64,000 nucleotides of DNA from Sulfurovum sp. (GTDB lineage: Bacteria; Campylobacterota; Campylobacteria; Campylobacterales; Sulfurovaceae): the NCBI GenBank assembly GCA_027049035.1, contig JALTVI010000090.1, positions 1 through 64,000 of the forward strand, read 5' to 3'. The notes beneath the pieces were generated by a model, which saw only the letters and a program-made list of their open reading frames with translations, did not search any database and had not been told where the DNA came from. This document shows, piece after piece, positions 1 through 64,000 of this stretch. Each line of letters opens with the position of its first letter. The first letter of the stretch is position 1. The position numbers and the translations under genes are program-made.

Positions 1-44
1 ATATGGGCTTGCATTTGACTTACTGTATGTCCACTTCTTCTCAT
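1..44 (-). CDS. Start of IS200/IS605-type TnpA transposase (first 14 codons only)
   Basis: An ATG at 44-42 (minus strand) opens a frame that reads MRRSGHTVSQMQAH before the window ends. The pattern HTV...(L/M)..H is typical of the first residues of IS200/IS605 TnpA proteins, which continue with a VW.TKYR-like segment. The start codon overlaps the TGA that ends the truncated wecB frame. The catalytic HUH motif and tyrosine would lie outside the window, so the call rests on these few residues and on the hairpin upstream. Confidence 0.5.
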   Translation of the reverse strand, partial: MRRSGHTVSQMQAH

Positions 45-127
45 TCAAACATTCTAACACATTTGTAGAAGCTAAAGCCTTGCACTGAAAGTGCATAGTT
101 TTGGACTAGCGTATTTGGGACAATAAA
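1..127 (-). mobile_element. Left end of an IS200/IS605-type element (partial, runs off the window)
   Basis: Homology to WecB stops abruptly near base 127, and what follows on the minus strand is non-coding until a possible TnpA start at base 44. The segment holds an imperfect hairpin at 72-104: core GCACT/AGTGC (82-86 and 90-94) around a GAA loop, with a mismatched outer stem. IS200/IS605 elements lack terminal inverted repeats and carry such subterminal hairpins, recognised by the transposase as single-stranded DNA. The target may be the TTTAT at the junction. The rest of the element lies outside the window, so the family call is inference. Confidence 0.55.
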
Positions 128-802
128 GCCTTCTCCGAAATTTTCCCTCCTGTGTCCTGTGACGAGAATGAATTTCCGCTTCGGGAAAGGGGGATAGTTC
201 GCCTGAATTTTGTGAGTGATGTCCTTTTGCCGTGTTTCATCTTTCTTGATATGCTCCAGCGTTAAAAAGAGGGTATCTATAACCGTATTGCCCGTTACCG
301 TAATCTTCCTGGCATCCACTCCCTCTTTGAGAAGGTTCGCTTCTGCCTCTTTTGTCGGAGCAAAATGGTATGCAGCAAATATAGCCACCATTCTCCTGTT
401 CGCCTCTTCGGGCCATGGGTTGTAGATATCCCAGGTGCGCAATCCTGCTTCGACATGTCCCACCGCAATTTTCTTATAGAATGCAGCCAGTGCCGTCATT
501 GAGGTTGTTGTCGTATCACCATGCACCAGCACAAGGTCGGGTTGATACCGGGAGAGCACCCTCTTCATCTCCAGCAAAATACGTGAAGAGATATCATACA
601 GGTCCTGGTTTGACTGCATAATATCAAGGTCAAAATCGGGTTCAATGCCAAAAAGCGCAAGCACCTGGTCGAGCATCTCTCTATGCTGTGCCGTTACACA
701 GAGCTTTACCTCAAAACGTTCAATACCCTGTAATGCCTTGAGCACAGGAACCATTTTGATCGCCTCGGGACGTGTCCCGAACGTCACGAGTATTCGCTTC
801 AC
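41..802 (-). pseudogene. wecB: UDP-N-acetylglucosamine 2-epimerase, truncated by an insertion
   Basis: WecB interconverts UDP-GlcNAc and UDP-ManNAc, a precursor of surface polysaccharides. The N-terminal half is convincing: VTFGTRPEAIKM at the start, the HGDTTTT segment (about residues 95-101), GHVEAGLRT (about 115-123) and TGHRRENFGEGF (about 215-226). After GEGF the sequence becomes unrelated for about 28 codons and stops at base 41, giving 253 residues instead of roughly 370. The loss removes much of the C-terminal Rossmann lobe, so this copy is probably inactive. It follows the YaiO-like gene by 12 bases and looks like the last gene of the exopolysaccharide operon. The missing 3' part may survive beyond the insertion. 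Confidence 0.85.
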
Positions 803-814
803 ACAGACCTTTCT

Positions 815-1732
815 TTAAAATTCCTGAAAATATCCAAGACGGAAATTGTATTTGTCATATTCGCTGCCAAGATTGAAAAATCCGGTTTCTGCATAGAATC
901 CCCTGTCTTCATCCAGCCATTTACGATATTTCAGATAAACTGCAGCGGTATCGTTTTGTACCGTTTCATAGTCGGGGGTGACCGTGGAGAGGTATGCCGG
1001 GTTTCCAAAGGCAACATCGATATAGATCCACTGGTCTTTTTCGTGTCCGATACCAAGACTGATGATATGGGAAGTGGAGTTGACAGAGCCCGGATCGCTT
1101 TGGTTGAAAAAGACCCTGTATCCGATATTGTAGTCTTCGGAATAGTAGGTCACCCCTACAGAGCCGATAAAGTCCTCATGTTCGTCATGCTGATTGATAT
1201 AGGTGAACCCTAACAGCCCCACTATGTTTTTATCTTTCCCAAATATATAATTGAACTCATGGTCGATCCTGAAGGCGGGAAGATACTCCACATTAGTACC
1301 TGCAGAAACCTGCGTGAAGGTATAGAAGCGATCCATCCACCCCTTGTAGACACCAATCGCACCGAGAAACCCGTTCCCCTCCACACGCGTTACGGCACTG
1401 CCCTGATAGAGCAGTGTCAAATCGTTCGAAATTTTGTCGTAGTAACTGAAGTTGAGTGCCGTCCAGTCTTCATAAATGCTGTAGGGGTCTAGATAGTCGT
1501 AGGAGATATCCACTTCCAGTCTATCGTTTGGAAACCCGAAATCGATCTCTTCAGGACTCTTCTGACTGCTTATCTGGGAAGCGAGTGCATCTCTTTGGGT
1601 TTTCACTGCATTTCTGTAGAGGGCTCCGCCCTGATATGCCTCTGTCCCAATAGTACACATCACCATCCATGCAACGGTTTTCACTCCGACTATACCAAAA
1701 CTCTTCTCACCTTTCTGCTGCATCGCTAACAC
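815..1732 (-). CDS. YaiO-like outer-membrane beta-barrel protein
   Basis: This 305-residue protein has a hydrophobic N-terminal stretch (about residues 12-28) that could be an export signal. The rest is rich in alternating aromatic strands such as GAIGVYKGWMDRFYTF, RIDHEFNYIFG and GVTYYSEDYNIGYRVFF, and it ends in aromatic phenylalanine (YFQEF). This pattern and the order of the strands match the YaiO family of outer-membrane barrels, often found beside exopolysaccharide genes. Here it lies between a polysaccharide deacetylase and wecB on the same strand, so a role in export or surface retention of the polymer is a reasonable inference. Other small barrel families remain possible. Confidence 0.6.
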   Translation of the reverse strand: MLAMQQKGEKSFGIVGVKTVAWMVMCTIGTEAYQGGALYRNAVKTQRDALASQISSQKSPEEIDFGFPNDRLEVDISYDYLDPYSIYEDWTALNFSYYDKISNDLTLLYQGSAVTRVEGNGFLGAIGVYKGWMDRFYTFTQVSAGTNVEYLPAFRIDHEFNYIFGKDKNIVGLLGFTYINQHDEHEDFIGSVGVTYYSEDYNIGYRVFFNQSDPGSVNSTSHIISLGIGHEKDQWIYIDVAFGNPAYLSTVTPDYETVQNDTAAVYLKYRKWLDEDRGFYAETGFFNLGSEYDKYNFRLGYFQEF

Positions 1733-1946
1733 CTTTCTGACCTTTTATATTGTATCACCTGTTTCATCCTATAGTCCCAACCTTGCCACAGACCAAGCAA
1801 CACAAAAAGTACATACAGATATTCCTGCTAAGGCCATTTTGATTGAGTATAACACTTTTAAACTCATTTTGTAATAAAGATACCCGATAGTATCAAGCCA
1901 GTAACTGCTTCTGCTTTTGATCTCTTGCCAACAGTATCTATCCCTT

Positions 1947-1976
1947 GTTCGCAATGGCACTCCCGTCGGAGCGAAC
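1947..1976. repeat. Compact nested hairpin downstream of the deacetylase gene
   Basis: GTTCGC (1947-1952) pairs with GCGAAC (1971-1976), and inside it CTCC (1960-1963) pairs with GGAG (1968-1971) around a CGTC loop. The hairpin lies 7 bases past the stop of the deacetylase gene but lacks a following T-run, so it resembles a REP-type palindrome more than a terminator. The remaining bases from 1733 to 1946 show no convincing gene. Confidence 0.45.
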
Positions 1977-1982
1977 CTATCC

Positions 1983-3818
1983 CTATTCATACCTAAACAC
2001 CTTGTGATATTCGGTACGATTGCCCTCAATCGGAACATAATAGAAAGTGTCATCTTTCTGCAAACTTTCAGAGACCACTACTCTTCTTCCCTGAAAGGTT
2101 TTCGGAATAGCAACTACCATTGCCTTCAAACCCTGTTTTGCATGCAGTGTTATTTCAAGCACACCATCATGCCACTTGATCTGCTTGTCCGTGTGAATGA
2201 GGCGTATCAGAAAATCCCGAAAATAGCTCATTGTCTCCACTTTCAGGTTTCCGCTATTCTGCTGCAAAACACAGTAGTCAATAAACACTTTGGCTGCATG
2301 TTTGTAAGGTCCAAGATAGATGTCATAAGGATGGGTATAGACAAGTCTTACCACACGGTTTCGAATGGTAAAGTCCACAACCTCTTTCAGCATTTTGGCA
2401 ACATTTTCGTCCCGAATATTCTCTTTGGCGAACTCGTGCAGAGATATCTTGTTACCATAGGGAAGAACAGGAAAAGCAATCAGGTTTTCCGAAAGCATAC
2501 GGCCCTGGTAGAACGTTCTGTTCGGTGAGGATCCGCTGTCCCCTGTATAGTAGTAACTCTTCATACCAAGAGAAGCGAGAATTTCAGTGGATTCCGGCTG
2601 CGGAAAAACTCCATTAGGTGCGGAGTATTCCCGGATAGGATACCCCGTAATGGACTCGAGTATATGATTGTTCCTTTCAATACTCTTGCGAATCCCCTCC
2701 TTGTCCAACGTACCGTTTTCAATCCCGTCTGAAAACCAGTTATGGGCCCATCCGCCATGGGAACCGACAATCCCGAACGGAAGGAGTGCTTCAACAATCT
2801 TACGTCCCTTTCCCGCTGCATTAAAACCGGCATTGTCTCCTATTTTATAGCAATCCGGTCCGGCAGTGATATGAAAAGAGTATTTCAGTTGCGGGTCGAC
2901 ATACCCCTGTGCAATAAACCAGGGAAGGGATTTGTGCTCTGCGTTGGAATCGATATGAAGATTCAGTACAATCCCTCCTTTTGCATAGGGAGAGGAGACC
3001 AGGTGCGGTATTTTGACCATTTTGAACAGAAATGTCCGCAATGTGCTTCTGAGAAGCAGGTCATCACTGTTTCCTTTCAACGCGGCCAAAGGGAGGTTCA
3101 CAAACAGGAGCATTCCCTTTCCAACACTTTTGCCGGCAAGCAGTGGAACTTCTCTATTTGTGTCACTGTTGCTTCTGCCAAAGGCAAACAGATGAACTTT
3201 TTTTTCTTTTACAAAATGCAGCACTGTATAGGGGTAAGTCAGAGCGCCATATTTATAGCCGGTAATTGTATTGTTGGCGTCACATTTTCCTGACGGTATG
3301 CCGAAATAGTCGGCATCTTGTCTGCTTCTGAATACCATCTTGCCATAGGCAAAAGATTTCGTCTCTCCTGTCGCTCTCTCAACCCCAGCCAACACATCAA
3401 ACAAGGCTCCCGGGTTACGATACGCTCCCTTACTGTTTTTGCTGCCTGCATCGGAAGAGAGCAGTACAGCACCTCCTTCCTGAAGATAGGAGGCTACCCA
3501 GTCAGCTGTATCACTGCTGAGCATTGTAGCTGACCCATCCGGATAGACAATGGCAGGTTTGTGTGCAGCAACCTTCTTTGGCGCAGTGGCAATAAGTTGT
3601 CCGTTCGGAATAACGCTATAGGGAACCCCCTCTTCCTCCAACACACTGGCAAATGCCCGAATACCCAAAGTTTTGTTCCCCTCGGCTCCATGCACCAAAA
3701 GTACCTCCACCCGGTCATTTGTCAGGGTATTGATCTTCTGCTGAAGCCTAAAGGCATACAACCCTATCAGAAGAATCCCCGTAACCAGAAGGGTACCCAG
3801 CACCGTTTTCCGAATCAT
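1983..3818 (-). CDS. Membrane-anchored polysaccharide deacetylase-like protein
   Basis: This 611-residue protein starts with one membrane anchor (about residues 4-23). Residues about 38-140 form a Rossmann-like domain resembling glutamine-amidotransferase folds (VEVLLVHGAEG). A NodB-like region follows (about 285-520), with LHIDSNAEHK carrying the first metal-binding aspartate, GSHGGWAHNWF carrying two histidines, EYSAPNGVFP, and THPYD near the end. The spacing differs from textbook NodB (H-x4-H), as in divergent deacetylases encoded in exopolysaccharide loci. It probably removes acetyl groups from an amino-sugar polymer in the periplasm, in the manner of PgaB, but the substrate is inferred. 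The start overlaps the bactofilin-like gene by 4 bases (ATGA). Confidence 0.65.
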   Translation of the reverse strand: MIRKTVLGTLLVTGILLIGLYAFRLQQKINTLTNDRVEVLLVHGAEGNKTLGIRAFASVLEEEGVPYSVIPNGQLIATAPKKVAAHKPAIVYPDGSATMLSSDTADWVASYLQEGGAVLLSSDAGSKNSKGAYRNPGALFDVLAGVERATGETKSFAYGKMVFRSRQDADYFGIPSGKCDANNTITGYKYGALTYPYTVLHFVKEKKVHLFAFGRSNSDTNREVPLLAGKSVGKGMLLFVNLPLAALKGNSDDLLLRSTLRTFLFKMVKIPHLVSSPYAKGGIVLNLHIDSNAEHKSLPWFIAQGYVDPQLKYSFHITAGPDCYKIGDNAGFNAAGKGRKIVEALLPFGIVGSHGGWAHNWFSDGIENGTLDKEGIRKSIERNNHILESITGYPIREYSAPNGVFPQPESTEILASLGMKSYYYTGDSGSSPNRTFYQGRMLSENLIAFPVLPYGNKISLHEFAKENIRDENVAKMLKEVVDFTIRNRVVRLVYTHPYDIYLGPYKHAAKVFIDYCVLQQNSGNLKVETMSYFRDFLIRLIHTDKQIKWHDGVLEITLHAKQGLKAMVVAIPKTFQGRRVVVSESLQKDDTFYYVPIEGNRTEYHKVFRYE

Positions 3819-4849
3819 CCTACCTCTCCAACCTCATCGGTCAACAGATAATTGAAAATCGCAATATGCTCTGCCAGTCTAATCCGTTTTTTTGCTACAA
3901 CTGACTTGGTATGTTCACTTGTTCCAATCTGGGAATAGGAAGCGATCTCGATACTCTCTCTTGAGAAGAGGTCACCTGCGATAAAACAGTTTTCCCCGAT
4001 CGTTATGCTTCCTTCCGCAATGATATTGCCATCTACAAAACAGTCCTCTGCCAGCGTCACATCCCCATTTACTTTGATATTTCCGAAAACTTTTGCCCCT
4101 CTCTCCATTTTCAGGTCACCCTGTGTCACCATAGACCTGAAGAGTATACTGTTTTGAGACAATGTATGAGTACGTTCCGATATGTACAGAAGGTTTTTGT
4201 CGATCATCGCTTCATCCAGGTGTTCATCTCTGATATGCTGCAGACTCTTTTTGAAAGCAAACGTATGGGATGTCAGAATAGGATAGGCATAAAGACGATG
4301 AAACGTAACGCCTCTTTCCAGGTGCATCGTACTCGGAGTGCTGGCAATATTGATATGGGAGTTTTTCCCTACATAGATAGCCCCCTCCGCATCTATCCAC
4401 CGTATAATACAGTTCTCTTCACCAAGTATCAGCTTCTTTCCTGTTTTGATTACCCTTGCATAGCAGTGGTCTCCAAAGACTACCTCGTCACGGGCGACAA
4501 CTTCCCTTTCAAACTTTGTCTCCGGAGGTACCACCGACTTGTGCGGAAGATAGACCATCTCTCTGTATACGTTTTTTTCGAATACCGGACCAAGTACTTC
4601 CAACGTACCAAGTTTGTCACTTTCAATACGCGCTCCGGGCTCCAGAACATCTATATCATATGCATCGGTAAAATACCGGTCAAACTGTTTGGCAATCGCT
4701 CTGGGATCCTTCGTATATTTGAGGTTCACAGGCAGCGGTGCATATCCCTCTTTATCCCATACTGCCTGAATGACAGGAATCATTGGAAGTATAATCAGAA
4801 CGATAGTTCCGATTGCATACTGCCATATCAACATATCTACACTATGCAT
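3815..4849 (-). CDS. Membrane-anchored bactofilin-like beta-helix protein
   Basis: The start at 4849 is chosen because AGAGGAG lies just upstream and the ATG overlaps the stop of the glycosyltransferase (ATGCATAG). The 344-residue product has one membrane segment at about residues 7-30. Its C-terminal third (about 235-335) is a run of short beta-helix turns (GDLKMERGAKVFGNIKV, GDVTLAEDCFVDGNI, GSITIGENCFIAGDL) like those of bactofilins, which polymerise into membrane-bound filaments. The middle region is not recognised. Lying between a synthase and a deacetylase, it may scaffold the polymer machinery. A hexapeptide-type acyltransferase is the alternative, but no catalytic histidine motif was seen. 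Confidence 0.6.
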   Translation of the reverse strand: MHSVDMLIWQYAIGTIVLIILPMIPVIQAVWDKEGYAPLPVNLKYTKDPRAIAKQFDRYFTDAYDIDVLEPGARIESDKLGTLEVLGPVFEKNVYREMVYLPHKSVVPPETKFEREVVARDEVVFGDHCYARVIKTGKKLILGEENCIIRWIDAEGAIYVGKNSHINIASTPSTMHLERGVTFHRLYAYPILTSHTFAFKKSLQHIRDEHLDEAMIDKNLLYISERTHTLSQNSILFRSMVTQGDLKMERGAKVFGNIKVNGDVTLAEDCFVDGNIIAEGSITIGENCFIAGDLFSRESIEIASYSQIGTSEHTKSVVAKKRIRLAEHIAIFNYLLTDEVGEVG

Positions 4850-6116
4850 GATTGGCTCCTCTCTGGTGTCGTTTTGTCTTTTCCCAGTAAGGTTCGGCTT
4901 TGCGGAAAACATCTTTCACCGCATCCCAAAAACCGAGACTTACATAGAGCATATAGAACACAAAATTGAAGGCAAAAAGAGGAATCAGGCGCAATGCTCT
5001 CGTTCTGCCGTCAATGAAATTGGCAGCACCGATCTGAAAGAAGGGAGCGAAGTTTCCGAATGCCCCCAGCGACACAACAAAAATCAAAAAGAAGAGTCCT
5101 GCAACGATTTCCACATCTCCAACCAAAAAGAGGATAAGTGAACTTAAAATACCGAAGAAGAGCAGTGTCGGCATCATATAGATAAAGATCAGAAGCAACC
5201 CGTCAAGTTTCTGTTTGAAGTTGAGATAGCGTGATGTCAGCAGCGGAACAAGGTAGCGGAACATTACCTGGTTATGGCCTCTCGCCCACCGGCGTATCTG
5301 CTTTGCCCTGTCCAGCCAGTTCTCAGGCATCTCTTCATAACACTCCGCCCGGTTGGCATAGGCGACATGCCATCCGTTCAGATACATTTTATAGGTCAGT
5401 TCGGTATCTTCTGCAAGTACCTGTGGATCAAAACCGCCCATTTTCAAAACAGCTTCTTTTCGATAGGCACCAACTGTACCGCCATACTGAGGGATCAGAT
5501 CGAGGTTGTATCTTGCCTGCTGATCTACCTGGTACCCTCCAGAACGCTCCAGCTCCAGCATCATTGTCAGCATATTTGTTGCACAGTTTTCAACCAGGAC
5601 CCGTCCCATCACTGCGCCGACTTCAGGATCCTTGAATCCGATGGCAAGTTCCCTGATAATGCCATCCGGCGGCTGATAGTCCGCATCAAATACCACAATA
5701 ATCTCACCTTCTGCGATCTCCATGGCATCGTTCAGGCTGTGCGCTTTGCCAGGTTTATCCTCCTTGTCCAAACGATGAAAAGGCTTGACATGCCTATATG
5801 CTGCTGCATACTTTTCAATAATCTCCTGCGTCGCATCTTCGGAGTGGTCATTGACCGGAATGATCTCCAGTCTCTCCACAGGATAATCACTTGAGACAAG
5901 TCTCTCCAGGATCTGACCGGCAACAAGCTCTTCATTCTTCATCGGGATAATAACGGTAACAAACGGTACCTCATTATCCATAATATCCTGATAGTACAGT
6001 TTCTGTTCACCAAACAGCCGATTGAAGGTAAATACAAAATGTCTTATCATATAGAGTGTTACTATGGCAATGAAGACCAACAGGTAAGCCTTGAGCAGAA
6101 ACATTACCACTTCCAT
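4842..6116 (-). CDS. Processive family 2 glycosyltransferase, polysaccharide synthase
   Basis: This 424-residue integral membrane protein has one N-terminal membrane helix (about 5-25), a cytoplasmic GT2 domain (about 50-290) and about four helices after residue 303. The marks of processive beta-synthases (PgaC, BcsA and hyaluronan synthase type) are present: VDH-type Asp near residue 90, the DAD motif (144-146), the ED catalytic base (AEDTE, about 235-239) and QIRRW (273-277), the QxxRW signature. It should polymerise a nucleotide sugar and push the chain across the inner membrane; the sugar is unknown. The start at 6116 has AAGGA seven bases upstream; an alternative ATG at 6104 overlaps the upstream stop (TAATG). 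Confidence 0.85.
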   Translation of the reverse strand: MEVVMFLLKAYLLVFIAIVTLYMIRHFVFTFNRLFGEQKLYYQDIMDNEVPFVTVIIPMKNEELVAGQILERLVSSDYPVERLEIIPVNDHSEDATQEIIEKYAAAYRHVKPFHRLDKEDKPGKAHSLNDAMEIAEGEIIVVFDADYQPPDGIIRELAIGFKDPEVGAVMGRVLVENCATNMLTMMLELERSGGYQVDQQARYNLDLIPQYGGTVGAYRKEAVLKMGGFDPQVLAEDTELTYKMYLNGWHVAYANRAECYEEMPENWLDRAKQIRRWARGHNQVMFRYLVPLLTSRYLNFKQKLDGLLLIFIYMMPTLLFFGILSSLILFLVGDVEIVAGLFFLIFVVSLGAFGNFAPFFQIGAANFIDGRTRALRLIPLFAFNFVFYMLYVSLGFWDAVKDVFRKAEPYWEKTKRHQRGANHA

Positions 6117-6874
6117 GATGTGTCCTTCTTTTTAAATAAAACTGCACTTCTATAAAGGAAATAGCTATAGATGGAGACAAAGAAAATAAAGTCAAAGTAG
6201 AGCGTAAAAAACATAATCGGTGCCATGACAATAGAAACCTGGGATGTCAGAAGAACGGCAAGACCATACCGTACAAGACTGTACCCGATGTAGTAGAATA
6301 CCATGATGAAAAATGTCGTCAGTTTCATCCAGTATGGCGCGGGGGTCAATGCAATCGCCAGACCGGTAATGATGAAAGAGAAGAGCATCATACCTATCAA
6401 TGCAGTCAGATAGAGTTCGAAATAAGAGACAAACGAATAGGGAAAATGGTCTCCCCAAAACAGGAAATAGAGCAGGATCACCATGAACATCAGTAGAAAA
6501 AAGTTGATCCACATTGCAATATTGTAGGGTATGACCCGCTGCATCTTTAAAATCAAAAAGAGCACTATCATCCCCACCAGTACAAAAAAGAGAGTCAGAG
6601 GCTGACTGTGCGCAAAAGCACTATCCAGAAGCATAACAGGAAATCCTGCTATATCGACTGCGGCTGTTGAAACATCCACATGCACATCCTGAAGTATCTT
6701 TTTGAAATAGAAAACATACTGATTGAACAGATATGTAATATAAAGATAGACTGCCCCTACCGCGAAGAGCACATAGAAAGCCACCTCCGTCAAAAAATAG
6801 GCTCTGTTTATCTTCAATCGCCTGTAGGACCGGTGAGGAATAATACTCTGTGCTTTACATCTCTGCATGTTCAC
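6104..6874 (-). CDS. Uncharacterised polytopic membrane protein of the exopolysaccharide operon
   Basis: The 256-residue product has about six or seven hydrophobic helices (for example FYVLFAVGAVYLYITYLF, FFVLVGMIVLFLIL, FFLLMFMVILLYFLFW) and no catalytic motif that I recognise. A loop of about 45 residues after the first helix probably faces the periplasm. It is the first gene of the operon and overlaps the glycosyltransferase by 13 bases, so it is probably co-translated and may be an accessory subunit of the synthase. The start has AAGAAGGAG upstream. No family can be assigned from the sequence alone. Confidence 0.6.
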   Translation of the reverse strand: MNMQRCKAQSIIPHRSYRRLKINRAYFLTEVAFYVLFAVGAVYLYITYLFNQYVFYFKKILQDVHVDVSTAAVDIAGFPVMLLDSAFAHSQPLTLFFVLVGMIVLFLILKMQRVIPYNIAMWINFFLLMFMVILLYFLFWGDHFPYSFVSYFELYLTALIGMMLFSFIITGLAIALTPAPYWMKLTTFFIMVFYYIGYSLVRYGLAVLLTSQVSIVMAPIMFFTLYFDFIFFVSIYSYFLYRSAVLFKKKDTSWKW

Positions 6875-6914
6875 TCCTTCTTTATAATTATTGTAACATA
6901 ATTAATCAGTTTTT

Positions 6915-6943
6915 TTGACAAAGATTATTCATATGCTTAATAA
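6915..6943 (+). promoter_or_regulatory. Possible promoter of the CotH gene
   Basis: TTGACA (6915-6920), a 17-base spacer and TAATAA (6938-6943) point toward the CotH lipoprotein gene. The -35 is perfect but the -10 is weak. The same 130-base gap must also contain the divergent exopolysaccharide operon promoter, which I could not place. Confidence 0.35.
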
Positions 6944-6963
6944 ATAAGCAAGATACTTTCTGT

Positions 6964-7001
6964 TAGGGTAGAACTATAAAGGTAAGTCAAACCTTACCCT
7001 A
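6964..7001 (+). promoter_or_regulatory. Nested inverted repeat just upstream of the CotH gene
   Basis: TAGGGTA (6964-6970) pairs with TACCCTA (6995-7001), and AAGGT (6979-6983) pairs with ACCTT (6991-6995), leaving an 8-base bulge on the 5' side. It lies between the predicted promoter and the ribosome binding site, so it would form in the mRNA leader or act as a DNA operator. No ligand or protein can be named. Confidence 0.4.
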
Positions 7002-7019
7002 GTGCAGAAAGGATACATG

Positions 7020-8714
7020 ATGAAATATCTACTCATTGCTATTGCCTCTCTTTTTATTGCCGGTTGTGGCGGCGGAGGCGGAGGCGGAAATTCTGAAAAC
7101 ACAACAACAGAGAGGAAAGAAACGATCCAGATCAAGGCACCTGCTAACCTGCTGAAGGTCGTTTACCTGCCTCACTTTGAACTCTCCGGAACACTGCAAT
7201 ACTCTATTGAAACAGCTCCGACAGAAGGCGACTTGAAGATTCTGGATGCACATACCGGTCTTGCTTCCTATCAAACCGCCAATAGATCCAATACTACAGA
7301 CCGCTTTCTCTACCGTGTAAAGAGCGGCACCAGTGAAATTCTTGTCACCGTAGAGCTTACGATAGAAGCACTCTCTGCAGTGATAAACGGAATGGAAGAT
7401 AACAACTTCAGCTCCAACCTCCCCCTGGTAATCATTGATACAGGAAATGAACCGATCCCGGACGAGCCTAAAATCAAAGGGGCAATGGCAATTATTGAAC
7501 CTGACACGACAACACACAGGGCTGATACCACCATGCTTCCCCGGTATGTTGGCTATATTGCCATAGAGATTCGAGGCAGCTCGTCACAGATTTACCCCAA
7601 GAAACAGTACAGTGTCGATACAGAAACCGAAAATGGAGAGGATGCGGATGTTCCTCTGCTCGGAATGCCGCCTGAACATAAATGGGTTCTGTATGCTCCC
7701 TATGCAGACAAGTCACTGATGCGGAACTATCTGGCATACCATAAAACCAGGGAAATCGACCAAACACACTATTATGCAGTACGGTCACACTATGTGGAAC
7801 TGCTCGTGCGTAACGGGGAGACATACCGTTATGACGGCGTCTATGTATTGATGGAAAAGATCAAACGTGACAGCAACCGGCTCGATATCGCAAAACTGAC
7901 AGCAGAAGACAATGCGGAACCTGAGGTTACAGGCGGTTATATTTTCAAGCAGGATGGAGAACCGGATCCAGATGAGGAGGCGTTTGCAGGAATCACAGGT
8001 ACACCGTTTATCTATGTCTACCCCAAAAGCAGCAAAATTACTGATGACCAAAAATACTATATTGAGAACTATGTCCAGACATTTGAAGAAGCCCTGAACC
8101 AGAATGATTTCAATGCAACCGCTTCAAGCAATTATTATGGAAACTATATCAGTGAAAAGGATTTCATTGTCCATTTCCTCTCACGGGAATTCTTCATGGA
8201 TGTCGATACCTGGCTGTTCAGTGAATACCTGCATAAAGATAGAGGAGGCACACTGGCTCTGAGTACCGTATGGGACTTCAATGCCGGTATGGGGAATAAC
8301 GATTTTCTTTTCTACGGCAGAACGGACGGATGGGCCTATGAACTGCTCCGTACGGAGTTCCCTGATACTGCACTCAGAAAATGGATCGACAGACTGATGA
8401 GCGATCCGACTTTCAGGGCACATGTTGCCGACAAATGGGCTTCTCTCAGAAATACCGTATGGTCCGACGCCAACCTGAGCACATTTATCGATGAGACAAA
8501 AACCTTGCTTGATGAAGCCGCAGTGCGCAACTTTGAGCGATGGCCCGGAGTCCTTGGCCAGTATGTCTGGCCCAACAGGGCTGCCTGCCGGGATGGAGAG
8601 GGAAGCGCAATCTATTGTCCGACATTTGACAGTGCCGTTAACGAACACTTGAAGCAGTGGCTGCTTGACCGTGCCCGCTGGATAGACCAAAATCTTTCGG
8701 GTAATTCCCTCTGA
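7020..8714 (+). CDS. CotH-kinase family lipoprotein
   Basis: The start at 7020 is preferred over GTG 7002 and ATG 7017 because AGGA (7010-7013) then has a 6-base spacing. The 564-residue product begins MKYLLIAIASLFIAGC, a lipoprotein signal with an IAGC lipobox, followed by a glycine run. Residues about 170-460 match the CotH kinase-like fold: RGSSSQIYPKKQYSV, GMPPEHKWVLYAPYADKSLMRN, YDGVYVLMEKIKRD, and WDFNAGMGNNDF near the metal-binding site. CotH proteins phosphorylate partner proteins in spore coats; exported bacterial relatives are mostly uncharacterised and often occur near polysaccharide or surface genes. The gene is divergent from the exopolysaccharide operon and is followed closely by smpB, which has its own promoter. 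Confidence 0.8.
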   Translation: MKYLLIAIASLFIAGCGGGGGGGNSENTTTERKETIQIKAPANLLKVVYLPHFELSGTLQYSIETAPTEGDLKILDAHTGLASYQTANRSNTTDRFLYRVKSGTSEILVTVELTIEALSAVINGMEDNNFSSNLPLVIIDTGNEPIPDEPKIKGAMAIIEPDTTTHRADTTMLPRYVGYIAIEIRGSSSQIYPKKQYSVDTETENGEDADVPLLGMPPEHKWVLYAPYADKSLMRNYLAYHKTREIDQTHYYAVRSHYVELLVRNGETYRYDGVYVLMEKIKRDSNRLDIAKLTAEDNAEPEVTGGYIFKQDGEPDPDEEAFAGITGTPFIYVYPKSSKITDDQKYYIENYVQTFEEALNQNDFNATASSNYYGNYISEKDFIVHFLSREFFMDVDTWLFSEYLHKDRGGTLALSTVWDFNAGMGNNDFLFYGRTDGWAYELLRTEFPDTALRKWIDRLMSDPTFRAHVADKWASLRNTVWSDANLSTFIDETKTLLDEAAVRNFERWPGVLGQYVWPNRAACRDGEGSAIYCPTFDSAVNEHLKQWLLDRARWIDQNLSGNSL

Positions 8715-8728
8715 TGCATATGCAACTA

Positions 8729-8737
8729 TGCTATAAT
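8729..8737 (+). promoter_or_regulatory. Extended -10 promoter of smpB
   Basis: TGCTATAAT (8729-8737) is a perfect extended -10 element. It gives a very short leader before AAGGA and the GTG start at 8758. Confidence 0.6.
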
Positions 8738-8757
8738 GCCGAGAAAAAAGGAATGGT

Positions 8758-9219
8758 GTGGCCATCAATATCGTAGCACAGAACAAAAAAGCCAGACACG
8801 ACTATGAGATACTCGAAAAACTCGAAGCAGGTATCGTGCTGCAGGGCAGCGAGGTCAAGGCGCTGCGTGCGAAACGCGCCAACCTCAGTGACGCCTACTG
8901 CCGCTTCATTCAGGGGGAGCTCTACCTGATGAATGCCCACATTGCTGAGCTTGAGACCACCAACCGCCACTTCGCACGTGACAGCCGTACGCCGCGCAAG
9001 CTGCTGCTGCACAAAAAAGAGCTGCTCAAACTCCACAACAAGGTCCACAAAGAGGGACTGACCATCGTGCCGCTGATGCTCTACTTCAACGAACGTAACA
9101 TCGCAAAGGTCAGCATCGCCGTAGCCAAAGGAAAGAAACTCCACGACAAGCGTGCGGACCTCAAGGCAAAGACGCTCGACAGGGAAGCCCGGGCGGCAAT
9201 GAAAAACCGCTCCTACTGA
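8758..9219 (+). CDS. smpB: SsrA-binding protein SmpB
   Basis: SmpB binds tmRNA and delivers it to stalled ribosomes for trans-translation. The 153-residue protein has the full family pattern: NKKARHDYEILEKLEAGIVLQGSEVK in the N-terminal barrel, LYLMNAHIAELE, the RKLLLHKKEL segment, and a basic C-terminal tail (GKKLHDKRADLK...DREARAAM). Translation starts at GTG 8758 with AAGGA at a 5-base spacing. Its last 7 bases overlap the convergent gene at 9213. tmRNA itself (ssrA) was not found in this window. Confidence 0.95.
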   Translation: MAINIVAQNKKARHDYEILEKLEAGIVLQGSEVKALRAKRANLSDAYCRFIQGELYLMNAHIAELETTNRHFARDSRTPRKLLLHKKELLKLHNKVHKEGLTIVPLMLYFNERNIAKVSIAVAKGKKLHDKRADLKAKTLDREARAAMKNRSY

Positions 9220-10136
9220 CGCCTGCGCCCCTCACGCAGCCTTTTGTAGCGTGATACCCTCTCTCCTCTTCGCTGTAGATGGTGCGCCTCTCTCTTTGTT
9301 ATCAGTTTTCGGTACCTGTTTGGCTGGTAGCTGCGTAGCGCTTTGAGCTGATAGTAGGCCGAAATAGGCTTGTAGCCGATAAAGCGGTATATCAGCCGCC
9401 GCGTCCACCCGACAAGCCACCGAAACCCTCTTCGAAGCGGAATATGCAGCACCTTTTCCAGTACCCAGTCAAACTGCTTTGCCACCCACAAAAAGCGGTC
9501 GTATATCCATCGAATGCTCGATGTAAGAAACGGCACCTTCTCCAGCAGTGCCAGCAGCCAAGAAAAGAGCACCACTTCCAGAATGGGCCCAAGCCAACTT
9601 CCCCACAGGTAGTCGGTAAAGAAGTAAACCACCGCACTTCCTGTTTTGAGTACGAGGGCGAGCAGAAAACTCCACATCTTCGCCAGAAATATCTTGAACG
9701 CCAGCATCACTCCCATGAATTTGCTGACATACCCAAGCGAGCCCAGAAAGGCGAAGGCGGCAATGAGCTTCTTTGTCAACGGAAACTTCATGAAGTTCTT
9801 TTTGATATGTTCCAGAAGCAGCTTGATATCTTTGGCGACATGGTCAAGAAAGTGCACCTTGAGGTGGTGGGTGAAAACCTTCTCTATCAGGTAGCGCTTG
9901 CCAAGCCCAGTGGCTGAAAGCAGCGCTATTTTCTTTAGAAAAAGCTTCAGGATGAACTTCCCCTTGACCAGAAAGAAAGCGGTAAAAAGCGCGACGGAGT
10001 AGGACTTTACAAATTCGACACCCTCTTTGATCCAGTGCAGCAGCAGGTGCCGCACCGGCTCCACCGCTACAGAGAGCAGCAGCAGAAAAAGAAAAACCCC
10101 GTTGAATATCCAAAACCACTTCGGATGCTTGCCCAT
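9213..10136 (-). CDS. Uncharacterised very basic membrane protein
   Basis: The 307-residue product has an N-terminal membrane helix (FWIFNGVFLFLLLLSVAV), about four more hydrophobic stretches between residues 40 and 210, and a strongly basic C-terminal tail of about 80 residues rich in Arg and Tyr (for example RRLIYRFIGYK and RRGERVSRYKRLREGRRRQ). No enzymatic motif is visible. The start codon overlaps the stop of the upstream gene (TGATG), so the two are coupled and probably work together. The 3' end overlaps smpB on the other strand by 7 bases. Function unknown. Confidence 0.6.
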   Translation of the reverse strand: MGKHPKWFWIFNGVFLFLLLLSVAVEPVRHLLLHWIKEGVEFVKSYSVALFTAFFLVKGKFILKLFLKKIALLSATGLGKRYLIEKVFTHHLKVHFLDHVAKDIKLLLEHIKKNFMKFPLTKKLIAAFAFLGSLGYVSKFMGVMLAFKIFLAKMWSFLLALVLKTGSAVVYFFTDYLWGSWLGPILEVVLFSWLLALLEKVPFLTSSIRWIYDRFLWVAKQFDWVLEKVLHIPLRRGFRWLVGWTRRLIYRFIGYKPISAYYQLKALRSYQPNRYRKLITKREAHHLQRRGERVSRYKRLREGRRRQ

Positions 10137-10714
10137 CAGCCCCTCTTCAACGCCGCTTTGATCGTTCTATACAACCTCTTCAAACGCTGCACAAAGGGGG
10201 ACTCTTTGGAGAAGTAGTGTATCTTCACCGCTCTGATAAAGGCTTTTGTCCTATGCTTCAGCGCTTTAATGCGTTCCATCGTCTTCTGGTATATCTCCAG
10301 CGCTTTGAGCCAGTCGATGAATGCCATAATCTTCCCATAGAGCCACCGGAACCATCCAAAACGCATCAGCTTGCTCTCCGTAACACGGAACATCCAGAAG
10401 GTAAAAGCGGCAATGGGAATTTTGGAAAGGTAAAGGGCAAGCCCTGTAAGCACATGGCCGCTGACAAACATATATCCGGCATATAGCCCGAAGGCCTCCA
10501 CGAATACCAGCATCACCATAAAAATAACCAGTATCACATAGCGGTTGACCGCATGCAGCTTCGCTTCCACTTTCTGCAGGATTTTCAGCGAATGGACATA
10601 CCTGTAGACGGGATATGCGATCCCCTCCCATATCACTTCTTCGAAGACAATAAACGTAATAACCAGCAGCAGCTGCAGCAGGGTAAGGAGTTTGTGCTTG
10701 ATGGTAGAGAGCAT
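10136..10714 (-). CDS. Uncharacterised membrane protein with basic tail
   Basis: The 192-residue product has an N-terminal hydrophobic segment (about 10-35), two more helices (about 55-110) and a basic amphipathic C-terminus (KALKHRTKAFIRAVKIHYF). Its architecture echoes the downstream 307-residue protein: membrane helices followed by a Lys/Arg-rich tail with many aromatic residues. The two share a TGATG junction. AAAGG lies upstream of the ATG. No known family is recognised; the basic tail could touch RNA, phospholipid headgroups or lipopolysaccharide, but this is a guess. Confidence 0.6.
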   Translation of the reverse strand: MLSTIKHKLLTLLQLLLVITFIVFEEVIWEGIAYPVYRYVHSLKILQKVEAKLHAVNRYVILVIFMVMLVFVEAFGLYAGYMFVSGHVLTGLALYLSKIPIAAFTFWMFRVTESKLMRFGWFRWLYGKIMAFIDWLKALEIYQKTMERIKALKHRTKAFIRAVKIHYFSKESPFVQRLKRLYRTIKAALKRG

Positions 10715-10744
10715 AGGTATGACCTTTGGTGATTTTAAAGTGAT

Positions 10745-10750
10745 ATTATA
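10745..10750 (-). promoter_or_regulatory. Promoter -10 box for the two-gene membrane protein operon
   Basis: On the minus strand this reads TATAAT, about 30 bases before the start at 10714. The -35 region falls at the edge of the GGGTAAC array, so array length could affect the promoter. Confidence 0.5.
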
Positions 10751-10770
10751 GCGGCAAAGGGTTAACTAGC

Positions 10771-10826
10771 GGGTAGCGGGTAACGGGTAACGGGTAACGG
10801 GTAACGGGTAACGGGTAACGGGTAGC
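10771..10826. repeat. Tandem heptamer array, GGGTAAC x 8
   Basis: Eight contiguous 7-base units: GGGTAGC, six GGGTAAC, then GGGTAGC. Every unit supplies a GGG tract separated by four bases, so the plus strand fits a G3N4 G-quadruplex pattern. The array lies just upstream of the promoter at 10745-10750. Confidence 0.95.
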
Positions 10827-11076
10827 AATTTTTCATAGCTTACTTGAAATGAATCTTAAATGTCTATGTGTGGATTATTATGAGTATTTTGGAAAGTAAA
10901 TTATTTTGTTTGAGTTGTACTTGGATTTTCGGGTTTGGGTAAAGGAGCTTACAATACACAGAAAGTAAAGATCTCTTTTTGATTTTCTGTAGGTTTGTGG
11001 GTTATTATGAAGGAGCTTACGGATTAGTAAGTGACTGAATAATTCCCGCAAAGATGCAGGAAAGCAGAAAGAGAGG
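10827..11076. other. Intergenic region without recognised gene
   Basis: An AT-rich stretch between rplS and the heptamer array. The string AAGGAGCTTAC occurs twice (near 10944 and 11012). I see no open frame with a ribosome binding site and no clear terminator for rplS. Confidence 0.5.
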
Positions 11077-11436
11077 TTACTTTCTGCGGAGTTCTTTGAT
11101 ACGGGCAGCCTTACCCTTGAGTTCTCTCAGGTAGAAGAGCTTCGCACGTCTTACTCTACCGCGTCTGAGCACTTCGATGCTCTCGATAGACTCTGAGTAG
11201 AGCGGGAAGATTCTCTCGACACCTACAGAGTTTGCACCGATCTTTCTGACGATGAAGCTTCTGCCTGTGCCCTGACCTCTGATCGCGATACAGAGACCTT
11301 CGAAGTTCTGGACTCTTGTCTTGTCGCCCTCTTTGATTCTTACCGCTACTTTGACAGTGTCGCCGGCTTTGAATTCAGGAACGTTTTTACCTTCCAACTG
11401 CGCTTTTTCAAAGCTTTCAATGTATTTATTTCTCAT
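11077..11436 (-). CDS. rplS: 50S ribosomal protein L19
   Basis: L19 sits at the subunit interface of the large ribosomal subunit. The 119 residues include the family signature: [53 protein letters not shown] and a C-terminal [25 protein letters not shown]. The start overlaps the end of trmD by 11 bases, so the gene is the translationally coupled last member of the rpsP-khpA-rimM-trmD-rplS operon, the usual order in bacteria. Confidence 0.96.
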
Positions 11437-12121
11437 CTGTTATACCTTTTTTGTATAAGTCTGGCCGGAAATACTTCGTTTTGCACAAAGCCAACCCTCT
11501 TTTTAAGTCCGTGATTTTACTATGATTACCCTTTAAGAACTCTGAAACAACTGCATTTTCTTCATAGACCGTGGGCTTTGTAAATGAAGGCGCCTCCAAT
11601 AGGGGCGCTTCGAAGCTCTCCACCTGTAGCGATTCGCTATTTCCAAGCACTCCCTCCACGTTTCGGCTGATGGCATCACACAGTACCATACTAGCCAGTT
11701 CTCCGCCGGTAAGGATGTAGTCTCCTATGGAGAATACCTCATCCGCCTGCGCTTCGATGACTCGTTCGTCTATCCCCTCGTAGCGGCCGCTGACCAGTAC
11801 GATATGCGACTTTTTGGCAAGACGCTTCGCATCGTTCTGGGTAAAGCGTTTGGCTACGGGAGTAAGAAAGATGATGTGCGCATCGGGAGAAGTTGCCTTG
11901 AGGGTATCGAGCGTATCCATCAGTGGCTGGGGTGTCATCAGCATACCGGCACCTCCGCCTATCATCGGCGCATCGACACGGTTGAACTTGTCTTTGGTGT
12001 ATTCACGCGGATTGCGAAAATCGATGGAGAGCTTCTCCTCTTCGATCGCACGCCCGAGGATACTTGCGGAGAAGTACCCCTCGATCAGCTGGGGAAAGAG
12101 GGTTACGAATGTAAAGCGCAT
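11426..12121 (-). CDS. trmD: tRNA (guanine-37-N1)-methyltransferase
   Basis: TrmD methylates G37 of tRNAs with SAM and prevents +1 frameshifting. The 231-residue protein shows the SPOUT knot motifs: [13 protein letters not shown] (about residues 57-69), [12 protein letters not shown] (about 109-120) and [19 protein letters not shown] (about 131-149). It follows rimM by 4 bases and overlaps rplS by 11 bases. Confidence 0.96.
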
Positions 12122-12125
12122 ACGC

Positions 12126-12653
12126 CTAACTCGCCTCTAAGACATCTTTGGCATCTTTGACATCGATGCGTTTTGCATCGGTATCTGCTCCAACGATGTA
12201 GCGGTCGATGTAGGGAAGCAGGAACTGCTTTGGCATCCCTGCCTTGACAAGCGCTTCGTCCGTATCTATGGCAAGGTAGTCCACGTCTGCCATACGCTGT
12301 ATGTCCGTTACGTGCCCGAGCTTCTCATCCTCCTCCATCACATCACAGCCGATGATCTCGAACCAGAAGTGCTGCCCAGCATCCAGTTCGCAGTTGGCCT
12401 TGGTCTGCGCCTCGTCGGCATAGAGCTTGACATTGGTAAGCTTCTTTGCCTCATCGATGTTCTCGTGTCCGACAAAGCGGATGGTGCCGCGTTTGGCATT
12501 GACCGCCGCAATTGTCAGCGGACCGCGTGAACTCTGAAAGGTGCTCCCTTTTTTGAACTGTTCGGGGAAATCGGTATGAAGATGAAGTTTGAGGTCGCCG
12601 TGAAGACCGACCGTACGCCCTATCTGGGCGATGAAGAATTTCTCTTTTGACAT
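12126..12653 (-). CDS. rimM: 16S rRNA processing protein RimM
   Basis: RimM assists maturation of the 30S head and binds S19. The 175-residue protein has the N-terminal motif IAQIGRTVGLHGDLKLHLHTD and the C-terminal PRC-barrel part (FWFEIIGCDV...LGHVTDI...LLPYIDRYI). Its gene lies 4 bases before trmD and 4 bases after khpA, in the conserved operon. Confidence 0.92.
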   Translation of the reverse strand: MSKEKFFIAQIGRTVGLHGDLKLHLHTDFPEQFKKGSTFQSSRGPLTIAAVNAKRGTIRFVGHENIDEAKKLTNVKLYADEAQTKANCELDAGQHFWFEIIGCDVMEEDEKLGHVTDIQRMADVDYLAIDTDEALVKAGMPKQFLLPYIDRYIVGADTDAKRIDVKDAKDVLEAS

Positions 12654-12657
12654 TGTG

Positions 12658-12900
12658 TCAGTTTACCGCTTTGACGTTGACGCGGTAGTTCTTGCCACCC
12701 TTGGCCTTGCAGCCGGAGATGACGGTTTTGATCGCATTGATCATTTTGCCCTCTTTTCCGATGAGCTTTCCCATATCTTCACTGTTGGCGAAGATCGTGA
12801 TCTCATCGAATCCCTCATCCATCTCCGTGATCTCGACCGAAATATCGTCGGGATGGTTCACCAGCAGTGTGGCGTAGGCGTAGAGGAAATCTTTGACCAT
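12658..12900 (-). CDS. khpA: KH-domain RNA-binding protein (KhpA/YlqC family)
   Basis: The 80-residue protein is a single KH domain with GKLIGKEGKMINAIKTVI (about residues 45-62), which holds the GxxG RNA-binding loop (GKEG). KhpA proteins bind many RNAs and, in some Gram-positives, help set cell division and elongation. It sits between rpsP and rimM, its usual location, with 5 bases to each neighbour. The symbol follows family and position. Confidence 0.88.
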   Translation of the reverse strand: MVKDFLYAYATLLVNHPDDISVEITEMDEGFDEITIFANSEDMGKLIGKEGKMINAIKTVISGCKAKGGKNYRVNVKAVN

Positions 12901-12905
12901 TTGGC

Positions 12906-13136
12906 TTATTTTTTGCCTGCAAGTCTCTTGACAGTCGGGCTCATCTGTGCACCGACGCCGACCCAGTAGTTGAGTCTCTCTTCATCGATTTTAAGGTCTT
13001 TGTTTTCGCTTACTGGGTTGTAGTAGCCGATAGACTCGATCCAGCCACCGTCTCTTCTCTTTCTGCTGTCTGTTACTACGATTCTGTAAAACGGCTTCTT
13101 CTTTCTACCCATTCTTGTCAGTCTGATTACTGTCAT
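12906..13136 (-). CDS. rpsP: 30S ribosomal protein S16
   Basis: S16 is an early assembly protein of the 30S body. The start at 13136 gives 76 residues beginning [21 protein letters not shown], the typical N-terminus, with AAAAGGAAAAG as ribosome binding site; longer in-frame extensions are the leader. The sequence continues with [15 protein letters not shown] and a C-terminal [12 protein letters not shown]. It is the first gene of the operon here, because ffh is separated from it by the RAYT island. The roughly 120-base leader holds a small hairpin (GCACCG/CGGTGC, about 13173-13191). Confidence 0.95.
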
Positions 13137-13261
13137 ATTCTTTTCCTTTTTGTTATGTGCTTTGTGAAGCGTCGCACCGGAGGATCGGTGCACCATCGCT
13201 TGCAAGTCCTGACAACTGCTTTTTAATGACCCAAAGCACTCATCAAGACTTTTGGAACGCG

Positions 13262-13267
13262 ATTATA
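13262..13267 (-). promoter_or_regulatory. Promoter -10 box of the rpsP operon
   Basis: The minus strand reads GGTATAATCGCGTTCC here. The same 16 bases occur in front of rpsB (57621-57636), with TATAAT followed by a GC-rich discriminator, as in stringently controlled ribosomal promoters. It lies about 125 bases before rpsP, between rpsP and the Sel1-like gene, so the rpsP operon has its own promoter despite the insertion behind ffh. Confidence 0.65.
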
Positions 13268-13289
13268 CCCAAATCAATTTTAAAGGAGT

Positions 13290-13658
13290 CTAAAATGAGG
13301 GAAGATAACTGCAAATATCCTCTTTGCCAAGGTCGCAGGCCCGTTTGAGGTAACGCCTACCCGCCTCTTTGTCTGCAGGAATCTTCTCCCAGTCATCCCC
13401 GTAGTAGAGCACCATCGCCGCAAATAGACAGCCGTCGGCATCCTCAAGCGCGCAGCCGCGTTTGGCATATACAAGCGCCTTTGCAAGACCGCTCTCCACG
13501 CCGGCCTCATAGCGCTGCTTGGTCTCCATCAGGTAGTTGGCCGCCTGGGTACACGCCGCACCGTCACCCTTTTGGCACGCCTCTTTCTCTTCAAGAAAAC
13601 CGCCCTGAAGCGCTGCAGAAAGTAGGATAATTAGGGTCAGGTGATAATGATAATTCAT
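13290..13658 (-). CDS. Secreted Sel1-like (Hcp-type, cysteine-paired) repeat protein
   Basis: The 122-residue product starts with a signal-like segment (LTLIILLSAALQG) and then has two or three Sel1-like helical repeats whose cysteines are spaced as in the Helicobacter cysteine-rich proteins: EACQKGDGAAC, GCALEDADGC, ACDLGKEDIC. Such proteins are exported and disulfide-bonded; function here is unknown. The start ATG overlaps the stop of the RAYT gene (ATGA) and its ribosome binding site (GAGGAG) lies inside the RAYT 3' end. Codons 2-8 coincide with a copy of the RAYT-associated 22-bp repeat, so the present N-terminus was shaped by the insertion. Confidence 0.65.
   Translation of the reverse strand: MNYHYHLTLIILLSAALQGGFLEEKEACQKGDGAACTQAANYLMETKQRYEAGVESGLAKALVYAKRGCALEDADGCLFAAMVLYYGDDWEKIPADKEAGRRYLKRACDLGKEDICSYLPSF
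13633..13654 (+). repeat. RAYT-associated 22-bp repeat, copy 1 (diverged)
   Basis: Starts AGGGTCAGGTGATAATGATA. It differs at about three positions from the copies at 14767 and 14956, and forms an inverted pair with the copy at 14467-14488, so that the pair brackets the RAYT gene. Confidence 0.8.
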
Positions 13659-14425
13659 TTTTTACTCCTCTTTATTACCCCATGCACGGCAGGTTGCGAT
13701 ATGCCCAGTACTTTAGCAATCATATGCTGTGAATAGCCTTGCTCATATGCTTTGACGATTGTATCATTACGCTCTTTCAGGTCTTTGTGATCGGTTAGCA
13801 TTTTTGTGAGTTTTTCAATATCCTGTTTTTTGTCAATAGTGGATGCCTCTACCAAAGAAGAGGCGTTTTTAAGCTCTTGCAGCTCGGAAGTATCTACATT
13901 GCCGTTAAGCATTGCCCGTATCGCTTCGCAGTCGTTTTGATGCTTTTGTGCTATCCATGCGTTCTGTAGGCATTCGGGTATAGTTTCATAATCCAAAAAA
14001 TAGTGGTAAGAGCTGTAGGGGTACTCTTTGATATCTTGTACCATATTGGCTTTAAGCGGATTTTGTTCTATGTATCGCATGAGGGTATAGAGATACGCTT
14101 CATTAGTGATATACCAAGATTTGAACCTGCCTTGCCAAAGGTGTCCTGTTCTGTTGTATTTTTTATTGAAGTAGATGGCGTAGTTCATATTGAGTTGTCG
14201 CATAAATTTGGAGAGATTGGGTTGTGTGATCTCTATGAGAAGATGATAGTGGTTGCTCATCAGGCAGTAGTTGTGAAGTGTTATGTCGTAACTCTTCATA
14301 TAAGAACACATCAATTCTTCAAAATATTCATAATCGCACGCCTCTTTAAAGACAACCCTTTGCTCTACCCCTCTGTTGACGATATGATAATATCCTGGTA
14401 TCTCTATGCGTGGTTTCCTTGGCAT
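13655..14425 (-). CDS. REP-associated tyrosine transposase (RAYT, TnpA_REP family)
   Basis: RAYTs are single-copy relatives of IS200/IS605 transposases that act on REP-type palindromes. The 256-residue protein has IPGYYHIVNRGVEQR at the start, the HUH metal site as NHYHLLI (His59 and His61), FNKKYNRTGHLWQGRF, and YIEQNP with the likely catalytic tyrosine (Tyr117 in MRYIEQNP). A C-terminal helix-turn-helix (GYSQHMIAKVLGISQPAVHGVI) is added, as in some RAYT subgroups. All catalytic residues look intact. A promoter TATAAT (14445-14450) and AAGGAG precede the start. The gene is bracketed by an inverted pair of 22-bp repeats and is AT-richer than the translation genes around it. Confidence 0.88.
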   Translation of the reverse strand: MPRKPRIEIPGYYHIVNRGVEQRVVFKEACDYEYFEELMCSYMKSYDITLHNYCLMSNHYHLLIEITQPNLSKFMRQLNMNYAIYFNKKYNRTGHLWQGRFKSWYITNEAYLYTLMRYIEQNPLKANMVQDIKEYPYSSYHYFLDYETIPECLQNAWIAQKHQNDCEAIRAMLNGNVDTSELQELKNASSLVEASTIDKKQDIEKLTKMLTDHKDLKERNDTIVKAYEQGYSQHMIAKVLGISQPAVHGVIKRSKK

Positions 14426-14444
14426 GATCGCTCCTTGATGGAGT

Positions 14445-14450
14445 ATTATA
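14445..14450 (-). promoter_or_regulatory. Promoter -10 box of the RAYT gene
   Basis: TATAAT on the minus strand, 20 bases before the start codon, followed by AAGGAG at 14434-14439. Confidence 0.5.
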
Positions 14451-14466
14451 GTAGAAACTCCATTAA

Positions 14467-14488
14467 GTTATTATTATCACCTGACCCC
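14467..14488 (-). repeat. RAYT-associated 22-bp repeat, copy 2
   Basis: Reads GTTATTATTATCACCTGACC(CC) on the plus strand, the reverse complement of copies 3 and 4. It bounds the RAYT unit on the right and a second, 322-bp unit on the left. Confidence 0.9.
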
Positions 14489-14710
14489 TATAGCCCCTAT
14501 AGCGGATATTCTCAAAGGTTAGATACTGCAATAGGGAAAGTTAAAGATGAATATCTTTATAGTTATAACATTGATAGAAATAATTTTTTGGAAATCAACT
14601 TTGAAGATTTAGAAAAAGTAAATCCTATTCATGCTTTAGATGTTTTTGAACATAGAAAGAAAATGACGGCTACTGGTATATTTAAACCGATTGAGCCTTT
14701 TGGTAAGTAA
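14489..14710 (+). pseudogene. C-terminal fragment of an unknown gene within the repeat island
   Basis: An open frame of about 74 codons runs from the end of repeat copy 2 to a stop at 14708-14710, without a convincing start codon or ribosome binding site. It contains RLDTAIGKVKDEYLYSYNI and ends KKMTATGIFKPIEPFGK. It is AT-rich and reads like real protein, so it may be the stranded C-terminus of a gene carried in or cut by the repeat. No family is recognised. Confidence 0.35.
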
Positions 14711-14766
14711 AATAAGTTTTTAACAAAAAAGAGGCGGAAGAGTCAGAGTCAGGAATGGGGGAATAA

Positions 14767-14788
14767 GGGGTCAGGTGATAATAATAAC
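14767..14788 (+). repeat. RAYT-associated 22-bp repeat, copy 3
   Basis: Identical over 22 bases to copy 4 and to the reverse complement of copy 2 (starts GGGGTCAGGTGATAATAATA). With copy 2 it brackets the unknown gene fragment. Confidence 0.9.
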
Positions 14789-14813
14789 TAAGAAGAAAAT
14801 GCATATTTCGAGA

Positions 14814-14941
14814 TATCTTGCTCAAATCTAAAGGTGACGGTGCATAGCCGTCTGACACAAAGTTTGGGAGAAATTACAGAGTGACGATCAAGTGTTGGTG
14901 AGTACACTCAAACCAAAAGTGCTTTTAGCGCGGCATACCGG
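14814..14941. repeat. Diverged duplicate of the ffh 3' end and terminator region
   Basis: About 127 bases are nearly 90 percent identical to 15084-15212, which covers the last codons of ffh and its downstream hairpin. The hairpin here is degraded (GACGG/CCGTC with mismatches). The duplicate is separated from the original by copy 4 of the 22-bp repeat. Confidence 0.85.
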
Positions 14942-14955
14942 ACTTTAGGACTTTA

Positions 14956-14977
14956 GGGGTCAGGTGATAATAATAAC
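14956..14977 (+). repeat. RAYT-associated 22-bp repeat, copy 4
   Basis: Exact match to copy 3, in direct orientation, placed between the two copies of the ffh 3' region. Confidence 0.9.
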
Positions 14978-15103
14978 AGCTAAAAAAGCAAATACCTATT
15001 TCACTATAACAATGCATGAAACGAATCTATTAAAGGTAAAAATGTGATGGAATCCGCCATGAAGTGCTTTGAAAAAAACAGGCATCTTGCTCAAATCAAA
15101 GCT

Positions 15104-15121
15104 GACGGCTGCGTAGCCGTC
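15104..15121 (-). terminator. Hairpin downstream of ffh, probable terminator
   Basis: GACGGCT (15104-15110) and AGCCGTC (15115-15121) form a perfect 7-bp stem with loop GCGT. On the minus strand it is followed by a weak T-rich stretch. It lies 73 bases past the ffh stop. Confidence 0.5.
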
Positions 15122-15194
15122 TGACACAAAGTTTGGGGAGAAATTGCACAGTGACGATCAAATGTTGGTTAGGACACTCAAACCAAAAGTGCTT

Positions 15195-16553
15195 TTAGCG
15201 CGGCATGCCGGGGAAGCCTCCCCCGCCCTGCATCTGCTTCATCATATCCTGCATCTGCTTCATTCCGCCCTTGCCTGAGAGCTTCTTTGCTATCTTCGCG
15301 GCATTCTTGAACTGCTTTAGCACACGGTTGACCTGCACCTGGTCAAGCCCCGCACCCGCAGCGATACGGCGCTTTCTGGTGTTGTTGAGCAGATCGGGGT
15401 TTTCGCGCTCTTTGGGTGTCATGGAGGCAACCATCGCCTTTATCGTTCGCACCTCTTCGGAGTTCTCCATATCCAGGTCGCCGATCTGCTTGGCCATATT
15501 GCCCATCCCCGGGATCATCCCAAGCAGCGACTTCATGCTTCCAAGCTTCTTCATCTGCTCCATCTGCTCGAGGAAGTCATTGAAGTTGAACTGTCCCTTC
15601 TTGATCTTCTGCGTCATACGCTTGGCCTCTTTGGGGTCGATGGCAGCAGCCGCTTTTTCTGCAAGCGACTCGACATCTCCCGCACCCATCAGACGGCTGA
15701 CGATACGGTCGGAGATGAACTGCTCGAGGTCCGGCATCTTTTCACCCGCACCGATAAAGCGCAGCGGTACACCCACCTGCTGTGTCAGACCGAGCGCCAC
15801 ACCCCCTTTGGAGTCACCGTCGAACTTGGTAAGAATCACACCGGTAATGCCGATCTTCTCTTTGAAAGTCTGTGCCGTTCTGACCGCATCCTGGCCCGTC
15901 ATCGCATCGGCGACATAGAAGAGTTCGTCCGGCTGTGCCACCTCTTTGACACGCGCAAGCTCATCCATCAGCTCATCGTCGATCGCAAGGCGTCCGGCGG
16001 TATCGATGAGTACGACATCATACAGCTCTTTTTCCGCTTTCTCAAGACCGCGCTTGACAATCTCTTCTGGCTTGGCATTCTCGTCCGCTACCAGGTCCAC
16101 CTCGATCTGCGACGTGATCTGGCGCAGCTGCTCTACGGCAGCCAGACGCTGCAGGTCGGCTGCGACAACAAGCACCTTTTTCTTCTTCTGTTCTTTGAGG
16201 AAGTAGGCAAGCTTTCCTGTCGTAGTTGTCTTACCCGATCCCTGCAGACCGATCATCAGCACCACGGTCGGCGGCTTGGAGGCGAATGTAAAGCCCTTTG
16301 GTGCACCCTCGATGGTCAGAATGTCAGTCAGCTTGTTCTGCAGTGCGCGTAGGAAGTTGTCCTTGCCCACACCGTTCTTCTTGGTCTCAAGCTCCACGGA
16401 GCTGATGAGATCCTTGACCACCTTGTGGTGGACATCGGCTTTGAGCAGTGATTTCTTCAGCTCGGCTGTTGCTTTTTTGAGCGCCTTCTCGTCATCGTGA
16501 AAACGGATCTTGCCTATGGCATTTTTAAAACTGTCTGTGAGTGTATCGAACAT
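15195..16553 (-). CDS. ffh: Signal recognition particle protein Ffh
   Basis: Ffh binds signal peptides and SRP RNA and hands ribosomes to FtsY. The 452-residue protein has the N domain (about 1-85), the G domain with GLQGSGKTTTTGKL (G1), DTAGR (G3) and TKFDGDSKGG (G4), and a methionine-rich M domain after about residue 295 that ends MKQMQDMMKQMQGGGGF. In most relatives rpsP follows directly; here about 2 kb of RAYT island intervenes. The last codons are included in the duplicated segment at 14814-14941. Confidence 0.97.
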   Translation of the reverse strand: MFDTLTDSFKNAIGKIRFHDDEKALKKATAELKKSLLKADVHHKVVKDLISSVELETKKNGVGKDNFLRALQNKLTDILTIEGAPKGFTFASKPPTVVLMIGLQGSGKTTTTGKLAYFLKEQKKKKVLVVAADLQRLAAVEQLRQITSQIEVDLVADENAKPEEIVKRGLEKAEKELYDVVLIDTAGRLAIDDELMDELARVKEVAQPDELFYVADAMTGQDAVRTAQTFKEKIGITGVILTKFDGDSKGGVALGLTQQVGVPLRFIGAGEKMPDLEQFISDRIVSRLMGAGDVESLAEKAAAAIDPKEAKRMTQKIKKGQFNFNDFLEQMEQMKKLGSMKSLLGMIPGMGNMAKQIGDLDMENSEEVRTIKAMVASMTPKERENPDLLNNTRKRRIAAGAGLDQVQVNRVLKQFKNAAKIAKKLSGKGGMKQMQDMMKQMQGGGGFPGMPR

Positions 16554-16587
16554 CTTCTACCCTGTAAAATGAATTGTAAATCGACCA

Positions 16588-16677
16588 GAGAGGGGGTGCC
16601 TGATGCGACAAAGGTGCACCCAACCCGAAGGGCGGCTCCGCCGTTTGCACCTGCCGGAGTATCAGGTGGCCCCTCTC
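16588..16677. ncRNA. Long rod-like structured element upstream of ffh, possible RNA
   Basis: Nested pairings run through 90 bases: GAGAGGGG (16588-16595) with CCCCTCTC (16670-16677); CCTGAT (16599-16604) with ATCAGG (16661-16666); AGGTGCA (16612-16618) with TGCACCT (16646-16652); and an inner GGCG/CGCC hairpin (16631-16642). The result is one long hairpin with internal loops, located 35 bases upstream of ffh. The shape recalls a small SRP RNA, but the universally conserved GGAA tetraloop region is not intact on either strand, so I leave it as an unassigned structured element that could be a free RNA or an ffh leader. Confidence 0.4.
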
Positions 16678-16737
16678 CATAACCGTTATGTTACGCAAAT
16701 ATCAAAATGGATTTTACCAAAATATTGCTTTTGGGGA

Positions 16738-17475
16738 CTATTTGTAGCGTGCGATGTCTTTGGGCTCTTTGGCTTCGAAAACATAATCGAAGATCTCCAT
16801 CTTTGCCGAATGCAGCAAAATGCGTTTGCTCTGTGTGCGGCTGCCGTATTGTTCGTCCCCGACGACAGGGTGGCCTACGTGTGCCAGATGCACACGGATC
16901 TGGTGCGTCCTTCCCGTGGTGATTTCGATATATACCTTCGATTTCTTTCCCTGCACCTCTTCGGGTTTCACCAGTGTATGCGCTTTCTTGCCACGAAGCG
17001 GGTCAATGATGGAAAAGGCTTTTCCTTTTTTTACCGTATGGATGGGCTCGTCGATCTCGATAGGCTCGTACACCACTCCCTCGACCCACGCGACATACTC
17101 TTTCTTCACCCGTCTGTTCTTGAACTCGTTGACCGCCTTTTCAATAAAGGCTTCGTTGCGCCCCAGCAGCAGTACGCCGGATGTCTCACGGTCAAGCCGA
17201 TGCAGCAGCTGCGCCCCCTCGATAGCATCCTGAATGTCGTAGCTATCTACCTGTGCGGGCTTGTTCACCGCGACGATATCTTCATCTTCATAGAGGATCT
17301 CGATATCTTCGGGATATTCGATGCGAAACTTCGTATCTTCGGAGATCTCCGCACGCGCTATCTTGACCTTCTTGTCACCCACATAGACCAGTCCCCGGTC
17401 AATGAGCTCTTTTGCCTTGTTGTTCGAAAGCCCTTTTTGCCGGGCCAGTACTTTGTACGCTTTATCTCTTGCCAT
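16738..17475 (-). CDS. RluA/RluD-family pseudouridine synthase
   Basis: The 245-residue protein isomerises uridine in rRNA or tRNA. It has an N-terminal S4 RNA-binding domain (about residues 8-65: KGLSNNKAKELIDRGLVYVG), the catalytic HRLDRETSGVLLL with Asp in RLD (about 93-105) and GRTHQIRVHLAHVGHPVVGDEQYG (about 198-221). Target site among RluA, RluC and RluD types cannot be told from sequence. It lies downstream of the DUF167 gene on the same strand. Confidence 0.88.
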   Translation of the reverse strand: MARDKAYKVLARQKGLSNNKAKELIDRGLVYVGDKKVKIARAEISEDTKFRIEYPEDIEILYEDEDIVAVNKPAQVDSYDIQDAIEGAQLLHRLDRETSGVLLLGRNEAFIEKAVNEFKNRRVKKEYVAWVEGVVYEPIEIDEPIHTVKKGKAFSIIDPLRGKKAHTLVKPEEVQGKKSKVYIEITTGRTHQIRVHLAHVGHPVVGDEQYGSRTQSKRILLHSAKMEIFDYVFEAKEPKDIARYK

Positions 17476-17522
17476 TGTTCTCTTTCTTTAATTCTTCTAT
17501 TGTGTATGTGGCGCTTAGGGTT

Positions 17523-17810
17523 TTAGGCTACCGTCTCGGCCCACGCTGCAAACTGCGGTGTCAACGGAAACGCCACAATTTTAATCTTGCTGTTCTGCCC
17601 GCTTTTAAACACGACCGCACTTTTGGGCACTTTGAAGCTCTTCGCAAGGAACTTCGCAAGCTCTTTGTTCGCCGCCCCTTCGACCGCCGGTGCCTTGATG
17701 CGCACCTTGACCGCCTCGTCGCCGTACAGACCGCAAAATTCGTTCCTGCTCGCTGCAGGCTGCGCCTTGATACGCAAACTTACTTCATTATCGTTGATTT
17801 CGTAAAACAT
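17523..17810 (-). CDS. DUF167 (YggU-family) protein
   Basis: The start at 17810 gives 95 residues beginning MFYEINDNEVSLRIKAQPAAS, with AAGG upstream; a longer in-frame extension lacks family similarity. The motif IKAPAVEGAANKELAKFLAK (about residues 38-57) is diagnostic of the small DUF167/YggU fold. Function is unknown in all organisms. The gene is 47 bases ahead of the pseudouridine synthase. Confidence 0.85.
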   Translation of the reverse strand: MFYEINDNEVSLRIKAQPAASRNEFCGLYGDEAVKVRIKAPAVEGAANKELAKFLAKSFKVPKSAVVFKSGQNSKIKIVAFPLTPQFAAWAETVA

Positions 17811-17913
17811 TATCTGCCTTCCAATAGTGAAAGGATACCATAAATTTGTATTTACCCCTTTTTTCACTCCTTTATGATACCATTACACCCCAAATACCCC
17901 AAGGAAAATACCT

Positions 17914-20025
17914 ATGAATCTACACCGTTTTCTCATAGCCCTCCTGATGCTCTCGGTCTTTGGCGCGACACTCGCCACAGCCGCAGAAGGCTTTCAGGAA
18001 GTAGCCAAAGAAGAGCAGCAGGCATACGCAAAACAGATGCGCTACCTCATCAAACAAAGAGTCAAAAAGGCTTCCAAAGAGGTACGCAAACTCTACAGCG
18101 CCATCGATTACCAGCCGGTATGGGTCGACAAGGACTTTCTCAGTGTCCATGCCGAAATGCTGCTGACAGAGCTCAAAAACGACTTTGCCAAGGGGCTGCA
18201 CCCCGAACTAAAAGAGCGTTACCTCAAGCTGCTTCCGGACACAAACGGCAGCTTCACCTCCGGCACGCTTGAGGAGAAAGCCGATATGGAGCTTGCCTTT
18301 ATGCAGCTCTATGCCGACAGTATCGATGCCATTTTGGAAGAGAAGCAGAGCAAGTACACTGCCGAAACCCTGCTTAAAAAAGCGGTACGTGAAAAGAGCC
18401 TGCTCTCCGCCATCGACGATATCGCCAATATCCGGATCATCGATGCGGTCTTCAACAAGGACCTCAACATCTCCAAAGAGGAGGCCAAACAGGCCAAATA
18501 CCGCATCCTTGCCAACCGTCTGATGGGGGAAGACAAAGAGGATCGCCTCAAAGCGATGTACGAACTGATAGGCTACAAACCGCTGTGGGTTACCCAAAAG
18601 GGGCTGACCGACTACACCGACACGCTCTTCTCACAGATTGAAAACGACATCACCCTTGAAAAGAGCGGCACCATCTACCAGAATTATCTGTCACTCAAAA
18701 ATGCACCGCTTCCGACGACAAAAGAGGAGACGGCCAAACGCGAATTCGCCATTGCCAAACTCTACCAGCGCTATATGGCTCACGTCCTCTACGGCGACAT
18801 CGACTGGAAAAAATTTCAGCGCAAACTGCACCAGACCAAAAAACACGGCGTATGGACGGTACACAAGATTCTCTACACTCCCGAATCGCTGCTGATAGAG
18901 TCCCTATCGCACAAATCGCTCCGGTACGCTTTCGACAAGGCAAAACCGCCTTTCCACCACTACGACCGTATGCTTGAAGCGTTGAAAAAGTATCAGGAGA
19001 TCGCCGCCAAAGGCGGATGGGAGCCGCTGCCGGAGTTCAAAGACCTCAAACCGGGCGCCATCAGCCCCGTTGTACTCCTGCTTCGCAAACGCCTTGCTGC
19101 AGAGGGAGACTACAGCTGCGACCATAACGAAACGGGCAACCGATACGACGGCTGCGTACTCGAAGCGGTCAAGCACTTTCAGGTACGCCACGGACTCACA
19201 CCTGAGGGCTATGTGGGCAAACTCACCCGCAAAGCGCTCTCAGAGAGTGTCGACTCCAAAATCGCCAAGCTCAAACTCAACCTCGACCGTATCAAGTGGA
19301 TCAAGCGCGGAGACGACACCTACCACTTCTACATCAACATACCCTCCTTTACCCTCTTTCTCTACAAAGGTCCCCAGGTCATCGAACAGATGCGTGTCAT
19401 CACCGGTCGTAAAGGGCACGAGACACCCATCTTCTACGGGCGTGTAAGAACCATGGTACTCAACCCCTACTGGCGCATTCCGCCAAGTATTATCCGCCAC
19501 GAAACGGTACCCAAACTCAAGCGCGATCCGGGCTATGCGAACAAAAAGAAGATCGAAATCCACACCGGCTATTCGGAGCACTCTCCACGGGTTAACCCCT
19601 ACAAAGTCAACTGGCACAAGTACGGCAAAAAACTGCCGCCCTACAAGTTTATGCAGTCTCCGGGAGAACATAACGCGCTGGGCAAGGTCAAGTACCTCTT
19701 CCCCAACCAGTACTCGGTCTATATGCACGACACCAACGAACGCAACCTCTTTGTCAAGGACTACCGTGCGCTCAGCCACGGCTGTGTACGCCTCGCCAAA
19801 CCGTTCGAACTGCTCGAGCGTCTTGCCGAGATCGACCCGCGCATCGACTATGCAAAGGCGCAGGAGATTCTCAAGAAGAACAAAAAGACCGCCTACCGTC
19901 TCAGCCGGTCCATTCCCGTCGACATTGTCTACCTCACCACCCTTGTGGGCAAAGACAACACCGTCTATTTCTTTGACGATATTTACGGCTACGATGCAAT
20001 GCAGAAAGCGAGTGAAAAGAAGTAG
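17914..20025 (+). CDS. Exported L,D-transpeptidase (YcbB/LdtD-like)
   Basis: The 703-residue protein begins with a signal peptide (FLIALLMLSVFGATLATAA). Two helical scaffold segments containing the repeated IDYQPVWVDKDFLS / IGYKPLWVTQKGL motif follow, then a peptidoglycan-binding domain (VLEAVKHFQVRHGLTPEGYVGKLTRKAL, about residues 410-445) and a YkuD catalytic domain (about 470-640) with HGCVRL and its active cysteine (SHGCVRLAKP). It forms 3-3 cross-links or attaches proteins to peptidoglycan. The length exceeds the roughly 615 residues of E. coli LdtD because the N-terminal scaffold is longer. AAGGA precedes the ATG. Confidence 0.88.
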   Translation: MNLHRFLIALLMLSVFGATLATAAEGFQEVAKEEQQAYAKQMRYLIKQRVKKASKEVRKLYSAIDYQPVWVDKDFLSVHAEMLLTELKNDFAKGLHPELKERYLKLLPDTNGSFTSGTLEEKADMELAFMQLYADSIDAILEEKQSKYTAETLLKKAVREKSLLSAIDDIANIRIIDAVFNKDLNISKEEAKQAKYRILANRLMGEDKEDRLKAMYELIGYKPLWVTQKGLTDYTDTLFSQIENDITLEKSGTIYQNYLSLKNAPLPTTKEETAKREFAIAKLYQRYMAHVLYGDIDWKKFQRKLHQTKKHGVWTVHKILYTPESLLIESLSHKSLRYAFDKAKPPFHHYDRMLEALKKYQEIAAKGGWEPLPEFKDLKPGAISPVVLLLRKRLAAEGDYSCDHNETGNRYDGCVLEAVKHFQVRHGLTPEGYVGKLTRKALSESVDSKIAKLKLNLDRIKWIKRGDDTYHFYINIPSFTLFLYKGPQVIEQMRVITGRKGHETPIFYGRVRTMVLNPYWRIPPSIIRHETVPKLKRDPGYANKKKIEIHTGYSEHSPRVNPYKVNWHKYGKKLPPYKFMQSPGEHNALGKVKYLFPNQYSVYMHDTNERNLFVKDYRALSHGCVRLAKPFELLERLAEIDPRIDYAKAQEILKKNKKTAYRLSRSIPVDIVYLTTLVGKDNTVYFFDDIYGYDAMQKASEKK

Positions 20026-20028
20026 CCG

Positions 20029-21852
20029 CTACGCTTTTGTCACTGCCAGCAGGGTGATATCGTCACTCTGCTCCGCGTCGGTGCAGAAGCGTGCCACCTC
20101 CTCCTCGACCAGCGCAGGCAACGCTGAAGCCGGCGCATCTTTATGCTGCGCAAGCAGTCTCTCCAGACGCGCCTCGCCAAACTGCTCGTCGCCGTTTGAA
20201 AAAGCTTCCGTCACACCGTCTGTATAGGCTACCAGCGTCTCCCCTTTTGCCAGCGTAAGAGTTTCATTACTGTAAACTACCCCCTCAAACGCCCCCACGA
20301 CCGGATCTTTGCTCTCAGGCAGCTTCTGCACACCGGTTGAGGGAGAGACGATGTAGGGGCTGGTGTGTCCGGCATTGACATAGGTAACCTTTCCGCTTTC
20401 TACCTCCATCACACCCAAAAAGAGGGTTACGAACATAAAGGCGTCGTTGTTCTCTGCAAGTGTGTCGTTGAGTCTTTTGACGATCTGTGCCGGATCTTTT
20501 TTGCTGCTTCCGTACGCACGGATGTAGGACATCGTAACCGCCATAAACATTGCCGCAGGCACCCCCTTGCCCGAAACATCCGCCACCACAAATGCCAGAT
20601 GTTTCCCGTCGATATAGAAGTAGTCGTAGAAGTCTCCGCCGACTGCCCGTGCGGGTTTGAGCGTTGCGGCAATCTGTACGAAGGGATTTGCTTCAAGCGG
20701 TTCGGGAAGCATCCCCATCTGAATCTGGCGCGCGACATGCAGCTCACTCTGCGCACGCTCCTCCTTGGCTGTCGCCCTTTTAAGGTCGCTGATATAACGC
20801 TTGATCGCATCCTGCATCCGGTTGATGGAGAGGGCCAGTTCGTAAATCTCGTCTTTCTGCTTTGGCAGCGTGATCTTCTTGTCGAAATTGCCCAGCGATA
20901 TCTCCTGCGTGACCGCGATCACCTCTTTGAGCGGCTTTGTGATACGTCTGCTGATAAGGAACATCACAATAATCAACAGTATACTCCCGGTGATCGCCAG
21001 AATGATCGAAATAAGTGAAATACGGTTGAGCGAAGCGAAAAGCTCGTTTTCGGGCAGAACAACTCCGATAATCAATCCTGTCTTCCCCGCTTGACTGAAA
21101 TAGAGCCAGTTCTCTCCCTCTTTGGTGATTTTGTCAAACACTACCCTTTTATCGGCCCCATAAGGCTGCATAATACGTTTGATATCGGGATGTACCAAAA
21201 TTTTATGCTCCTTGGAGAGTAAAAAGGCATAGCCGCTTTTTAGAATATGTATGGAGGAGATGATATGCTCCATCTGCGCAAGCGAAAGATCGATGGTCAA
21301 TATGCCGGCGAACTTTCCGTCCACATAGACAGGGTTGCCGTATGTCGCCATCAGGATATCCCCGCCGCCCTCGTCGAAGTAGGGTTCACTCCACTTCGCT
21401 CTCCCCGCGCTTTTGGGAGTGGTATACCACTCCATATGCAGATAGTCGTACCCCTTGCTTTTTGCCACATCCTTGTAGAGAATCTTCCCGTCGTGTTTGT
21501 AGTAGTAAGGGGAGAACGGTATGGAGCTGAGCACTCCGGGCTCGAATGCCATCGTCATACCGTAATAGTAAGGGGTTTTTTCCAGTGCCTCCCTGAGCAC
21601 CGAAGCGATGTGTGCCTTATCGAACCCCTCTGCAAGCAGTTGCTGCTTCATCGACGCTGAGCTCTCTCTGGTCTTTGCGAGGATCTCCTCTATGCGGTTA
21701 ACGGCATTCTCTTCAATGAGCTTTGCCTTGATGCTGGCATCTTTGAGCAGCTCCGCTTTGAGAAAGTGGTAATTCATCATCCCTATCATGGCAAGGATGA
21801 AAAGCGCACCCGCCACCGCAGCAATGGCAAAGCGTACCGAAATGCTTCTCAT
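20029..21852 (-). CDS. Membrane sensor with SpoIIE/RsbU-type PP2C phosphatase
   Basis: The 607-residue protein has two membrane helices (about 7-27 and 278-300) enclosing a Cache-type sensor domain with YYGMTMAFEPGVL and GKFAGILTIDLSL, then a HAMP linker (RRITKPLKEVIAVTQEISLGNFD, about 302-325), a short coiled coil and a PP2C domain (about 375-607) with GGDFYDYFYIDGKHLAFVVADVSGKGVPAAMFM and YTDGVTEA. Such phosphatases dephosphorylate the STAS antagonist of an anti-sigma or related switch protein. The gene overlaps the RsbW-like gene by 4 bases, so the partner is encoded in the same operon. The signal sensed is unknown. Confidence 0.88.
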   Translation of the reverse strand: MRSISVRFAIAAVAGALFILAMIGMMNYHFLKAELLKDASIKAKLIEENAVNRIEEILAKTRESSASMKQQLLAEGFDKAHIASVLREALEKTPYYYGMTMAFEPGVLSSIPFSPYYYKHDGKILYKDVAKSKGYDYLHMEWYTTPKSAGRAKWSEPYFDEGGGDILMATYGNPVYVDGKFAGILTIDLSLAQMEHIISSIHILKSGYAFLLSKEHKILVHPDIKRIMQPYGADKRVVFDKITKEGENWLYFSQAGKTGLIIGVVLPENELFASLNRISLISIILAITGSILLIIVMFLISRRITKPLKEVIAVTQEISLGNFDKKITLPKQKDEIYELALSINRMQDAIKRYISDLKRATAKEERAQSELHVARQIQMGMLPEPLEANPFVQIAATLKPARAVGGDFYDYFYIDGKHLAFVVADVSGKGVPAAMFMAVTMSYIRAYGSSKKDPAQIVKRLNDTLAENNDAFMFVTLFLGVMEVESGKVTYVNAGHTSPYIVSPSTGVQKLPESKDPVVGAFEGVVYSNETLTLAKGETLVAYTDGVTEAFSNGDEQFGEARLERLLAQHKDAPASALPALVEEEVARFCTDAEQSDDITLLAVTKA

Positions 21853-22238
21853 AGGCAGACATCCAGCAGGTTGCAGCCTGCTTCGTAACGGTAGTCGATA
21901 CTTCTGGCATACTGCCTGGTCAGAAAGATGCCAAGCCCGCCCGCTTCCGTCTCCTCAAGTGCACTCTCCATATCGGGGTCGGGAAATTCAAGCAGGTTGA
22001 AAGGGGCGGCGTTGTCTCTGAAGTGCAGACAGAGCCCGTTGCCGCCCGCTTCGATCTCAAGCGTCACTTCTGGGATTTTTTCGGCAAAGTCGGCGTGCCT
22101 GGCAAGATTGGTCAGTATCTCTTCACAGATAAAGTTGGCCCGGTAGCGCTGCACTTCGTCTGTCGCACCATCCAGTGTCGCAATGGCCTTTTCGGCCTCT
22201 TCAAGGCTGCAGGCCAGAGCATCAAGCTGGACTCTCAT
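21849..22238 (-). CDS. RsbW-like ATP-binding switch kinase
   Basis: The 129-residue protein is a GHKL/HATPase fold alone: the N-box is ANFICEEILTNLARHAD (about residues 34-50), followed by LHFRDNAAPFNLLEFPDPD and GGLGIFLTRQ (about 97-106). Proteins of this size phosphorylate a STAS protein and sequester a sigma factor or another target. It lies between the STAS gene and the phosphatase gene with 4-base overlaps on both sides. No sigma factor gene is adjacent, so the output may be something else. Confidence 0.82.
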   Translation of the reverse strand: MRVQLDALACSLEEAEKAIATLDGATDEVQRYRANFICEEILTNLARHADFAEKIPEVTLEIEAGGNGLCLHFRDNAAPFNLLEFPDPDMESALEETEAGGLGIFLTRQYARSIDYRYEAGCNLLDVCL

Positions 22239-22573
22239 CGCTTCAGCTGCGCAAGCGCATCCTCTCTGGAATCGTAGCTCTGAATGAAGCGTGCAAAACC
22301 GGACATTTTGAAAACATCGGCGACCATCGCCGCCATACAGCAGACCCCAAAACCGATATTCTCTTTTTGGGATATCTTTGCGCCGCCAAGCAGTGCCTGA
22401 AGCCCGGAACTGGAGAGAAAGGTGACATCCGAGAGATCAAGCAGACACACATCGGGGTGTTGCGCCAGTGCCTCCTGCAGCTGCTTGAGAAACTCCGGAG
22501 CGTTGAGTGTGTCGAGTTTGCCTGAGGGAGCAAGTACCAATACCCCCTCCTGCGTACTGATCTTGGTCTGCAT
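22235..22573 (-). CDS. STAS-domain antagonist (RsbV/anti-anti-sigma type)
   Basis: The 112-residue protein is one STAS domain: LVLAPSGKLDTLNAPEF near the N-terminus and LLDLSDVTFLSSSGLQALL (about residues 44-62) with the phosphorylatable serine region (SSSG). It is first in the three-gene operon and AAAGGAAG precedes the start. In known modules the unphosphorylated form binds the RsbW-like kinase and frees its target. Confidence 0.85.
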   Translation of the reverse strand: MQTKISTQEGVLVLAPSGKLDTLNAPEFLKQLQEALAQHPDVCLLDLSDVTFLSSSGLQALLGGAKISQKENIGFGVCCMAAMVADVFKMSGFARFIQSYDSREDALAQLKR

Positions 22574-22681
22574 CTTCTTCCTTTTGGTGATATTTTGTCA
22601 TTGTATTATCTTTTGGCTTAAGTGGGTTGGAACACATTTTTTTGTAGTATTGAAGCCTGACTTACACCAACAAGGACTGCT

Positions 22682-24145
22682 GTGATTTCGGAACTCTCCA
22701 CCTACCACGACATCCGCGCCATCGGTATCATCCGCGCTTTCGTCGCACAGACCGCCCGCTTTTTCGGTGCCAACGACACAGAGATCTCACAGCTTGAACT
22801 CGCTGCAGAAAAGGCGTCTTCTTTCATCATCAACGCCCTGCTTCCCGATGCGGACGAAGCGTTCAAAATTGTCTGCCAGCCCTTCTCCCACGGGCTTCGT
22901 TTTCTCTTTGAAAACCGCGGACTCCCCGTCGATGAGGAGAACCTTCCCGTCTACGACAGCAAAAACCCCGGCGACTCTATGGAGGGACTGCCTTTCTTTC
23001 TTATTGAGAATGTCACCGACTCCGTACGCTTTCGAAACCGGGGCAATGAGGGGTGGGTGCTGGAGTTTGAAAAGCGGCTGCAGACATTCCGTTCACTTGA
23101 GACAGCAAACGATATAGATCCCGAGATACTCAAAGCCTGCGCCAAAGAGAAGCTGGTGCTGGATATCGCCGCCCCAGAAGATGCCTACAGCCTTGTCAAA
23201 CTGACCTACTTCACCTACCGCTACTCCTATGTCAAGGAGATATTCTACTACCGAAAGGCGCTTGAAGAGGCCTTGCAAAGCAGACAGATCATCGCCTTTG
23301 TCGGGAAGAATCCGCACGGCGAAGTGGTCATAAACTCCGCCTTTTTCCGCTCCGATGCGTGTGACGCCATCGCTGAAGCAGGTATGCTGATGAGCCGTCC
23401 GGAGTACCGTATGAACCGCGCACTGCTGCGCTTGACACGTATGCAGTATGACTTTGTCACAGAGGGAAAGGAGGGGCTGCGCGTACTCTACTCCAAACTC
23501 GTCACCAGTCACACCCGCTCACAGCGTCTGCTGGCGGCCTACCGCTTCACTCCCACCGCACTGAAACTCTCCGTGCACGACCAGGCGGAGTTCGTGGGGC
23601 TTGAAACCGACGAGGAGCATCGCGAAAGCCTGCTCTATGCACTCACCGCCCCCAACGGCTTTGCACCGGCCACACTCTTTGTACCGCAAAACCATCTTGA
23701 GATCACCCAGACGCTTCTTGCTCCGCTAAAGAGCATTACACTCTCTACACAGAGCCGGGCACCGCAGACAGCACAGACAGCCATCGATGTAAAGAGCGAC
23801 GAGGAGGAGCGCTATGCATCCGTGACCATAAAGACCTTTGGGCAAGACTGGGCAAAAACGCTTCGCCAAACCCTCCACCGGCTGGATACCCAGGGGGTCA
23901 TCACCGTACACCTGCATCTGCCCGCCCACGCGCCGCTGCCCGAAAACCTCGATGAGATTCTCTTTGACCTGGAGCTTCTCTACAGCGGCGCAGTCATCAA
24001 GACCCTCGAAAAATGGGAGCTTGTCTACACCCTGCTGCAGGGCCAGCGTTTCGACTTTGAAGCGATGCAGCTGCACGAACCAAACGCCAAAGCGCTGCGC
24101 GATTACATACAGACGCAATACCGGCGTCTCAAAGAGGAGATGTAA
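22682..24145 (+). CDS. HATPase-GNAT fusion protein, likely partner-switching component
   Basis: The 487-residue protein starts at GTG 22682 with AAGGA upstream. Residues 1-145 resemble an RsbW-like ATPase (ISQLELAAEKASSFIINALL as the N-box region, GLRFLFENRGLPVD, and FFLIENVTDSVRFRNRGNEGWVLEFEK). Residues about 160-320 resemble a GNAT acyltransferase (APEDAYSLVKLTYFTY, IIAFVGKNPHGEVV, TSHTRSQRLLAAYRF). The C-terminal 150 residues are not recognised. It is divergent from the RsbU/W/V operon by 108 bases and reads into an MFS gene, which suggests membership of the same regulatory circuit. The ATP-binding glycines are less clear than in RsbW, so activity is uncertain. Confidence 0.6.
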   Translation: MISELSTYHDIRAIGIIRAFVAQTARFFGANDTEISQLELAAEKASSFIINALLPDADEAFKIVCQPFSHGLRFLFENRGLPVDEENLPVYDSKNPGDSMEGLPFFLIENVTDSVRFRNRGNEGWVLEFEKRLQTFRSLETANDIDPEILKACAKEKLVLDIAAPEDAYSLVKLTYFTYRYSYVKEIFYYRKALEEALQSRQIIAFVGKNPHGEVVINSAFFRSDACDAIAEAGMLMSRPEYRMNRALLRLTRMQYDFVTEGKEGLRVLYSKLVTSHTRSQRLLAAYRFTPTALKLSVHDQAEFVGLETDEEHRESLLYALTAPNGFAPATLFVPQNHLEITQTLLAPLKSITLSTQSRAPQTAQTAIDVKSDEEERYASVTIKTFGQDWAKTLRQTLHRLDTQGVITVHLHLPAHAPLPENLDEILFDLELLYSGAVIKTLEKWELVYTLLQGQRFDFEAMQLHEPNAKALRDYIQTQYRRLKEEM

Positions 24146-24147
24146 GC

Positions 24148-25410
24148 GTGCCAAAACAGCATATCTACGGCGATTCGGCAATGTTTGCCTTTATGGTACT
24201 CTTCACCGGCGCCATCGTACGTATCGGTGCCTCCATCTACCTGCCTGCCATGCCGGAGATCTCCGAAGCGATGCATATCTCCAAGGCGATGATGAGCAAC
24301 ACGCTGAGCGTCTACTTTGTCGTCTTCGCCCTCTTCACCCTCGTTTCGGGAATGCTCAGTGACGCATACGGTCGACGGCACATCCTGCTTGCAGGCATGG
24401 CGCTCTTCAGTCTCGGGGCAGCTGTATGCGCAGTGTCGGAGAGTTACGAAATGCTGATGACCGGCCGTGTTATCCAGGCGCTGGGAGCCAGTATGGTGCC
24501 GGGCACGCTGATGGCGATGATACGCGATGCGTGTGACGATATGCGCGTCGTCTCCCTGATGGGGTGGCTGACGGTGCTCAGCGGCCTCTTTTTGGTTGCA
24601 GCCCCCATCATCGGCGGGGTGCTGACCCACTTTTTCGGCTGGAGTGCCAACTTCTGGTTTCTGGTGTTTTTTACCCTTGCCGTACTGGGGCTTGGCATAT
24701 TCAGAATGCACGAAACCCACCCCCTGCACGCCAGAGTACCCTTTGCGCCCAGAGAGACGCTGAAGTACACCGCAGCGATGCTGAAATCCCCCGCCTTTAT
24801 GCTCGTCCTCTCTCCCGTTGTCACCTTTTATGCCGTGCAGGGTGCCTTTCTGGCTTCTGCTCCCTTTATTCTTATGGAGCAGTACGGCCTCTCGCCGGTA
24901 CTCTTTGGCATCAGCAACCTCAATATCGTCATCGGACTTTTTAGCGGCAGATATCTCGGGATGTTCATTTTAAAACACCACACGCCGCAGAAACTCTACC
25001 GCTACGCCACGCTGCTCTCTGTCGGTGTCGCACTGCTCTTTGCCGGCATCGCCGTGGGATGGTTTTCGGGGTTATGGGCCTTTTTGATCATCGCAGGCAT
25101 CTTCGCGCTGCTTTTCGGGATGGTGGCACCTTTGGGGATGAAGAGTTCGCTCACTGCCTTTCGCACCGTTTCGGGTATGGCTGCCGCCGTGCAGACAAGC
25201 ACCCTCTTTGCCGCTTCGGCAGCAGGCTCAGCACTGACCGGCGCGATGATACACACATTCAGTTCAACCCTTGATGTGGAAGCGGTCTTTGCCCTTGTAT
25301 GTCTGCTGCTCTGTCTTCTTGCCGCGATCGGTACGACAAAAGCACAAAAGGTGCTTGCGGCAGACATCCCGCCAGACAGTGCCATCTGTCTAAAAAAAGA
25401 AGCGGACTAA
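24148..25410 (+). CDS. MFS transporter, Bcr/CflA-like drug exporter
   Basis: The 420-residue protein has twelve predicted membrane segments, with GMLSDAYGRRHILLAGMALF (about residues 69-88) as the loop 2-3 motif of the MFS and GRVIQALGASMVPGTLMAMIRD (about 109-130), close to the Bcr/CflA pattern RxxQGxGAA. It probably exports drugs or metabolites by proton antiport. Translation begins at GTG 24148, 2 bases after the stop of the HATPase-GNAT gene, so the two are coupled. The 3' end overlaps waaA on the other strand by 4 bases. Confidence 0.82.
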   Translation: MPKQHIYGDSAMFAFMVLFTGAIVRIGASIYLPAMPEISEAMHISKAMMSNTLSVYFVVFALFTLVSGMLSDAYGRRHILLAGMALFSLGAAVCAVSESYEMLMTGRVIQALGASMVPGTLMAMIRDACDDMRVVSLMGWLTVLSGLFLVAAPIIGGVLTHFFGWSANFWFLVFFTLAVLGLGIFRMHETHPLHARVPFAPRETLKYTAAMLKSPAFMLVLSPVVTFYAVQGAFLASAPFILMEQYGLSPVLFGISNLNIVIGLFSGRYLGMFILKHHTPQKLYRYATLLSVGVALLFAGIAVGWFSGLWAFLIIAGIFALLFGMVAPLGMKSSLTAFRTVSGMAAAVQTSTLFAASAAGSALTGAMIHTFSSTLDVEAVFALVCLLLCLLAAIGTTKAQKVLAADIPPDSAICLKKEAD

Positions 25411-26576
25411 AGCAGCGCCTCAAGCTCATTTACGATCGGAGAAAGGTCGGTACGCCAGCGCAGGCTTGCCGGCTTGATCTGCCCGTACTGCAGCAGCCTG
25501 CGCCCAAGGTTGGCGGGTTCGACTACGGCAATCCCCTCCACCGCTTCGAAGATATCTTTCTGGTTGAAGTAGTGCGGTCCTGAGAGAATGCGGCAGCCAA
25601 ACTGCGCCGCCTCCGCAGCGTTGTGGCCTCCTACAGGCACAAAGGCGCCGCCCAGTATGACGATATCGCTGACGGCATAGATGTTGACCAGTTCGCCCAG
25701 TGCATCCACAAGCGTGACGGTACTTTCAAAATCTTCATGCTGTGAATAGCGGTGCCAGCTTACGCTTCTTTTGGCAGCAAAGGCTTCGACAAGCTCTGCC
25801 ACTTCATCGAAACGCTCCGGGTGGCGCGGTACTACCGCCAGTTTCGCCTCCGGGTGCTCCTGCAAAAACATATCAAATGCACCCAGCACCATCTCTTCCT
25901 CTCCCTTGTGCGTACTTGCGGCACATATAAAGAGACCCTCCGGTTTGGCAAGCGCTTTCGTAGGCTTTGGAAGCGCGGCAAGCTTGATGTTCCCCGTCAC
26001 CGTGACATTCTTCGCACCAAGCTGCTCGAGGCGTGCCTTGTCCTTGGGTGTCTGGGCATAGACTACGTCGACATATCGGAAGATATGCCTGTAGAGCCAT
26101 GCCATTTTGAGGTACTTTGGAAAGGAGCGGTCACTCATGCGCGCATTGATCAGCAGGGTTCTTGCTCCGCGCCCTTTTGCCAGGGCAAAGAGCAGGTACC
26201 AGAACTCCGCCTCCATCACCACCAGCGCTTTCTGCGGCCTTAGCCATCCAAAGAGCAGCGGCTCGAACGGCAGGTAGCGGCTCTGGTTTGTGTAGCTGTC
26301 GATAACGCTTTTGCCCGTCTGTGTGGTCGTACTCATACGCAGCACCTCTTTGGGAAGCATCGCTACAAGCGGTGCAATGGCTCTGGCCTCGCCGAAACTG
26401 CACGAATGAAACCATATGCCGCCGGGCTTCAAGGGCGGATTTTTCCACAAAAAGAAGCGTGCCGGAATGGATTGTCTATATTTTTTTTTAAATGAAAAAA
26501 GAAAAAGAAAGGGAAGTGCAATAATATAAAGGAGAATGGAAACAAGGGAATAAAAGAAAAAAAAGAATCTATTCAC
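25407..26576 (-). CDS. waaA: 3-deoxy-D-manno-octulosonic acid transferase (Kdo transferase)
   Basis: WaaA adds Kdo to lipid A precursor at the inner membrane. The 389-residue protein has an N-terminal membrane anchor (FFFFFYSLVSILLYIIAL), the catalytic region WFHSCSFGEARAI with its glutamate (about residues 54-66), TTQTGKSV, VTGNIKLAALP and, in the C-terminal lobe, LGGAFVPVGGHNAAEAAQFG (about 316-335). Kdo2 or Kdo1 specificity cannot be read. It lies 66 bases downstream of flgZ. Confidence 0.9.
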   Translation of the reverse strand: MNRFFFFFYSLVSILLYIIALPFLFLFSFKKKYRQSIPARFFLWKNPPLKPGGIWFHSCSFGEARAIAPLVAMLPKEVLRMSTTTQTGKSVIDSYTNQSRYLPFEPLLFGWLRPQKALVVMEAEFWYLLFALAKGRGARTLLINARMSDRSFPKYLKMAWLYRHIFRYVDVVYAQTPKDKARLEQLGAKNVTVTGNIKLAALPKPTKALAKPEGLFICAASTHKGEEEMVLGAFDMFLQEHPEAKLAVVPRHPERFDEVAELVEAFAAKRSVSWHRYSQHEDFESTVTLVDALGELVNIYAVSDIVILGGAFVPVGGHNAAEAAQFGCRILSGPHYFNQKDIFEAVEGIAVVEPANLGRRLLQYGQIKPASLRWRTDLSPIVNELEALL

Positions 26577-26607
26577 ACTGCCCCCAAATTGAGGGCGAAG
26601 CCCCCAT

Positions 26608-26642
26608 CTGAACGCTCAGCGCTCAACGCTGAACGCTTCTTG
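26608..26642. repeat. Heptamer array, CTGAACG type, 5 units
   Basis: Units CTGAACG, CTCAGCG, CTCAACG, CTGAACG, then a decayed CTTCTTG; the array ends exactly at the stop codon of flgZ. AGCGCT and AACGCT make it partly palindromic. Confidence 0.85.
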
Positions 26643-27362
26643 TTACGCCTCTTCGGTAACGCTCTCGATGTAGAGAATTCTGCCGCAGTGCGGGCAGTTG
26701 ACGATTTCGTCGGCTTTGATCACCTCTGCGTAAGTCTTGTCGTTGAGCTTCATATAACAGCCGTAGCACGCCTGTTTCTTCACAGGTACCACTGCCGTGT
26801 TGCCTGCCCATACACGGATCTTTTCGTAAAATGCAAGGACCTTCTGCTCGATGTCACGGCTAAGCTCCTGTCGCTTGGTGAAGAGGTCCGCTTTGGAAGC
26901 TTCGATCTCCGCTTTTTCGGCAGAAACCTCTTTGTTTACCTCATCGAACGTCGCCTGAAGTTCGGCAAGCTTCGCCTCTTCCTCTTTGGCAAGTTCGCGT
27001 TTGGTCTCGTTGATACCCTGAAGTCTCTCGATCTCTTCGTTTGCGAAGGTCAGCTTCTCTTTGGCGATCTCCTCTTCAAGCTGGAGCGCCTTCATCTCTT
27101 TTTCGGTAGAGATCTCTTTGGCCTTCTTCGCATTGTCTGCAAGCTGGTCGTTGAGTACCTTTATCTGCTCTTCGAAAGCCTTGATCTTCTCTTCGTTCTC
27201 TTCGATCTCTCTGTTGAGCTTGTCCAGCTCCGCCTGCACCGCATCGATCTTGCGCTGTACCTTGGCGACTTTTTTGTCTGCCGCTTCAATCTGCGGGTTG
27301 TAACTGTCGATCGCTTTGTCGATTTGTGAAAGCTCTATCAGCTCTTTAAGATGTTTGTTCAA
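26643..27362 (-). CDS. flgZ: Coiled-coil zinc-ribbon protein, HP0958/FlgZ family
   Basis: The 239-residue protein has a long coiled coil (about residues 25-180, rich in Glu, Lys and Ala) and a C-terminal C4 zinc ribbon (CYGCYMK and CPHCGRILYIE, about 199-231). The H. pylori homologue HP0958 stabilises RpoN and is needed for flagellar mRNA handling and motility. The family is characteristic of Campylobacterota and some other phyla. It follows the nif3-like gene and precedes waaA. Confidence 0.8.
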   Translation of the reverse strand: MNKHLKELIELSQIDKAIDSYNPQIEAADKKVAKVQRKIDAVQAELDKLNREIEENEEKIKAFEEQIKVLNDQLADNAKKAKEISTEKEMKALQLEEEIAKEKLTFANEEIERLQGINETKRELAKEEEAKLAELQATFDEVNKEVSAEKAEIEASKADLFTKRQELSRDIEQKVLAFYEKIRVWAGNTAVVPVKKQACYGCYMKLNDKTYAEVIKADEIVNCPHCGRILYIESVTEEA

Positions 27363-27392
27363 TCTCTATCCTTTAAGGTTTTGAGGGGTGTT

Positions 27393-28121
27393 TCAAAGTG
27401 TTTCAAAATGAAACGGATTTTTAGAATTCGCAATTATAGCCAAAATTGGTAAAACTTTCAATTCTTCGGCCATAATCTCCGCAAAAAAGCGCTCGCTCTC
27501 GTAGTGTCCCACATCGACCATCATCAAGCCCAGACTCTCGGCCTTCATCGCATCGTGGTACTTGATGTCGCCGGTCAGGAAACAGTCGGCATCCACCTCA
27601 TCCATCAGCGATGCCCCCGCACCGGTACAGAGGGCAATGCTTGTTATCTTCTCTTTGGGGGCGACGCTTTTGATACACTCCAGTCCCAACTTCTCCTGCA
27701 GATGCGCGTAGAGTGCCTCTTTGTGCCACTCCCCGCGTGCATAGCACAAAAAGGGCTCCTGACGCTCCAGCTCAAACCCCAGCACCTTTTCAAACACATA
27801 GCGGTTCAGGTGTGTCTGGTCGAAGTTGGTATGCATCGCAATAAGCGACTGGCGTTTAAGAATGAGCTTCTCGATGAGGTTGGCAGGGTAAGCGGCAAAG
27901 TCAAGTTCGGAGAGTTTGCCAAAAATGAGCGGGTGGTGTACTACAAAAAGCGTTCCCTCTTTGGCCTCCTCTATCATCGCTTCGTCGATATCAAGCGAAA
28001 CGACGATCTGCGACACCTCTCTTCGCAAATCCCCGACAATAAGGCCGGAGTTGTCCCACTTTTCCTGAAGTTCGAAAGGGCTTATAGTGTTTAAGTGGTT
28101 GTAGATTTCTTGCAGAATCAT
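27393..28121 (-). CDS. Nif3-like dinuclear metal centre protein (YbgI family)
   Basis: The start at 28121 gives 242 residues beginning MILQEIYNHLNTISPFELQEKWDNSGL, the expected family N-terminus, with AAAAGGTG upstream; a longer reading would translate the heptamer array. Metal ligands are visible in LFVVHHPLIFG (about 60-70), IAMHTNFDQ (about 95-103), FLTGDIKYHDA and VDVGHYESERF (about 208-218). The family forms hexameric rings; its role is unsettled, with cyclohydrolase and ligase-like proposals. It is between glyQ and flgZ. Confidence 0.85.
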   Translation of the reverse strand: MILQEIYNHLNTISPFELQEKWDNSGLIVGDLRREVSQIVVSLDIDEAMIEEAKEGTLFVVHHPLIFGKLSELDFAAYPANLIEKLILKRQSLIAMHTNFDQTHLNRYVFEKVLGFELERQEPFLCYARGEWHKEALYAHLQEKLGLECIKSVAPKEKITSIALCTGAGASLMDEVDADCFLTGDIKYHDAMKAESLGLMMVDVGHYESERFFAEIMAEELKVLPILAIIANSKNPFHFETL

Positions 28122-28139
28122 TGACACACCTTTTTTGTA

Positions 28140-28209
28140 TATTGGTGTATTGGTTATTGGTATATTGGCAGTTATCAAACCCCAATAACCAATTACCAGT
28201 TACGAATTA
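28140..28209. repeat. Inverted pair of heptamer arrays, TATTGGT and CCAATTA types
   Basis: Four TATTGGT-like units (28140-28168), a 13-base spacer, then four units CCAATAA, CCAATTA, CCAGTTA, CGAATTA (28182-28209). The two halves are near reverse complements, so the whole can fold into a hairpin. The second half supplies the last codons and stop of glyQ. Confidence 0.85.
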
Positions 28210-29099
28210 CCGGCAACGCGTGCGTTGCGCTCTTCCTCTTGCGCTTTATACAACTGCGCACACTCAATGGCAAGTTCACGCACCTTGAGGATGTAGTTCT
28301 GGCGCTGCGCCTGGGAGATCGCCTTTCTGGCATCGAGCACATTGAATGCGTGAGAGGCTTTCATACACTCGTCATATGCCGGCAGCGGCAGCCCCTTCTC
28401 AAGACAGAGACGGCACTCGTCGCTGGCATCGTCGAAGTGCCTGAAGAGCTTCTCTACTGTCGCCACTTCAAAGTGGTATTTGGAGAACTCATACTCGCTC
28501 TCTTTGTGCACATCGGCATAGGTGGTCACCTCATCGCCGTTTTGGTTCCAGACGATGTCAAAGACACTCTCGACACCCTGCAGATACATTGCCAGACGCT
28601 CCGTACCGTAGGTAATCTCCACCGCTACTGGATCACAGGCAATACCGCCAACCTGCTGGAAGTAGGTAAACTGCGTTACCTCCATCCCGTCAAGCCATAC
28701 TTCCCAGCCAAGCCCCCAGGCACCAAGCGTCGGTGACTCCCAGTTGTCCTCGACAAAGCGGATGTCGTGCTCTTTGAGGTTGAGCCCCAAGTACTCCAGA
28801 GATTTCAGATAGAGCTCCTGAATGTTATCCGGGCTTGGCTTGATGAGTACCTGAAACTGGTAGTAGGCTCCCAGACGGTTGGGGTTCTCTCCGTAACGCC
28901 CGTCTGTCGGACGGCGGCTTGGTGCCACATACGCCGTACTCCACGGCTTGGAGTCCAGGCTTCGAAGCAGCGTAGCCGGGTGGAATGTTCCCGCTCCTGC
29001 CGGAATGTCGTAGGGCTGTACTATGTTACACCCCTGCTGGGCCCAGAATTGCTGAAGTTTCAGCAGCAGCTCGCTAAACGTAATTGCATCGTTGTTCAT
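28200..29099 (-). CDS. glyQ: Glycyl-tRNA synthetase alpha subunit
   Basis: The alpha subunit of the alpha2beta2 GlyRS carries the class II catalytic core. The 299-residue protein has [29 protein letters not shown] at the start, [19 protein letters not shown] (about 57-75) and [22 protein letters not shown]. glyS, for the beta subunit, is not in this window. The last three residues (GNS) and the TAA lie inside a heptamer array, so the native C-terminus may have been altered. Confidence 0.97.
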
Positions 29100-29151
29100 A
29101 TCTCTCTCTTTGTACTAAAATAGAAGCGGAGCCATGCACCGCTTACCTAAG

Positions 29152-29179
29152 CTATTCACTATTATCTATTCACTCTTCA
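29152..29179. repeat. Heptamer array, CTATTCA x 4
   Basis: Units CTATTCA, CTATTAT, CTATTCA, CTCTTCA, located between glyQ and the end of purE, 5 bases from the purE stop. Confidence 0.85.
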
Positions 29180-29184
29180 CCAAT

Positions 29185-29679
29185 TTAAAGAATGACTTCA
29201 ATCTCACTCGAATCCAGCTCCACCTTTTTGGCTTTGCTGATTCTGTCTTCCTGAAGTTTGACTTTGAGTTCGTCATCCTGCAACGCCATAATCTGAATGG
29301 CAAGGTAGGCAGCGTTGACCGCGCCGGCTTTGCCGATGGCAAGCGTACCTACCGGCATGCCTGCCGGCATCATCACGGTACTCAGCAGTGCATCTTCACC
29401 CTTGAGCGGTCCGCTCTCCATAGGAACCCCCAGTACCGGCTTTGTCGTGCTTGCCGCTACAGCACCTGCAAGGTGTGCTGCCATTCCCGCAGCCGCGATG
29501 AAGACCTGCGCACCCTTCTCTTCGGCTGTCTTGATGTAGTTCTTGGTTCGCTCCGGGCTTCTGTGTGCTGAAGAGATGATCAGCTCGTAAGGCACCCCGA
29601 ACTTCTCCAGTGTCTTGGCACACTCTTCCATAATCGCGTAGTCACTCTTGCTTCCCATTACAATCGATACAAATTTCAT
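29185..29679 (-). CDS. purE: N5-carboxyaminoimidazole ribonucleotide mutase
   Basis: PurE converts N5-CAIR to CAIR in purine synthesis. The start at 29679 gives 164 residues beginning [20 protein letters not shown], with AAAAGGAAAAG upstream. Key parts are MGSKSD (phosphate binding), [10 protein letters not shown] (about 41-50), [15 protein letters not shown] and [29 protein letters not shown] (about 96-124). It is upstream of glyQ on the same strand. Confidence 0.95.
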
Positions 29680-29778
29680 ACTCTTTTCCTTTTTTTCACT
29701 TATAGTCACTCAAAGCCTCATTGTCTGCAAAAACCTATAGATCAACACAACGCCGAAGCCTGCATTCATCTATAGATT

Positions 29779-31116
29779 TTACCCCTCTTTTGGCTCCATC
29801 TTCATCGGAGTGGAGTTTTCGGTCAGCCCTTTCTTCTCCAGCGCTTCGTCTATCTTGCGGCGCAAAATGGTGTAGCCCGGCAGTTTGGTCGGAAGCTTGA
29901 TCGGCTCAAGGTAGCCGCTGTGAACGCATTCACGCTCCTTGCCGTCGACTGTTTCGATCTTTTTGAACGTCAGCCAGTACTGTCCGTTTACCTCGTCTAT
30001 CTTGCCGATCTCATTGTCAACCAGTTCGACTGTAGCGCCTACAGGCAGCACAATCTCCACACTGTCGCCCGCGCAGGTCTTGTCCTTGCACTTCCAGCTG
30101 AAACCGTCTTCGCTTACCAGTCCCGCCACCTGATGTGTCCCGTACTGAATGGAGAAGCCGTGCGATTCCGTATCGTTACGTTCGAAAGGACGGGAGATAA
30201 GATATGCGTCGGTAAAACCGCGGTTTTGCGTCGTGTTGAGTTCCCTCTGATAGCGCGCGGGGTCAAAATCGTTCGCGTAGAAGTCATCGATCGCGTGACG
30301 GTAGGCTTTGGTCACCACGCCCGCATAGTAAGGCGACTTGGTACGCCCTTCGATCTTCAGCGAATCGATGACGCCGCTTTCAAGAATTTCGTCAATATGT
30401 GACGCCATATTCATATCTTTGGCATTCATGATGTAGGTGCCCACATCGGGCTCTTCATCAAGCCTAAACGTCGTACCTGTTTCGGGGTTGTGCGCATAGA
30501 CCTCATACGGGAAACGGCAGTCGTTCGCGCAGCTGCCGCGGTTGGGTACACGCCCTGTCTGCAGTGCAGAGATGAGGCAGCGCCCCGAGTAGGCAAAACA
30601 CATCGAACCGTGCACGAAAACTTCCAGCTCCAGGTCCGGCAGGTGGGTTTTGATCGCTTCACAGTCCTTGAGGCTGATCTCGCGAGCTACAATGATACGC
30701 TTGACACCAAGGTCGTAGTATACCTCCGCATCCATCGCGTTCATCACGTTCGCCTGCGTGGAGAGGTGTACGGGAATATCCGGCGCGATACGGTGGGCGA
30801 TCTTGACGACACCCGGACTTGAGACAATCAGCGCATCAGGATTAAGCTCGGCGATCTTGGCAATGTGATTTTCGTAAAGCTTGATCTGTGAGTTGAACGG
30901 AAAGGAGTTGACCGTCGCGTAAACCTTCTTGCCGCGTGCATGGGCATAGTCGATCCCCTCTTTGAAAGAGTCCATATCGAACTCCTTGCCCGAACGGATA
31001 CGCAGCGAAAAGGTACTCGTACCGCCATAGACGGCATCCGCCCCGTAGTTGAGGGCGATCTTCATCTTCTCAAGGTTGCCCGCCGGGGCCAAAAGTTCCA
31101 CTTTTTTCGTTGCCAT
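29779..31116 (-). CDS. U32-family peptidase-like RNA hydroxylation protein
   Basis: The start at 31116 gives 445 residues beginning MATKKVELLAPAGNLEKMKIAL. U32 hallmarks follow: YGADAVYGG, HLSTQANVMN, and ELEVFVHGSMCFAYSGRCLIS with RGSCANDCRFPY (about 165-205), whose cysteines bind an iron-sulfur cluster in characterised members. A C-terminal domain after about residue 330 is as in TrhP/YegQ. E. coli homologues hydroxylate tRNA (TrhP) or 23S rRNA (RlhA); others were described as collagenases. The longer form with this C-terminal domain favours a TrhP-like role. Confidence 0.82.
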   Translation of the reverse strand: MATKKVELLAPAGNLEKMKIALNYGADAVYGGTSTFSLRIRSGKEFDMDSFKEGIDYAHARGKKVYATVNSFPFNSQIKLYENHIAKIAELNPDALIVSSPGVVKIAHRIAPDIPVHLSTQANVMNAMDAEVYYDLGVKRIIVAREISLKDCEAIKTHLPDLELEVFVHGSMCFAYSGRCLISALQTGRVPNRGSCANDCRFPYEVYAHNPETGTTFRLDEEPDVGTYIMNAKDMNMASHIDEILESGVIDSLKIEGRTKSPYYAGVVTKAYRHAIDDFYANDFDPARYQRELNTTQNRGFTDAYLISRPFERNDTESHGFSIQYGTHQVAGLVSEDGFSWKCKDKTCAGDSVEIVLPVGATVELVDNEIGKIDEVNGQYWLTFKKIETVDGKERECVHSGYLEPIKLPTKLPGYTILRRKIDEALEKKGLTENSTPMKMEPKEG

Positions 31117-31207
31117 ATCTCTCCAAACCGTATTGTAACAGGCGTGCACGCCCTCTAAAATGGCTTCAATTTTACCCTATTTGCAGTAAAGAAGAGATTT
31201 AGCGCAC

Positions 31208-34200
31208 CTATGTCGCTTCGCCATAGGCGACGACAAAGGGCTTTTTGACAATGTGGTACCGCCCGTCCCTGCCCTTGCCTACCACAATGAGATGTACATC
31301 ATTAAAACGCGTCAGGACTCTCATTTTCAATGCAATATCGACCTTGACACCTTTGGGAATGTGAAAAACAGCGACTGCCGGATGTGCATTTCCGTCTGTC
31401 AGTACCGCAACCGATTCAAGGTCGAGGTCGGACTTGAGTGTAACGGGTACGGCCCCCGGATTGGAAACGACTTTGGGTACTGTCACTTCCATGCCACCCT
31501 CTTCGTAATGTACCTTGCCGTAGAGTGTTTCAAGCGCGGCATCGACAGTATCTGCATCGAAAAGACCGGGGTTTGTGCGGTGATAGTCAACGGTATTTTC
31601 ATGGCTGTCACCTGCCGTACCAAGCATAGCCGATACCTCTTTTATTTTTACGGCAGCGCTTCCGCTGTAACGCTTTCCCGTATTCTCCCGTGCCGTCACG
31701 TGTACCTGTGATTTAGTGTCACTGTTTTTAATATTTTTGAATTTGAATATTGGATTACTGCTGATGTTGTAGCCCATCGATATATCAGCAATAAGCCGTT
31801 TGCCCAGACGCAAATCGATATGTTCGATATAGCGTGGATAGAGATTTTTTTTCATCGCCTGCGTTGGGGAGATCATCGGATGCTTGATCATAAACTTCAC
31901 ATGGAGCATATCACCTTTCTGTTTGGCTTTGATCTTAACGGGATTTCGGAGCATCGGAGGCTTTGAAGCTCTGCTTTGCTGCATCGCAGCCTGCTGGCGT
32001 GCCTTTATCTTCTGATAGAGCTGTGAATAGTCGCCCGCTTCCAGTCGCTTCACCTCCATTCTTCTTCGCATCGCATCACTCTGCTCCTTGCCTTCACACG
32101 GTCCGTTTACAATCTTCATCGTCCCTTTGGGGTAGAGGCTCTCAAGGTAACGGATGACCGGACAGTTGCTCTGGGCATTTGCCCAGTGAATGGGGGCTTC
32201 GTTCTTTCGGCAGGTTGCATTGTAGGGAACCCCTTTTTCAATGAGGTACTTCACCATTTCAAGCGGCCCGTCCGAAGCGATATAGTGCAGCGTCGTACAG
32301 CCATCTCTGTCTTTTGCCCGAATGTTGCCGCCGTACCTCTCAAGCAGCTTCATCGCCTCGACCTGTTCGGTCAGTGCCGCCAGTATCATACTCTCGTCAT
32401 CGGCTTTTCCTCCCGCTTCAAGCATCGCTTTGAGTGCCCCAAGACTGCCGACCCGTGCCGCGATCTGCATCGGCGTGGCATTCTCGTGCCCCTTGAGATT
32501 GGGGTTGGCACCCAGCTTCAGAAGCCGCTTCACTTCGGCGGCTTTATCGTACAGTGCCGCCTTGTAGATTCGCTGCTGCAGCTTTCCACGGCTTATGGGT
32601 TTTTCTTTTTTTCCAGGCCCTTTTACAGCCTTTGACGCAGCAGATTGATGTGTCTCAAGCGGATAACAGCGGGCATTTCTCAGCGGCTGAAAACTCAGCA
32701 GACACGAACCGACTCTGACAATGGCCGACACTGAAGGTTCTTGTGTCCCTGCCGCCATTCCCTCACGTTCTTTGCAGCCCTTGAGGTCGTACACGGCTAT
32801 GCCCGCCGCACCCTGTGCCCTGTAGAGACGCTTCGCGTCAATGAAGAGTTTATTCTCTCCGGGCGCACTGTCGAACATTTGACCTTTTGCGCCGGAAAGT
32901 ACACATATTTCCTTTAGTGAACCGTTGGGTGCAGTGCGGTAGAGGTGTATCCGATGCTTTGCATCGACAAAGGCAAGCATCCCGTTTTGAACATGCAGGG
33001 TATACCCTTCCTTTCCAAAGAGCGGATCACGCATAACAGGCTGCGGTCGTTTGGGATCACGGATATTGAACACTTCCACTCTTGCATGCCGATCCAGCAC
33101 ATAGAGCCTGCTGCCAAAGGCGGCAATGTCATCGACATGTCTCAGCGAAAGCGGTACCTGTTTAAGCATCACCGGCTTTCTGTCCGCCCCTGTTAAATAA
33201 AGATAGAGTTCGCTCTTCTCTCTGCCCTTATGGTTGACCGGTACGTAGAGCACTCCCTCTTTGACGGCAACTGTGCGTATAATGTTTCCGAACACCAGAT
33301 TCCCAAGCACCTTTGGATATTTCGCGTCATGCACATCGACCACACTGACCCAGCCGCGTTTACCCTCGAGCATATAGTCTCCCTGAGCCACATAGGCGAT
33401 ACCCTTCTTCACCGTCACAGAGAGTGCCCGTCCGGGCAGTACCGTTTCAGAGAGCACCACCGGGGTATCCGGATTGGTGACATCAACGATCTCCACTCCC
33501 TTGTCACCCCTGGCAACATAGAGCAGGTTGCCCTCTTTCCAGATTCCCTCTGCACGAAGCTGACTCAGAGGAACGATCTTCTCTTCAGCAACGGTGTAGT
33601 TGCTCTCTTTTGGGTGGGAAGCAAAGAGCACATTGATTTTCCTGTTTGGCAGATACAGGCAGTCGCCCGTTTTTCTGTGGCACAGCGCGTTGCCTCTCCA
33701 GACAATATCTTCGCGCGCCACCTCTTTGGTAAAGATGACAAAGTCACCGTACCGGTATGGAAAGGATCCGTCGTAGCCAAGGATATTCGACGTATCAACC
33801 CTTGACGTACGCATCTTTACACGGTCATGCCCCCAGTGCGGTCCGAGAATAATAATGTCGCTCCCGCTGCCAAGCGAAAGCGTGTCGTCACCGCCGCCGG
33901 GGTAGTAGATGTCGTTGCCTGTGGCATCCTCAACCTCATCATTGCCGCTGCCAAGCACTACAGCTGCACGTCCGCGATTGCAGACGATGTAATGCCCCTC
34001 ATTGCCTGTAGCAAGAATGATCTCGTCACGATCGACCGGACAACGGCTGCCGGAGTTCCATCGTATCAGTTTGCGAAAGAGCAGATCCACCGTTTCTAGT
34101 TTGAACGCCCTGCCAAGCGGATCGTCAATAGGAACGGTTTTGGGAAAGTACCCCTCCTGCTGCCCTTTTTCCATAAAAGCACGAAGTTCGCCCAGAGAGC

Positions 34201-34267
34201 CGATCGCCTCTTTTGCGCCAAGCTGTGTCAAAATCAGGATGATGAAGATAAGTACTGTTTTTTGCAT
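31208..34267 (-). CDS. Exported RTX/LVIVD/ankyrin protein with C-terminal SoxZ- and SoxY-like domains
   Basis: The 1019-residue protein begins with a signal peptide (VLIFIILILTQLGAKEA). Residues about 85-150 have RTX-like nonapeptides (GSGNDEVED, GGGDDTLSLGSGSD) expected to bind calcium. Residues about 245-470 contain LVIVD-type beta-propeller repeats (VARGDKGVEIVDVTNPDTP). Residues about 575-735 hold four or five ankyrin repeats. Residues about 775-885 resemble SoxZ (HVKFMIKHPMISPTQ and SSNPIFKFKNIK). Residues about 910-1019 resemble SoxY (GAVPVTLKSDLDLESVAVLT, DGNAHPAVAVFHIPKG, VDIALKMRVLTRFNDVHLIV). SoxY normally ends GGCGG, carrying the sulfur substrate; here it ends VVAYGEAT, without cysteine. 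The gene stands alone. A sulfur-related or structural role is open. Confidence 0.75.
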   Translation of the reverse strand: MQKTVLIFIILILTQLGAKEAIGSLGELRAFMEKGQQEGYFPKTVPIDDPLGRAFKLETVDLLFRKLIRWNSGSRCPVDRDEIILATGNEGHYIVCNRGRAAVVLGSGNDEVEDATGNDIYYPGGGDDTLSLGSGSDIIILGPHWGHDRVKMRTSRVDTSNILGYDGSFPYRYGDFVIFTKEVAREDIVWRGNALCHRKTGDCLYLPNRKINVLFASHPKESNYTVAEEKIVPLSQLRAEGIWKEGNLLYVARGDKGVEIVDVTNPDTPVVLSETVLPGRALSVTVKKGIAYVAQGDYMLEGKRGWVSVVDVHDAKYPKVLGNLVFGNIIRTVAVKEGVLYVPVNHKGREKSELYLYLTGADRKPVMLKQVPLSLRHVDDIAAFGSRLYVLDRHARVEVFNIRDPKRPQPVMRDPLFGKEGYTLHVQNGMLAFVDAKHRIHLYRTAPNGSLKEICVLSGAKGQMFDSAPGENKLFIDAKRLYRAQGAAGIAVYDLKGCKEREGMAAGTQEPSVSAIVRVGSCLLSFQPLRNARCYPLETHQSAASKAVKGPGKKEKPISRGKLQQRIYKAALYDKAAEVKRLLKLGANPNLKGHENATPMQIAARVGSLGALKAMLEAGGKADDESMILAALTEQVEAMKLLERYGGNIRAKDRDGCTTLHYIASDGPLEMVKYLIEKGVPYNATCRKNEAPIHWANAQSNCPVIRYLESLYPKGTMKIVNGPCEGKEQSDAMRRRMEVKRLEAGDYSQLYQKIKARQQAAMQQSRASKPPMLRNPVKIKAKQKGDMLHVKFMIKHPMISPTQAMKKNLYPRYIEHIDLRLGKRLIADISMGYNISSNPIFKFKNIKNSDTKSQVHVTARENTGKRYSGSAAVKIKEVSAMLGTAGDSHENTVDYHRTNPGLFDADTVDAALETLYGKVHYEEGGMEVTVPKVVSNPGAVPVTLKSDLDLESVAVLTDGNAHPAVAVFHIPKGVKVDIALKMRVLTRFNDVHLIVVGKGRDGRYHIVKKPFVVAYGEAT

Positions 34268-34301
34268 CAGTCATTCTACTTAAACTTTGCTAAAAGGATT
34301 G

Positions 34302-34310
34302 TGCTATAAT
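34302..34310 (+). promoter_or_regulatory. Promoter -10 box placed for a leaderless transcript
   Basis: TGCTATAAT (extended -10, 34302-34310) ends only 7 bases before the ATG at 34318, so transcription would begin at or next to the start codon. No Shine-Dalgarno sequence is visible. Confidence 0.5.
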
Positions 34311-34317
34311 CAGCCCT

Positions 34318-35106
34318 ATGAAAAGAACACGTATAGACCTGCACAACCACACCACCCGCTGCAACCACGCCGAAGGCACCGTAGACGAGTACATCCAAAA
34401 AGCCATCGCACTCGGCATCGACATCTACGGCTTCAGTGAACACGCGCCAATGGATTTCGATGAGGGGTATCGCCTCGCTTTTGAGGAGATGGGTGCCTAC
34501 GAACAGGATATTCTCACAGCAAAAGAGAAATACAAAGACGATATCGAAATTCTGCTCGGGTACGAAGTAGACTGGCTACCTGGATATATGGACGAAAGAG
34601 TACTGGGTGCCGATGTGGACTACCTCATCGGCTCGGTACACTTCATAGACAAATGGAGCTTCGACAACCCCGAATTCATCGGCGGCTGGAAAGAGCGAGA
34701 CATCGACGAGATCTGGAAGGCATACTTCGAAGCGACCGAAGCGATGGCAAAATCAGGACAGTTCGACATCGTCGGGCATCTTGACCTCATCAAGGTATTC
34801 AAATACCTGCCAAAGCAGGATGTACGCCTCATGGCACAGGCATCCTTCAAAGCTATTAAAAAGAGCGGTATGGTACTGGAGCTCAATGCCGCAGGACTGC
34901 GCAAACCCGTCGGGGAGATCTACCCCTCAAAAGCACTGCTCGAGGAAGCCTATGCGCTTGAGATCCCCATCACCTTTGGCTCGGATGCCCACAGTCCCGA
35001 ACAGGTAGGGTTCGGATACGAAGAAGCCGTTGCCCTTGCAAAAGAGGTCGGGTACGACACTGCCGTTACCTTTAAAGGCAGAGATCGGCAAATGGTCAAA
35101 TTTTAA
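34318..35106 (+). CDS. PHP-domain phosphatase, histidinol-phosphatase-like
   Basis: The 262-residue protein has the PHP metal motifs: DLHNHTTRCNHAEGT (residues 6-20), GFSEHAPM (about 40-47), GYEVDW, GSVHFID (about 103-109), DIVGHLDLIK (about 150-159), LELNAAGLR and TFGSDAHSP (about 219-227). HisJ/HisK-type members of this length hydrolyse histidinol phosphate; other PHP phosphoesterases share the fold. The start must be close to the ATG because the first motif begins at residue 6, which supports the leaderless reading. glnA follows after 75 bases with its own promoter. Confidence 0.8.
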   Translation: MKRTRIDLHNHTTRCNHAEGTVDEYIQKAIALGIDIYGFSEHAPMDFDEGYRLAFEEMGAYEQDILTAKEKYKDDIEILLGYEVDWLPGYMDERVLGADVDYLIGSVHFIDKWSFDNPEFIGGWKERDIDEIWKAYFEATEAMAKSGQFDIVGHLDLIKVFKYLPKQDVRLMAQASFKAIKKSGMVLELNAAGLRKPVGEIYPSKALLEEAYALEIPITFGSDAHSPEQVGFGYEEAVALAKEVGYDTAVTFKGRDRQMVKF

Positions 35107-35140
35107 TCAGAAAATGGGAAACAATTTATTTTAGAGTGGT

Positions 35141-35146
35141 TATAAT
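35141..35146 (+). promoter_or_regulatory. Promoter -10 box of glnA
   Basis: TATAAT, 35 bases before the glnA start; AGGAG (35168-35172) is the ribosome binding site. Confidence 0.6.
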
Positions 35147-35181
35147 GACTGGACTTAAATTTCAATTAGGAGCGATACAAC

Positions 35182-36615
35182 ATGGGTAAATTCGTGAACA
35201 ACCTTGCAGAGTTCAAGAAATACTGTGAAGAGAACGAAGTAGAATTCGTAGACTTCCGTTTTACAGACATCAAAGGTGCATGGCACCACATTTCATACAG
35301 AATGAGCGCCGTCACAGACGAAATGCTCGAAGCGGGTCTTCCGTTTGACGGCTCTTCCATCGAAAACTGGCAGCCGATCAACGAGTCTGACATGCTTCTC
35401 AAGCCGGACATCCCGACAGCATTTATGGACCCGTTCACTGCAGATCCTACCGTAGTGGTCATCTGTGACGTCTACGATATCTACAAAAACGAGCTTTACG
35501 CGAAGTGTCCAAGATCAATCGCGAAAAAAGCACTGCAGTACCTTGACGAACAAGGTATCGGTGATGCGGCATACTTCGGACCTGAGAACGAGTTCTTCAT
35601 CTTCGACGATGTAAAGATCCACGACCACGACAACCACCAGTCTTTCAAAGTAGAGACAGACGAAGGTCACTGGGCGGATACTGCTGAGTACGACGATATC
35701 GGAAACATGGGTCACAGACCAAGAATTAAGGGTGGTTACTTCCCGGTAATGCCTACTGACTCTATGGTAGACCTCAGAGCGGAAATGATGCTGCTTCTTG
35801 AAGAGGTAGGTCTTGAAGTCGTTCTCGGACACCACGAAGTGGCACAGGGACAGGGTGAAATCGGTGTAGTCTTCGGTGACATCATCACAGCTGCCGACAA
35901 CGTACAGAAGTACAAGTATGTCGTCAAAATGGTAGCACACCTCAACGGCAAGACTGCAACATTCATGCCTAAGCCTATCTACAACGACAACGGTAACGGT
36001 ATGCACGTTCACCAGTCTATCTGGAAAGACGGTAAAAACCTCTTCTACAAAGAGGGCGAATACGCAAACCTCTCCAAAACAGCACTTGACTACCTCAGCG
36101 GTATCTTCAAGCACAAAGATGCGGTTGCAGCGTTCACCAACGCCTCTACCAACTCTTACAAGAGACTCCTGCCAGGATTTGAAGCACCAAGAATCCTTAC
36201 ATACTCTGCACAGAACAGATCTGCTGCATGTCGTATCCCTTACGGAGCGGGTGAGAAGTCAACCAGAATCGAAACACGTTTCCCTGATTCAACTTCATGC
36301 CCATACCTCGCCTTCACTGTACTGATGATGGCGGGTATCGACGGTATCAAGAATGGCGGTTACGAGCTTGTCGGACCGATCAACGAAGACCTCTTTGAAT
36401 GGTCAAGAGACGAGCTGAAAGAGAGAGGTATCCCTGAACTGCCAAACAGCTTCAGAGACGCACTCGAGGGTCTTGGTGAAGATCACGACTTCCTGACTCC
36501 GGTCATGAACGAAGAGTTCATCAAAACATACATCGACTACCAGTTCGAAAGACACGTTATCCCTGTCGAAGGTAGACCGACAGCATACGAGTATATCTCT
36601 ACTTACTCTTGCTAA
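35182..36615 (+). CDS. glnA: Glutamine synthetase type I
   Basis: GlnA makes glutamine from glutamate and ammonia. The 477-residue protein has the family landmarks: [27 protein letters not shown] (about residues 54-63), [11 protein letters not shown] (about 133-143), [16 protein letters not shown] (about 273-288) and [10 protein letters not shown]. At the position of the adenylylated tyrosine of E. coli (NLYDLPPEE) this protein reads [10 protein letters not shown], so Tyr is Phe and adenylylation control is absent, as in H. pylori and Campylobacter. Codon use is regular, consistent with high expression. A hairpin terminator follows. Confidence 0.97.
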
Positions 36616-36621
36616 AACCTC

Positions 36622-36639
36622 TCCGGGCGGAAGCCCGGA
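36622..36639 (+). terminator. glnA terminator
   Basis: TCCGGGC (36622-36628), loop GGAA, GCCCGGA (36633-36639), followed by a pyrimidine tract; 7 bases past the glnA stop. Confidence 0.75.
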
Positions 36640-36722
36640 ACTCTCCTTTCTTCTCTTTCTATTTTTCTTTTCTCAATGATATTATGCTCTTTTTAATACA
36701 GATACCTATGTATATATGCGTA

Positions 36723-36876
36723 GCCACGCACCTCATAGATCATTTGTATGCATGGTGCGTGATTACGCACCCTACAGAAAATAAACATCATCCATGTACA
36801 GCGTCAAGATTCCTGCTTTCGCAGGAATGACTGAATCGAGTTCACTATCTTTATCATCCCGCACTTGATGCGGGAT
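36723..36876. repeat. Cluster of three REP-type hairpins between glnA and the antiporter gene
   Basis: GGTGCGT/ACGCACC (36754-36771, with a partial copy CACGCACC near 36725), ATTCCTGC/GCAGGAAT with loop TTTC (36809-36828), and ATCCCGCA/TGCGGGAT with loop CTTGA (36856-36876). The last two resemble REP palindromes dispersed in many proteobacterial genomes. No gene was found in 36640-37032; another hairpin (GCGAGG/CCTCGC) lies at 36981-36998. Confidence 0.7.
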
Positions 36877-37032
36877 CTTATATTGGTTGGGAGAGTGCAT
36901 TGAAAGGATGTCTCTTTGCCCTTTATATCGAAACCGGAAATTTAACGAAGTGTATACCTTTAAATGCATTTTCGGCAAGGGCGAGGATAAATCCTCGCTT
37001 CCAAAATTATTATGCCAAAGGGATGTGAGGTT

Positions 37033-38349
37033 TTATGAGACAAACAGCTTCGGCTCTTTCTCTTTTTTGAAGAAGGTAAAGTAGCTCCAGAGCACGGTTC
37101 CGTAGACAAAGATGGAGAGTACCACCACACCTGTCGTCACCGCTTCGAACATCGCCTTGTAGGCGAAGTCTGCAGGGATCATATGCACCAGAATGATAGA
37201 GAGCGCTCCTTTCATCCCCGAAAAGGTCAGAATGAACCAACCCTCCGTACCGACGGGTTTGATGGAGCCGACGCGCTTGCCGAAATAGGCGAACTTCGCC
37301 ATGGAGAGTGCCCGTATCAGCGTGGTAACCAAAAACATAATGAGAATTTCATTCCGGTACTGCCAGAGCTTCTCAACATCGACCATCTCCGCAAGGGCGA
37401 AGAAGATGAGCACCGCAGCGATGTAACCAAACTCCTTGGCCATCTCGTAAATGTACTCCAGCCGCTCCTTGGTCGTTGCCACCACAGAGCTTGCACGCAG
37501 TTTCCTGAAAAAGCTCTTGCGTTTTTTGCCCTCTTTTTCCTCCAGTACCTCAAGGTCCATATCGATCCACGCCTTGGTGGCGATAATGGCGGTAATGAGT
37601 GTCAGAATACCGCTGGCGTGAAAGTGTTCGCCAAGCAGATAGGCTGCATACCCCTCGATGATAAAAGCAAAGAGCTCGCCTCTACGGTCGGAGAAGAGTT
37701 TCATCAGCATATAAAAACCATACCCAAGCGCAAGCCCCATTCCCATACTGACAACAAAGACGCGCAGCGCCTCCGTTACCGCATGTCCCGCATCGATATG
37801 GCCACTCATCATCCACGGCAGACCGATGAAGAAGAAGGCGATGACCGCTGTAGCGTCGTTGCCAAGTGATTCACCCTCGATAAGCACCTTAATGTCGTGT
37901 CCTATCCCCTTAAAGCGAGAAAGCACCGACTGCACACTGACCGCATCGGTTGCCATATTGATGGCAAAAAGCGATACATATGCCCCCAGAGAGAGCCCTT
38001 CAAACACACCGAAGTAGGAAAGGCTTGCCCCGGCAGCGATGGAAAGCGCCACAGCGACAACGGCAAGGTAGAAGATACTCCAACCGTGCTTTTTGATGTC
38101 CGAAAAGTGCAGATGGAGCGCGTCTCCCATAAATATGAGAGGGATACAGAAGAGAATGAGCGTATCGAAGTGTTCGCTAAGGTCAATGGGGACGGCAGCC
38201 TTGAAGTAGGTGTAGACCAGATAGGAGCCTGTCAGCAGTAAAAAGACAGATGGTATCTTCAATCGCTCGGCCAGGGTATCGGAGAGTATCACAAGGCTCA
38301 AAATGGTAATGAGCATGATTTCGGGGGCAAAACTATGCATTGTCGGCAT
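37033..38349 (-). CDS. CPA-type cation:proton antiporter
   Basis: The 438-residue protein has about twelve membrane segments. Segment 5-6 carries FAINMATDAVSVQSVL and EGESLGNDATAVIAFF (about residues 125-170), matching the ND-containing core of NhaP-type Na+/H+ exchangers. A hydrophilic loop (EEKEGKKRKSFFRKLRA, about 270-290) is cytoplasmic. It is the last gene of the operon from alaS and overlaps the DsbA-like gene by 17 bases. Ion specificity is not readable. Confidence 0.8.
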   Translation of the reverse strand: MPTMHSFAPEIMLITILSLVILSDTLAERLKIPSVFLLLTGSYLVYTYFKAAVPIDLSEHFDTLILFCIPLIFMGDALHLHFSDIKKHGWSIFYLAVVAVALSIAAGASLSYFGVFEGLSLGAYVSLFAINMATDAVSVQSVLSRFKGIGHDIKVLIEGESLGNDATAVIAFFFIGLPWMMSGHIDAGHAVTEALRVFVVSMGMGLALGYGFYMLMKLFSDRRGELFAFIIEGYAAYLLGEHFHASGILTLITAIIATKAWIDMDLEVLEEKEGKKRKSFFRKLRASSVVATTKERLEYIYEMAKEFGYIAAVLIFFALAEMVDVEKLWQYRNEILIMFLVTTLIRALSMAKFAYFGKRVGSIKPVGTEGWFILTFSGMKGALSIILVHMIPADFAYKAMFEAVTTGVVVLSIFVYGTVLWSYFTFFKKEKEPKLFVS

Positions 38350-38953
38350 CCTTTAAAAGCTGTTCAATTTCGAGGTAGCTTCGGTACCCCTTCTGGCAGA
38401 CCATATGGCCGGCATCATCGACCACTACGACGGAGGGAAACGATGTCGCTCCCATCGAACGTGCTTTGGCAAAATCGTGTTCGGTAAGTGTTTCGGCACG
38501 TTCGCTCAGGAAGAAAAACGCGAACTTCCCGCTGTTGCCAAAGAGCTGCTCGTAAAAGCCCTGAAGCAGCCTGGGCTTGGTGATGTCGATACCCTGTGCA
38601 TAGAAGGCGTGCTGCAGCTTGTGCAGGTAGGTAAAGGCGGCATCTCTGCCCAGCAGTTCACGCACCGTCACTACCGCTTTGCAGGCGGGATAGGTATCGT
38701 ACTCGAAAACGGGGTTTTCAAAAAGGCTCTCATCGAAAGGCTGCCCTGTCTTTTCAGCCACCTGGCGCCACTGGTAGCGCAGATACCCCTTTGCCCTCTC
38801 ATCCCACGGCATCTCCCCTTTGGTACGCAGACCGCCCATAACAAGGTCGATCTCATAGCTGCCTGAGAGTTTTGTTCGTACCTCTTCGATGACCGGCGCG
38901 AATCCCCAGCACCACGAACACATAGGGTCGACGACAAAATAGAGTGTCGGCAT
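38333..38953 (-). CDS. DsbA-family thioredoxin-fold protein with CSWC motif
   Basis: The 206-residue protein opens MPTLYFVVDPMCSWCWGF, with an active-site CxxC (CSWC, residues 12-15) and no signal peptide, so it should act in the cytoplasm. The helical insertion and later GATSFPSVVVVDDAG (the cis-Pro loop, about 168-182) fit the DsbA superfamily. Cytoplasmic members act as oxidoreductases or isomerases on unknown partners. The start overlaps the PBP1A stop. Confidence 0.8.
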   Translation of the reverse strand: MPTLYFVVDPMCSWCWGFAPVIEEVRTKLSGSYEIDLVMGGLRTKGEMPWDERAKGYLRYQWRQVAEKTGQPFDESLFENPVFEYDTYPACKAVVTVRELLGRDAAFTYLHKLQHAFYAQGIDITKPRLLQGFYEQLFGNSGKFAFFFLSERAETLTEHDFAKARSMGATSFPSVVVVDDAGHMVCQKGYRSYLEIEQLLKDADNA

Positions 38954-41139
38954 CAGAAGAGTGTCCCGCTGTCGTCAGAAGCCGGCTGCTCCGGCGCGAT
39001 ACGCGGCGGATGAAGAGGATCGGCATCATCGATACTCTCTTCGTTGGGGTCCTCGTCGATATTGATCGGCTGTGCATAACCGATGTCATCACTGTCACTC
39101 TCGAGGATTGGCGTATCCTTCTCCGTAGCGATATCCTCCTCCGGATCGTCCATAATCTGATAGCCGTCATCATCCACACGGTAGCCCGGCCCGTCGGCTT
39201 CCTGCATATCGAACAGACTGTCGCTCTTTTTGGCCTTTGGCAGGGGTGAGGTTTTGGTGTAGTACTCTCTCTTTCCTTCGTACTCGCCGATGAAGACCCC
39301 TTCTGGAATATCGAAAGTGCGCTTGAGCTTCGGATAGAGTTCAAGCAGATGTTTATAGTAGTAGGCAAAGGCCGGTGCAGCCACCGCACCGCCGGTAGCT
39401 CCGCGCCCAATGGGACGGTTATTGTCACGCCCGAACCAGGCAATGGTTTCAATGGTCGGCGAATAGCCGCAGAACCAGGCATCGACATTCTTGTTGGTCG
39501 TTCCCGTCTTTCCTGCCAGCTCTATGCCCTTGACGCGTGCATTACGTCCCGTACCGCGCTTGATGACATCCTCGAGAATACTTGTCATCAGGTACGCCTG
39601 CTCGGGCGTAGTAAAGTTGGCGATCTCCTTGGGTCTGGTCTCGTAAATGACCGCCCCCTCTTTTGAGACGATCTTGCTGACCAGTCTCGGCTCGATCATA
39701 TGCCCCTTGTTAGAGAAGACCGTATAGATCTGCGCCATCTTCAGAGGGCTTGCGCCCAGGTTCCCCAGCGCAATGGACATATCGTGCGGAATGTGCGGCA
39801 CATCCAGAAACGCAAGACGTCTGATGATCGTCTTTACCCCAATGTCTGAGACAAGGTTGATCGTTGCCAGGTTGCGCGAATGCACCAGCGCTTCACGCAG
39901 CGAAATGAAGCCCTTGAAGTTGCGTTCGTAGTTCTTGGGCGACCACACTTTGGGTTTACCGTTTTGATAGTACTGGAAAGTACGCGCCAGGTCTGTGAGC
40001 GGACTTGCCGGGTTGTACCCCATATCGAGCGCTGTCTGGTAGATGAAGGGCTTGAACGCAGATCCTGGCTGGCGTTCTGCCTGCGTGACGCGGTTGAACG
40101 CAGACTTTTTGTAATCCACACCGCCCACCATCGTCAAAATGTCTCCCGTGGCGTTGTCGACCGAAACGAATGCAGCGTTGAGTGTCGATGTTTTGGGGTC
40201 TTCCTTGTAGCGCTTGAGTACCTTTTCGTAGGCATACTTCACCGCTTCACGCGCAATGCGCTGCTGATTCATATCGATCGTGGTGTAGATCTGGTAGCCG
40301 CCCGTTCGCACATCGCCCAGCTTGTTCTTGAAGCGGCGCACCACCTCATCGACGATGTAGGGCGCGATATTCTGGCGCAGAGAGGTCTTGTAGACCTTGG
40401 GAGCCTCCTTGACCGCCTTGAGGTACTCCGCTTCACCGATCCATCCCAGACTCTTCATTCTGTAAAGAACGTTGTTGGCACGGTTGAGCGCACGTTTGTA
40501 GTGCTTGAGGGGGTTGTAGTAGCTTGGCGCGTTGGGCAGTCCCACCAGCATTGCTGCCTCTTTGAGGGTGAGCTGATCGAGGTCTTTGTGGAAGTAGCCG
40601 TCGGCTGCGGTTTTGACGCCGAAGTAGTTGTTGCCGTAGCTGATCTCGTTGAGGTAGCGCTCGATGATCTGCTCTTTGGTGAGCACCTCTTCGATCTTGA
40701 TCGCCAGAATCGCCTCTTTGATCTTACGTGCAAGCTTCTTTTCGTTGCTCAGCACCTTATTCTTGATCAGCTGCTGGGTCAGCGTACTGCCGCCCTCTAC
40801 GAACTTGCCCGCTTTGATATCTTTGATCATCGCACGCAATATCGCATCTGGGTTGACACCTTTGTGTTCGAAGAACTTGGTATCCTCCATCGCAATGAGC
40901 CCCTCGACAAGATAGCTTGGGATCTCATCGTAACGCGCGTAGAGACGGTGCTGCTTTTTGAAGACGTAGGCGAGCTTCTCTCCATTACGGTCATAGACCA
41001 CCGAAGAGATTTCGGGTTTGTAGTTGATCAGCTTCTCCGCATCGAGAGAGATCTCCTCATAGGCGTAGATGAACGCTGCAATAAGCGCAGCGGCGAAGAT
41101 CATCGCCAAGATAATGGAACCCTTGATTAGACTGAACAC
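38953..41139 (-). CDS. Class A penicillin-binding protein 1A
   Basis: The 728-residue protein has an N-terminal membrane anchor (about 8-28), a GT51 glycosyltransferase domain (about 55-230) with AMEDTKFFEHKGVNP and GGSTLTQQLIKN, and a transpeptidase domain (about 310-620) with the catalytic serine in RQPGSAFKPF (SxxK), HSRNLATIN (SxN equivalent SRN) and GKTGTTNKN (KTG). The C-terminal about 90 residues are acidic and low in complexity (DDDGYQIMDDPEEDIATEKD). It polymerises and cross-links peptidoglycan. Confidence 0.93.
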   Translation of the reverse strand: MFSLIKGSIILAMIFAAALIAAFIYAYEEISLDAEKLINYKPEISSVVYDRNGEKLAYVFKKQHRLYARYDEIPSYLVEGLIAMEDTKFFEHKGVNPDAILRAMIKDIKAGKFVEGGSTLTQQLIKNKVLSNEKKLARKIKEAILAIKIEEVLTKEQIIERYLNEISYGNNYFGVKTAADGYFHKDLDQLTLKEAAMLVGLPNAPSYYNPLKHYKRALNRANNVLYRMKSLGWIGEAEYLKAVKEAPKVYKTSLRQNIAPYIVDEVVRRFKNKLGDVRTGGYQIYTTIDMNQQRIAREAVKYAYEKVLKRYKEDPKTSTLNAAFVSVDNATGDILTMVGGVDYKKSAFNRVTQAERQPGSAFKPFIYQTALDMGYNPASPLTDLARTFQYYQNGKPKVWSPKNYERNFKGFISLREALVHSRNLATINLVSDIGVKTIIRRLAFLDVPHIPHDMSIALGNLGASPLKMAQIYTVFSNKGHMIEPRLVSKIVSKEGAVIYETRPKEIANFTTPEQAYLMTSILEDVIKRGTGRNARVKGIELAGKTGTTNKNVDAWFCGYSPTIETIAWFGRDNNRPIGRGATGGAVAAPAFAYYYKHLLELYPKLKRTFDIPEGVFIGEYEGKREYYTKTSPLPKAKKSDSLFDMQEADGPGYRVDDDGYQIMDDPEEDIATEKDTPILESDSDDIGYAQPINIDEDPNEESIDDADPLHPPRIAPEQPASDDSGTLF

Positions 41140-41159
41140 AAACCCACCTGTTTTTAGCT

Positions 41160-42254
41160 CTATTGTACCAAGTTAAGCCTAATGAGTCTTAACAGGTGAC
41201 GAAGTTTCTCGGTCGAAACTTCGGTATTGAGGATCACGCGCAAAATGGGCTTTTGTACGGTTGGCTGGCGAATGGCGCCCACAAGGTAGTTCTGCTCCAT
41301 CAGCCCCTCTTGCATAAAGAGCGCGAAGTCGTTGTCGGGTACTTCTATGGGCAAAATGAGACTCTCCGTCTTTTTGCCAATCTCCTCTTCCGCCACCTGT
41401 TGACGCGCTTTGATCTTTTCGCGAATCTTCTTGGCGTTCTTTCGTATGTACTTCATATTCACATAGGCAAGTGCCGTATCGAAAACGGAGGGAGCCGTCG
41501 TATAGATGACCGGTTTGGCGCGGTTTTCAAGAAAGCTGATAATACTTTTGGAAGCGAGAATGTAGGCGCCGTAGCTGCCGTAGGCTTTGCCAAGCGTTCC
41601 CATCTTGATGTGACGCTCGTTTGGTACAATGCCGTAGTGTTCGAAAATGCCAAGCAGTTTCTTGCCAAGCACCCCTGCACTGTGTGCCTCATCGACAATG
41701 AGCAGCGCACCGCTCTCTTCTACCGTATCGAAGATCTTTCTGGCACAGAGGTCACCTCCCATCGAGTAGACCCCCTCCACTGCGACGATCTGCCGGTTTG
41801 CGGGGTTCTCCTGCAACTTCTGCTTCAAATCCTCCGCGTCATTGTGGCGAAAGGTTGTCACGCGGTCACCCAGCAGCTCTGCCGCCATCACACCGCTTGC
41901 ATGGTACTCCTCATCCATAAAGAGCCTGTCCCCTTTGCGTACCAGCGATTCGATGAGTGCGAGGTTGGCCAGAAAACCGCTGCCGACTACAAGCCCCTCT
42001 TCAAAACCGTTTAGCTCGGCCATCTCCATCTCAAAAATCTTGTGAATGGGGTGGTAGCCGTTAACCAGCATACTCGCCTTGGAGCTGACGGTACTGTACT
42101 CATCGACCAGTTTGCACGCCTTTTTGAACTGCTTCTTTTTGGATGAGAGCCCGAGGTAGTCATTGGAGGCGAAGTCATCGAGCATGTCCGAGTAGAGGTG
42201 GCGCTGCCTGAAACGCCCCGCTTTTTTGAGGGCTTCGAGTTCTTTAGTGTACAT
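41160..42254 (-). CDS. PLP-dependent acyltransferase, BioF-like
   Basis: The 364-residue protein belongs to the alpha-oxoamine synthase family: FASNDYLGLSS (about residues 28-38), VNGYHPIHKIFEMEMAELNG, IVDEAHSAGVLG (about 185-196) and the PLP lysine in MGTLGKAYGSYGAY (about 219-232). The likely activity is 8-amino-7-oxononanoate synthase in biotin synthesis, though other acyl-CoA:amino acid synthases share these motifs. The start overlaps maf by 11 bases, and no other biotin gene is nearby. Confidence 0.8.
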   Translation of the reverse strand: MYTKELEALKKAGRFRQRHLYSDMLDDFASNDYLGLSSKKKQFKKACKLVDEYSTVSSKASMLVNGYHPIHKIFEMEMAELNGFEEGLVVGSGFLANLALIESLVRKGDRLFMDEEYHASGVMAAELLGDRVTTFRHNDAEDLKQKLQENPANRQIVAVEGVYSMGGDLCARKIFDTVEESGALLIVDEAHSAGVLGKKLLGIFEHYGIVPNERHIKMGTLGKAYGSYGAYILASKSIISFLENRAKPVIYTTAPSVFDTALAYVNMKYIRKNAKKIREKIKARQQVAEEEIGKKTESLILPIEVPDNDFALFMQEGLMEQNYLVGAIRQPTVQKPILRVILNTEVSTEKLRHLLRLIRLNLVQ

Positions 42255-42810
42255 TGTCTCTCCTTATCCACGGCAGCAGCGCTTCAACCTGTAAGCCCAT
42301 CGCCGTGCTCTCATAGCCTTTAACCTCTTGAATGTACTTTTTACAGAATCCCTCTACCATACAGCCGCCGGCTTTCCCCTGCCACTCACCGCTTTCAAGG
42401 TAGGCATCGAGATCCGCTTCGTCAAAGGAAGCGAACACATAGTGTGTCGCCGAAGTGTCGATAAAGAGCAGGTTTCTTGTTTTGTAGTGCAGTGAAGAGA
42501 CAATGCTGATCTGCGCACCGCTTTGCAGCTTCAGAATGCGTCTGGCATCGTCGATATCTTTGGGTTTTCTCAAAATTTCGCCGCTTTGGGTCGCGATGAC
42601 GCTGTCCGCTGTCAGAAGCGGGGTCTCAAGCCCGTAGCGCTGCACTGCCGCTTCAAGTTTTCCCTTGCTGGCCAGGTAGACGAACTCTTTGGCCACAGTC
42701 GTTGTAATGGCATCTTCGTCAAAATCAACCGGCTTCTGTTCGAATGCAATGCCGAACTTCTTTAGAAGCAGCGCACGGCTTTGAGACTGGGAGCAGAGAT
42801 AGAGCATCAA
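42244..42810 (-). CDS. maf: Maf-family nucleotide pyrophosphatase
   Basis: The 188-residue protein has LCSQSQSRALLLKKFGIAFEQ at the N-terminus (variant of the SxSPRR motif), KEFVYLASKGKLEA, TADSVIATQSGEILRKPKD (about residues 67-85) and AMGLQVEALLPW. Maf proteins hydrolyse dTTP, UTP or modified nucleotides and affect septum formation. It overlaps both neighbours by a few bases. Confidence 0.8.
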   Translation of the reverse strand: MMLYLCSQSQSRALLLKKFGIAFEQKPVDFDEDAITTTVAKEFVYLASKGKLEAAVQRYGLETPLLTADSVIATQSGEILRKPKDIDDARRILKLQSGAQISIVSSLHYKTRNLLFIDTSATHYVFASFDEADLDAYLESGEWQGKAGGCMVEGFCKKYIQEVKGYESTAMGLQVEALLPWIRRDNVH

Positions 42811-43339
42811 AAGCCCCGCAGCGTAACACCAAGCCAGAGTGCCAGCACACCAAGGGCGATGTTTATGGGCAAAAGGTATTTTGGTACGATCGCCACCGCC
42901 GCTTTTGCCGCGGGCAGGTCGCCGGCATCGAAAAGCTTCTGCGCCTTTCTCCGCTTGAAGTACATCCAGGTGAAATTGGCCGCCATCACCATCCAGACCA
43001 CCTCTTTGATGTGCACGATCTGGTAGATACTGTAGGCTGTCTGGCTGATGATGTTGCCGCTCTCATCGACCGCTGCCGCACGGAAACCAAGCCCTACCGC
43101 CATCAGCACTGCCGTGACAATGATGGCGATGATGAACGGAATGACCAGATGAAAGAGGTTTTTGGTGATTTGCAGTGTTTTCCCCAGTCTTATCTTGGGG
43201 TCTTCAATACTCTGCATCACCGGATGTACCGCAAAGCGGATCGCGATCATGCCGCCCACCCAGACAAAAGCCGAAAGCACATGGGTAAAGACGATCTCAT
43301 GTGCATAGGTACCGAAAAGCTCCACCATAGCCTGTTTCA

Positions 43340-43340
<1 letters not shown>
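42807..43340 (-). CDS. CopD-like four-helix membrane protein
   Basis: The 177-residue protein has four hydrophobic segments, with THVLSAFVWVGGMIAIRFAV (about residues 18-37), FHLVIPFIIAIIVTAVLMAVGLG, IVHIKEVVWMVMAANFTWMYF and a C-terminal IALGVLALWLGV. Conserved histidines in helices 1, 2 and 3 (His18, His63 and His110, approximately) suggest a haem- or copper-related integral protein as in CopD/DUF families. It is directly after alaS (1-base overlap). Role unknown. Confidence 0.6.
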
Positions 43341-45916
<2,576 letters not shown>

Positions 45917-45945
45917 TGCATATATCCTGCGTTAAAAATTGGGAT

Positions 45946-45953
45946 ATTTTAGC
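45946..45953 (-). promoter_or_regulatory. Promoter of the alaS operon
   Basis: On the minus strand GCTAAAATA, 30 bases before the alaS start. The string GCTAAAATA also precedes lolD and the 43-aa protein gene. Confidence 0.5.
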
Positions 45954-45975
45954 CAATTTGTGGTTATTGGGAGGT

Positions 45976-45997
45976 AAAGCCCCGCTTCAGGGGCTTT
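45976..45997 (-). terminator. Hairpin behind the small lipoprotein gene
   Basis: AAAGCCCC (45976-45983), loop GCTTCA, GGGGCTTT (45990-45997). It is 18 bases past the stop at 46015 and probably ends that transcript. Confidence 0.65.
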
Positions 45998-46014
45998 GCA
46001 GAAGATTGCATTGT

Positions 46015-46500
46015 TTAAAAAGAGAACGTACAGATATCATCGGGAATATAGTTAAAGAAACCGTCTCTGTCAAAACTTATGTTATATCCTGTCATCCCGG
46101 CATCGCCGCCATCACACACATAAGCAATATTGTTTTTCCCCTGACCGATATCATCTTCGATGAAAAGCGGATCATCCGGTGTGCCGCCAAATCCAAGCAG
46201 ATCAAACGTACACTGCTCGCCCGGGTAGAATGAAAACTCGCCGTTGGGTGCCGTGATGGCATCGGCTGTCACGACACCGGATGGGTCGACACAGGTGTAG
46301 TGCACCCCGGCAGCCGAAAAACCGTTCAAATCTATCAGAAAAAGGGTTGTCATACCGTCTGCCGGCACTCTTGCTCCATCGTAAAATCCATCATCATACC
46401 CGTCTTCATAACCGGCATCATAACCGCCGCCTCCACCACAGCCTGTCATCGTCACTGCGGCTACACCGACAAGCAGTAACATCATCCATCGTTTTTTCAT
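46015..46500 (-). CDS. Uncharacterised lipoprotein
   Basis: The start at 46500 is chosen because AAAGGA lies 6 bases upstream; two earlier ATGs are too close to it. The 161-residue product begins MKKRWMMLLLVGVAAVTMTGC, a lipoprotein signal, then a glycine run and a tyrosine/aspartate-rich stretch with period 4 (DAGYEDGYDDGFYDG). Four later cysteines may pair. No domain is recognised. The gene is monocistronic between murG and alaS, with a terminator on its 3' side. Confidence 0.6.
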   Translation of the reverse strand: MKKRWMMLLLVGVAAVTMTGCGGGGGYDAGYEDGYDDGFYDGARVPADGMTTLFLIDLNGFSAAGVHYTCVDPSGVVTADAITAPNGEFSFYPGEQCTFDLLGFGGTPDDPLFIEDDIGQGKNNIAYVCDGGDAGMTGYNISFDRDGFFNYIPDDICTFSF

Positions 46501-46572
46501 ATCCATTCCTTTCAAAAAACAGAGTTTCTGAAAGGAACTATAGAGAAAAATTGTTGGTAAATCGTGAAGTGC

Positions 46573-47649
46573 TCAAAGGTAGTTTTGTAAAAGTGCCGCA
46601 ATCTGGCGGCTGCCGTCACGTTCGATGCTCTCCATCAGCCCTTTGCTCTTTTGTGAAAGATCTTCATCGAGCAACGCAAGGACTTTCTCTTTCTCTATTT
46701 CGTTTTCACGCATCACCCACGCCAGCTCTTTCTCAACGAGGAATTTGGCATTGTGGTACTGGTGGTCGCTTGCGGCGTAGGGGTAGGGAATGAAGAGTGT
46801 CGGCAGTGCCGTGGCTGCAAGCTCCCAGAGTGTCGATGCCCCTGCCCTTGCAATGGCGAAGTCAGCCTCCTTCATATAGTCGGCAAGTTTTGTCGTAAAA
46901 CCGAAGACCTCCGCATCAATGCCAAGATCACGGTACGCCTCCTCCACCGCTTCGATGTTGTTCGCCCCTGCCTGGTGGATGATGCGGATACCGCGCGCTT
47001 TGAGTTCGGGGGCGATGGAGAGCGCCAGCTCGTTGATCGCACGCGCCCCCTGTGAACCGCCAAGGAATATGACAGTTTCCACTTTTTCACGGATACGGGC
47101 ATTGTTGAAAAAGACCTCTTTGACGGGATAAGCTTTGATGGGACTCTCGTCAAGATAGGAGCTGATGAAGACATCGGCGTAGGGTTTGAGCAGTCTGTTG
47201 AGCGAACCCAGCGCGGCATTCTGTTCGTGTATCACCAGCGGCACCCCGCTTGTCTTTGCAGCAAAGGCCGTGGCCGCCGAAGAGAACCCGCCTACGGAAA
47301 AGACCACTTTAGCATCGTGCTCTTTGAGCAGTTTTCGCGCCTGCAGATAGGCTTTGAACATCATCCAGAGTGACTGCACTTTACCCAGTCCTTTCTGGTT
47401 GACCACCCCCTTGGTTTCCAGAAAATATTTCGCATCAAAATCGCTATCATCTTCGAACCACTGCCTGTCCTGCCCCTTTTCAGAGCCAATGTAAACCAGA
47501 CCACTGCCATCTCCCTGCTTCCTACTACCTGCTACCTCTCCATTCTTCCCTGCTCCCTGCTCCCTGTCACCTGCTACGATCGCCTCTTTCACCGCACGAA
47601 TGATCGCCAAATGGCCGCCCGTGCCTCCCCCTGTCATCACAATGCTCAT
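46573..47649 (-). CDS. murG: MurG N-acetylglucosaminyltransferase, with heptamer-repeat insertion
   Basis: MurG makes lipid II from lipid I at the inner membrane. The 358-residue protein has TGGGTGGHLAIIRAVKEA at the N-terminus, VVFSVGGFSSAATAFAA, VIHEQNAALGSLNRLL, FLGGSQGARAINELAL and ARAGASTLWELAATALPTLFIPYPYA. Between KEA and LVYIGSEKGQDRQWFE, about 21 extra residues (GDREQGAGKNGEVAGSRKQG...) are encoded by nine heptamers (47513-47575). They fall in a surface loop between the first strand-helix pair and the next strand, so activity is likely kept. ftsW lies 28 bases upstream. Confidence 0.95.
   Translation of the reverse strand: MSIVMTGGGTGGHLAIIRAVKEAIVAGDREQGAGKNGEVAGSRKQGDGSGLVYIGSEKGQDRQWFEDDSDFDAKYFLETKGVVNQKGLGKVQSLWMMFKAYLQARKLLKEHDAKVVFSVGGFSSAATAFAAKTSGVPLVIHEQNAALGSLNRLLKPYADVFISSYLDESPIKAYPVKEVFFNNARIREKVETVIFLGGSQGARAINELALSIAPELKARGIRIIHQAGANNIEAVEEAYRDLGIDAEVFGFTTKLADYMKEADFAIARAGASTLWELAATALPTLFIPYPYAASDHQYHNAKFLVEKELAWVMRENEIEKEKVLALLDEDLSQKSKGLMESIERDGSRQIAALLQNYL
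47513..47575 (-). repeat. Heptamer array inside murG, ACCTGCT/CCCTGCT type, 9 units
   Basis: Nine in-phase 7-base units on the plus strand (CCCTGCT, TCCTACT, ACCTGCT, and so on), exactly 63 bases and thus 21 codons. The unit matches the arrays flanking the panC/prfB promoters. Confidence 0.95.
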
Positions 47650-47677
47650 TTCTCATTCCCCCTTTTTCCGGTTCATG

Positions 47678-48862
47678 CTATAACATACGTCCGTGAATAT
47701 CTCTTGGCACCTTTTTGGAGATCATCAACACCATCCCAATTGCAATCGACATCGCCATAATATGCGACCCTCCGTAACTCAAAAACGGCACGGCAATCCC
47801 CTTGATGGGCGTGATACCGGCAATTCCGAATGCATTGAGTAAAAAAGCGTATGCAATCAGCAGCCCTACACCAATGCTGAAAAGGTAGTACATCGGGTCT
47901 TTGACCTTGGAAGCGATCTTGAAGATACGGAAGATGATAAAAAGCAGCGTCAGCACCACAAAAACAATACCGACAAAACCGAGCTCTTCGGCAATCCCTG
48001 CAAGAATGAAGTCGGTATGGACTTCTGAGAGGTAGCCCAGCTTGAACTGGCCGTTGCCAAGCCCCTGCCCGAAAAATCCTCCGTTGTGGATAGCGTTAAG
48101 CGAGTTGGAGATCTGCCAGGGCTCCTTCACCGTCGCCTCCACCCGAAGCTCCTGGAGCGGCTCGAACGGGAACCATTCAAGAATACTGTCCTGTACACTG
48201 ACCCACCAGCTCTTGATACGTGCCATTCTATGGGGAGCGAGGAAGATCAGTGCGATGATGGCCGCAAAGGCGGAAGAGAGCAGCATCAGAAAAAATTTGT
48301 AGGAACTTCCGACAAACAGAAAGAGTGTCAGCAGTGCCGCACCGAGCACAACCACCTGCCCCAGATCTTTCTGGAATATCGCAACCAGCACCACTACCGC
48401 CATAAAGATGAAAAGGTAGGGGGCAAAGAGCCGTATCTCTTCACCAAACGTCATATGCCCCTTGTCACCCAGTTTCCGCTTGAAGCTCCAGGCAAGAAAG
48501 GCAATGAAACCTACTTTGAAAAACTCTACCGGAGCGATGGAGACGGGTCCAAGATGAATCCACCGTTTTGCCCCGCCGACTGCCGTTACCAGTGAGTGCG
48601 GCAAAAAAGGCATGACAATCATCAATAGAAAAAAGACTATAAATAACCCAATGCCTATACGTGCAATCCACTTGTCCGGATCGAGCCAGCTGAGCACAGT
48701 TATCATCAAAAGACCGGCAAAAACAGCAATACTCTGACGAATAAAAAAGTGAAACTCGTTATACCCGAAATGCTGTACCGTATAGGCTGAAAGCGAATAG
48801 TCCATCACCAGAGACAGTGTCAGCAGTATCACAACAGCGGCAAGAAGCGGTTTGTCTATCAT
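47678..48862 (-). CDS. ftsW: SEDS peptidoglycan polymerase FtsW
   Basis: FtsW polymerises septal peptidoglycan with FtsI. The 394-residue protein has ten predicted helices and SEDS features: PHSLVTAVGGAKRWIHLGPVSIAPVEFFKVGFI (about 83-115), FFGQGLGNGQFKLGYLSEVHTDFILAGIAEELGF (about 250-283) and ITPIKGIAVPFLSYGGSHI near the end. Assignment as FtsW rather than RodA follows its pairing with murG and the divergent ftsI. Confidence 0.9.
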   Translation of the reverse strand: MIDKPLLAAVVILLTLSLVMDYSLSAYTVQHFGYNEFHFFIRQSIAVFAGLLMITVLSWLDPDKWIARIGIGLFIVFFLLMIVMPFLPHSLVTAVGGAKRWIHLGPVSIAPVEFFKVGFIAFLAWSFKRKLGDKGHMTFGEEIRLFAPYLFIFMAVVVLVAIFQKDLGQVVVLGAALLTLFLFVGSSYKFFLMLLSSAFAAIIALIFLAPHRMARIKSWWVSVQDSILEWFPFEPLQELRVEATVKEPWQISNSLNAIHNGGFFGQGLGNGQFKLGYLSEVHTDFILAGIAEELGFVGIVFVVLTLLFIIFRIFKIASKVKDPMYYLFSIGVGLLIAYAFLLNAFGIAGITPIKGIAVPFLSYGGSHIMAMSIAIGMVLMISKKVPRDIHGRML

Positions 48863-48892
48863 TGAAACATCACTTTACAGGGTTAATGCCGT

Positions 48893-48927
48893 ATTTTATC
48901 AGATATAACAGATATCTTTGATAAAAT
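48893..48927. promoter_or_regulatory. Divergent promoters of ftsW and ftsI
   Basis: TGATAAAAT appears on both strands: minus TAAAAT at 48893-48898 toward ftsW and plus TAAAAT at 48922-48927 toward ftsI. Confidence 0.5.
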
Positions 48928-48945
48928 TCTACACAAACCGGGGGA

Positions 48946-50970
48946 ATGATGAACAGAGAGATAAAAAACCAGGCCATGCAGCAGCGTACCAGCAAGATTA
49001 CGGGGCTTTTCGTACTGCTGGTCGTCGGCATGGTTATCTTCCTCGCTTCCATACTCAATACTGCCTCCTCGGACCGTCGTATTCCCAGCCAGAACGCCAC
49101 GATTCATGACCGCTCTTTCAGAGGTGCAATTCTCTCGGCAGACAACTACACTCTCGCTTCTTCGTTCAAAACCTACCAGGCAGTCGTACGTGCCGAAAGT
49201 ATCGATCCTGACAAGAAAGCGCTTTTTGTCAAGCTTTTCAGTATCTACAGCAGTATTCCGGAAGATGAAATCAAAAAACGCTTTTACGACAAAAAAGGCC
49301 GCCTGAAAAAGGGAAACGTCACACTTTCAAAACGTCTCAATGCCAAACAGGCGATGCAGCTCAAATCACTCTCCTACAAACTGCGTCAGATGAAGGTATT
49401 CCGTTCGGTCAAAACCCATTCGGGCATTGAGGTACTTTACGGCCTTGACATCACCGAGATCGGTGAAAGCCGCCGCTTCCCGCTGCATGATGTACTCAGC
49501 CCTATTGTCGGATATGTAGGCAAAAAGTATGACGGTCGCTACACCCGCCCCGAGGGGAAAAAAGGACTGGAGCGCAAGTACGAAAAGCACATCACTTCCA
49601 AAAAGGACGGCTATTTCCGGGGCAAGCGTGACGTAGGCGGAAACATCATCCACGACAAGAACAGCATTGAGAAACAGCGTGTAGACGGAATGAACCTTCA
49701 CCTCAATATTCCGCTGGCACTGCAGCGCCGTATCGAAAAGATGATAGACAGCATGAAAGCGCGTATCGATGCTGATGAGATTCTCATAGGTATTATGGAG
49801 AGTGACACAGGTAATGTCCTCTCACTTGCAACTACGGAGCGCTATGATCCTTCACATATCACTCAAAAGGATATTGCCGCACTCAGCCCGAAGTTTGCCG
49901 AGTACCCTTACGAAGCGGGATCGGTCATCAAGCCCCTGACACTTGCCATCGCTCTCAACAAAGGTGTGGTCACCCCACATACGGTGTTCAATACCTATAA
50001 CGGAAAATTGAAAATCGGAAAACGGCGCACCATCAGCGACGATGAAAAGTTTGAATCGCTCGATGCTACAGACATCATAGTTCACTCCTCCAACGTCGGT
50101 ATTTCGCAAATCTCCTGGAGACTGACAGGGAAAGAGTTCCGCGACGGACTGCTGGCATTCGGTCTCTCCCAGCCTTCGGGAATCGACCTCTCGCGCGACC
50201 TTCCAGGACGTATCAAATCACTGCATCTTCTCAATAACCAGATGCACCGGGCCAACAGCTCCTACGGTTACGGTATGGTGGTGACCTTCGCGCAGCTCTT
50301 CAAAGCCTACTCCGCATTCAATAACGACGGCGTGGCTGTCACACCGCGTATTGCCGACTACCTTGAGGACGCAAAGGGAGACCACTACATCCTGCCGCCT
50401 ACGCGTGGAGACCTGCACCCCATCGGCAAAAAGGCAGCCAGAGAGATTCACGAAATTCTCAAGGAGGTCGTCAAACGCGGTACCGGTGTCAAAGCACAGT
50501 ATCCGGGACTGGAGATCGGCGGAAAGACTGGAACGGCGCACATTGCCAAACACGGCCATTACGTCAGGGAGTACCACAGCAGTTTCTACGGCTTTGCCAA
50601 TGACAAAGAGGGGCACAAATACACTATCGGCGTACTGGTGATCCGCGCCAAGAAGTACCACAAATACTTCGCGTCACAGTCTGCCGTGCCCACCTTCAAG
50701 AATGCTGTGCGCATTCTGGTCGACCAGGGCTACCTCAAGCCCGATCCAAACGCCGAAGAAAAAGTAGCCTGTGACACACCGCTCTACGGTGAAAAAGGCA
50801 ATGAAACAGAAGTCTCCGCGCCGATTCTTCCGCCGCCGCCAAAACCAAAAGAACCGCAGGGACCGGTAGTTGAAAAACCGCAAAAGGTTGTTCCCGTACC
50901 AAAACGCAAACCCAAGGTGCTGCCAAAGGTGCGTAAACGCCAGATAGAAGAAGCAGAAGATCTTTTTTAA
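48946..50970 (+). CDS. ftsI: Class B penicillin-binding protein, FtsI-like
   Basis: The 674-residue protein has one membrane anchor (about 20-40), a dimerisation domain (about 55-240) and a transpeptidase domain with [10 protein letters not shown] (catalytic SxxK, about residues 323-332), [11 protein letters not shown] (SxN) and GGKTGTAH (KTG). The C-terminal about 60 residues are proline- and lysine-rich. It cross-links septal peptidoglycan with FtsW, encoded divergently. The start is 48946 or 48949, behind a GGGG-type ribosome binding site. The 3' end overlaps panC by 4 bases on the other strand. Confidence 0.9.
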
Positions 50971-51791
50971 ATCCAGATATTGTCAATAAGCCTCGGTTTG
51001 CCGACCCACGCAGCGACAAGAATGATCGTATCGCCGATCTCTACCTTCTCAATGGCCCTGAAGGCACGATCGACAATGGCCACGTACTCCACCTCATCCG
51101 CCTCTTTGAGCACCTCAAGCATTTCTGATCTGATCTTTTGGGCATCGAGTTCACCCGCCATCACCATTTTTGTAGCCCGCTTCAGCGACCGCGAAAGGCA
51201 GAGCGCACGCTCTTTCTCTTCCGAACTCAAATAGGCATTGCGCGAACTGAGCGCCAGTCCCTTCTCATCACGTACAATCTCGCAGGGGACGATCTCGACA
51301 TTCAGGAAGTAGTTACGCACCATCTGCATCACCAGCGCCAACTGCTGCGCATCCTTCTTGCCGAAATAGGCCCGTGTCGTCTGTGTCAGATTGAGCAGTT
51401 TCATCACGATCTGCAGCATCCCGTCGAAGTGTCCGGGACGCTTCTCTCCCTCTAAAATGTATCCGCGAATGGCAGGTGCCCCGATACAGAGCTCATCCTT
51501 TTCATACATCTGATCTATCGTCGGCATGAACAGAATATCCACACCCGCACGTTCACAAATAAGCCTGTCAGCCTCCTCACGCCTGGGGTAGGCATCCAGG
51601 TCCTCACCCTCCAAAAACTGTGTCGGGTTGACAAAGACGGAAACAACAACACCATCATTCTCCTCTTTGGCTCTCTGTATGAGCGAGAGATGCCCCTGGT
51701 GCAGCGCCCCCATTGTCGGAACGAACCCTACACTTCCCTTCAGTGATGCCCTGGCCTCTTTCAGCTCTTGTATCGTGCGTGCGATAACCAT
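50967..51791 (-). CDS. panC: Pantothenate synthetase
   Basis: PanC condenses pantoate and beta-alanine with ATP. The start at 51791 gives 274 residues beginning [14 protein letters not shown]; upstream codons lie in the leader. Motifs: [18 protein letters not shown] (about 23-40, HxGH), [39 protein letters not shown] (about 147-159) and [11 protein letters not shown] (KMSKS-like). It is transcribed away from prfB. Confidence 0.95.
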
Positions 51792-51826
51792 ACCTAACCT
51801 TTGAAATTTTTGATATTCTATCAAAA

Positions 51827-51857
51827 AAGAGGGTAGAGGGTAGAATGTAGCAGGTAG
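51827..51857. repeat. Heptamer array, left arm of an inverted pair around the panC/prfB promoters
   Basis: Units GAGGGTA, GAGGGTA, GAATGTA, GCAGGTA, G, preceded by AA. It matches the reverse complement of 51949-51979 at 29 of 31 bases. Confidence 0.9.
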
Positions 51858-51896
51858 AATATGGTCAAAATGTGCTATATTTTGTTACTTTTTTGA

Positions 51897-51902
51897 TAAA
51901 AT
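51897..51902 (+). promoter_or_regulatory. Promoter -10 box of prfB
   Basis: TAAAAT in CTTTTTTGATAAAATACG. A near-identical sequence, CTTTTTTGATAGAATATC, faces panC on the minus strand (51812-51829). Confidence 0.5.
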
Positions 51903-51948
51903 ACGCCTGATTACAGTGTAGCTGTCAGCAGAAGATGGGCAATCCCCC

Positions 51949-51979
51949 CTACCTGCTACCTGCTACCCTCTACCCTCTT
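51949..51979. repeat. Heptamer array, right arm of the inverted pair
   Basis: Units CTACCTG, CTACCTG, CTACCCT, CTACCCT, CTT. It lies in the prfB leader, so only this arm is transcribed with prfB. Confidence 0.9.
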
Positions 51980-51996
51980 GAAAAAGGAACTTTTTC
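51980..51996 (+). promoter_or_regulatory. Hairpin holding the prfB ribosome binding site
   Basis: GAAAAAG (51980-51986), loop GAA, CTTTTTC (51990-51996). The AAGGA Shine-Dalgarno bases are in the stem and loop, and the ATG follows 4 bases after the stem, so initiation may be restrained. Confidence 0.45.
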
Positions 51997-52000
51997 ACCC

Positions 52001-53095
52001 ATGGATACCTACGAATACAGCGAACTGCTCAAATCACTGACCACCAAGATGGAGAACATCACCAACATCGTCAAACCCGACGAACTGCAAAAACGTCTGG
52101 ACGAGATAGAGCAGATGCAGCAAGACCCCAACTTCTGGAACGACGCCGCTAAAGCCGGTAAGATCTCCCAGGAGAAGACCAGAACAGAGCGTATTCTGGA
52201 GACCTATAACAACGCCAACGACGCGCTCGCCGATGCCAAGGAGTACTTCGAACTAGCCAAAGCCGAAAAGGATGAAGAGACGCTTGAGATGCTCTTTGAG
52301 GATGCCGAGAATCTCGAAGAGCACATCAAGGCGCTGGAAGTACAGATGATGCTGAGCGGCGAGCACGACAGCAAGAACGCCATTGTCTCCATCCACCCCG
52401 GTGCGGGCGGTACCGAAAGTCAGGACTGGGCGAGCATGCTCTACCGTATGTACCTGCGCTGGGCGGAGCGCCACGGCTTCAAAACTGAGGTACTCGACTA
52501 CCAGCCGGGGGAAGAGGCAGGCATCAAGGATGTCTCCTTCATTATCAAAGGCGAGAACGCCTACGGCTACCTCAAGGTCGAAAACGGCATCCACCGTCTG
52601 GTGCGTATCAGCCCATTCGACTCCAACGCAAAGCGCCACACCTCCTTTACATCAGTCATGGTTTCTCCGGAGATCGATGACGATATTGATATTGAAATTG
52701 AAGAGAAAGACATCCGCATCGACACCTACCGCTCCAGCGGCGCGGGAGGACAGCATGTCAACACCACCGATTCAGCCATCCGTATCACCCACATCCCCAC
52801 GGGCATCGTCGTACAGTGCCAGAACGACAGAAGCCAGCACAAGAACAAGGCTTCGGCAATGAAGATGCTCAAATCGCGTCTCTATGAGTACGAAATGGAG
52901 AAGAAGCAGGCGGAGATTGACGGCGTGGAGAAGAGTGAAATAGGCTGGGGCCACCAGATACGCTCCTACGTTCTGCAGCCCTACCAGCAGGTCAAAGACA
53001 CCCGAAGCGGTCAGGCGTTCACCAATGTCGATGCCATCCTCGATGGGGACATAGACAAGCTATTAGAGGGCGTGCTTATCGCGCAGGCCAAATAA
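52001..53095 (+). CDS. prfB: Peptide chain release factor 2
   Basis: RF2 ends translation at UGA and UAA. The start at 52001 gives 364 residues beginning [13 protein letters not shown]; longer readings translate the heptamer arm. Motifs: [35 protein letters not shown], and the catalytic GGQ in [17 protein letters not shown] (about residues 247-263). The SPF anticodon tripeptide marks RF2. The frame is continuous, with no in-frame UGA, so the programmed frameshift of E. coli prfB is absent. Confidence 0.95.
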
Positions 53096-53103
53096 CTTTT
53101 AGC

Positions 53104-53125
53104 AAGGTGCGTTCTTATGCACCTT
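53104..53125. repeat. Hairpin between prfB and the small membrane protein gene
   Basis: AAGGTGC (53104-53110) and GCACCTT (53119-53125). It resembles the GGTGCGT/ACGCACC hairpin behind glnA and could serve as terminator for both converging genes. Confidence 0.5.
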
Positions 53126-53255
53126 ACAGTTCTTCTTCCTCTTTTTCATCAAGCTTCAGCCACTTCGACATCGTTTTTGTTACGACAACAGCTGCCAAGA
53201 ATGCCAGTATGACCATAACGACCGTATAGAGTATCTGCATCAGGTTGATTTTCAT
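53124..53255 (-). CDS. Small single-pass membrane protein, 43 residues
   Basis: A short frame with a strong ribosome binding site (AAGGAGAG, 5 bases before ATG). The product begins MKINLMQILYTVVMVILAFL, continues through one hydrophobic helix (about residues 6-27) and ends with a charged tail (KWLKLDEKEEEEL). A promoter with TGCTAAAAT lies at 53385-53393. No family is known to me; small proteins of this shape often modulate larger membrane complexes. Confidence 0.6.
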   Translation of the reverse strand: MKINLMQILYTVVMVILAFLAAVVVTKTMSKWLKLDEKEEEEL

Positions 53256-53384
53256 ATACTCTCCTTCAGCAGTATTTGAGCTTCAAAACAAACTACATCA
53301 TTGTACTGTACATAAAAGTTGCAGGGAGCATATATGCCTCCAAAGAGAAATATTGACATGAGTGTACCTTTTATGTTTCAAGGT

Positions 53385-53393
53385 ATTTTAGCA
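53385..53393 (-). promoter_or_regulatory. Extended -10 promoter for the 43-residue protein
   Basis: TGCTAAAAT on the minus strand, inside a 20-base string that recurs in front of lolD (54980-55000). It gives a leader of about 120 bases. Confidence 0.4.
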
Positions 53394-53409
53394 TAAATTG
53401 GGGAATTTG

Positions 53410-53438
53410 TTATTGGTAACTAATGTATTGGTAATTGG
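53410..53438. repeat. Heptamer array, TATTGGT type (degenerate)
   Basis: Units TTATTGG, TAACTAA, TGTATTGG, TAATTGG, upstream of the promoter at 53385. Confidence 0.6.
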
Positions 53439-53466
53439 AAGAAAGTGTATTAAAAAGTTGCTGCCA

Positions 53467-53487
53467 TTCCCGCTTACAAAGCGGGAA
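53467..53487. repeat. REP-type hairpin downstream of the OMP gene
   Basis: TTCCCGCTT (53467-53475) and AAGCGGGAA (53479-53487) with a 3-base loop; 28 bases past the OMP stop. It may double as its terminator. Confidence 0.6.
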
Positions 53488-53514
53488 CAGGCAGACAGTC
53501 AAGACATCAAGCCA

Positions 53515-54174
53515 TTAAAACTTGTATGTCATACCAAAGTTCCATGTTGACAGGTCACTGTCAAATGAAACAGGTGTTCCCGATACGGTATCGCTGAAGC
53601 TTCCGCCATTATGCAGCTGGGTATAGTCTACAAAAATGCTTGTATGCTCAGAGAGTGCATAGGAGAGCCCAAGCCCCCACTGGAAATCACCGTCAACATC
53701 TGAAACTTTATAATCCGTACCACCAATACTTAACGATGCTTTATAGTCTGTCCAGCCGTATCCGAGAAGACCGTATGCGGTGATATTGTTAAACGAATAT
53801 TGGGGCTTGATGTAAAGACCGATATTGTCTCCATCTACATCAAACGAAATAGTATTTGTTCCAACAGACAGATCTCCTTCTGTCAGGTAGTGTGTCCAGC
53901 GTGCTTCAAAAGAGAGATACTCATTGTACTGATATCCGGCAATGAACACACCTGCACTCTCATCTGTTTCCAGGTTTGCATCCTGCGCCGCTCCGCCTAT
54001 TACAAAATTATCGAAATCTGCTGATGAAGCGGCATAACCGATACCCATATAGAATCCGCTGACATCAACCACTGGTGCTACCGGCTCCTCCACTACTGGC
54101 GCAATATCGCCTCCCGCTACCGCAAAGGTACCCATTGCTGCAATTGCAGCGATTGAAAGTGTTAACTTTTTCAT
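53515..54174 (-). CDS. Outer-membrane beta-barrel protein, OmpA/porin-like small barrel
   Basis: The 219-residue protein has a clear signal peptide (MKKLTLSIAAIAAMGTFAVAG), a Val/Pro-rich spacer (VVEEPVAPVVDVSG), then eight amphipathic strands such as GFYMGIGYAASSADF, SFEARWTHYL, NIGLYIKPQYSF and HTSIFVDYTQLH, ending in MTYKF, the terminal aromatic recognised by BamA. It matches the OMP-b-brl family of eight-stranded barrels. The gene is single, with TATAAA-type promoter at about 54209-54220 and GAGGAG before the ATG. Confidence 0.75.
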   Translation of the reverse strand: MKKLTLSIAAIAAMGTFAVAGGDIAPVVEEPVAPVVDVSGFYMGIGYAASSADFDNFVIGGAAQDANLETDESAGVFIAGYQYNEYLSFEARWTHYLTEGDLSVGTNTISFDVDGDNIGLYIKPQYSFNNITAYGLLGYGWTDYKASLSIGGTDYKVSDVDGDFQWGLGLSYALSEHTSIFVDYTQLHNGGSFSDTVSGTPVSFDSDLSTWNFGMTYKF

Positions 54175-54208
54175 TGTAAACTCCTCAGTTTTAAATTAAT
54201 CAACAGTT

Positions 54209-54220
54209 ATATTTTATATA
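54209..54220 (-). promoter_or_regulatory. AT-rich promoter of the OMP gene
   Basis: The minus strand reads TATATAAAATAT about 40 bases before the start, consistent with a strong -10 region. Confidence 0.4.
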
Positions 54221-54286
54221 AAAAATACATATGAGTCAAGTAATTTTGGGGAAAGTGGCTATATCCAAAAAAATGTCATCCTAATG

Positions 54287-54955
54287 TCATACATGTGCTA
54301 AACTTGTGCTATTTTTATGTAAAGTGCGCGATTCAAGACGGTAGACCTCATCGCAGCGTGCAGCGATCTGCAGATCGTGTGTTACCAGCAGCAGCGCGGC
54401 ATCGTGGCTCTGAATATAGTCAAAGAGCACCTCCATCACCAGCGATGCCGTTTCATTGTCGAGGTTGCCGGTAGGTTCATCTGCAAAGATAATGCGCGGC
54501 TTCTTGCTAAGTACCCTTGCAATGGAGACACGCTGCTGCTGCCCGCCGGAGAGTTCGCCTATCTTCTGCTCCATCAGCTCTGCGATCTCCAGCTTCTCAA
54601 GCAGAGCCATATCGACTTGCTCCTGGGCAAGCAGTGTGGCAACTTCGATGTTCTCCATCGCTGTCATCCCCTTGAAGAGGTAGTGAAACTGAAAGACGAT
54701 ACCGATATCGTAACGCCGTATGGCCTCTATGTCACTCTCGCTTTTACCGTAAACATCTTCGCCAAAGAGCGCCACACTCCCCTCGTTTGGCTTAATGAAC
54801 GTCGAACAGATGTGCAGCAGCGTCGATTTCCCCGACCCGCTGCGTCCGACAATGGAGAGGCTCTGCCCTGGATGCAGCGTCACATCGACACCGGAAAAGA
54901 GCAGCGTATCGAAACTGTGGGAAATCCCTTTGGCTTCAAGGAGAGGTTGGGACAT
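54287..54955 (-). CDS. lolD: ABC transporter ATPase, LolD-like
   Basis: The 222-residue protein has Walker [12 protein letters not shown] (about residues 37-47), the signature LSGGQQQR (about 139-146) and Walker [15 protein letters not shown] (about 159-172). Size and sequence ([22 protein letters not shown]) are like LolD, the ATPase that releases lipoproteins for outer-membrane sorting; MacB or FtsE types are less likely. A LolC/E permease gene is not adjacent. Confidence 0.82.
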
Positions 54956-54983
54956 AGGTGCACCTTTTTATTGGGTTTGGGGT

Positions 54984-54992
54984 ATTTTAGCA
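54984..54992 (-). promoter_or_regulatory. Extended -10 promoter of lolD
   Basis: TGCTAAAAT on the minus strand, about 30 bases before the lolD start. Confidence 0.5.
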
Positions 54993-55008
54993 TAAATTGG
55001 GAGTGTTG

Positions 55009-55038
55009 TTATTGGTATATTGGTGTATTGGTTATTGG
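55009..55038. repeat. Heptamer array, TATTGGT type, 4 units
   Basis: TTATTGG, TATATTGG, TGTATTGG, TTATTGG, directly upstream of the lolD promoter and abutting the AAAAATT array. Confidence 0.85.
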
Positions 55039-55043
55039 AAGGG

Positions 55044-55243
55044 AAAAATTAAAAGTTAAAAATTAAAAATTGTAGAAAATTTCTGATTTGCAGTAGATTC
55101 CTCACAGAGAGTGCAAGCACAAGGAGGGTTGTTGAGAGGGAGCATACGGTCAAGTATGTGCACCCCACTTGCGCTTTAGCGCCGGGGGTATCGGCATTTA
55201 GTGCCAGAACCGAACAAACTCCCTCAAAGATGCTGTGAAGCAG
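55044..55243. repeat. Repeat unit A: AAAAATT heptamers plus structured element
   Basis: Four 7-base units (AAAAATT, AAAAGTT, AAAAATT, AAAAATT; 55044-55071) lead into a segment beginning TGTAGAAAATTTCTGATTTG. The segment is shared with unit B (55277-55422) but carries two extra stretches of about 25 and 49 bases. No protein-coding gene is seen in 54993-55427. Confidence 0.85.
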
Positions 55244-55276
55244 AAGCTTCAAACCTTTTAGTTTGTCGTAGGTCAC

Positions 55277-55422
55277 AAAAGTTAAAAATTAAAAGTTAAA
55301 AATTAAAAAATTGTAGAAAGTGTAGAAAATTTCTGATTTGCAGTAAATTTGAGGGTTGTTGAGAGGGAGCATACGATCAAGTATGTGACCGAACAAACTC
55401 CCTCAAAGATGCTGTGAAGCAG
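55277..55422. repeat. Repeat unit B: AAAAATT heptamers plus structured element
   Basis: Four heptamers (55277-55304) and a 102-base segment (55321-55422). On the minus strand the segment folds as TTTGAGGG..CCCTCAAA, TTGTT..AACAA and CATAC..GTATG nested together. It lies 5 bases past the tsf stop, so in this copy it could serve as the tsf terminator or 3' UTR. Confidence 0.8.
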
Positions 55423-55427
55423 GAATT

Positions 55428-56480
55428 TTATGCCATTTGTTTGGCTACTTCGGCTGCAAAGTCTTCCTCTTCCACTTCAATCCCCTCACCCACTTCAAGA
55501 CGAGTGAACTTGGTGATCTTCGCTTTGCCGCCAGACTTCTCTTCGAAGTACTCACCTACGGTTTTGCTGTCATCCATGACGAACTTCTGGTCAAGCAGAC
55601 ACTGCTCCTGATCGAGCGTTGTGTTGTCGGAGATGAATCTTTCCAGTTTACCAGGCAGAATTCTGTCCCAGATCTTCTCAGGCTTGCCTTCAGCTTTGAG
55701 CTCCTCTTTGATCGCCTCTTCAGCTGCAGCGATCACTTCGTCGGTCAGCTGCGCTCTGGAGATATACTGAGGAATATTCTTCAGCGGCTTGCCGAGTCTT
55801 TCAAGCTCTTCGTTCTCTTTTTTGATCGCTTCGATTCTACCTTTGGTCTCTTCAGCGACATACTCAGGATCGAAATCTTTGTAAGTCAGCGTCTTAGGCG
55901 CCATTGCAGCTGCGTGCATTGCGATCTCTCTGAGTACCGGAGTGATCTTTTCGCAAGTCTCTGCATCGTCACACTCAGCCGCGATGATAACACCGTTCTG
56001 ACCGTTAGAGTGTACGTAACCGCTTACGGCAGTCTTTTCGTCACCCTTGATGAGATCGGCACGTCTTACAACGAGGTTCTCACCAATAATGGCGATGTTC
56101 TGTGCAAGGAATTCGCTGAACGGCTGTCCGTTGATCTCGGAAGCGTTGATCGCTTCTGCATCCTCAAGATCGTTTGCAAACGCATGCTCGATCACTTCGT
56201 TCATCAGGTTCTTGAACTTGTCGTTTTGTGCAACGAAGTCAGTCTGTGAGTTGATCTCGACAATGACCGCTTTTGGTCCTTCGACTTTGACACCGATAGC
56301 ACCTTCAGCAGCGGTTTTGCTTGCTTTCTTTGCAGCAGCACCGATACCCTGGTCTCTGAGCCACTCGACCGCTTTGTCCATATCACCGTCTGCGGCAGTG
56401 AGGGCTTTTTTACAGTCCATCATTCCCGCATCAGTCATTTCACGAAGTTTTTTGATATCTTTTGGTCCGAAATTTGCCAT
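55428..56480 (-). CDS. tsf: Elongation factor Ts
   Basis: EF-Ts recycles EF-Tu by GDP release. The 350-residue protein has KKLREMTDAGMMDCKKAL (about residues 10-27), the family start, then GAIGVKVEGPKAVIVEINSQTDFVAQNDKF (about 60-90), the TDFV motif that touches EF-Tu. The length fits Campylobacterota EF-Ts. It is one base behind rpsB. Confidence 0.96.
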   Translation of the reverse strand: MANFGPKDIKKLREMTDAGMMDCKKALTAADGDMDKAVEWLRDQGIGAAAKKASKTAAEGAIGVKVEGPKAVIVEINSQTDFVAQNDKFKNLMNEVIEHAFANDLEDAEAINASEINGQPFSEFLAQNIAIIGENLVVRRADLIKGDEKTAVSGYVHSNGQNGVIIAAECDDAETCEKITPVLREIAMHAAAMAPKTLTYKDFDPEYVAEETKGRIEAIKKENEELERLGKPLKNIPQYISRAQLTDEVIAAAEEAIKEELKAEGKPEKIWDRILPGKLERFISDNTTLDQEQCLLDQKFVMDDSKTVGEYFEEKSGGKAKITKFTRLEVGEGIEVEEEDFAAEVAKQMA

Positions 56481-56481
56481 A

Positions 56482-57480
56482 TTACGCCTCCGCCAGTTCT
56501 TTTGCGTGTGCTACAGTCTCTTTGAAGTCGCCTTTGAAGCTGTACTTCTCTTCCATTACCTGAATCTGCTCATCAGTCATATTTGCAACGTCCGCGAATG
56601 TGTGGAACCCTTCGTTGTTGAGCTTTTCAGCGTAGACTTTGCCTACACCCTTGAGCTTTGTCAGGTCATCGCCTTTTTTCTCTGCTGCCGGTGCCGCTTC
56701 TGCTTCAGGTGCAGCTGCCGCTTCCTCTTTCGCTTCGCTTACTACCTCTTCAACTTCCGCTGAAGATGGTGCTTCCTCTACCGCTTCACCGTTTGCTTCC
56801 GCGTATGCCGCTTTACCTTCGATGATCGCATCAGCAATCTCTCTACAGAAGAGGTTGATAGAACGGATTGCATCGTCGTTACCCGGAATAGGATAATCTA
56901 CCATATCAGGGTCACAGTTGGTATCGAGTGGCGCGATAACTTTCATACCGAGTCTTCTTGCCTCTTTAACCGCGATGTGCTCTTTGACTGCATCGATGAC
57001 AAACAGCATGTCAGGCAGTTTTTTCATATGTCTGAAACCTTCGAGGTAAGAGTTGAGTTTCTCTTTCTTTCTCTTGAGCATCAGCGCTTCTTTTTTTGTA
57101 AGAAGGTCGATCTGGCCGTTCTCTTCCATCTGCTCGATGATTTCGAGTTTTCTGATAGATTTTTTCATAGTTGGGTAGTTTGTCAGCATACCGCCGAGCC
57201 ATCTCGTTGCAACGTAAGGCATACCTGCTCTCTCTGCGTGCTCTTTGACTGCCTGGCGCGCCTGCTTTTTGGTACCGACGAAGAGTACGGTCTGGCCTTC
57301 TGCCGCTGCGTCTCTAACGACATTGTATGTATATTTGAAGTATCTGAGTGTCTTTTGAAGATCGATGATGTAGATGTTCTTTCTTGCACCGAAAATGAAT
57401 TTCTTCATTTTTGGATTCCATCTTCTAGTCTGGTGTCCGAAGTGAACGCCGCACTCCAGTAGGTCTTTCATTGTTACCAT
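56482..57480 (-). CDS. rpsB: Ribosomal protein S2 with a C-terminal helix-hairpin-helix extension
   Basis: Residues 1-228 are a normal S2 ([65 protein letters not shown]-like). A further about 40 residues form an acidic, alanine-rich linker ([22 protein letters not shown]), and residues about 269-332 form a compact domain with [20 protein letters not shown], a helix-hairpin-helix signature. S2 is usually about 240-260 residues, so the tail is an addition. HhH modules bind nucleic acid; a role in rRNA or mRNA contact is inference. The leader holds GAAGC/GCTTC at about 57514-57528. Confidence 0.93.
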
Positions 57481-57627
57481 AATTTTCTCCTTGGTATAAC
57501 TGTTAAATGTAAGAAGCCGATCGCTTCACAGTGGTTTGAGCCCTCTGTAGTCCTTAACGCACAATGCGCAACCGTTCAAGGAATAACTACATGTGTATTT
57601 TCCAACCCGTACAGAATTGGGAACGCG

Positions 57628-57633
57628 ATTATA
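57628..57633 (-). promoter_or_regulatory. Promoter -10 box of rpsB-tsf
   Basis: TATAAT on the minus strand within GGTATAATCGCGTTCC, the same 16 bases as at the rpsP promoter. The leader to rpsB is about 140 bases. Confidence 0.65.
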
Positions 57634-57703
57634 CCGAAATGTATGTTAAGATTTTTTGAAATGAAGAAAAGTGTTCCGGCACAGAGACCGGAACAGTAGC
57701 ATA

Positions 57704-58174
57704 TCAGGCGTTCTGAAGCTCGGAAAGCTTCTCCTTGACCGCTTCTACATGCCCTTTGACACGCACCTTCTCCCACTTTGCGGCGATCTTACCGTCAGGG
57801 TCGATGATGAACGTGGAGCGTACCACACCCATATACTCGCGCCCATAGTTCTTCTTCAGCTGCCATACACCGAACATCTGGCACACCTCTTTCTCCTCAT
57901 CGGCCAGCAGGGTGATCTTCAGCCCCTTCTTCTCGATGAAGTTGCGGTGCTTCTTGGGTGAGTCGGGGCTTACACCCAGTACCAGCGCATTGAGCCCCTC
58001 GAAATCGGGCAGCGCTTCGGTAAACTCCAGCGCCTCTGTCGTACAGCCGGGGGTGTTATCTTTGGGGTAGAAGTAGAGCACAATCCACTTGCCCTTGATG
58101 TCTCTAAAGCAGATCTCCTCTTCATCCTGGTTTGGCAGACAAAAATCTGGTACCGTATCACCAACATTCAACAT
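57704..58174 (-). CDS. bcp: Thioredoxin-dependent thiol peroxidase, Bcp/PrxQ type
   Basis: The start at 58174 has GAAGGAG eight bases upstream and gives 156 residues beginning MLNVGDTVPDFCLPN. The peroxidatic cysteine is in DNTPGCTTEALEF (about residues 39-51). The residue five positions later that is the resolving Cys in E. coli Bcp is not Cys here, so this is a 1-Cys type or uses a distant cysteine. It reduces hydroperoxides in the cytoplasm. Confidence 0.92.
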   Translation of the reverse strand: MLNVGDTVPDFCLPNQDEEEICFRDIKGKWIVLYFYPKDNTPGCTTEALEFTEALPDFEGLNALVLGVSPDSPKKHRNFIEKKGLKITLLADEEKEVCQMFGVWQLKKNYGREYMGVVRSTFIIDPDGKIAAKWEKVRVKGHVEAVKEKLSELQNA

Positions 58175-58194
58175 AAAAAACTCCTTCACATTTG

Positions 58195-58215
58195 AATTTT
58201 TAACTTTTAATTTTT
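58195..58215. repeat. Heptamer array, AATTTTT type, 3 units
   Basis: AATTTTT, AACTTTT, AATTTTT; the reverse complement of the AAAAATT/AAAAGTT family next to tsf. It lies between bcp and the divergent small gene. Confidence 0.75.
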
Positions 58216-58238
58216 AATTCATTCGGTAGTATATCAAA

Positions 58239-58454
58239 ATGAATGAAAAAAACGGACCCGACAAAGCCAAACTGCTCGAAGAGATCGAAAAACTGATCGC
58301 ATACGGCAGAGAGGAGCCCACCATCAACCCCGATCTGCTCGCTTATCTGAGCGTGGAAGATCTGATCAATATCAAGCGCAAACTGCTTGAGCGTGCAGGT
58401 ACCCTCTCCGAAGAGGACAAAGCGTGGCTTGAGCAGTTCAAAAAGTATGAGTGA
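58239..58454 (+). CDS. Small helical protein of unknown function
   Basis: The 71-residue product is charged and helical (DKAKLLEEIEKLIAYGREEP, LLAYLSVEDLINIKRKLLER, EEDKAWLEQF) with no signal or membrane segment. Codon use is coherent and the frame fills the gap between bcp and the reductase gene, facing the reductase. The ribosome binding site is weak, so the start is uncertain. No family is recognised. Confidence 0.6.
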   Translation: MNEKNGPDKAKLLEEIEKLIAYGREEPTINPDLLAYLSVEDLINIKRKLLERAGTLSEEDKAWLEQFKKYE

Positions 58455-58459
58455 TATAC

Positions 58460-60091
58460 TCAATCATCCCACAAAGCGTGCATCATCACTTTGATCGCCT
58501 CTGCATAGTTCTCGCTCTCTGCAACATCGGGGAAGTCCTCACACGCCTTGAGCCTTTCATAGAGCACCGCTTCAGACGTTTTTTGCAGTTTCGGCGGCCT
58601 TTTGAGGTAAAGCTGTGAGAGATACCACAGCAGCACGAACGCACTGCTGTGGCCGTTGAGGTATGCCGCACAGAACGCCTCAAAATCCCTCTCATCGCTT
58701 GCTTCGAAACTCTCGATGACCGTCTCAAGCAGTTGCCGTAGGCGCTTCAGCGGTACGGAGGGGAAGATGAGCCGTGCAGGTGTACCACCGCTGCTGTAGG
58801 CTCCTCCCAGATAGACGCGTGCAGCTTTTTGGGTGTCGCCAAAAAGATTGGTGCGCAGCCCTACCAGCCCGATGTCGCAGTTGTGGTGCCTGCCACACCC
58901 CTTCAGACAGCCGCTGAAGCCCACCTGGATATGGCGCTTCTCGATCTGCTCCAGCGGAAGATAGGCTGTATCGGCTTTGATATCCCACAATGAAAGCGCA
59001 CAGTAGCGGCTGCCAGCACAGGCGGTCACCTGCGATGCGGCGGGTACAGGCTTGAAAGGGACGACCGGCTCCTTCAAGCCCACAAGGTAGAGGTTCTGGT
59101 CTACCCCAAAGCGTATGGAGAGTGCCTCCTCTATGGCGAACTTGGCAACTGCTTCAAGCTGTGCTACATCCATCTTGCCATACACACTCTGTACGCAGCA
59201 GCCGTAGCTGCCATCCATAAGTGGCATAAAAGTTTGCGGTACGCTTTTTTGCTGTACCCTCTTTCCTGCAGTCTCCAGTGTAAAATCACAGTAGGATGCA
59301 ATGTAGTCCCTTACTTTCTCCATCCCCACCGCTTCGATGAGATGAAAGAGGCGTGTTTTGGCACGGCTCTGGCGCAGCCCGTGTTCACGAAACGTTTTGG
59401 CAACGGCAAGAAAAAGTGCCGGCACCTGTTGGGGCAGTACAAAGATATTCGCTGGCTGCGCACTTTCGGAGTTCTTGCCGCCAAGGTAAAGGTTGAAACC
59501 CCACTGCCCCTCTTTCTGCGCCAGCGCAAAATAGAGGTCGTTGCCGTAAAAGTGGGTATGGGTCGTTTCGCTGCCACAGATGGCGGTATTGAACTTGCGC
59601 GGAAGCGTGCCCATCCATTCGGGATTGTTCAGAACACTCGCCTGAATCTTCTCAATGAGCGGGTAGGTCTCTATGCGGCTTGAAGCAAGCAGGCCGTCGT
59701 AGGGGTCGGTAACGATATTTCGGAAGTTGTCTGTCAGCGTCTGCAGTGTCGTTACACCCGCTTCAAGCAGTTTTTTCCATATCGCCAGCACATTTTGGGC
59801 ACGCAGACCGTGCAGCTCAAGCTGTGCTCGTGCCGTCAGCACTACCTCAAGTCCCTCTGTTTTTGCGATTTTTACAATGTTAAGAAGCTGCTGCGCTCCC
59901 ATACGCCCGCCGGCAACGCGCACACGCAGCATAAAATGTTCGGGACGGAGTTTGTTGTTGTAGATACCGTAGTTTTTGAGGTAGAAACGGTCTGCCTCCT
60001 CTAGGCTTGCAAAATCGAGTGAATCCAGTTTCTGTCTGTATTCAAAAGGACTGAGCGACGCTTTGAGCCGTTCGATTTTGTTCAGTTTCAT
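58460..60091 (-). CDS. Siroheme [4Fe-4S] sulfite/nitrite reductase
   Basis: The 543-residue protein has two ferredoxin-like repeats and the cofactor motifs TACAGSRYCALS (C-x5-C, about residues 365-376) and FSGCLKGCGRHHNCDIG (C-x3-C, about 404-420), which hold the [4Fe-4S] cluster coupled to siroheme. The N-terminal NKLRPEHFMLRVRVAGGRMGAQQL fits NirA/CysI-type enzymes. It reduces sulfite to sulfide or nitrite to ammonia; the exact substrate cannot be read. The start overlaps the Deg protease gene by 4 bases. Confidence 0.87.
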   Translation of the reverse strand: MKLNKIERLKASLSPFEYRQKLDSLDFASLEEADRFYLKNYGIYNNKLRPEHFMLRVRVAGGRMGAQQLLNIVKIAKTEGLEVVLTARAQLELHGLRAQNVLAIWKKLLEAGVTTLQTLTDNFRNIVTDPYDGLLASSRIETYPLIEKIQASVLNNPEWMGTLPRKFNTAICGSETTHTHFYGNDLYFALAQKEGQWGFNLYLGGKNSESAQPANIFVLPQQVPALFLAVAKTFREHGLRQSRAKTRLFHLIEAVGMEKVRDYIASYCDFTLETAGKRVQQKSVPQTFMPLMDGSYGCCVQSVYGKMDVAQLEAVAKFAIEEALSIRFGVDQNLYLVGLKEPVVPFKPVPAASQVTACAGSRYCALSLWDIKADTAYLPLEQIEKRHIQVGFSGCLKGCGRHHNCDIGLVGLRTNLFGDTQKAARVYLGGAYSSGGTPARLIFPSVPLKRLRQLLETVIESFEASDERDFEAFCAAYLNGHSSAFVLLWYLSQLYLKRPPKLQKTSEAVLYERLKACEDFPDVAESENYAEAIKVMMHALWDD

Positions 60092-61545
60092 TGTGCTGTG
60101 TTGTTGGAATCTCTCAAATCTTCCGAACGGTCATACTCCACATTGTACTTTTCGAGAATCTCGCGCTGTTTTGCCATCGCCTCTTTTCGGTCTATGATCA
60201 CCTTGACACCGTCGTTGTCCTCGAGCAGATAGTAGGGCTCCTTGTTCTGCTGCATCAGGGCGAAGAACTCCTTGAAGTTCTTGAAAGGTTTGCCGTTGAC
60301 CTTGTCTATCACCCACATACCGAAATTGTTGTCGCCGCGGCTGATGTCCGAGGCAAGCACCTTGAGGAGCACCACCACCTCCTCTTTCTCTTTGGTCTGC
60401 CACTTGGAGGCAAGGTAGCTGAGTTTCAAGCGGTTGCGGTTAGTAGAGCGGATGAGATTGCGTGTCAGCGGTGAGAAGACATAACCGCCGTAGATGGCGT
60501 AGGTCGGCATCACATCATAGCGGGTGGTCTTGACAAGGAACATATCATCCCCCGTCTTTGTCAGCGGCACCTCCACCTCCATCGCTTTGCCCTTTCGGAT
60601 AATGCTGAGCCTGACCTTCTCTCCCATCTGGTGTGCATCGACAAAGTAGTAGAAATTGGTGTACTCATGCCGCCTGAACTCCACCGTGCCGTCATTTTCG
60701 ATGTTGTGGCCGTCTATGGCGGTGATGATGTCGTTCTCCTTCAAAATACCTTCGGCAGGAGAGCGGTAGACGACCTTGTCGATGACCTTTCCGGTAATGT
60801 TCTCATCCAGCCCGTAGTAGCGCCGCATCGCCGGATTTTCAAGCTTCTGTGTGCCAAGTCCAAGGTCTGCGAAACCGTCGTAATGTCCGTCTTTCATATC
60901 GTCGATGAAGTGTTGCACCATTGTCACTGGCACAAGATAGCCGATATTCTGCGACTTGGTAATCACCTGCATCACCACGCCTACAATTTTGCCATCAGAG
61001 AGTGCCGGGCCACCGGAGTTTCCGGGATTGACCGCCGCATCGACCTGCACTGCAAGAAAGCTCTCGCCGCTGTGGGCGTAGGTGTGGTGTTCGACACGCG
61101 ATACCACACCGATGGTTGCCGAAAGGGTACTGCCACCCATAGGGTAGCCGTAGACGACGATCTGCTGCTCCACTTCGGGCAGTTTGCCAAACTTCAATGG
61201 CGTCACGCCTTTAAAAAAGGCTTTGTCTTTGACCTTCAGCAGTGCCAGATCAGCCTGGTGTGAAACCGCATAGACCGTAGCGATATAGCGTTTACGCTCT
61301 CCGTAGCGCTGCACCTCCATAAAGGCCTGGTTGGCAACCACGTGGGCATTGGTAAGGATGTATCCGCCTTCGATGATGGCACCCGAACCCGTAAAGCTCT
61401 GCATTGCAGAATCCCAGGGGGAGAGGTAGTTGGGAATCTTCGCTACCGTGTAGATCTTGACAATGGCCTGTTTGGTCATATCTTCTTTGTCACTGCCACC
61501 TAAAAGCATCAGTGTTGCAAAGAGCAGACTCCATACAATTTTCAC
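60088..61545 (-). CDS. Exported Deg-type trypsin-like serine protease with PDZ domains
   Basis: The 485-residue protein has a signal-like N-terminus (IVWSLLFATLMLLGG). The catalytic triad is visible: His in ILTNAHVV (about residue 68), Asp in ADLALLKV (about 98) and Ser in NPGNSGGPAL (about 178). One PDZ domain (about 260-330, SPAEGILKENDIITAIDGHNI) and a second region with a PDZ-like segment (NFGMWVIDKVNGKPF) follow. It resembles plant-type Deg9/Deg10 proteases rather than DegP. It may remove damaged periplasmic proteins. Confidence 0.85.
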   Translation of the reverse strand: MKIVWSLLFATLMLLGGSDKEDMTKQAIVKIYTVAKIPNYLSPWDSAMQSFTGSGAIIEGGYILTNAHVVANQAFMEVQRYGERKRYIATVYAVSHQADLALLKVKDKAFFKGVTPLKFGKLPEVEQQIVVYGYPMGGSTLSATIGVVSRVEHHTYAHSGESFLAVQVDAAVNPGNSGGPALSDGKIVGVVMQVITKSQNIGYLVPVTMVQHFIDDMKDGHYDGFADLGLGTQKLENPAMRRYYGLDENITGKVIDKVVYRSPAEGILKENDIITAIDGHNIENDGTVEFRRHEYTNFYYFVDAHQMGEKVRLSIIRKGKAMEVEVPLTKTGDDMFLVKTTRYDVMPTYAIYGGYVFSPLTRNLIRSTNRNRLKLSYLASKWQTKEKEEVVVLLKVLASDISRGDNNFGMWVIDKVNGKPFKNFKEFFALMQQNKEPYYLLEDNDGVKVIIDRKEAMAKQREILEKYNVEYDRSEDLRDSNNTAQ

Positions 61546-62000
61546 GATTTCTCTCCTTGTTTGAGTTGCAGAAAGGTTTCGGCATCGATCACTTCGATGC
61601 CGCGTTTTAGTGCCTCTTTGGCCATCAGACCGGCAGCTTTGTCGCTGAGCAGCTCTTTCTGCTGATTGTAGCAGCGTGCCGAACAGACACCGCAGCTTGG
61701 GCTTCTGTCCTTTCCGACAAAGAGCGCAATATCCGGATGCACATCGAAAAAGGCTTTGGCATACGCTGTCACCGGATCAGAGAGATCTTCGCCCGTTGCA
61801 TTGGAAAGTGCCCGAATCCCCTCTGGGGTTTCAACCAGGTCCATTGTCGGCCGTGGGGTGCCAAAAGCATCATCTTCAGGGCAGAAAGGAATCAACTCCA
61901 CCTCACCCAACGCTTCAAGCAGCGCATCGTTGCGGTTGTCACTGCCGTCATAGCGGCACGCTTCGCCAAGCAGGCAGGCGGAGATAGCGACCTTTTTCAT
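61542..62000 (-). CDS. DUF523 protein
   Basis: The 152-residue protein has the family motifs SACLLGEACRYDGSDN (residues 7-22), PFCPEDDAFGTPRP and SPSCG (about 103-107) with conserved cysteines that may bind metal or a cluster. Function is not established. Overlaps at both ends (4 bases with the Deg gene) indicate an operon. Confidence 0.87.
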   Translation of the reverse strand: MKKVAISACLLGEACRYDGSDNRNDALLEALGEVELIPFCPEDDAFGTPRPTMDLVETPEGIRALSNATGEDLSDPVTAYAKAFFDVHPDIALFVGKDRSPSCGVCSARCYNQQKELLSDKAAGLMAKEALKRGIEVIDAETFLQLKQGEKS

Positions 62001-62483
62001 TTAGAAAAGAAAGAGCAGCAGGTATACCCAGATGCCCGTCAGTGAAGTCAGCGCAATGCCGATGAATGTTCGCACTCCCGCCTTTCGGTGCGCATCGGAG
62101 CCTACACCGGGCAGAATACCCCCGCGGCGGTACTCCCGCCAGGCACGCAGCAGTGTCGATGCCCAGATGCCAAGCGTCACTGTGGCAATGACAATATGTA
62201 CCATCAGTACAACAAAGAGATAGTTGTGGGAGACGTGGGTATTCTGCACGAACGCCTCATACCCGCCGCCAAGGCGCACACCATACTCGAAGTAGCCCAC
62301 TACCACAAGCGAAACGACAAAAATAACGCCCTGCACAATGCCGTGGAGTGTGTAGTACCCCCTGCGGGCTAAAGCGATGGCCACACCTACCAGCAGCGGC
62401 AGGAGTGCCACCACAAGGGTAACAAAATCCATAAAAAAGGGGGCTTTGGTGCCCAGAAATCCGGGCTGGAACATATAGTCCAT
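62001..62483 (-). CDS. DUF420 membrane protein
   Basis: The start at 62483 follows CAGGAGTGAAA and gives 160 residues beginning MDYMFQPGFLG. Four helices are predicted (FFMDFVTLVVALLPLLVGVAIAL, GVIFVVSLVVVGYF, YLFVVLMVHIVIATVTLGIWA, FIGIALTSLTGIWVYLLLFLF) with conserved histidines in the second to fourth (HGIV, THVSHNYL, HIVI), as in DUF420, whose relatives occur near haem-copper oxidases. The gene abuts DUF523. Confidence 0.82.
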   Translation of the reverse strand: MDYMFQPGFLGTKAPFFMDFVTLVVALLPLLVGVAIALARRGYYTLHGIVQGVIFVVSLVVVGYFEYGVRLGGGYEAFVQNTHVSHNYLFVVLMVHIVIATVTLGIWASTLLRAWREYRRGGILPGVGSDAHRKAGVRTFIGIALTSLTGIWVYLLLFLF

Positions 62484-62520
62484 TTTCACTCCTGAAAAAT
62501 CTTTTGCATTCATCTGTTAA

Positions 62521-62620
62521 GGAATCGGTGGCTTTATCGCAGTGTATCCCCTTGTGGGATAGCCCCGCCTGACGCTTTCTTGCTGTATCACACTTGGGCG
62601 AAGCTAAAGCTATCGCTTCC
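62521..62620. repeat. Structured direct repeat, copy 1
   Basis: About 100 bases, about 88 percent identical to 62651-62752. It contains TATCCC/GGGATA and GAAGC/GCTTC hairpins. No gene is present between 62514 and 62781. Confidence 0.8.
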
Positions 62621-62650
62621 ATCTCTCCGCTATTTCTCTTCCATTAATCT

Positions 62651-62752
62651 AGAAAGCGGGGGCCTTATTGAAGCGTATCCCGTTGTGGGATAGCCCCGCC
62701 TAACGCTTTCTTGCTATATCGCACTTGGGGCGAAGCTAAAGCTGTCGCTTCC
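62651..62752. repeat. Structured direct repeat, copy 2
   Basis: Second copy of the element at 62521-62620, same orientation, 30 bases apart, with TATCCC (62676-62681)/GGGATA hairpin and GAAGC/GCTTC stem retained. It lies between the DUF420 gene and the aldehyde dehydrogenase gene. Confidence 0.8.
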
Positions 62753-62781
62753 TTGTTTCACACTATATTAGCTGCAAAAGT

Positions 62782-64000
62782 CTAACAGATGACCACCGAC
62801 TTGATCTCCGTAAACTCCTCGAGCGCCCACTTCGGCCCTTCGCGCCCCACACCCGAGAGCTTCGCACCGCCGTAGGGCTGAACGTCAAAGCGCAGGGTCG
62901 GGATGTCGTTAATGACCACGCCGCCACACTCGGCATCATCGATGAAGCACTGTACCAGTTTCAGGTCGTTTGTGAAGATACTAAACTGCAAGCCGTAGGG
63001 CGAATCGTTCATCTTTTCTATTGCCGTATCGTAGTTGGGTACGCTGACAAGGCTGACAATGGGGGCGAAGACCTCTTCACAGACAATCTTCATCTCATCG
63101 GTCACATCCGCCATCACGGTAGGCGGGAAGATGCCGCCCACCTCATCGCCGCCGGCGATGACGCGTGCCCCCTCGTTCTTTGCAGAAGCCACCCAGCTCT
63201 TGGCACGATGCTTGGACTCTTCGTCAATCAGCGGTCCCATAAAGGTATCTTCTTCGTAGGGCGAACCCACCTTGAGTTTTCGTGTCTCTTCGGCCATAAG
63301 TTCGGCAAACTGCTCGTAAACATCTTCGTTAACATAGATGCGCTGCAGAGAGATACACACCTGTCCGGAGTTGTAGAACGCTCCGTAGGCACACCGCTTG
63401 GCTGCCAGAGCCAGGTCGGCACTCTTGTCGATGTAGGTTGCCGCATTGCCGCCAAGCTCCAGGGAGACCTTTTTGATACCTGCCTGCTTGGTGATGATGT
63501 TGCCCACCGGTACCGAACCGGTAAAGGAGATGACACGGGGAATGTCGCTGGTTACCAGCGCTGAGCCCACTTCTGCATCACCGTAAACGACACTCAGAGC
63601 ATCTTGCACTGCATAGGGGGATTCGACAAAGAGCTGTGAGAGCATATAGGCACTCATCGGCGCTTCGGGGGTCGGTTTGAGCACCACCGCATTTCCCGCT
63701 CCCAGTGCCGGAGCGATCTTGTGGGCAACCAGGTTGAGCGGAAAGTTGAACGGGGTAATGGCCACCACCACACCCACAGGCTCACGTCGGAAAAAGGCTG
63801 TCGTCTTCTTACCGCTTGGCATCAGGTCGGTAGGGATCGTCTCACCGTGCAGGTTGGCAAGCTCCATCGCAGTGATCTTGATGGTCTCCGCACACCGCTC
63901 CACTTCGATGCGCGCAAAGGCGATGGGTTTGGCCACCTCTTTGGCAAGCATCATCGCAAAGGCTTCCTTTTCCGTCTCAAGCTTCATGGCAACATCCTCA
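62782..64000 (-). CDS. Aldehyde dehydrogenase, N-terminus beyond the window
   Basis: The frame is open to the window edge, so the 5' end is missing; the visible part has about 405 of an expected about 470 residues. ALDH motifs: FFRREPVGVVVAITPFNFPLNL, ALGAGNAVVLKPTPEAP, SFTGSVPVGNIITKQAG, LELGGNAATYIDKSAD (catalytic Glu) and FYNSGQVCISLQRIYV (catalytic Cys). It resembles lactaldehyde or succinate-semialdehyde type NAD(P)-dependent enzymes. The ATG at 63987 is an internal methionine. Confidence 0.9.
   Translation of the reverse strand, partial: EDVAMKLETEKEAFAMMLAKEVAKPIAFARIEVERCAETIKITAMELANLHGETIPTDLMPSGKKTTAFFRREPVGVVVAITPFNFPLNLVAHKIAPALGAGNAVVLKPTPEAPMSAYMLSQLFVESPYAVQDALSVVYGDAEVGSALVTSDIPRVISFTGSVPVGNIITKQAGIKKVSLELGGNAATYIDKSADLALAAKRCAYGAFYNSGQVCISLQRIYVNEDVYEQFAELMAEETRKLKVGSPYEEDTFMGPLIDEESKHRAKSWVASAKNEGARVIAGGDEVGGIFPPTVMADVTDEMKIVCEEVFAPIVSLVSVPNYDTAIEKMNDSPYGLQFSIFTNDLKLVQCFIDDAECGGVVINDIPTLRFDVQPYGGAKLSGVGREGPKWALEEFTEIKSVVIC

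Follow-up and report, generated by a model that had tools for sequence, protein, structure and literature searches.

A predicted recognition helix tracks the terminal-repeat triplets among relatives of a TIRYT-like transposase between ffh and rpsP of Sulfurovum sp.

TIRYT genes and TIRtrons, with their GGGGWSAS ends, were named by Di Nocera 2013 (PMC3733652), and Quentin 2018 (PMC6006769) placed most TIRYTs in TnpAY1 subclass 2.1, with HTH-like C-termini and no REPs. In the sections of the latter paper drawn on here, the HTH is said perhaps to lie outside target recognition or to have evolved a new target, and recognition is left open. According to the portions of PMC8266576 that concern them, RAYTs use the catalytic domain and tail to recognise a folded hairpin and a GTAG foot, and IS608 and ISDra2 pick their sites through guide tetranucleotides. 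On the features compared, the element described below fits the TIRYT/TIRtron group, TnpAY1 subclass 2.1. It shares with that group, as characterized in the sections used of PMC3733652 and PMC6006769, a Y1 gene between GGGGWSAS inverted repeats, an HTH-type C-terminus, the NHYH and Y---NP motifs, the lack of a REP, and a prevalence in epsilonproteobacteria. Relative to those sections, the match between helix and end triplet, the hexamer layout, the junction stutters and the shared flanks are additions.

The window analyzed here is a stretch of 64,000 nt from a Sulfurovum sp. assembly (GCA_027049035.1, contig JALTVI010000090.1). An earlier reading, made from the sequence alone, had described in it an intact Y1 gene bracketed by inverted 22-bp repeats and followed by two further copies of the repeat, and all of these were found (Table 1). 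Copies of the 18-mer core lie at 13634 (+), 14470 (-), 14768 (+) and 14957 (+). With up to 3 mismatches allowed, these 4 matches compare with 0.07 expected in the window, and 4 were reached in 0 of 100 shuffles; gene and repeat belong together, as had been supposed. On the minus strand, ffh and a spacer are followed by repeat 4 and by a diverged copy of the ffh 3′ end with spacer. Repeat 3 and an orphan fragment come next, then the transposase between its left and right repeats, and finally a small gene and rpsP. The island had been said to split ffh from rpsP; these two genes do flank it, but the small gene separates the element from rpsP. The orphan fragment (14489-14710, +) looks coding-like, and a 68-aa piece of it matched only itself in 78 genomes, with no match in the 77 others of the genus. 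An Rfam search of positions 12800-16600 gave no match.

Table 1. Coordinates of the features at the locus (positions in the window)
Feature	Position	Strand	Remarks
Small SLR-like gene; N-terminus (MNYHYHLT...) now encoded by the right repeat	13290..13658	-	Sel1 18.3 bits, under Pfam's cut-off
Right terminal inverted repeat	13633..13654	+	Triplets TAA/TAA; overlaps transposase stop and first codons of small gene
Y1/HUH transposase (TIRYT-like), 256 aa, C-terminal HTH	13655..14425	-	Intact ORF; profile and structure matches
Predicted recognition helix SQPAVHGVIKRS, codons 243-254	13664..13699	-	Residues 243-246 track terminal-repeat triplet
Putative catalytic Tyr118 codon	14072..14074	-	Same residue in all 67 alignment rows
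Left terminal inverted repeat	14467..14488	-	Triplets TAA/TAA
Junction stutter CTATAGGGG-CTATAGGGGTCAGG	14485..14503	-	
Repeat copy 3, end of a further unit	14767..14788	+	
Diverged second copy of ffh 3′ end and spacer	14811..14941	+	Families D1, D4, D8; native copy 15081-15211
Junction stutter GGACTTTA-GGACTTTA before GGGG	14940..14955	+	
Repeat copy 4, behind ffh's downstream spacer	14956..14977	+	
ffh, upstream flank of island	15195..16553	-	

The 256-aa transposase scored 67.8 bits with the Pfam profile Y1_Tnp. It carries the Y1 core motifs NH[YF]H and Y[IV]..NP of TnpAY1 subclass 2.1 as N58 H59 Y60 H61 and Y118 I119 .. N122 P123, almost all columns of which are invariant; H59, H61 and Y118 do not vary across 67 aligned sequences, which places the catalytic tyrosine at residue 118 rather than at 117 as first numbered. 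In the AlphaFold2 model (pLDDT 85.3) the C-terminal helices span residues 216-228, 233-240 and 244-254, the last being the third helix of an HTH. This is the C-terminal extension of the subclass, although HTH_23 (E 0.0016) stays under Pfam's cut-off. The ends agree with GGGGWSAS on the left, GGGGTCAG, and on the right, AGGGTCAG, where 1 base is off. The nearest solved fold is that of E. coli TnpA-REP (4er8, E 3.7e-7). The element shares with TnpA-REP/RAYT systems (groups 2 and 3) this HUH fold and inverted pairs of short repeats as non-autonomous units; unlike in those systems, the lone repeat is unstructured and its variable part tracks a separate HTH. With IS200/IS605 TnpA (IS608, ISDra2) the family shares the catalytic fold and the lack of target duplication, whereas a single end holds no hairpin and the ends are inverted repeats instead. 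An IS200/IS605 identity was rejected on the transpos_IS200 score (25.1 bits against a cut-off of 55) and on the ends, where no subterminal hairpin was found.

The ends consist of a constant outer GGGGTCAGGT, to which the class of the window adds two in-frame hexamers. In elements with an [SATN]Q helix motif one hexamer occupies end positions 12-17, its variable triplet being 13-15, and the other positions 18-23, its variable triplet being 19-21. From 167 candidates, 73 with an intact protein and a repeat pair were retained, and 40 of these were SQ-type. Among the 40, triplet distance correlated with helix distance (Mantel r 0.774, 999 permutations, p 0.001; partial 0.779), and it did not follow the HUH domain (-0.02), the linker (0.02) or the rest of the HTH (0.01). 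When triplets were predicted leave-one-out, 35.5 of 40 were correct from the helix, against 25.2 from the rest of the HTH, 17.5 from the HUH domain and 16.5 from the linker, and columns 245, 242, 243 and 246 ranked highest among all 256 in mutual information with the triplet. Pairs with the same residues 243-246 shared the right triplet in 137 of 138 cases, pairs with different residues in 28 of 642. Moreover, the first triplets on the left and on the right agree in 37/40 elements (random pairing 0.20), with the transposase gene between them. At the level of sequence, then, residues 243-246 track the end triplet and the catalytic domain does not.

At least 18 triplet changes map onto a tree of residues 1-209, and in the supported sisters L028/L032 and L034/L132 helix and triplet differ together; supported branches offer few independent pairs (5/5, 5/5 and 3/3; sign test p 0.06-0.25). 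When all 73 elements were taken, the signal of the helix given the remaining protein was weak (partial Mantel 0.225), so we confine the claim to the 40 SQ-type elements. The other 33 lack the tandem-hexamer layout (0.46 against 0.438 in shuffles), and it was likewise dropped as a rule for the whole family. The pairs that we propose are SQPA-TAA, SQQA-CAA, QPT-TAG, NQAT-TGC and QST-ACG/TCG. Helices of the form Q[SA]A make a weak class, in which the right repeat of L141 and the second triplet of L030 depart from the rule.

The helix rule was written down before further loci were fetched. These yielded 15 new elements with a covered helix, 10 of them with a recognisable repeat, and all 10 matched the rule at both triplets, at every end found. 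Seven of the 10 belong to the TAA class; TAG, TGC and CAA are represented by one case each, ACG and AAA by none. Four held-out elements (L168, L169, L175, L176) have no recognisable repeat, and in L167 the left repeat matches only in part (TAA/TAT) and the right one bears a deletion. L166 and L174 apparently lie on the contigs of L083 and L074, whose ends in question were unused when the rule was written. Two elements missed by the pattern of the script, L207 and L209, agree with the rule post hoc. A full-text search, with many subscription papers outside its reach, turned up no account of stutters or of an HTH-to-end code for enzymes of this kind, and the helix-to-end match in the relatives appears to be the new part.

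We consider it highly probable that the locus holds a TIRYT element whose HTH reads the end hexamers and so sets the usable ends, and whose HUH domain nicks near GGGGTCA through Tyr118. The mobile unit would be the Y1/HUH gene together with the terminal inverted repeats on either side of it, each made up of GGGGTCAGGT and two hexamers. The covariation and the repetition of the hexamer suggest that the C-terminal HTH reads the hexamers, perhaps one per protomer. Both ends would need a triplet matching residues 243-246, so that new helix types would spread with new ends. Judging by the family, Tyr118 would then nick near GGGGTCA once the ends are paired with each other or folded within one strand; the substrate would presumably be single-stranded DNA. 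Short end pairs that lack the gene would be non-autonomous copies and, more speculatively, re-joining of a single end to nearby flank would give rise to stutters. A wider proposal stands at about even odds: that residues 243-246 specify, as a natural code, the triplet of both end hexamers, that helix switches produce new, mutually blind families, that single ends are re-joined to nearby flank (the 13-14-nt stutters), and that moves take along 5-6 nt of donor flank. A code-like match is testable, for swapping single residues should direct the enzyme to different ends. If true, an HUH enzyme would be steered by a separate, changeable HTH, and this would explain how mobile ends can diversify into families around an unchanged catalytic part.

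The junctions were analyzed in a set of 97 elements, of which 57 were kept (repeat pair with at least 13/20 matches) and 53 used (identity at least 40%). A tandem near-repeat (8/10 letters, 5-25 nt away) was present just outside 42 of 105 ends, and at 2-7 of 102-106 control anchors at least 40 nt away. Stutters at the end itself numbered 28/105, against a shuffle mean of 2.3 and a maximum of 7. Gene-less copies also stutter (28/75 versus 5/74); these 75 non-gene sites include 3 chance hits in ffh, which stayed in the stutter counts and were removed from the shared-flank set. The hits are P-loop codons that look like the repeat (GGGTCAGGTAAGACAACGAC; L071 at 541, L227 and L245) and were taken as chance. 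In a typical stutter the unit is GGGGTCA with 6-7 nt of flank. A serious rival here, only somewhat short of even odds, is that the stutters come not from the transposase but from slippage of a polymerase where the two-repeat hairpin begins: paired repeats form a strong hairpin, and stutters end at varying points in the first bases of the repeat. Against it, the spacings favour 14 nt (7/28) and 13 nt (4/28), and in many arrays the units stop at GGGGTCA or close to it, a pattern suggestive of a preferred break. The longer duplication of the ffh 3′ end, which also stops at a repeat, may result from the same process as the stutters on a larger scale.

Pairs of ends with the same interior and different surroundings shared at least 5 nt outside GGGG in 41% of 39 cases, compared with 2% of 45,677 unrelated pairs; counted per position, the excess weakens at -6, and at -7 none is left. 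The 39 were left from 40 after one duplicate was taken out; the 16-nt run of L141 was kept and may be a local duplication, and several same-genome pairs are only 75-330 bp apart. Either the element carries a few bases of donor flank or it chooses matching targets. The xth locus was looked at as an empty site that bears on these two readings, and the 5′ part of xth occurs twice in the genome. In Tn916-like elements, coupling sequences are a few bases of donor flank carried by the copies, and the enzyme is a tyrosine recombinase; if the flank is carried here rather than target-matched, the likeness lies in those bases and the enzyme class differs. Target-site duplications of k>=5 were found in 0/53 elements, none above chance, as expected of Y1 enzymes: elements of the IS200/IS605 family, like other Y1 elements, make none.

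Binding of the HTH to the repeats could serve chiefly to repress the transposase's own promoter instead of building a transposition complex. The left repeat lies ~42 nt upstream of the transposase start codon, and a TATAAT-like box was seen by eye between them. We regard autoregulation as the main role as unlikely, since the right repeat, where there is no transposase promoter, has the same triplet, and gene-less copies do likewise; the two roles may also both hold.

The surroundings of ffh were read in the genus: ffh was matched in 66 of 78 genomes, and 30 loci were used, one of them that of the window. In 25 of the 29 relatives rpsP lay within the stretch read, with no transposase match there. 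In three of these 25 (G125, G063, G099) the small gene separates ffh from rpsP and starts at or next to the ffh stop; the small gene thus predates the insertion of the element. As for the other four, G112 has the transposase beyond the downstream region of ffh, and G085, G110 and G124 were unreadable as far as rpsP. Orthologous, intact transposases (94-95%) are present in the close relatives G112, G103 and G110 on the same small-gene/rpsP side; L047, L048 and L071 apparently correspond to genomes G103, G110 and G112 and were counted once. Judged by eye, the small gene has ATC or ATA in place of its native ATG in the window, L046 and G110, and its frame there opens inside the repeat; G112 and G103 retain the native ATG, and the frame opening in the repeat runs into a stop. 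The start codon of the small gene looks as if it had been captured by the element end, and the element and further units would have come in between ffh and this gene. In 21/73 elements (19/40 SQ-type) the stop codon overlaps an ATG that opens an outward frame through the repeat; with this count, a conserved outward ATGA start was dropped as a rule for right ends. The outward frames at the right ends of relatives usually have a Shine-Dalgarno-like motif.

A domesticated transposase, kept at ffh-rpsP for a host function and immobile, would agree with the intact orthologues on the same side, with the low copy number and with the lost native ATG. It seems improbable, because the family is mobile, with two identically scoring copies 3 kb apart in G063 and relatives in unrelated contexts, and because inheritance at the species level alone explains the synteny.

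More doubtful still is the proposal of the sequence-only reading that the locus is a RAYT master locus feeding dispersal of a new REP class. The genome-wide count that it called for gave 12 matches to the 18-mer core with up to 3 mismatches in 2.49 Mb (control 1): 4 in the window, 5 of the same type on contig C47, 2 on C64, and 1 of another type on C47. The sole Y1 transposase gene in the genome at E<=0.001 is that of the window, and four of the 7 same-type copies elsewhere form two inverted pairs, 117 bp long, on C47 and C64, which share one interior and fold much better than shuffled sequences. The suggested REPIN-like units survive to this extent: copies paired ~117 bp apart form one long hairpin (z -6.6 and -6.3 versus shuffles), whereas a lone repeat folds at 0 kcal/mol, that is, it has no structure of its own. 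The repeat has no GTAG foot, in agreement with the first description, and a REP or REPtron identity was rejected for want of a GT[AG]G-footed palindrome, on the NCBIfam REP_Tyr_transpos (NF047646) score of 74 bits against a cut-off of 80, and on the 12 genome matches. The ends agree with the consensus of the TIR-associated transposases as published (PMC3733652, PMC6006769, in the sections used). Among 175 family genomes the TAA type was found in 48, ACG in 20 and TGC in 23, with at most 11 copies of the window's type in any one and no match to a reversed-pattern control. The repeat is dispersed and real, but scarce.

The part of master locus is also cast into doubt by the copies. Near-identical interiors of the 117-bp unit occur in G125 (L306) and G112 (L302). 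A further pair on C47 (L014 2225-2391), ~160 bp long, holds a decayed 3′-end piece of a transposase, which is about equally far from the window gene (77%) and from the copies of G063 (77-79%). This pair sits within the 5′ portion of a copy of xth, a gene that C43 has at full length; 165 bp at 97% identity occur in both places. The dispersed repeat pairs of this genome (L014, L015) lie in or beside rhs (YD-repeat) genes. Positions 170404-170425 of C47, also in an rhs region, hold a fossil TGC-class end, in a genome that has no gene of that helix class.

Returning to the HTH as reader of the ends, it is very improbable that helix and right repeat match merely as neighbours swapped in one cassette, without recognition: the helix codons do adjoin the right repeat (about 30-60 nt) and helix types often switch, but the left repeat across the gene matches too (37/40), residues 210-240, slightly further off, do not track the triplet, and distant pairs with the same helix differ at 0.52 of synonymous helix codons, as they do in the catalytic region (0.51), which argues against a recently exchanged cassette.
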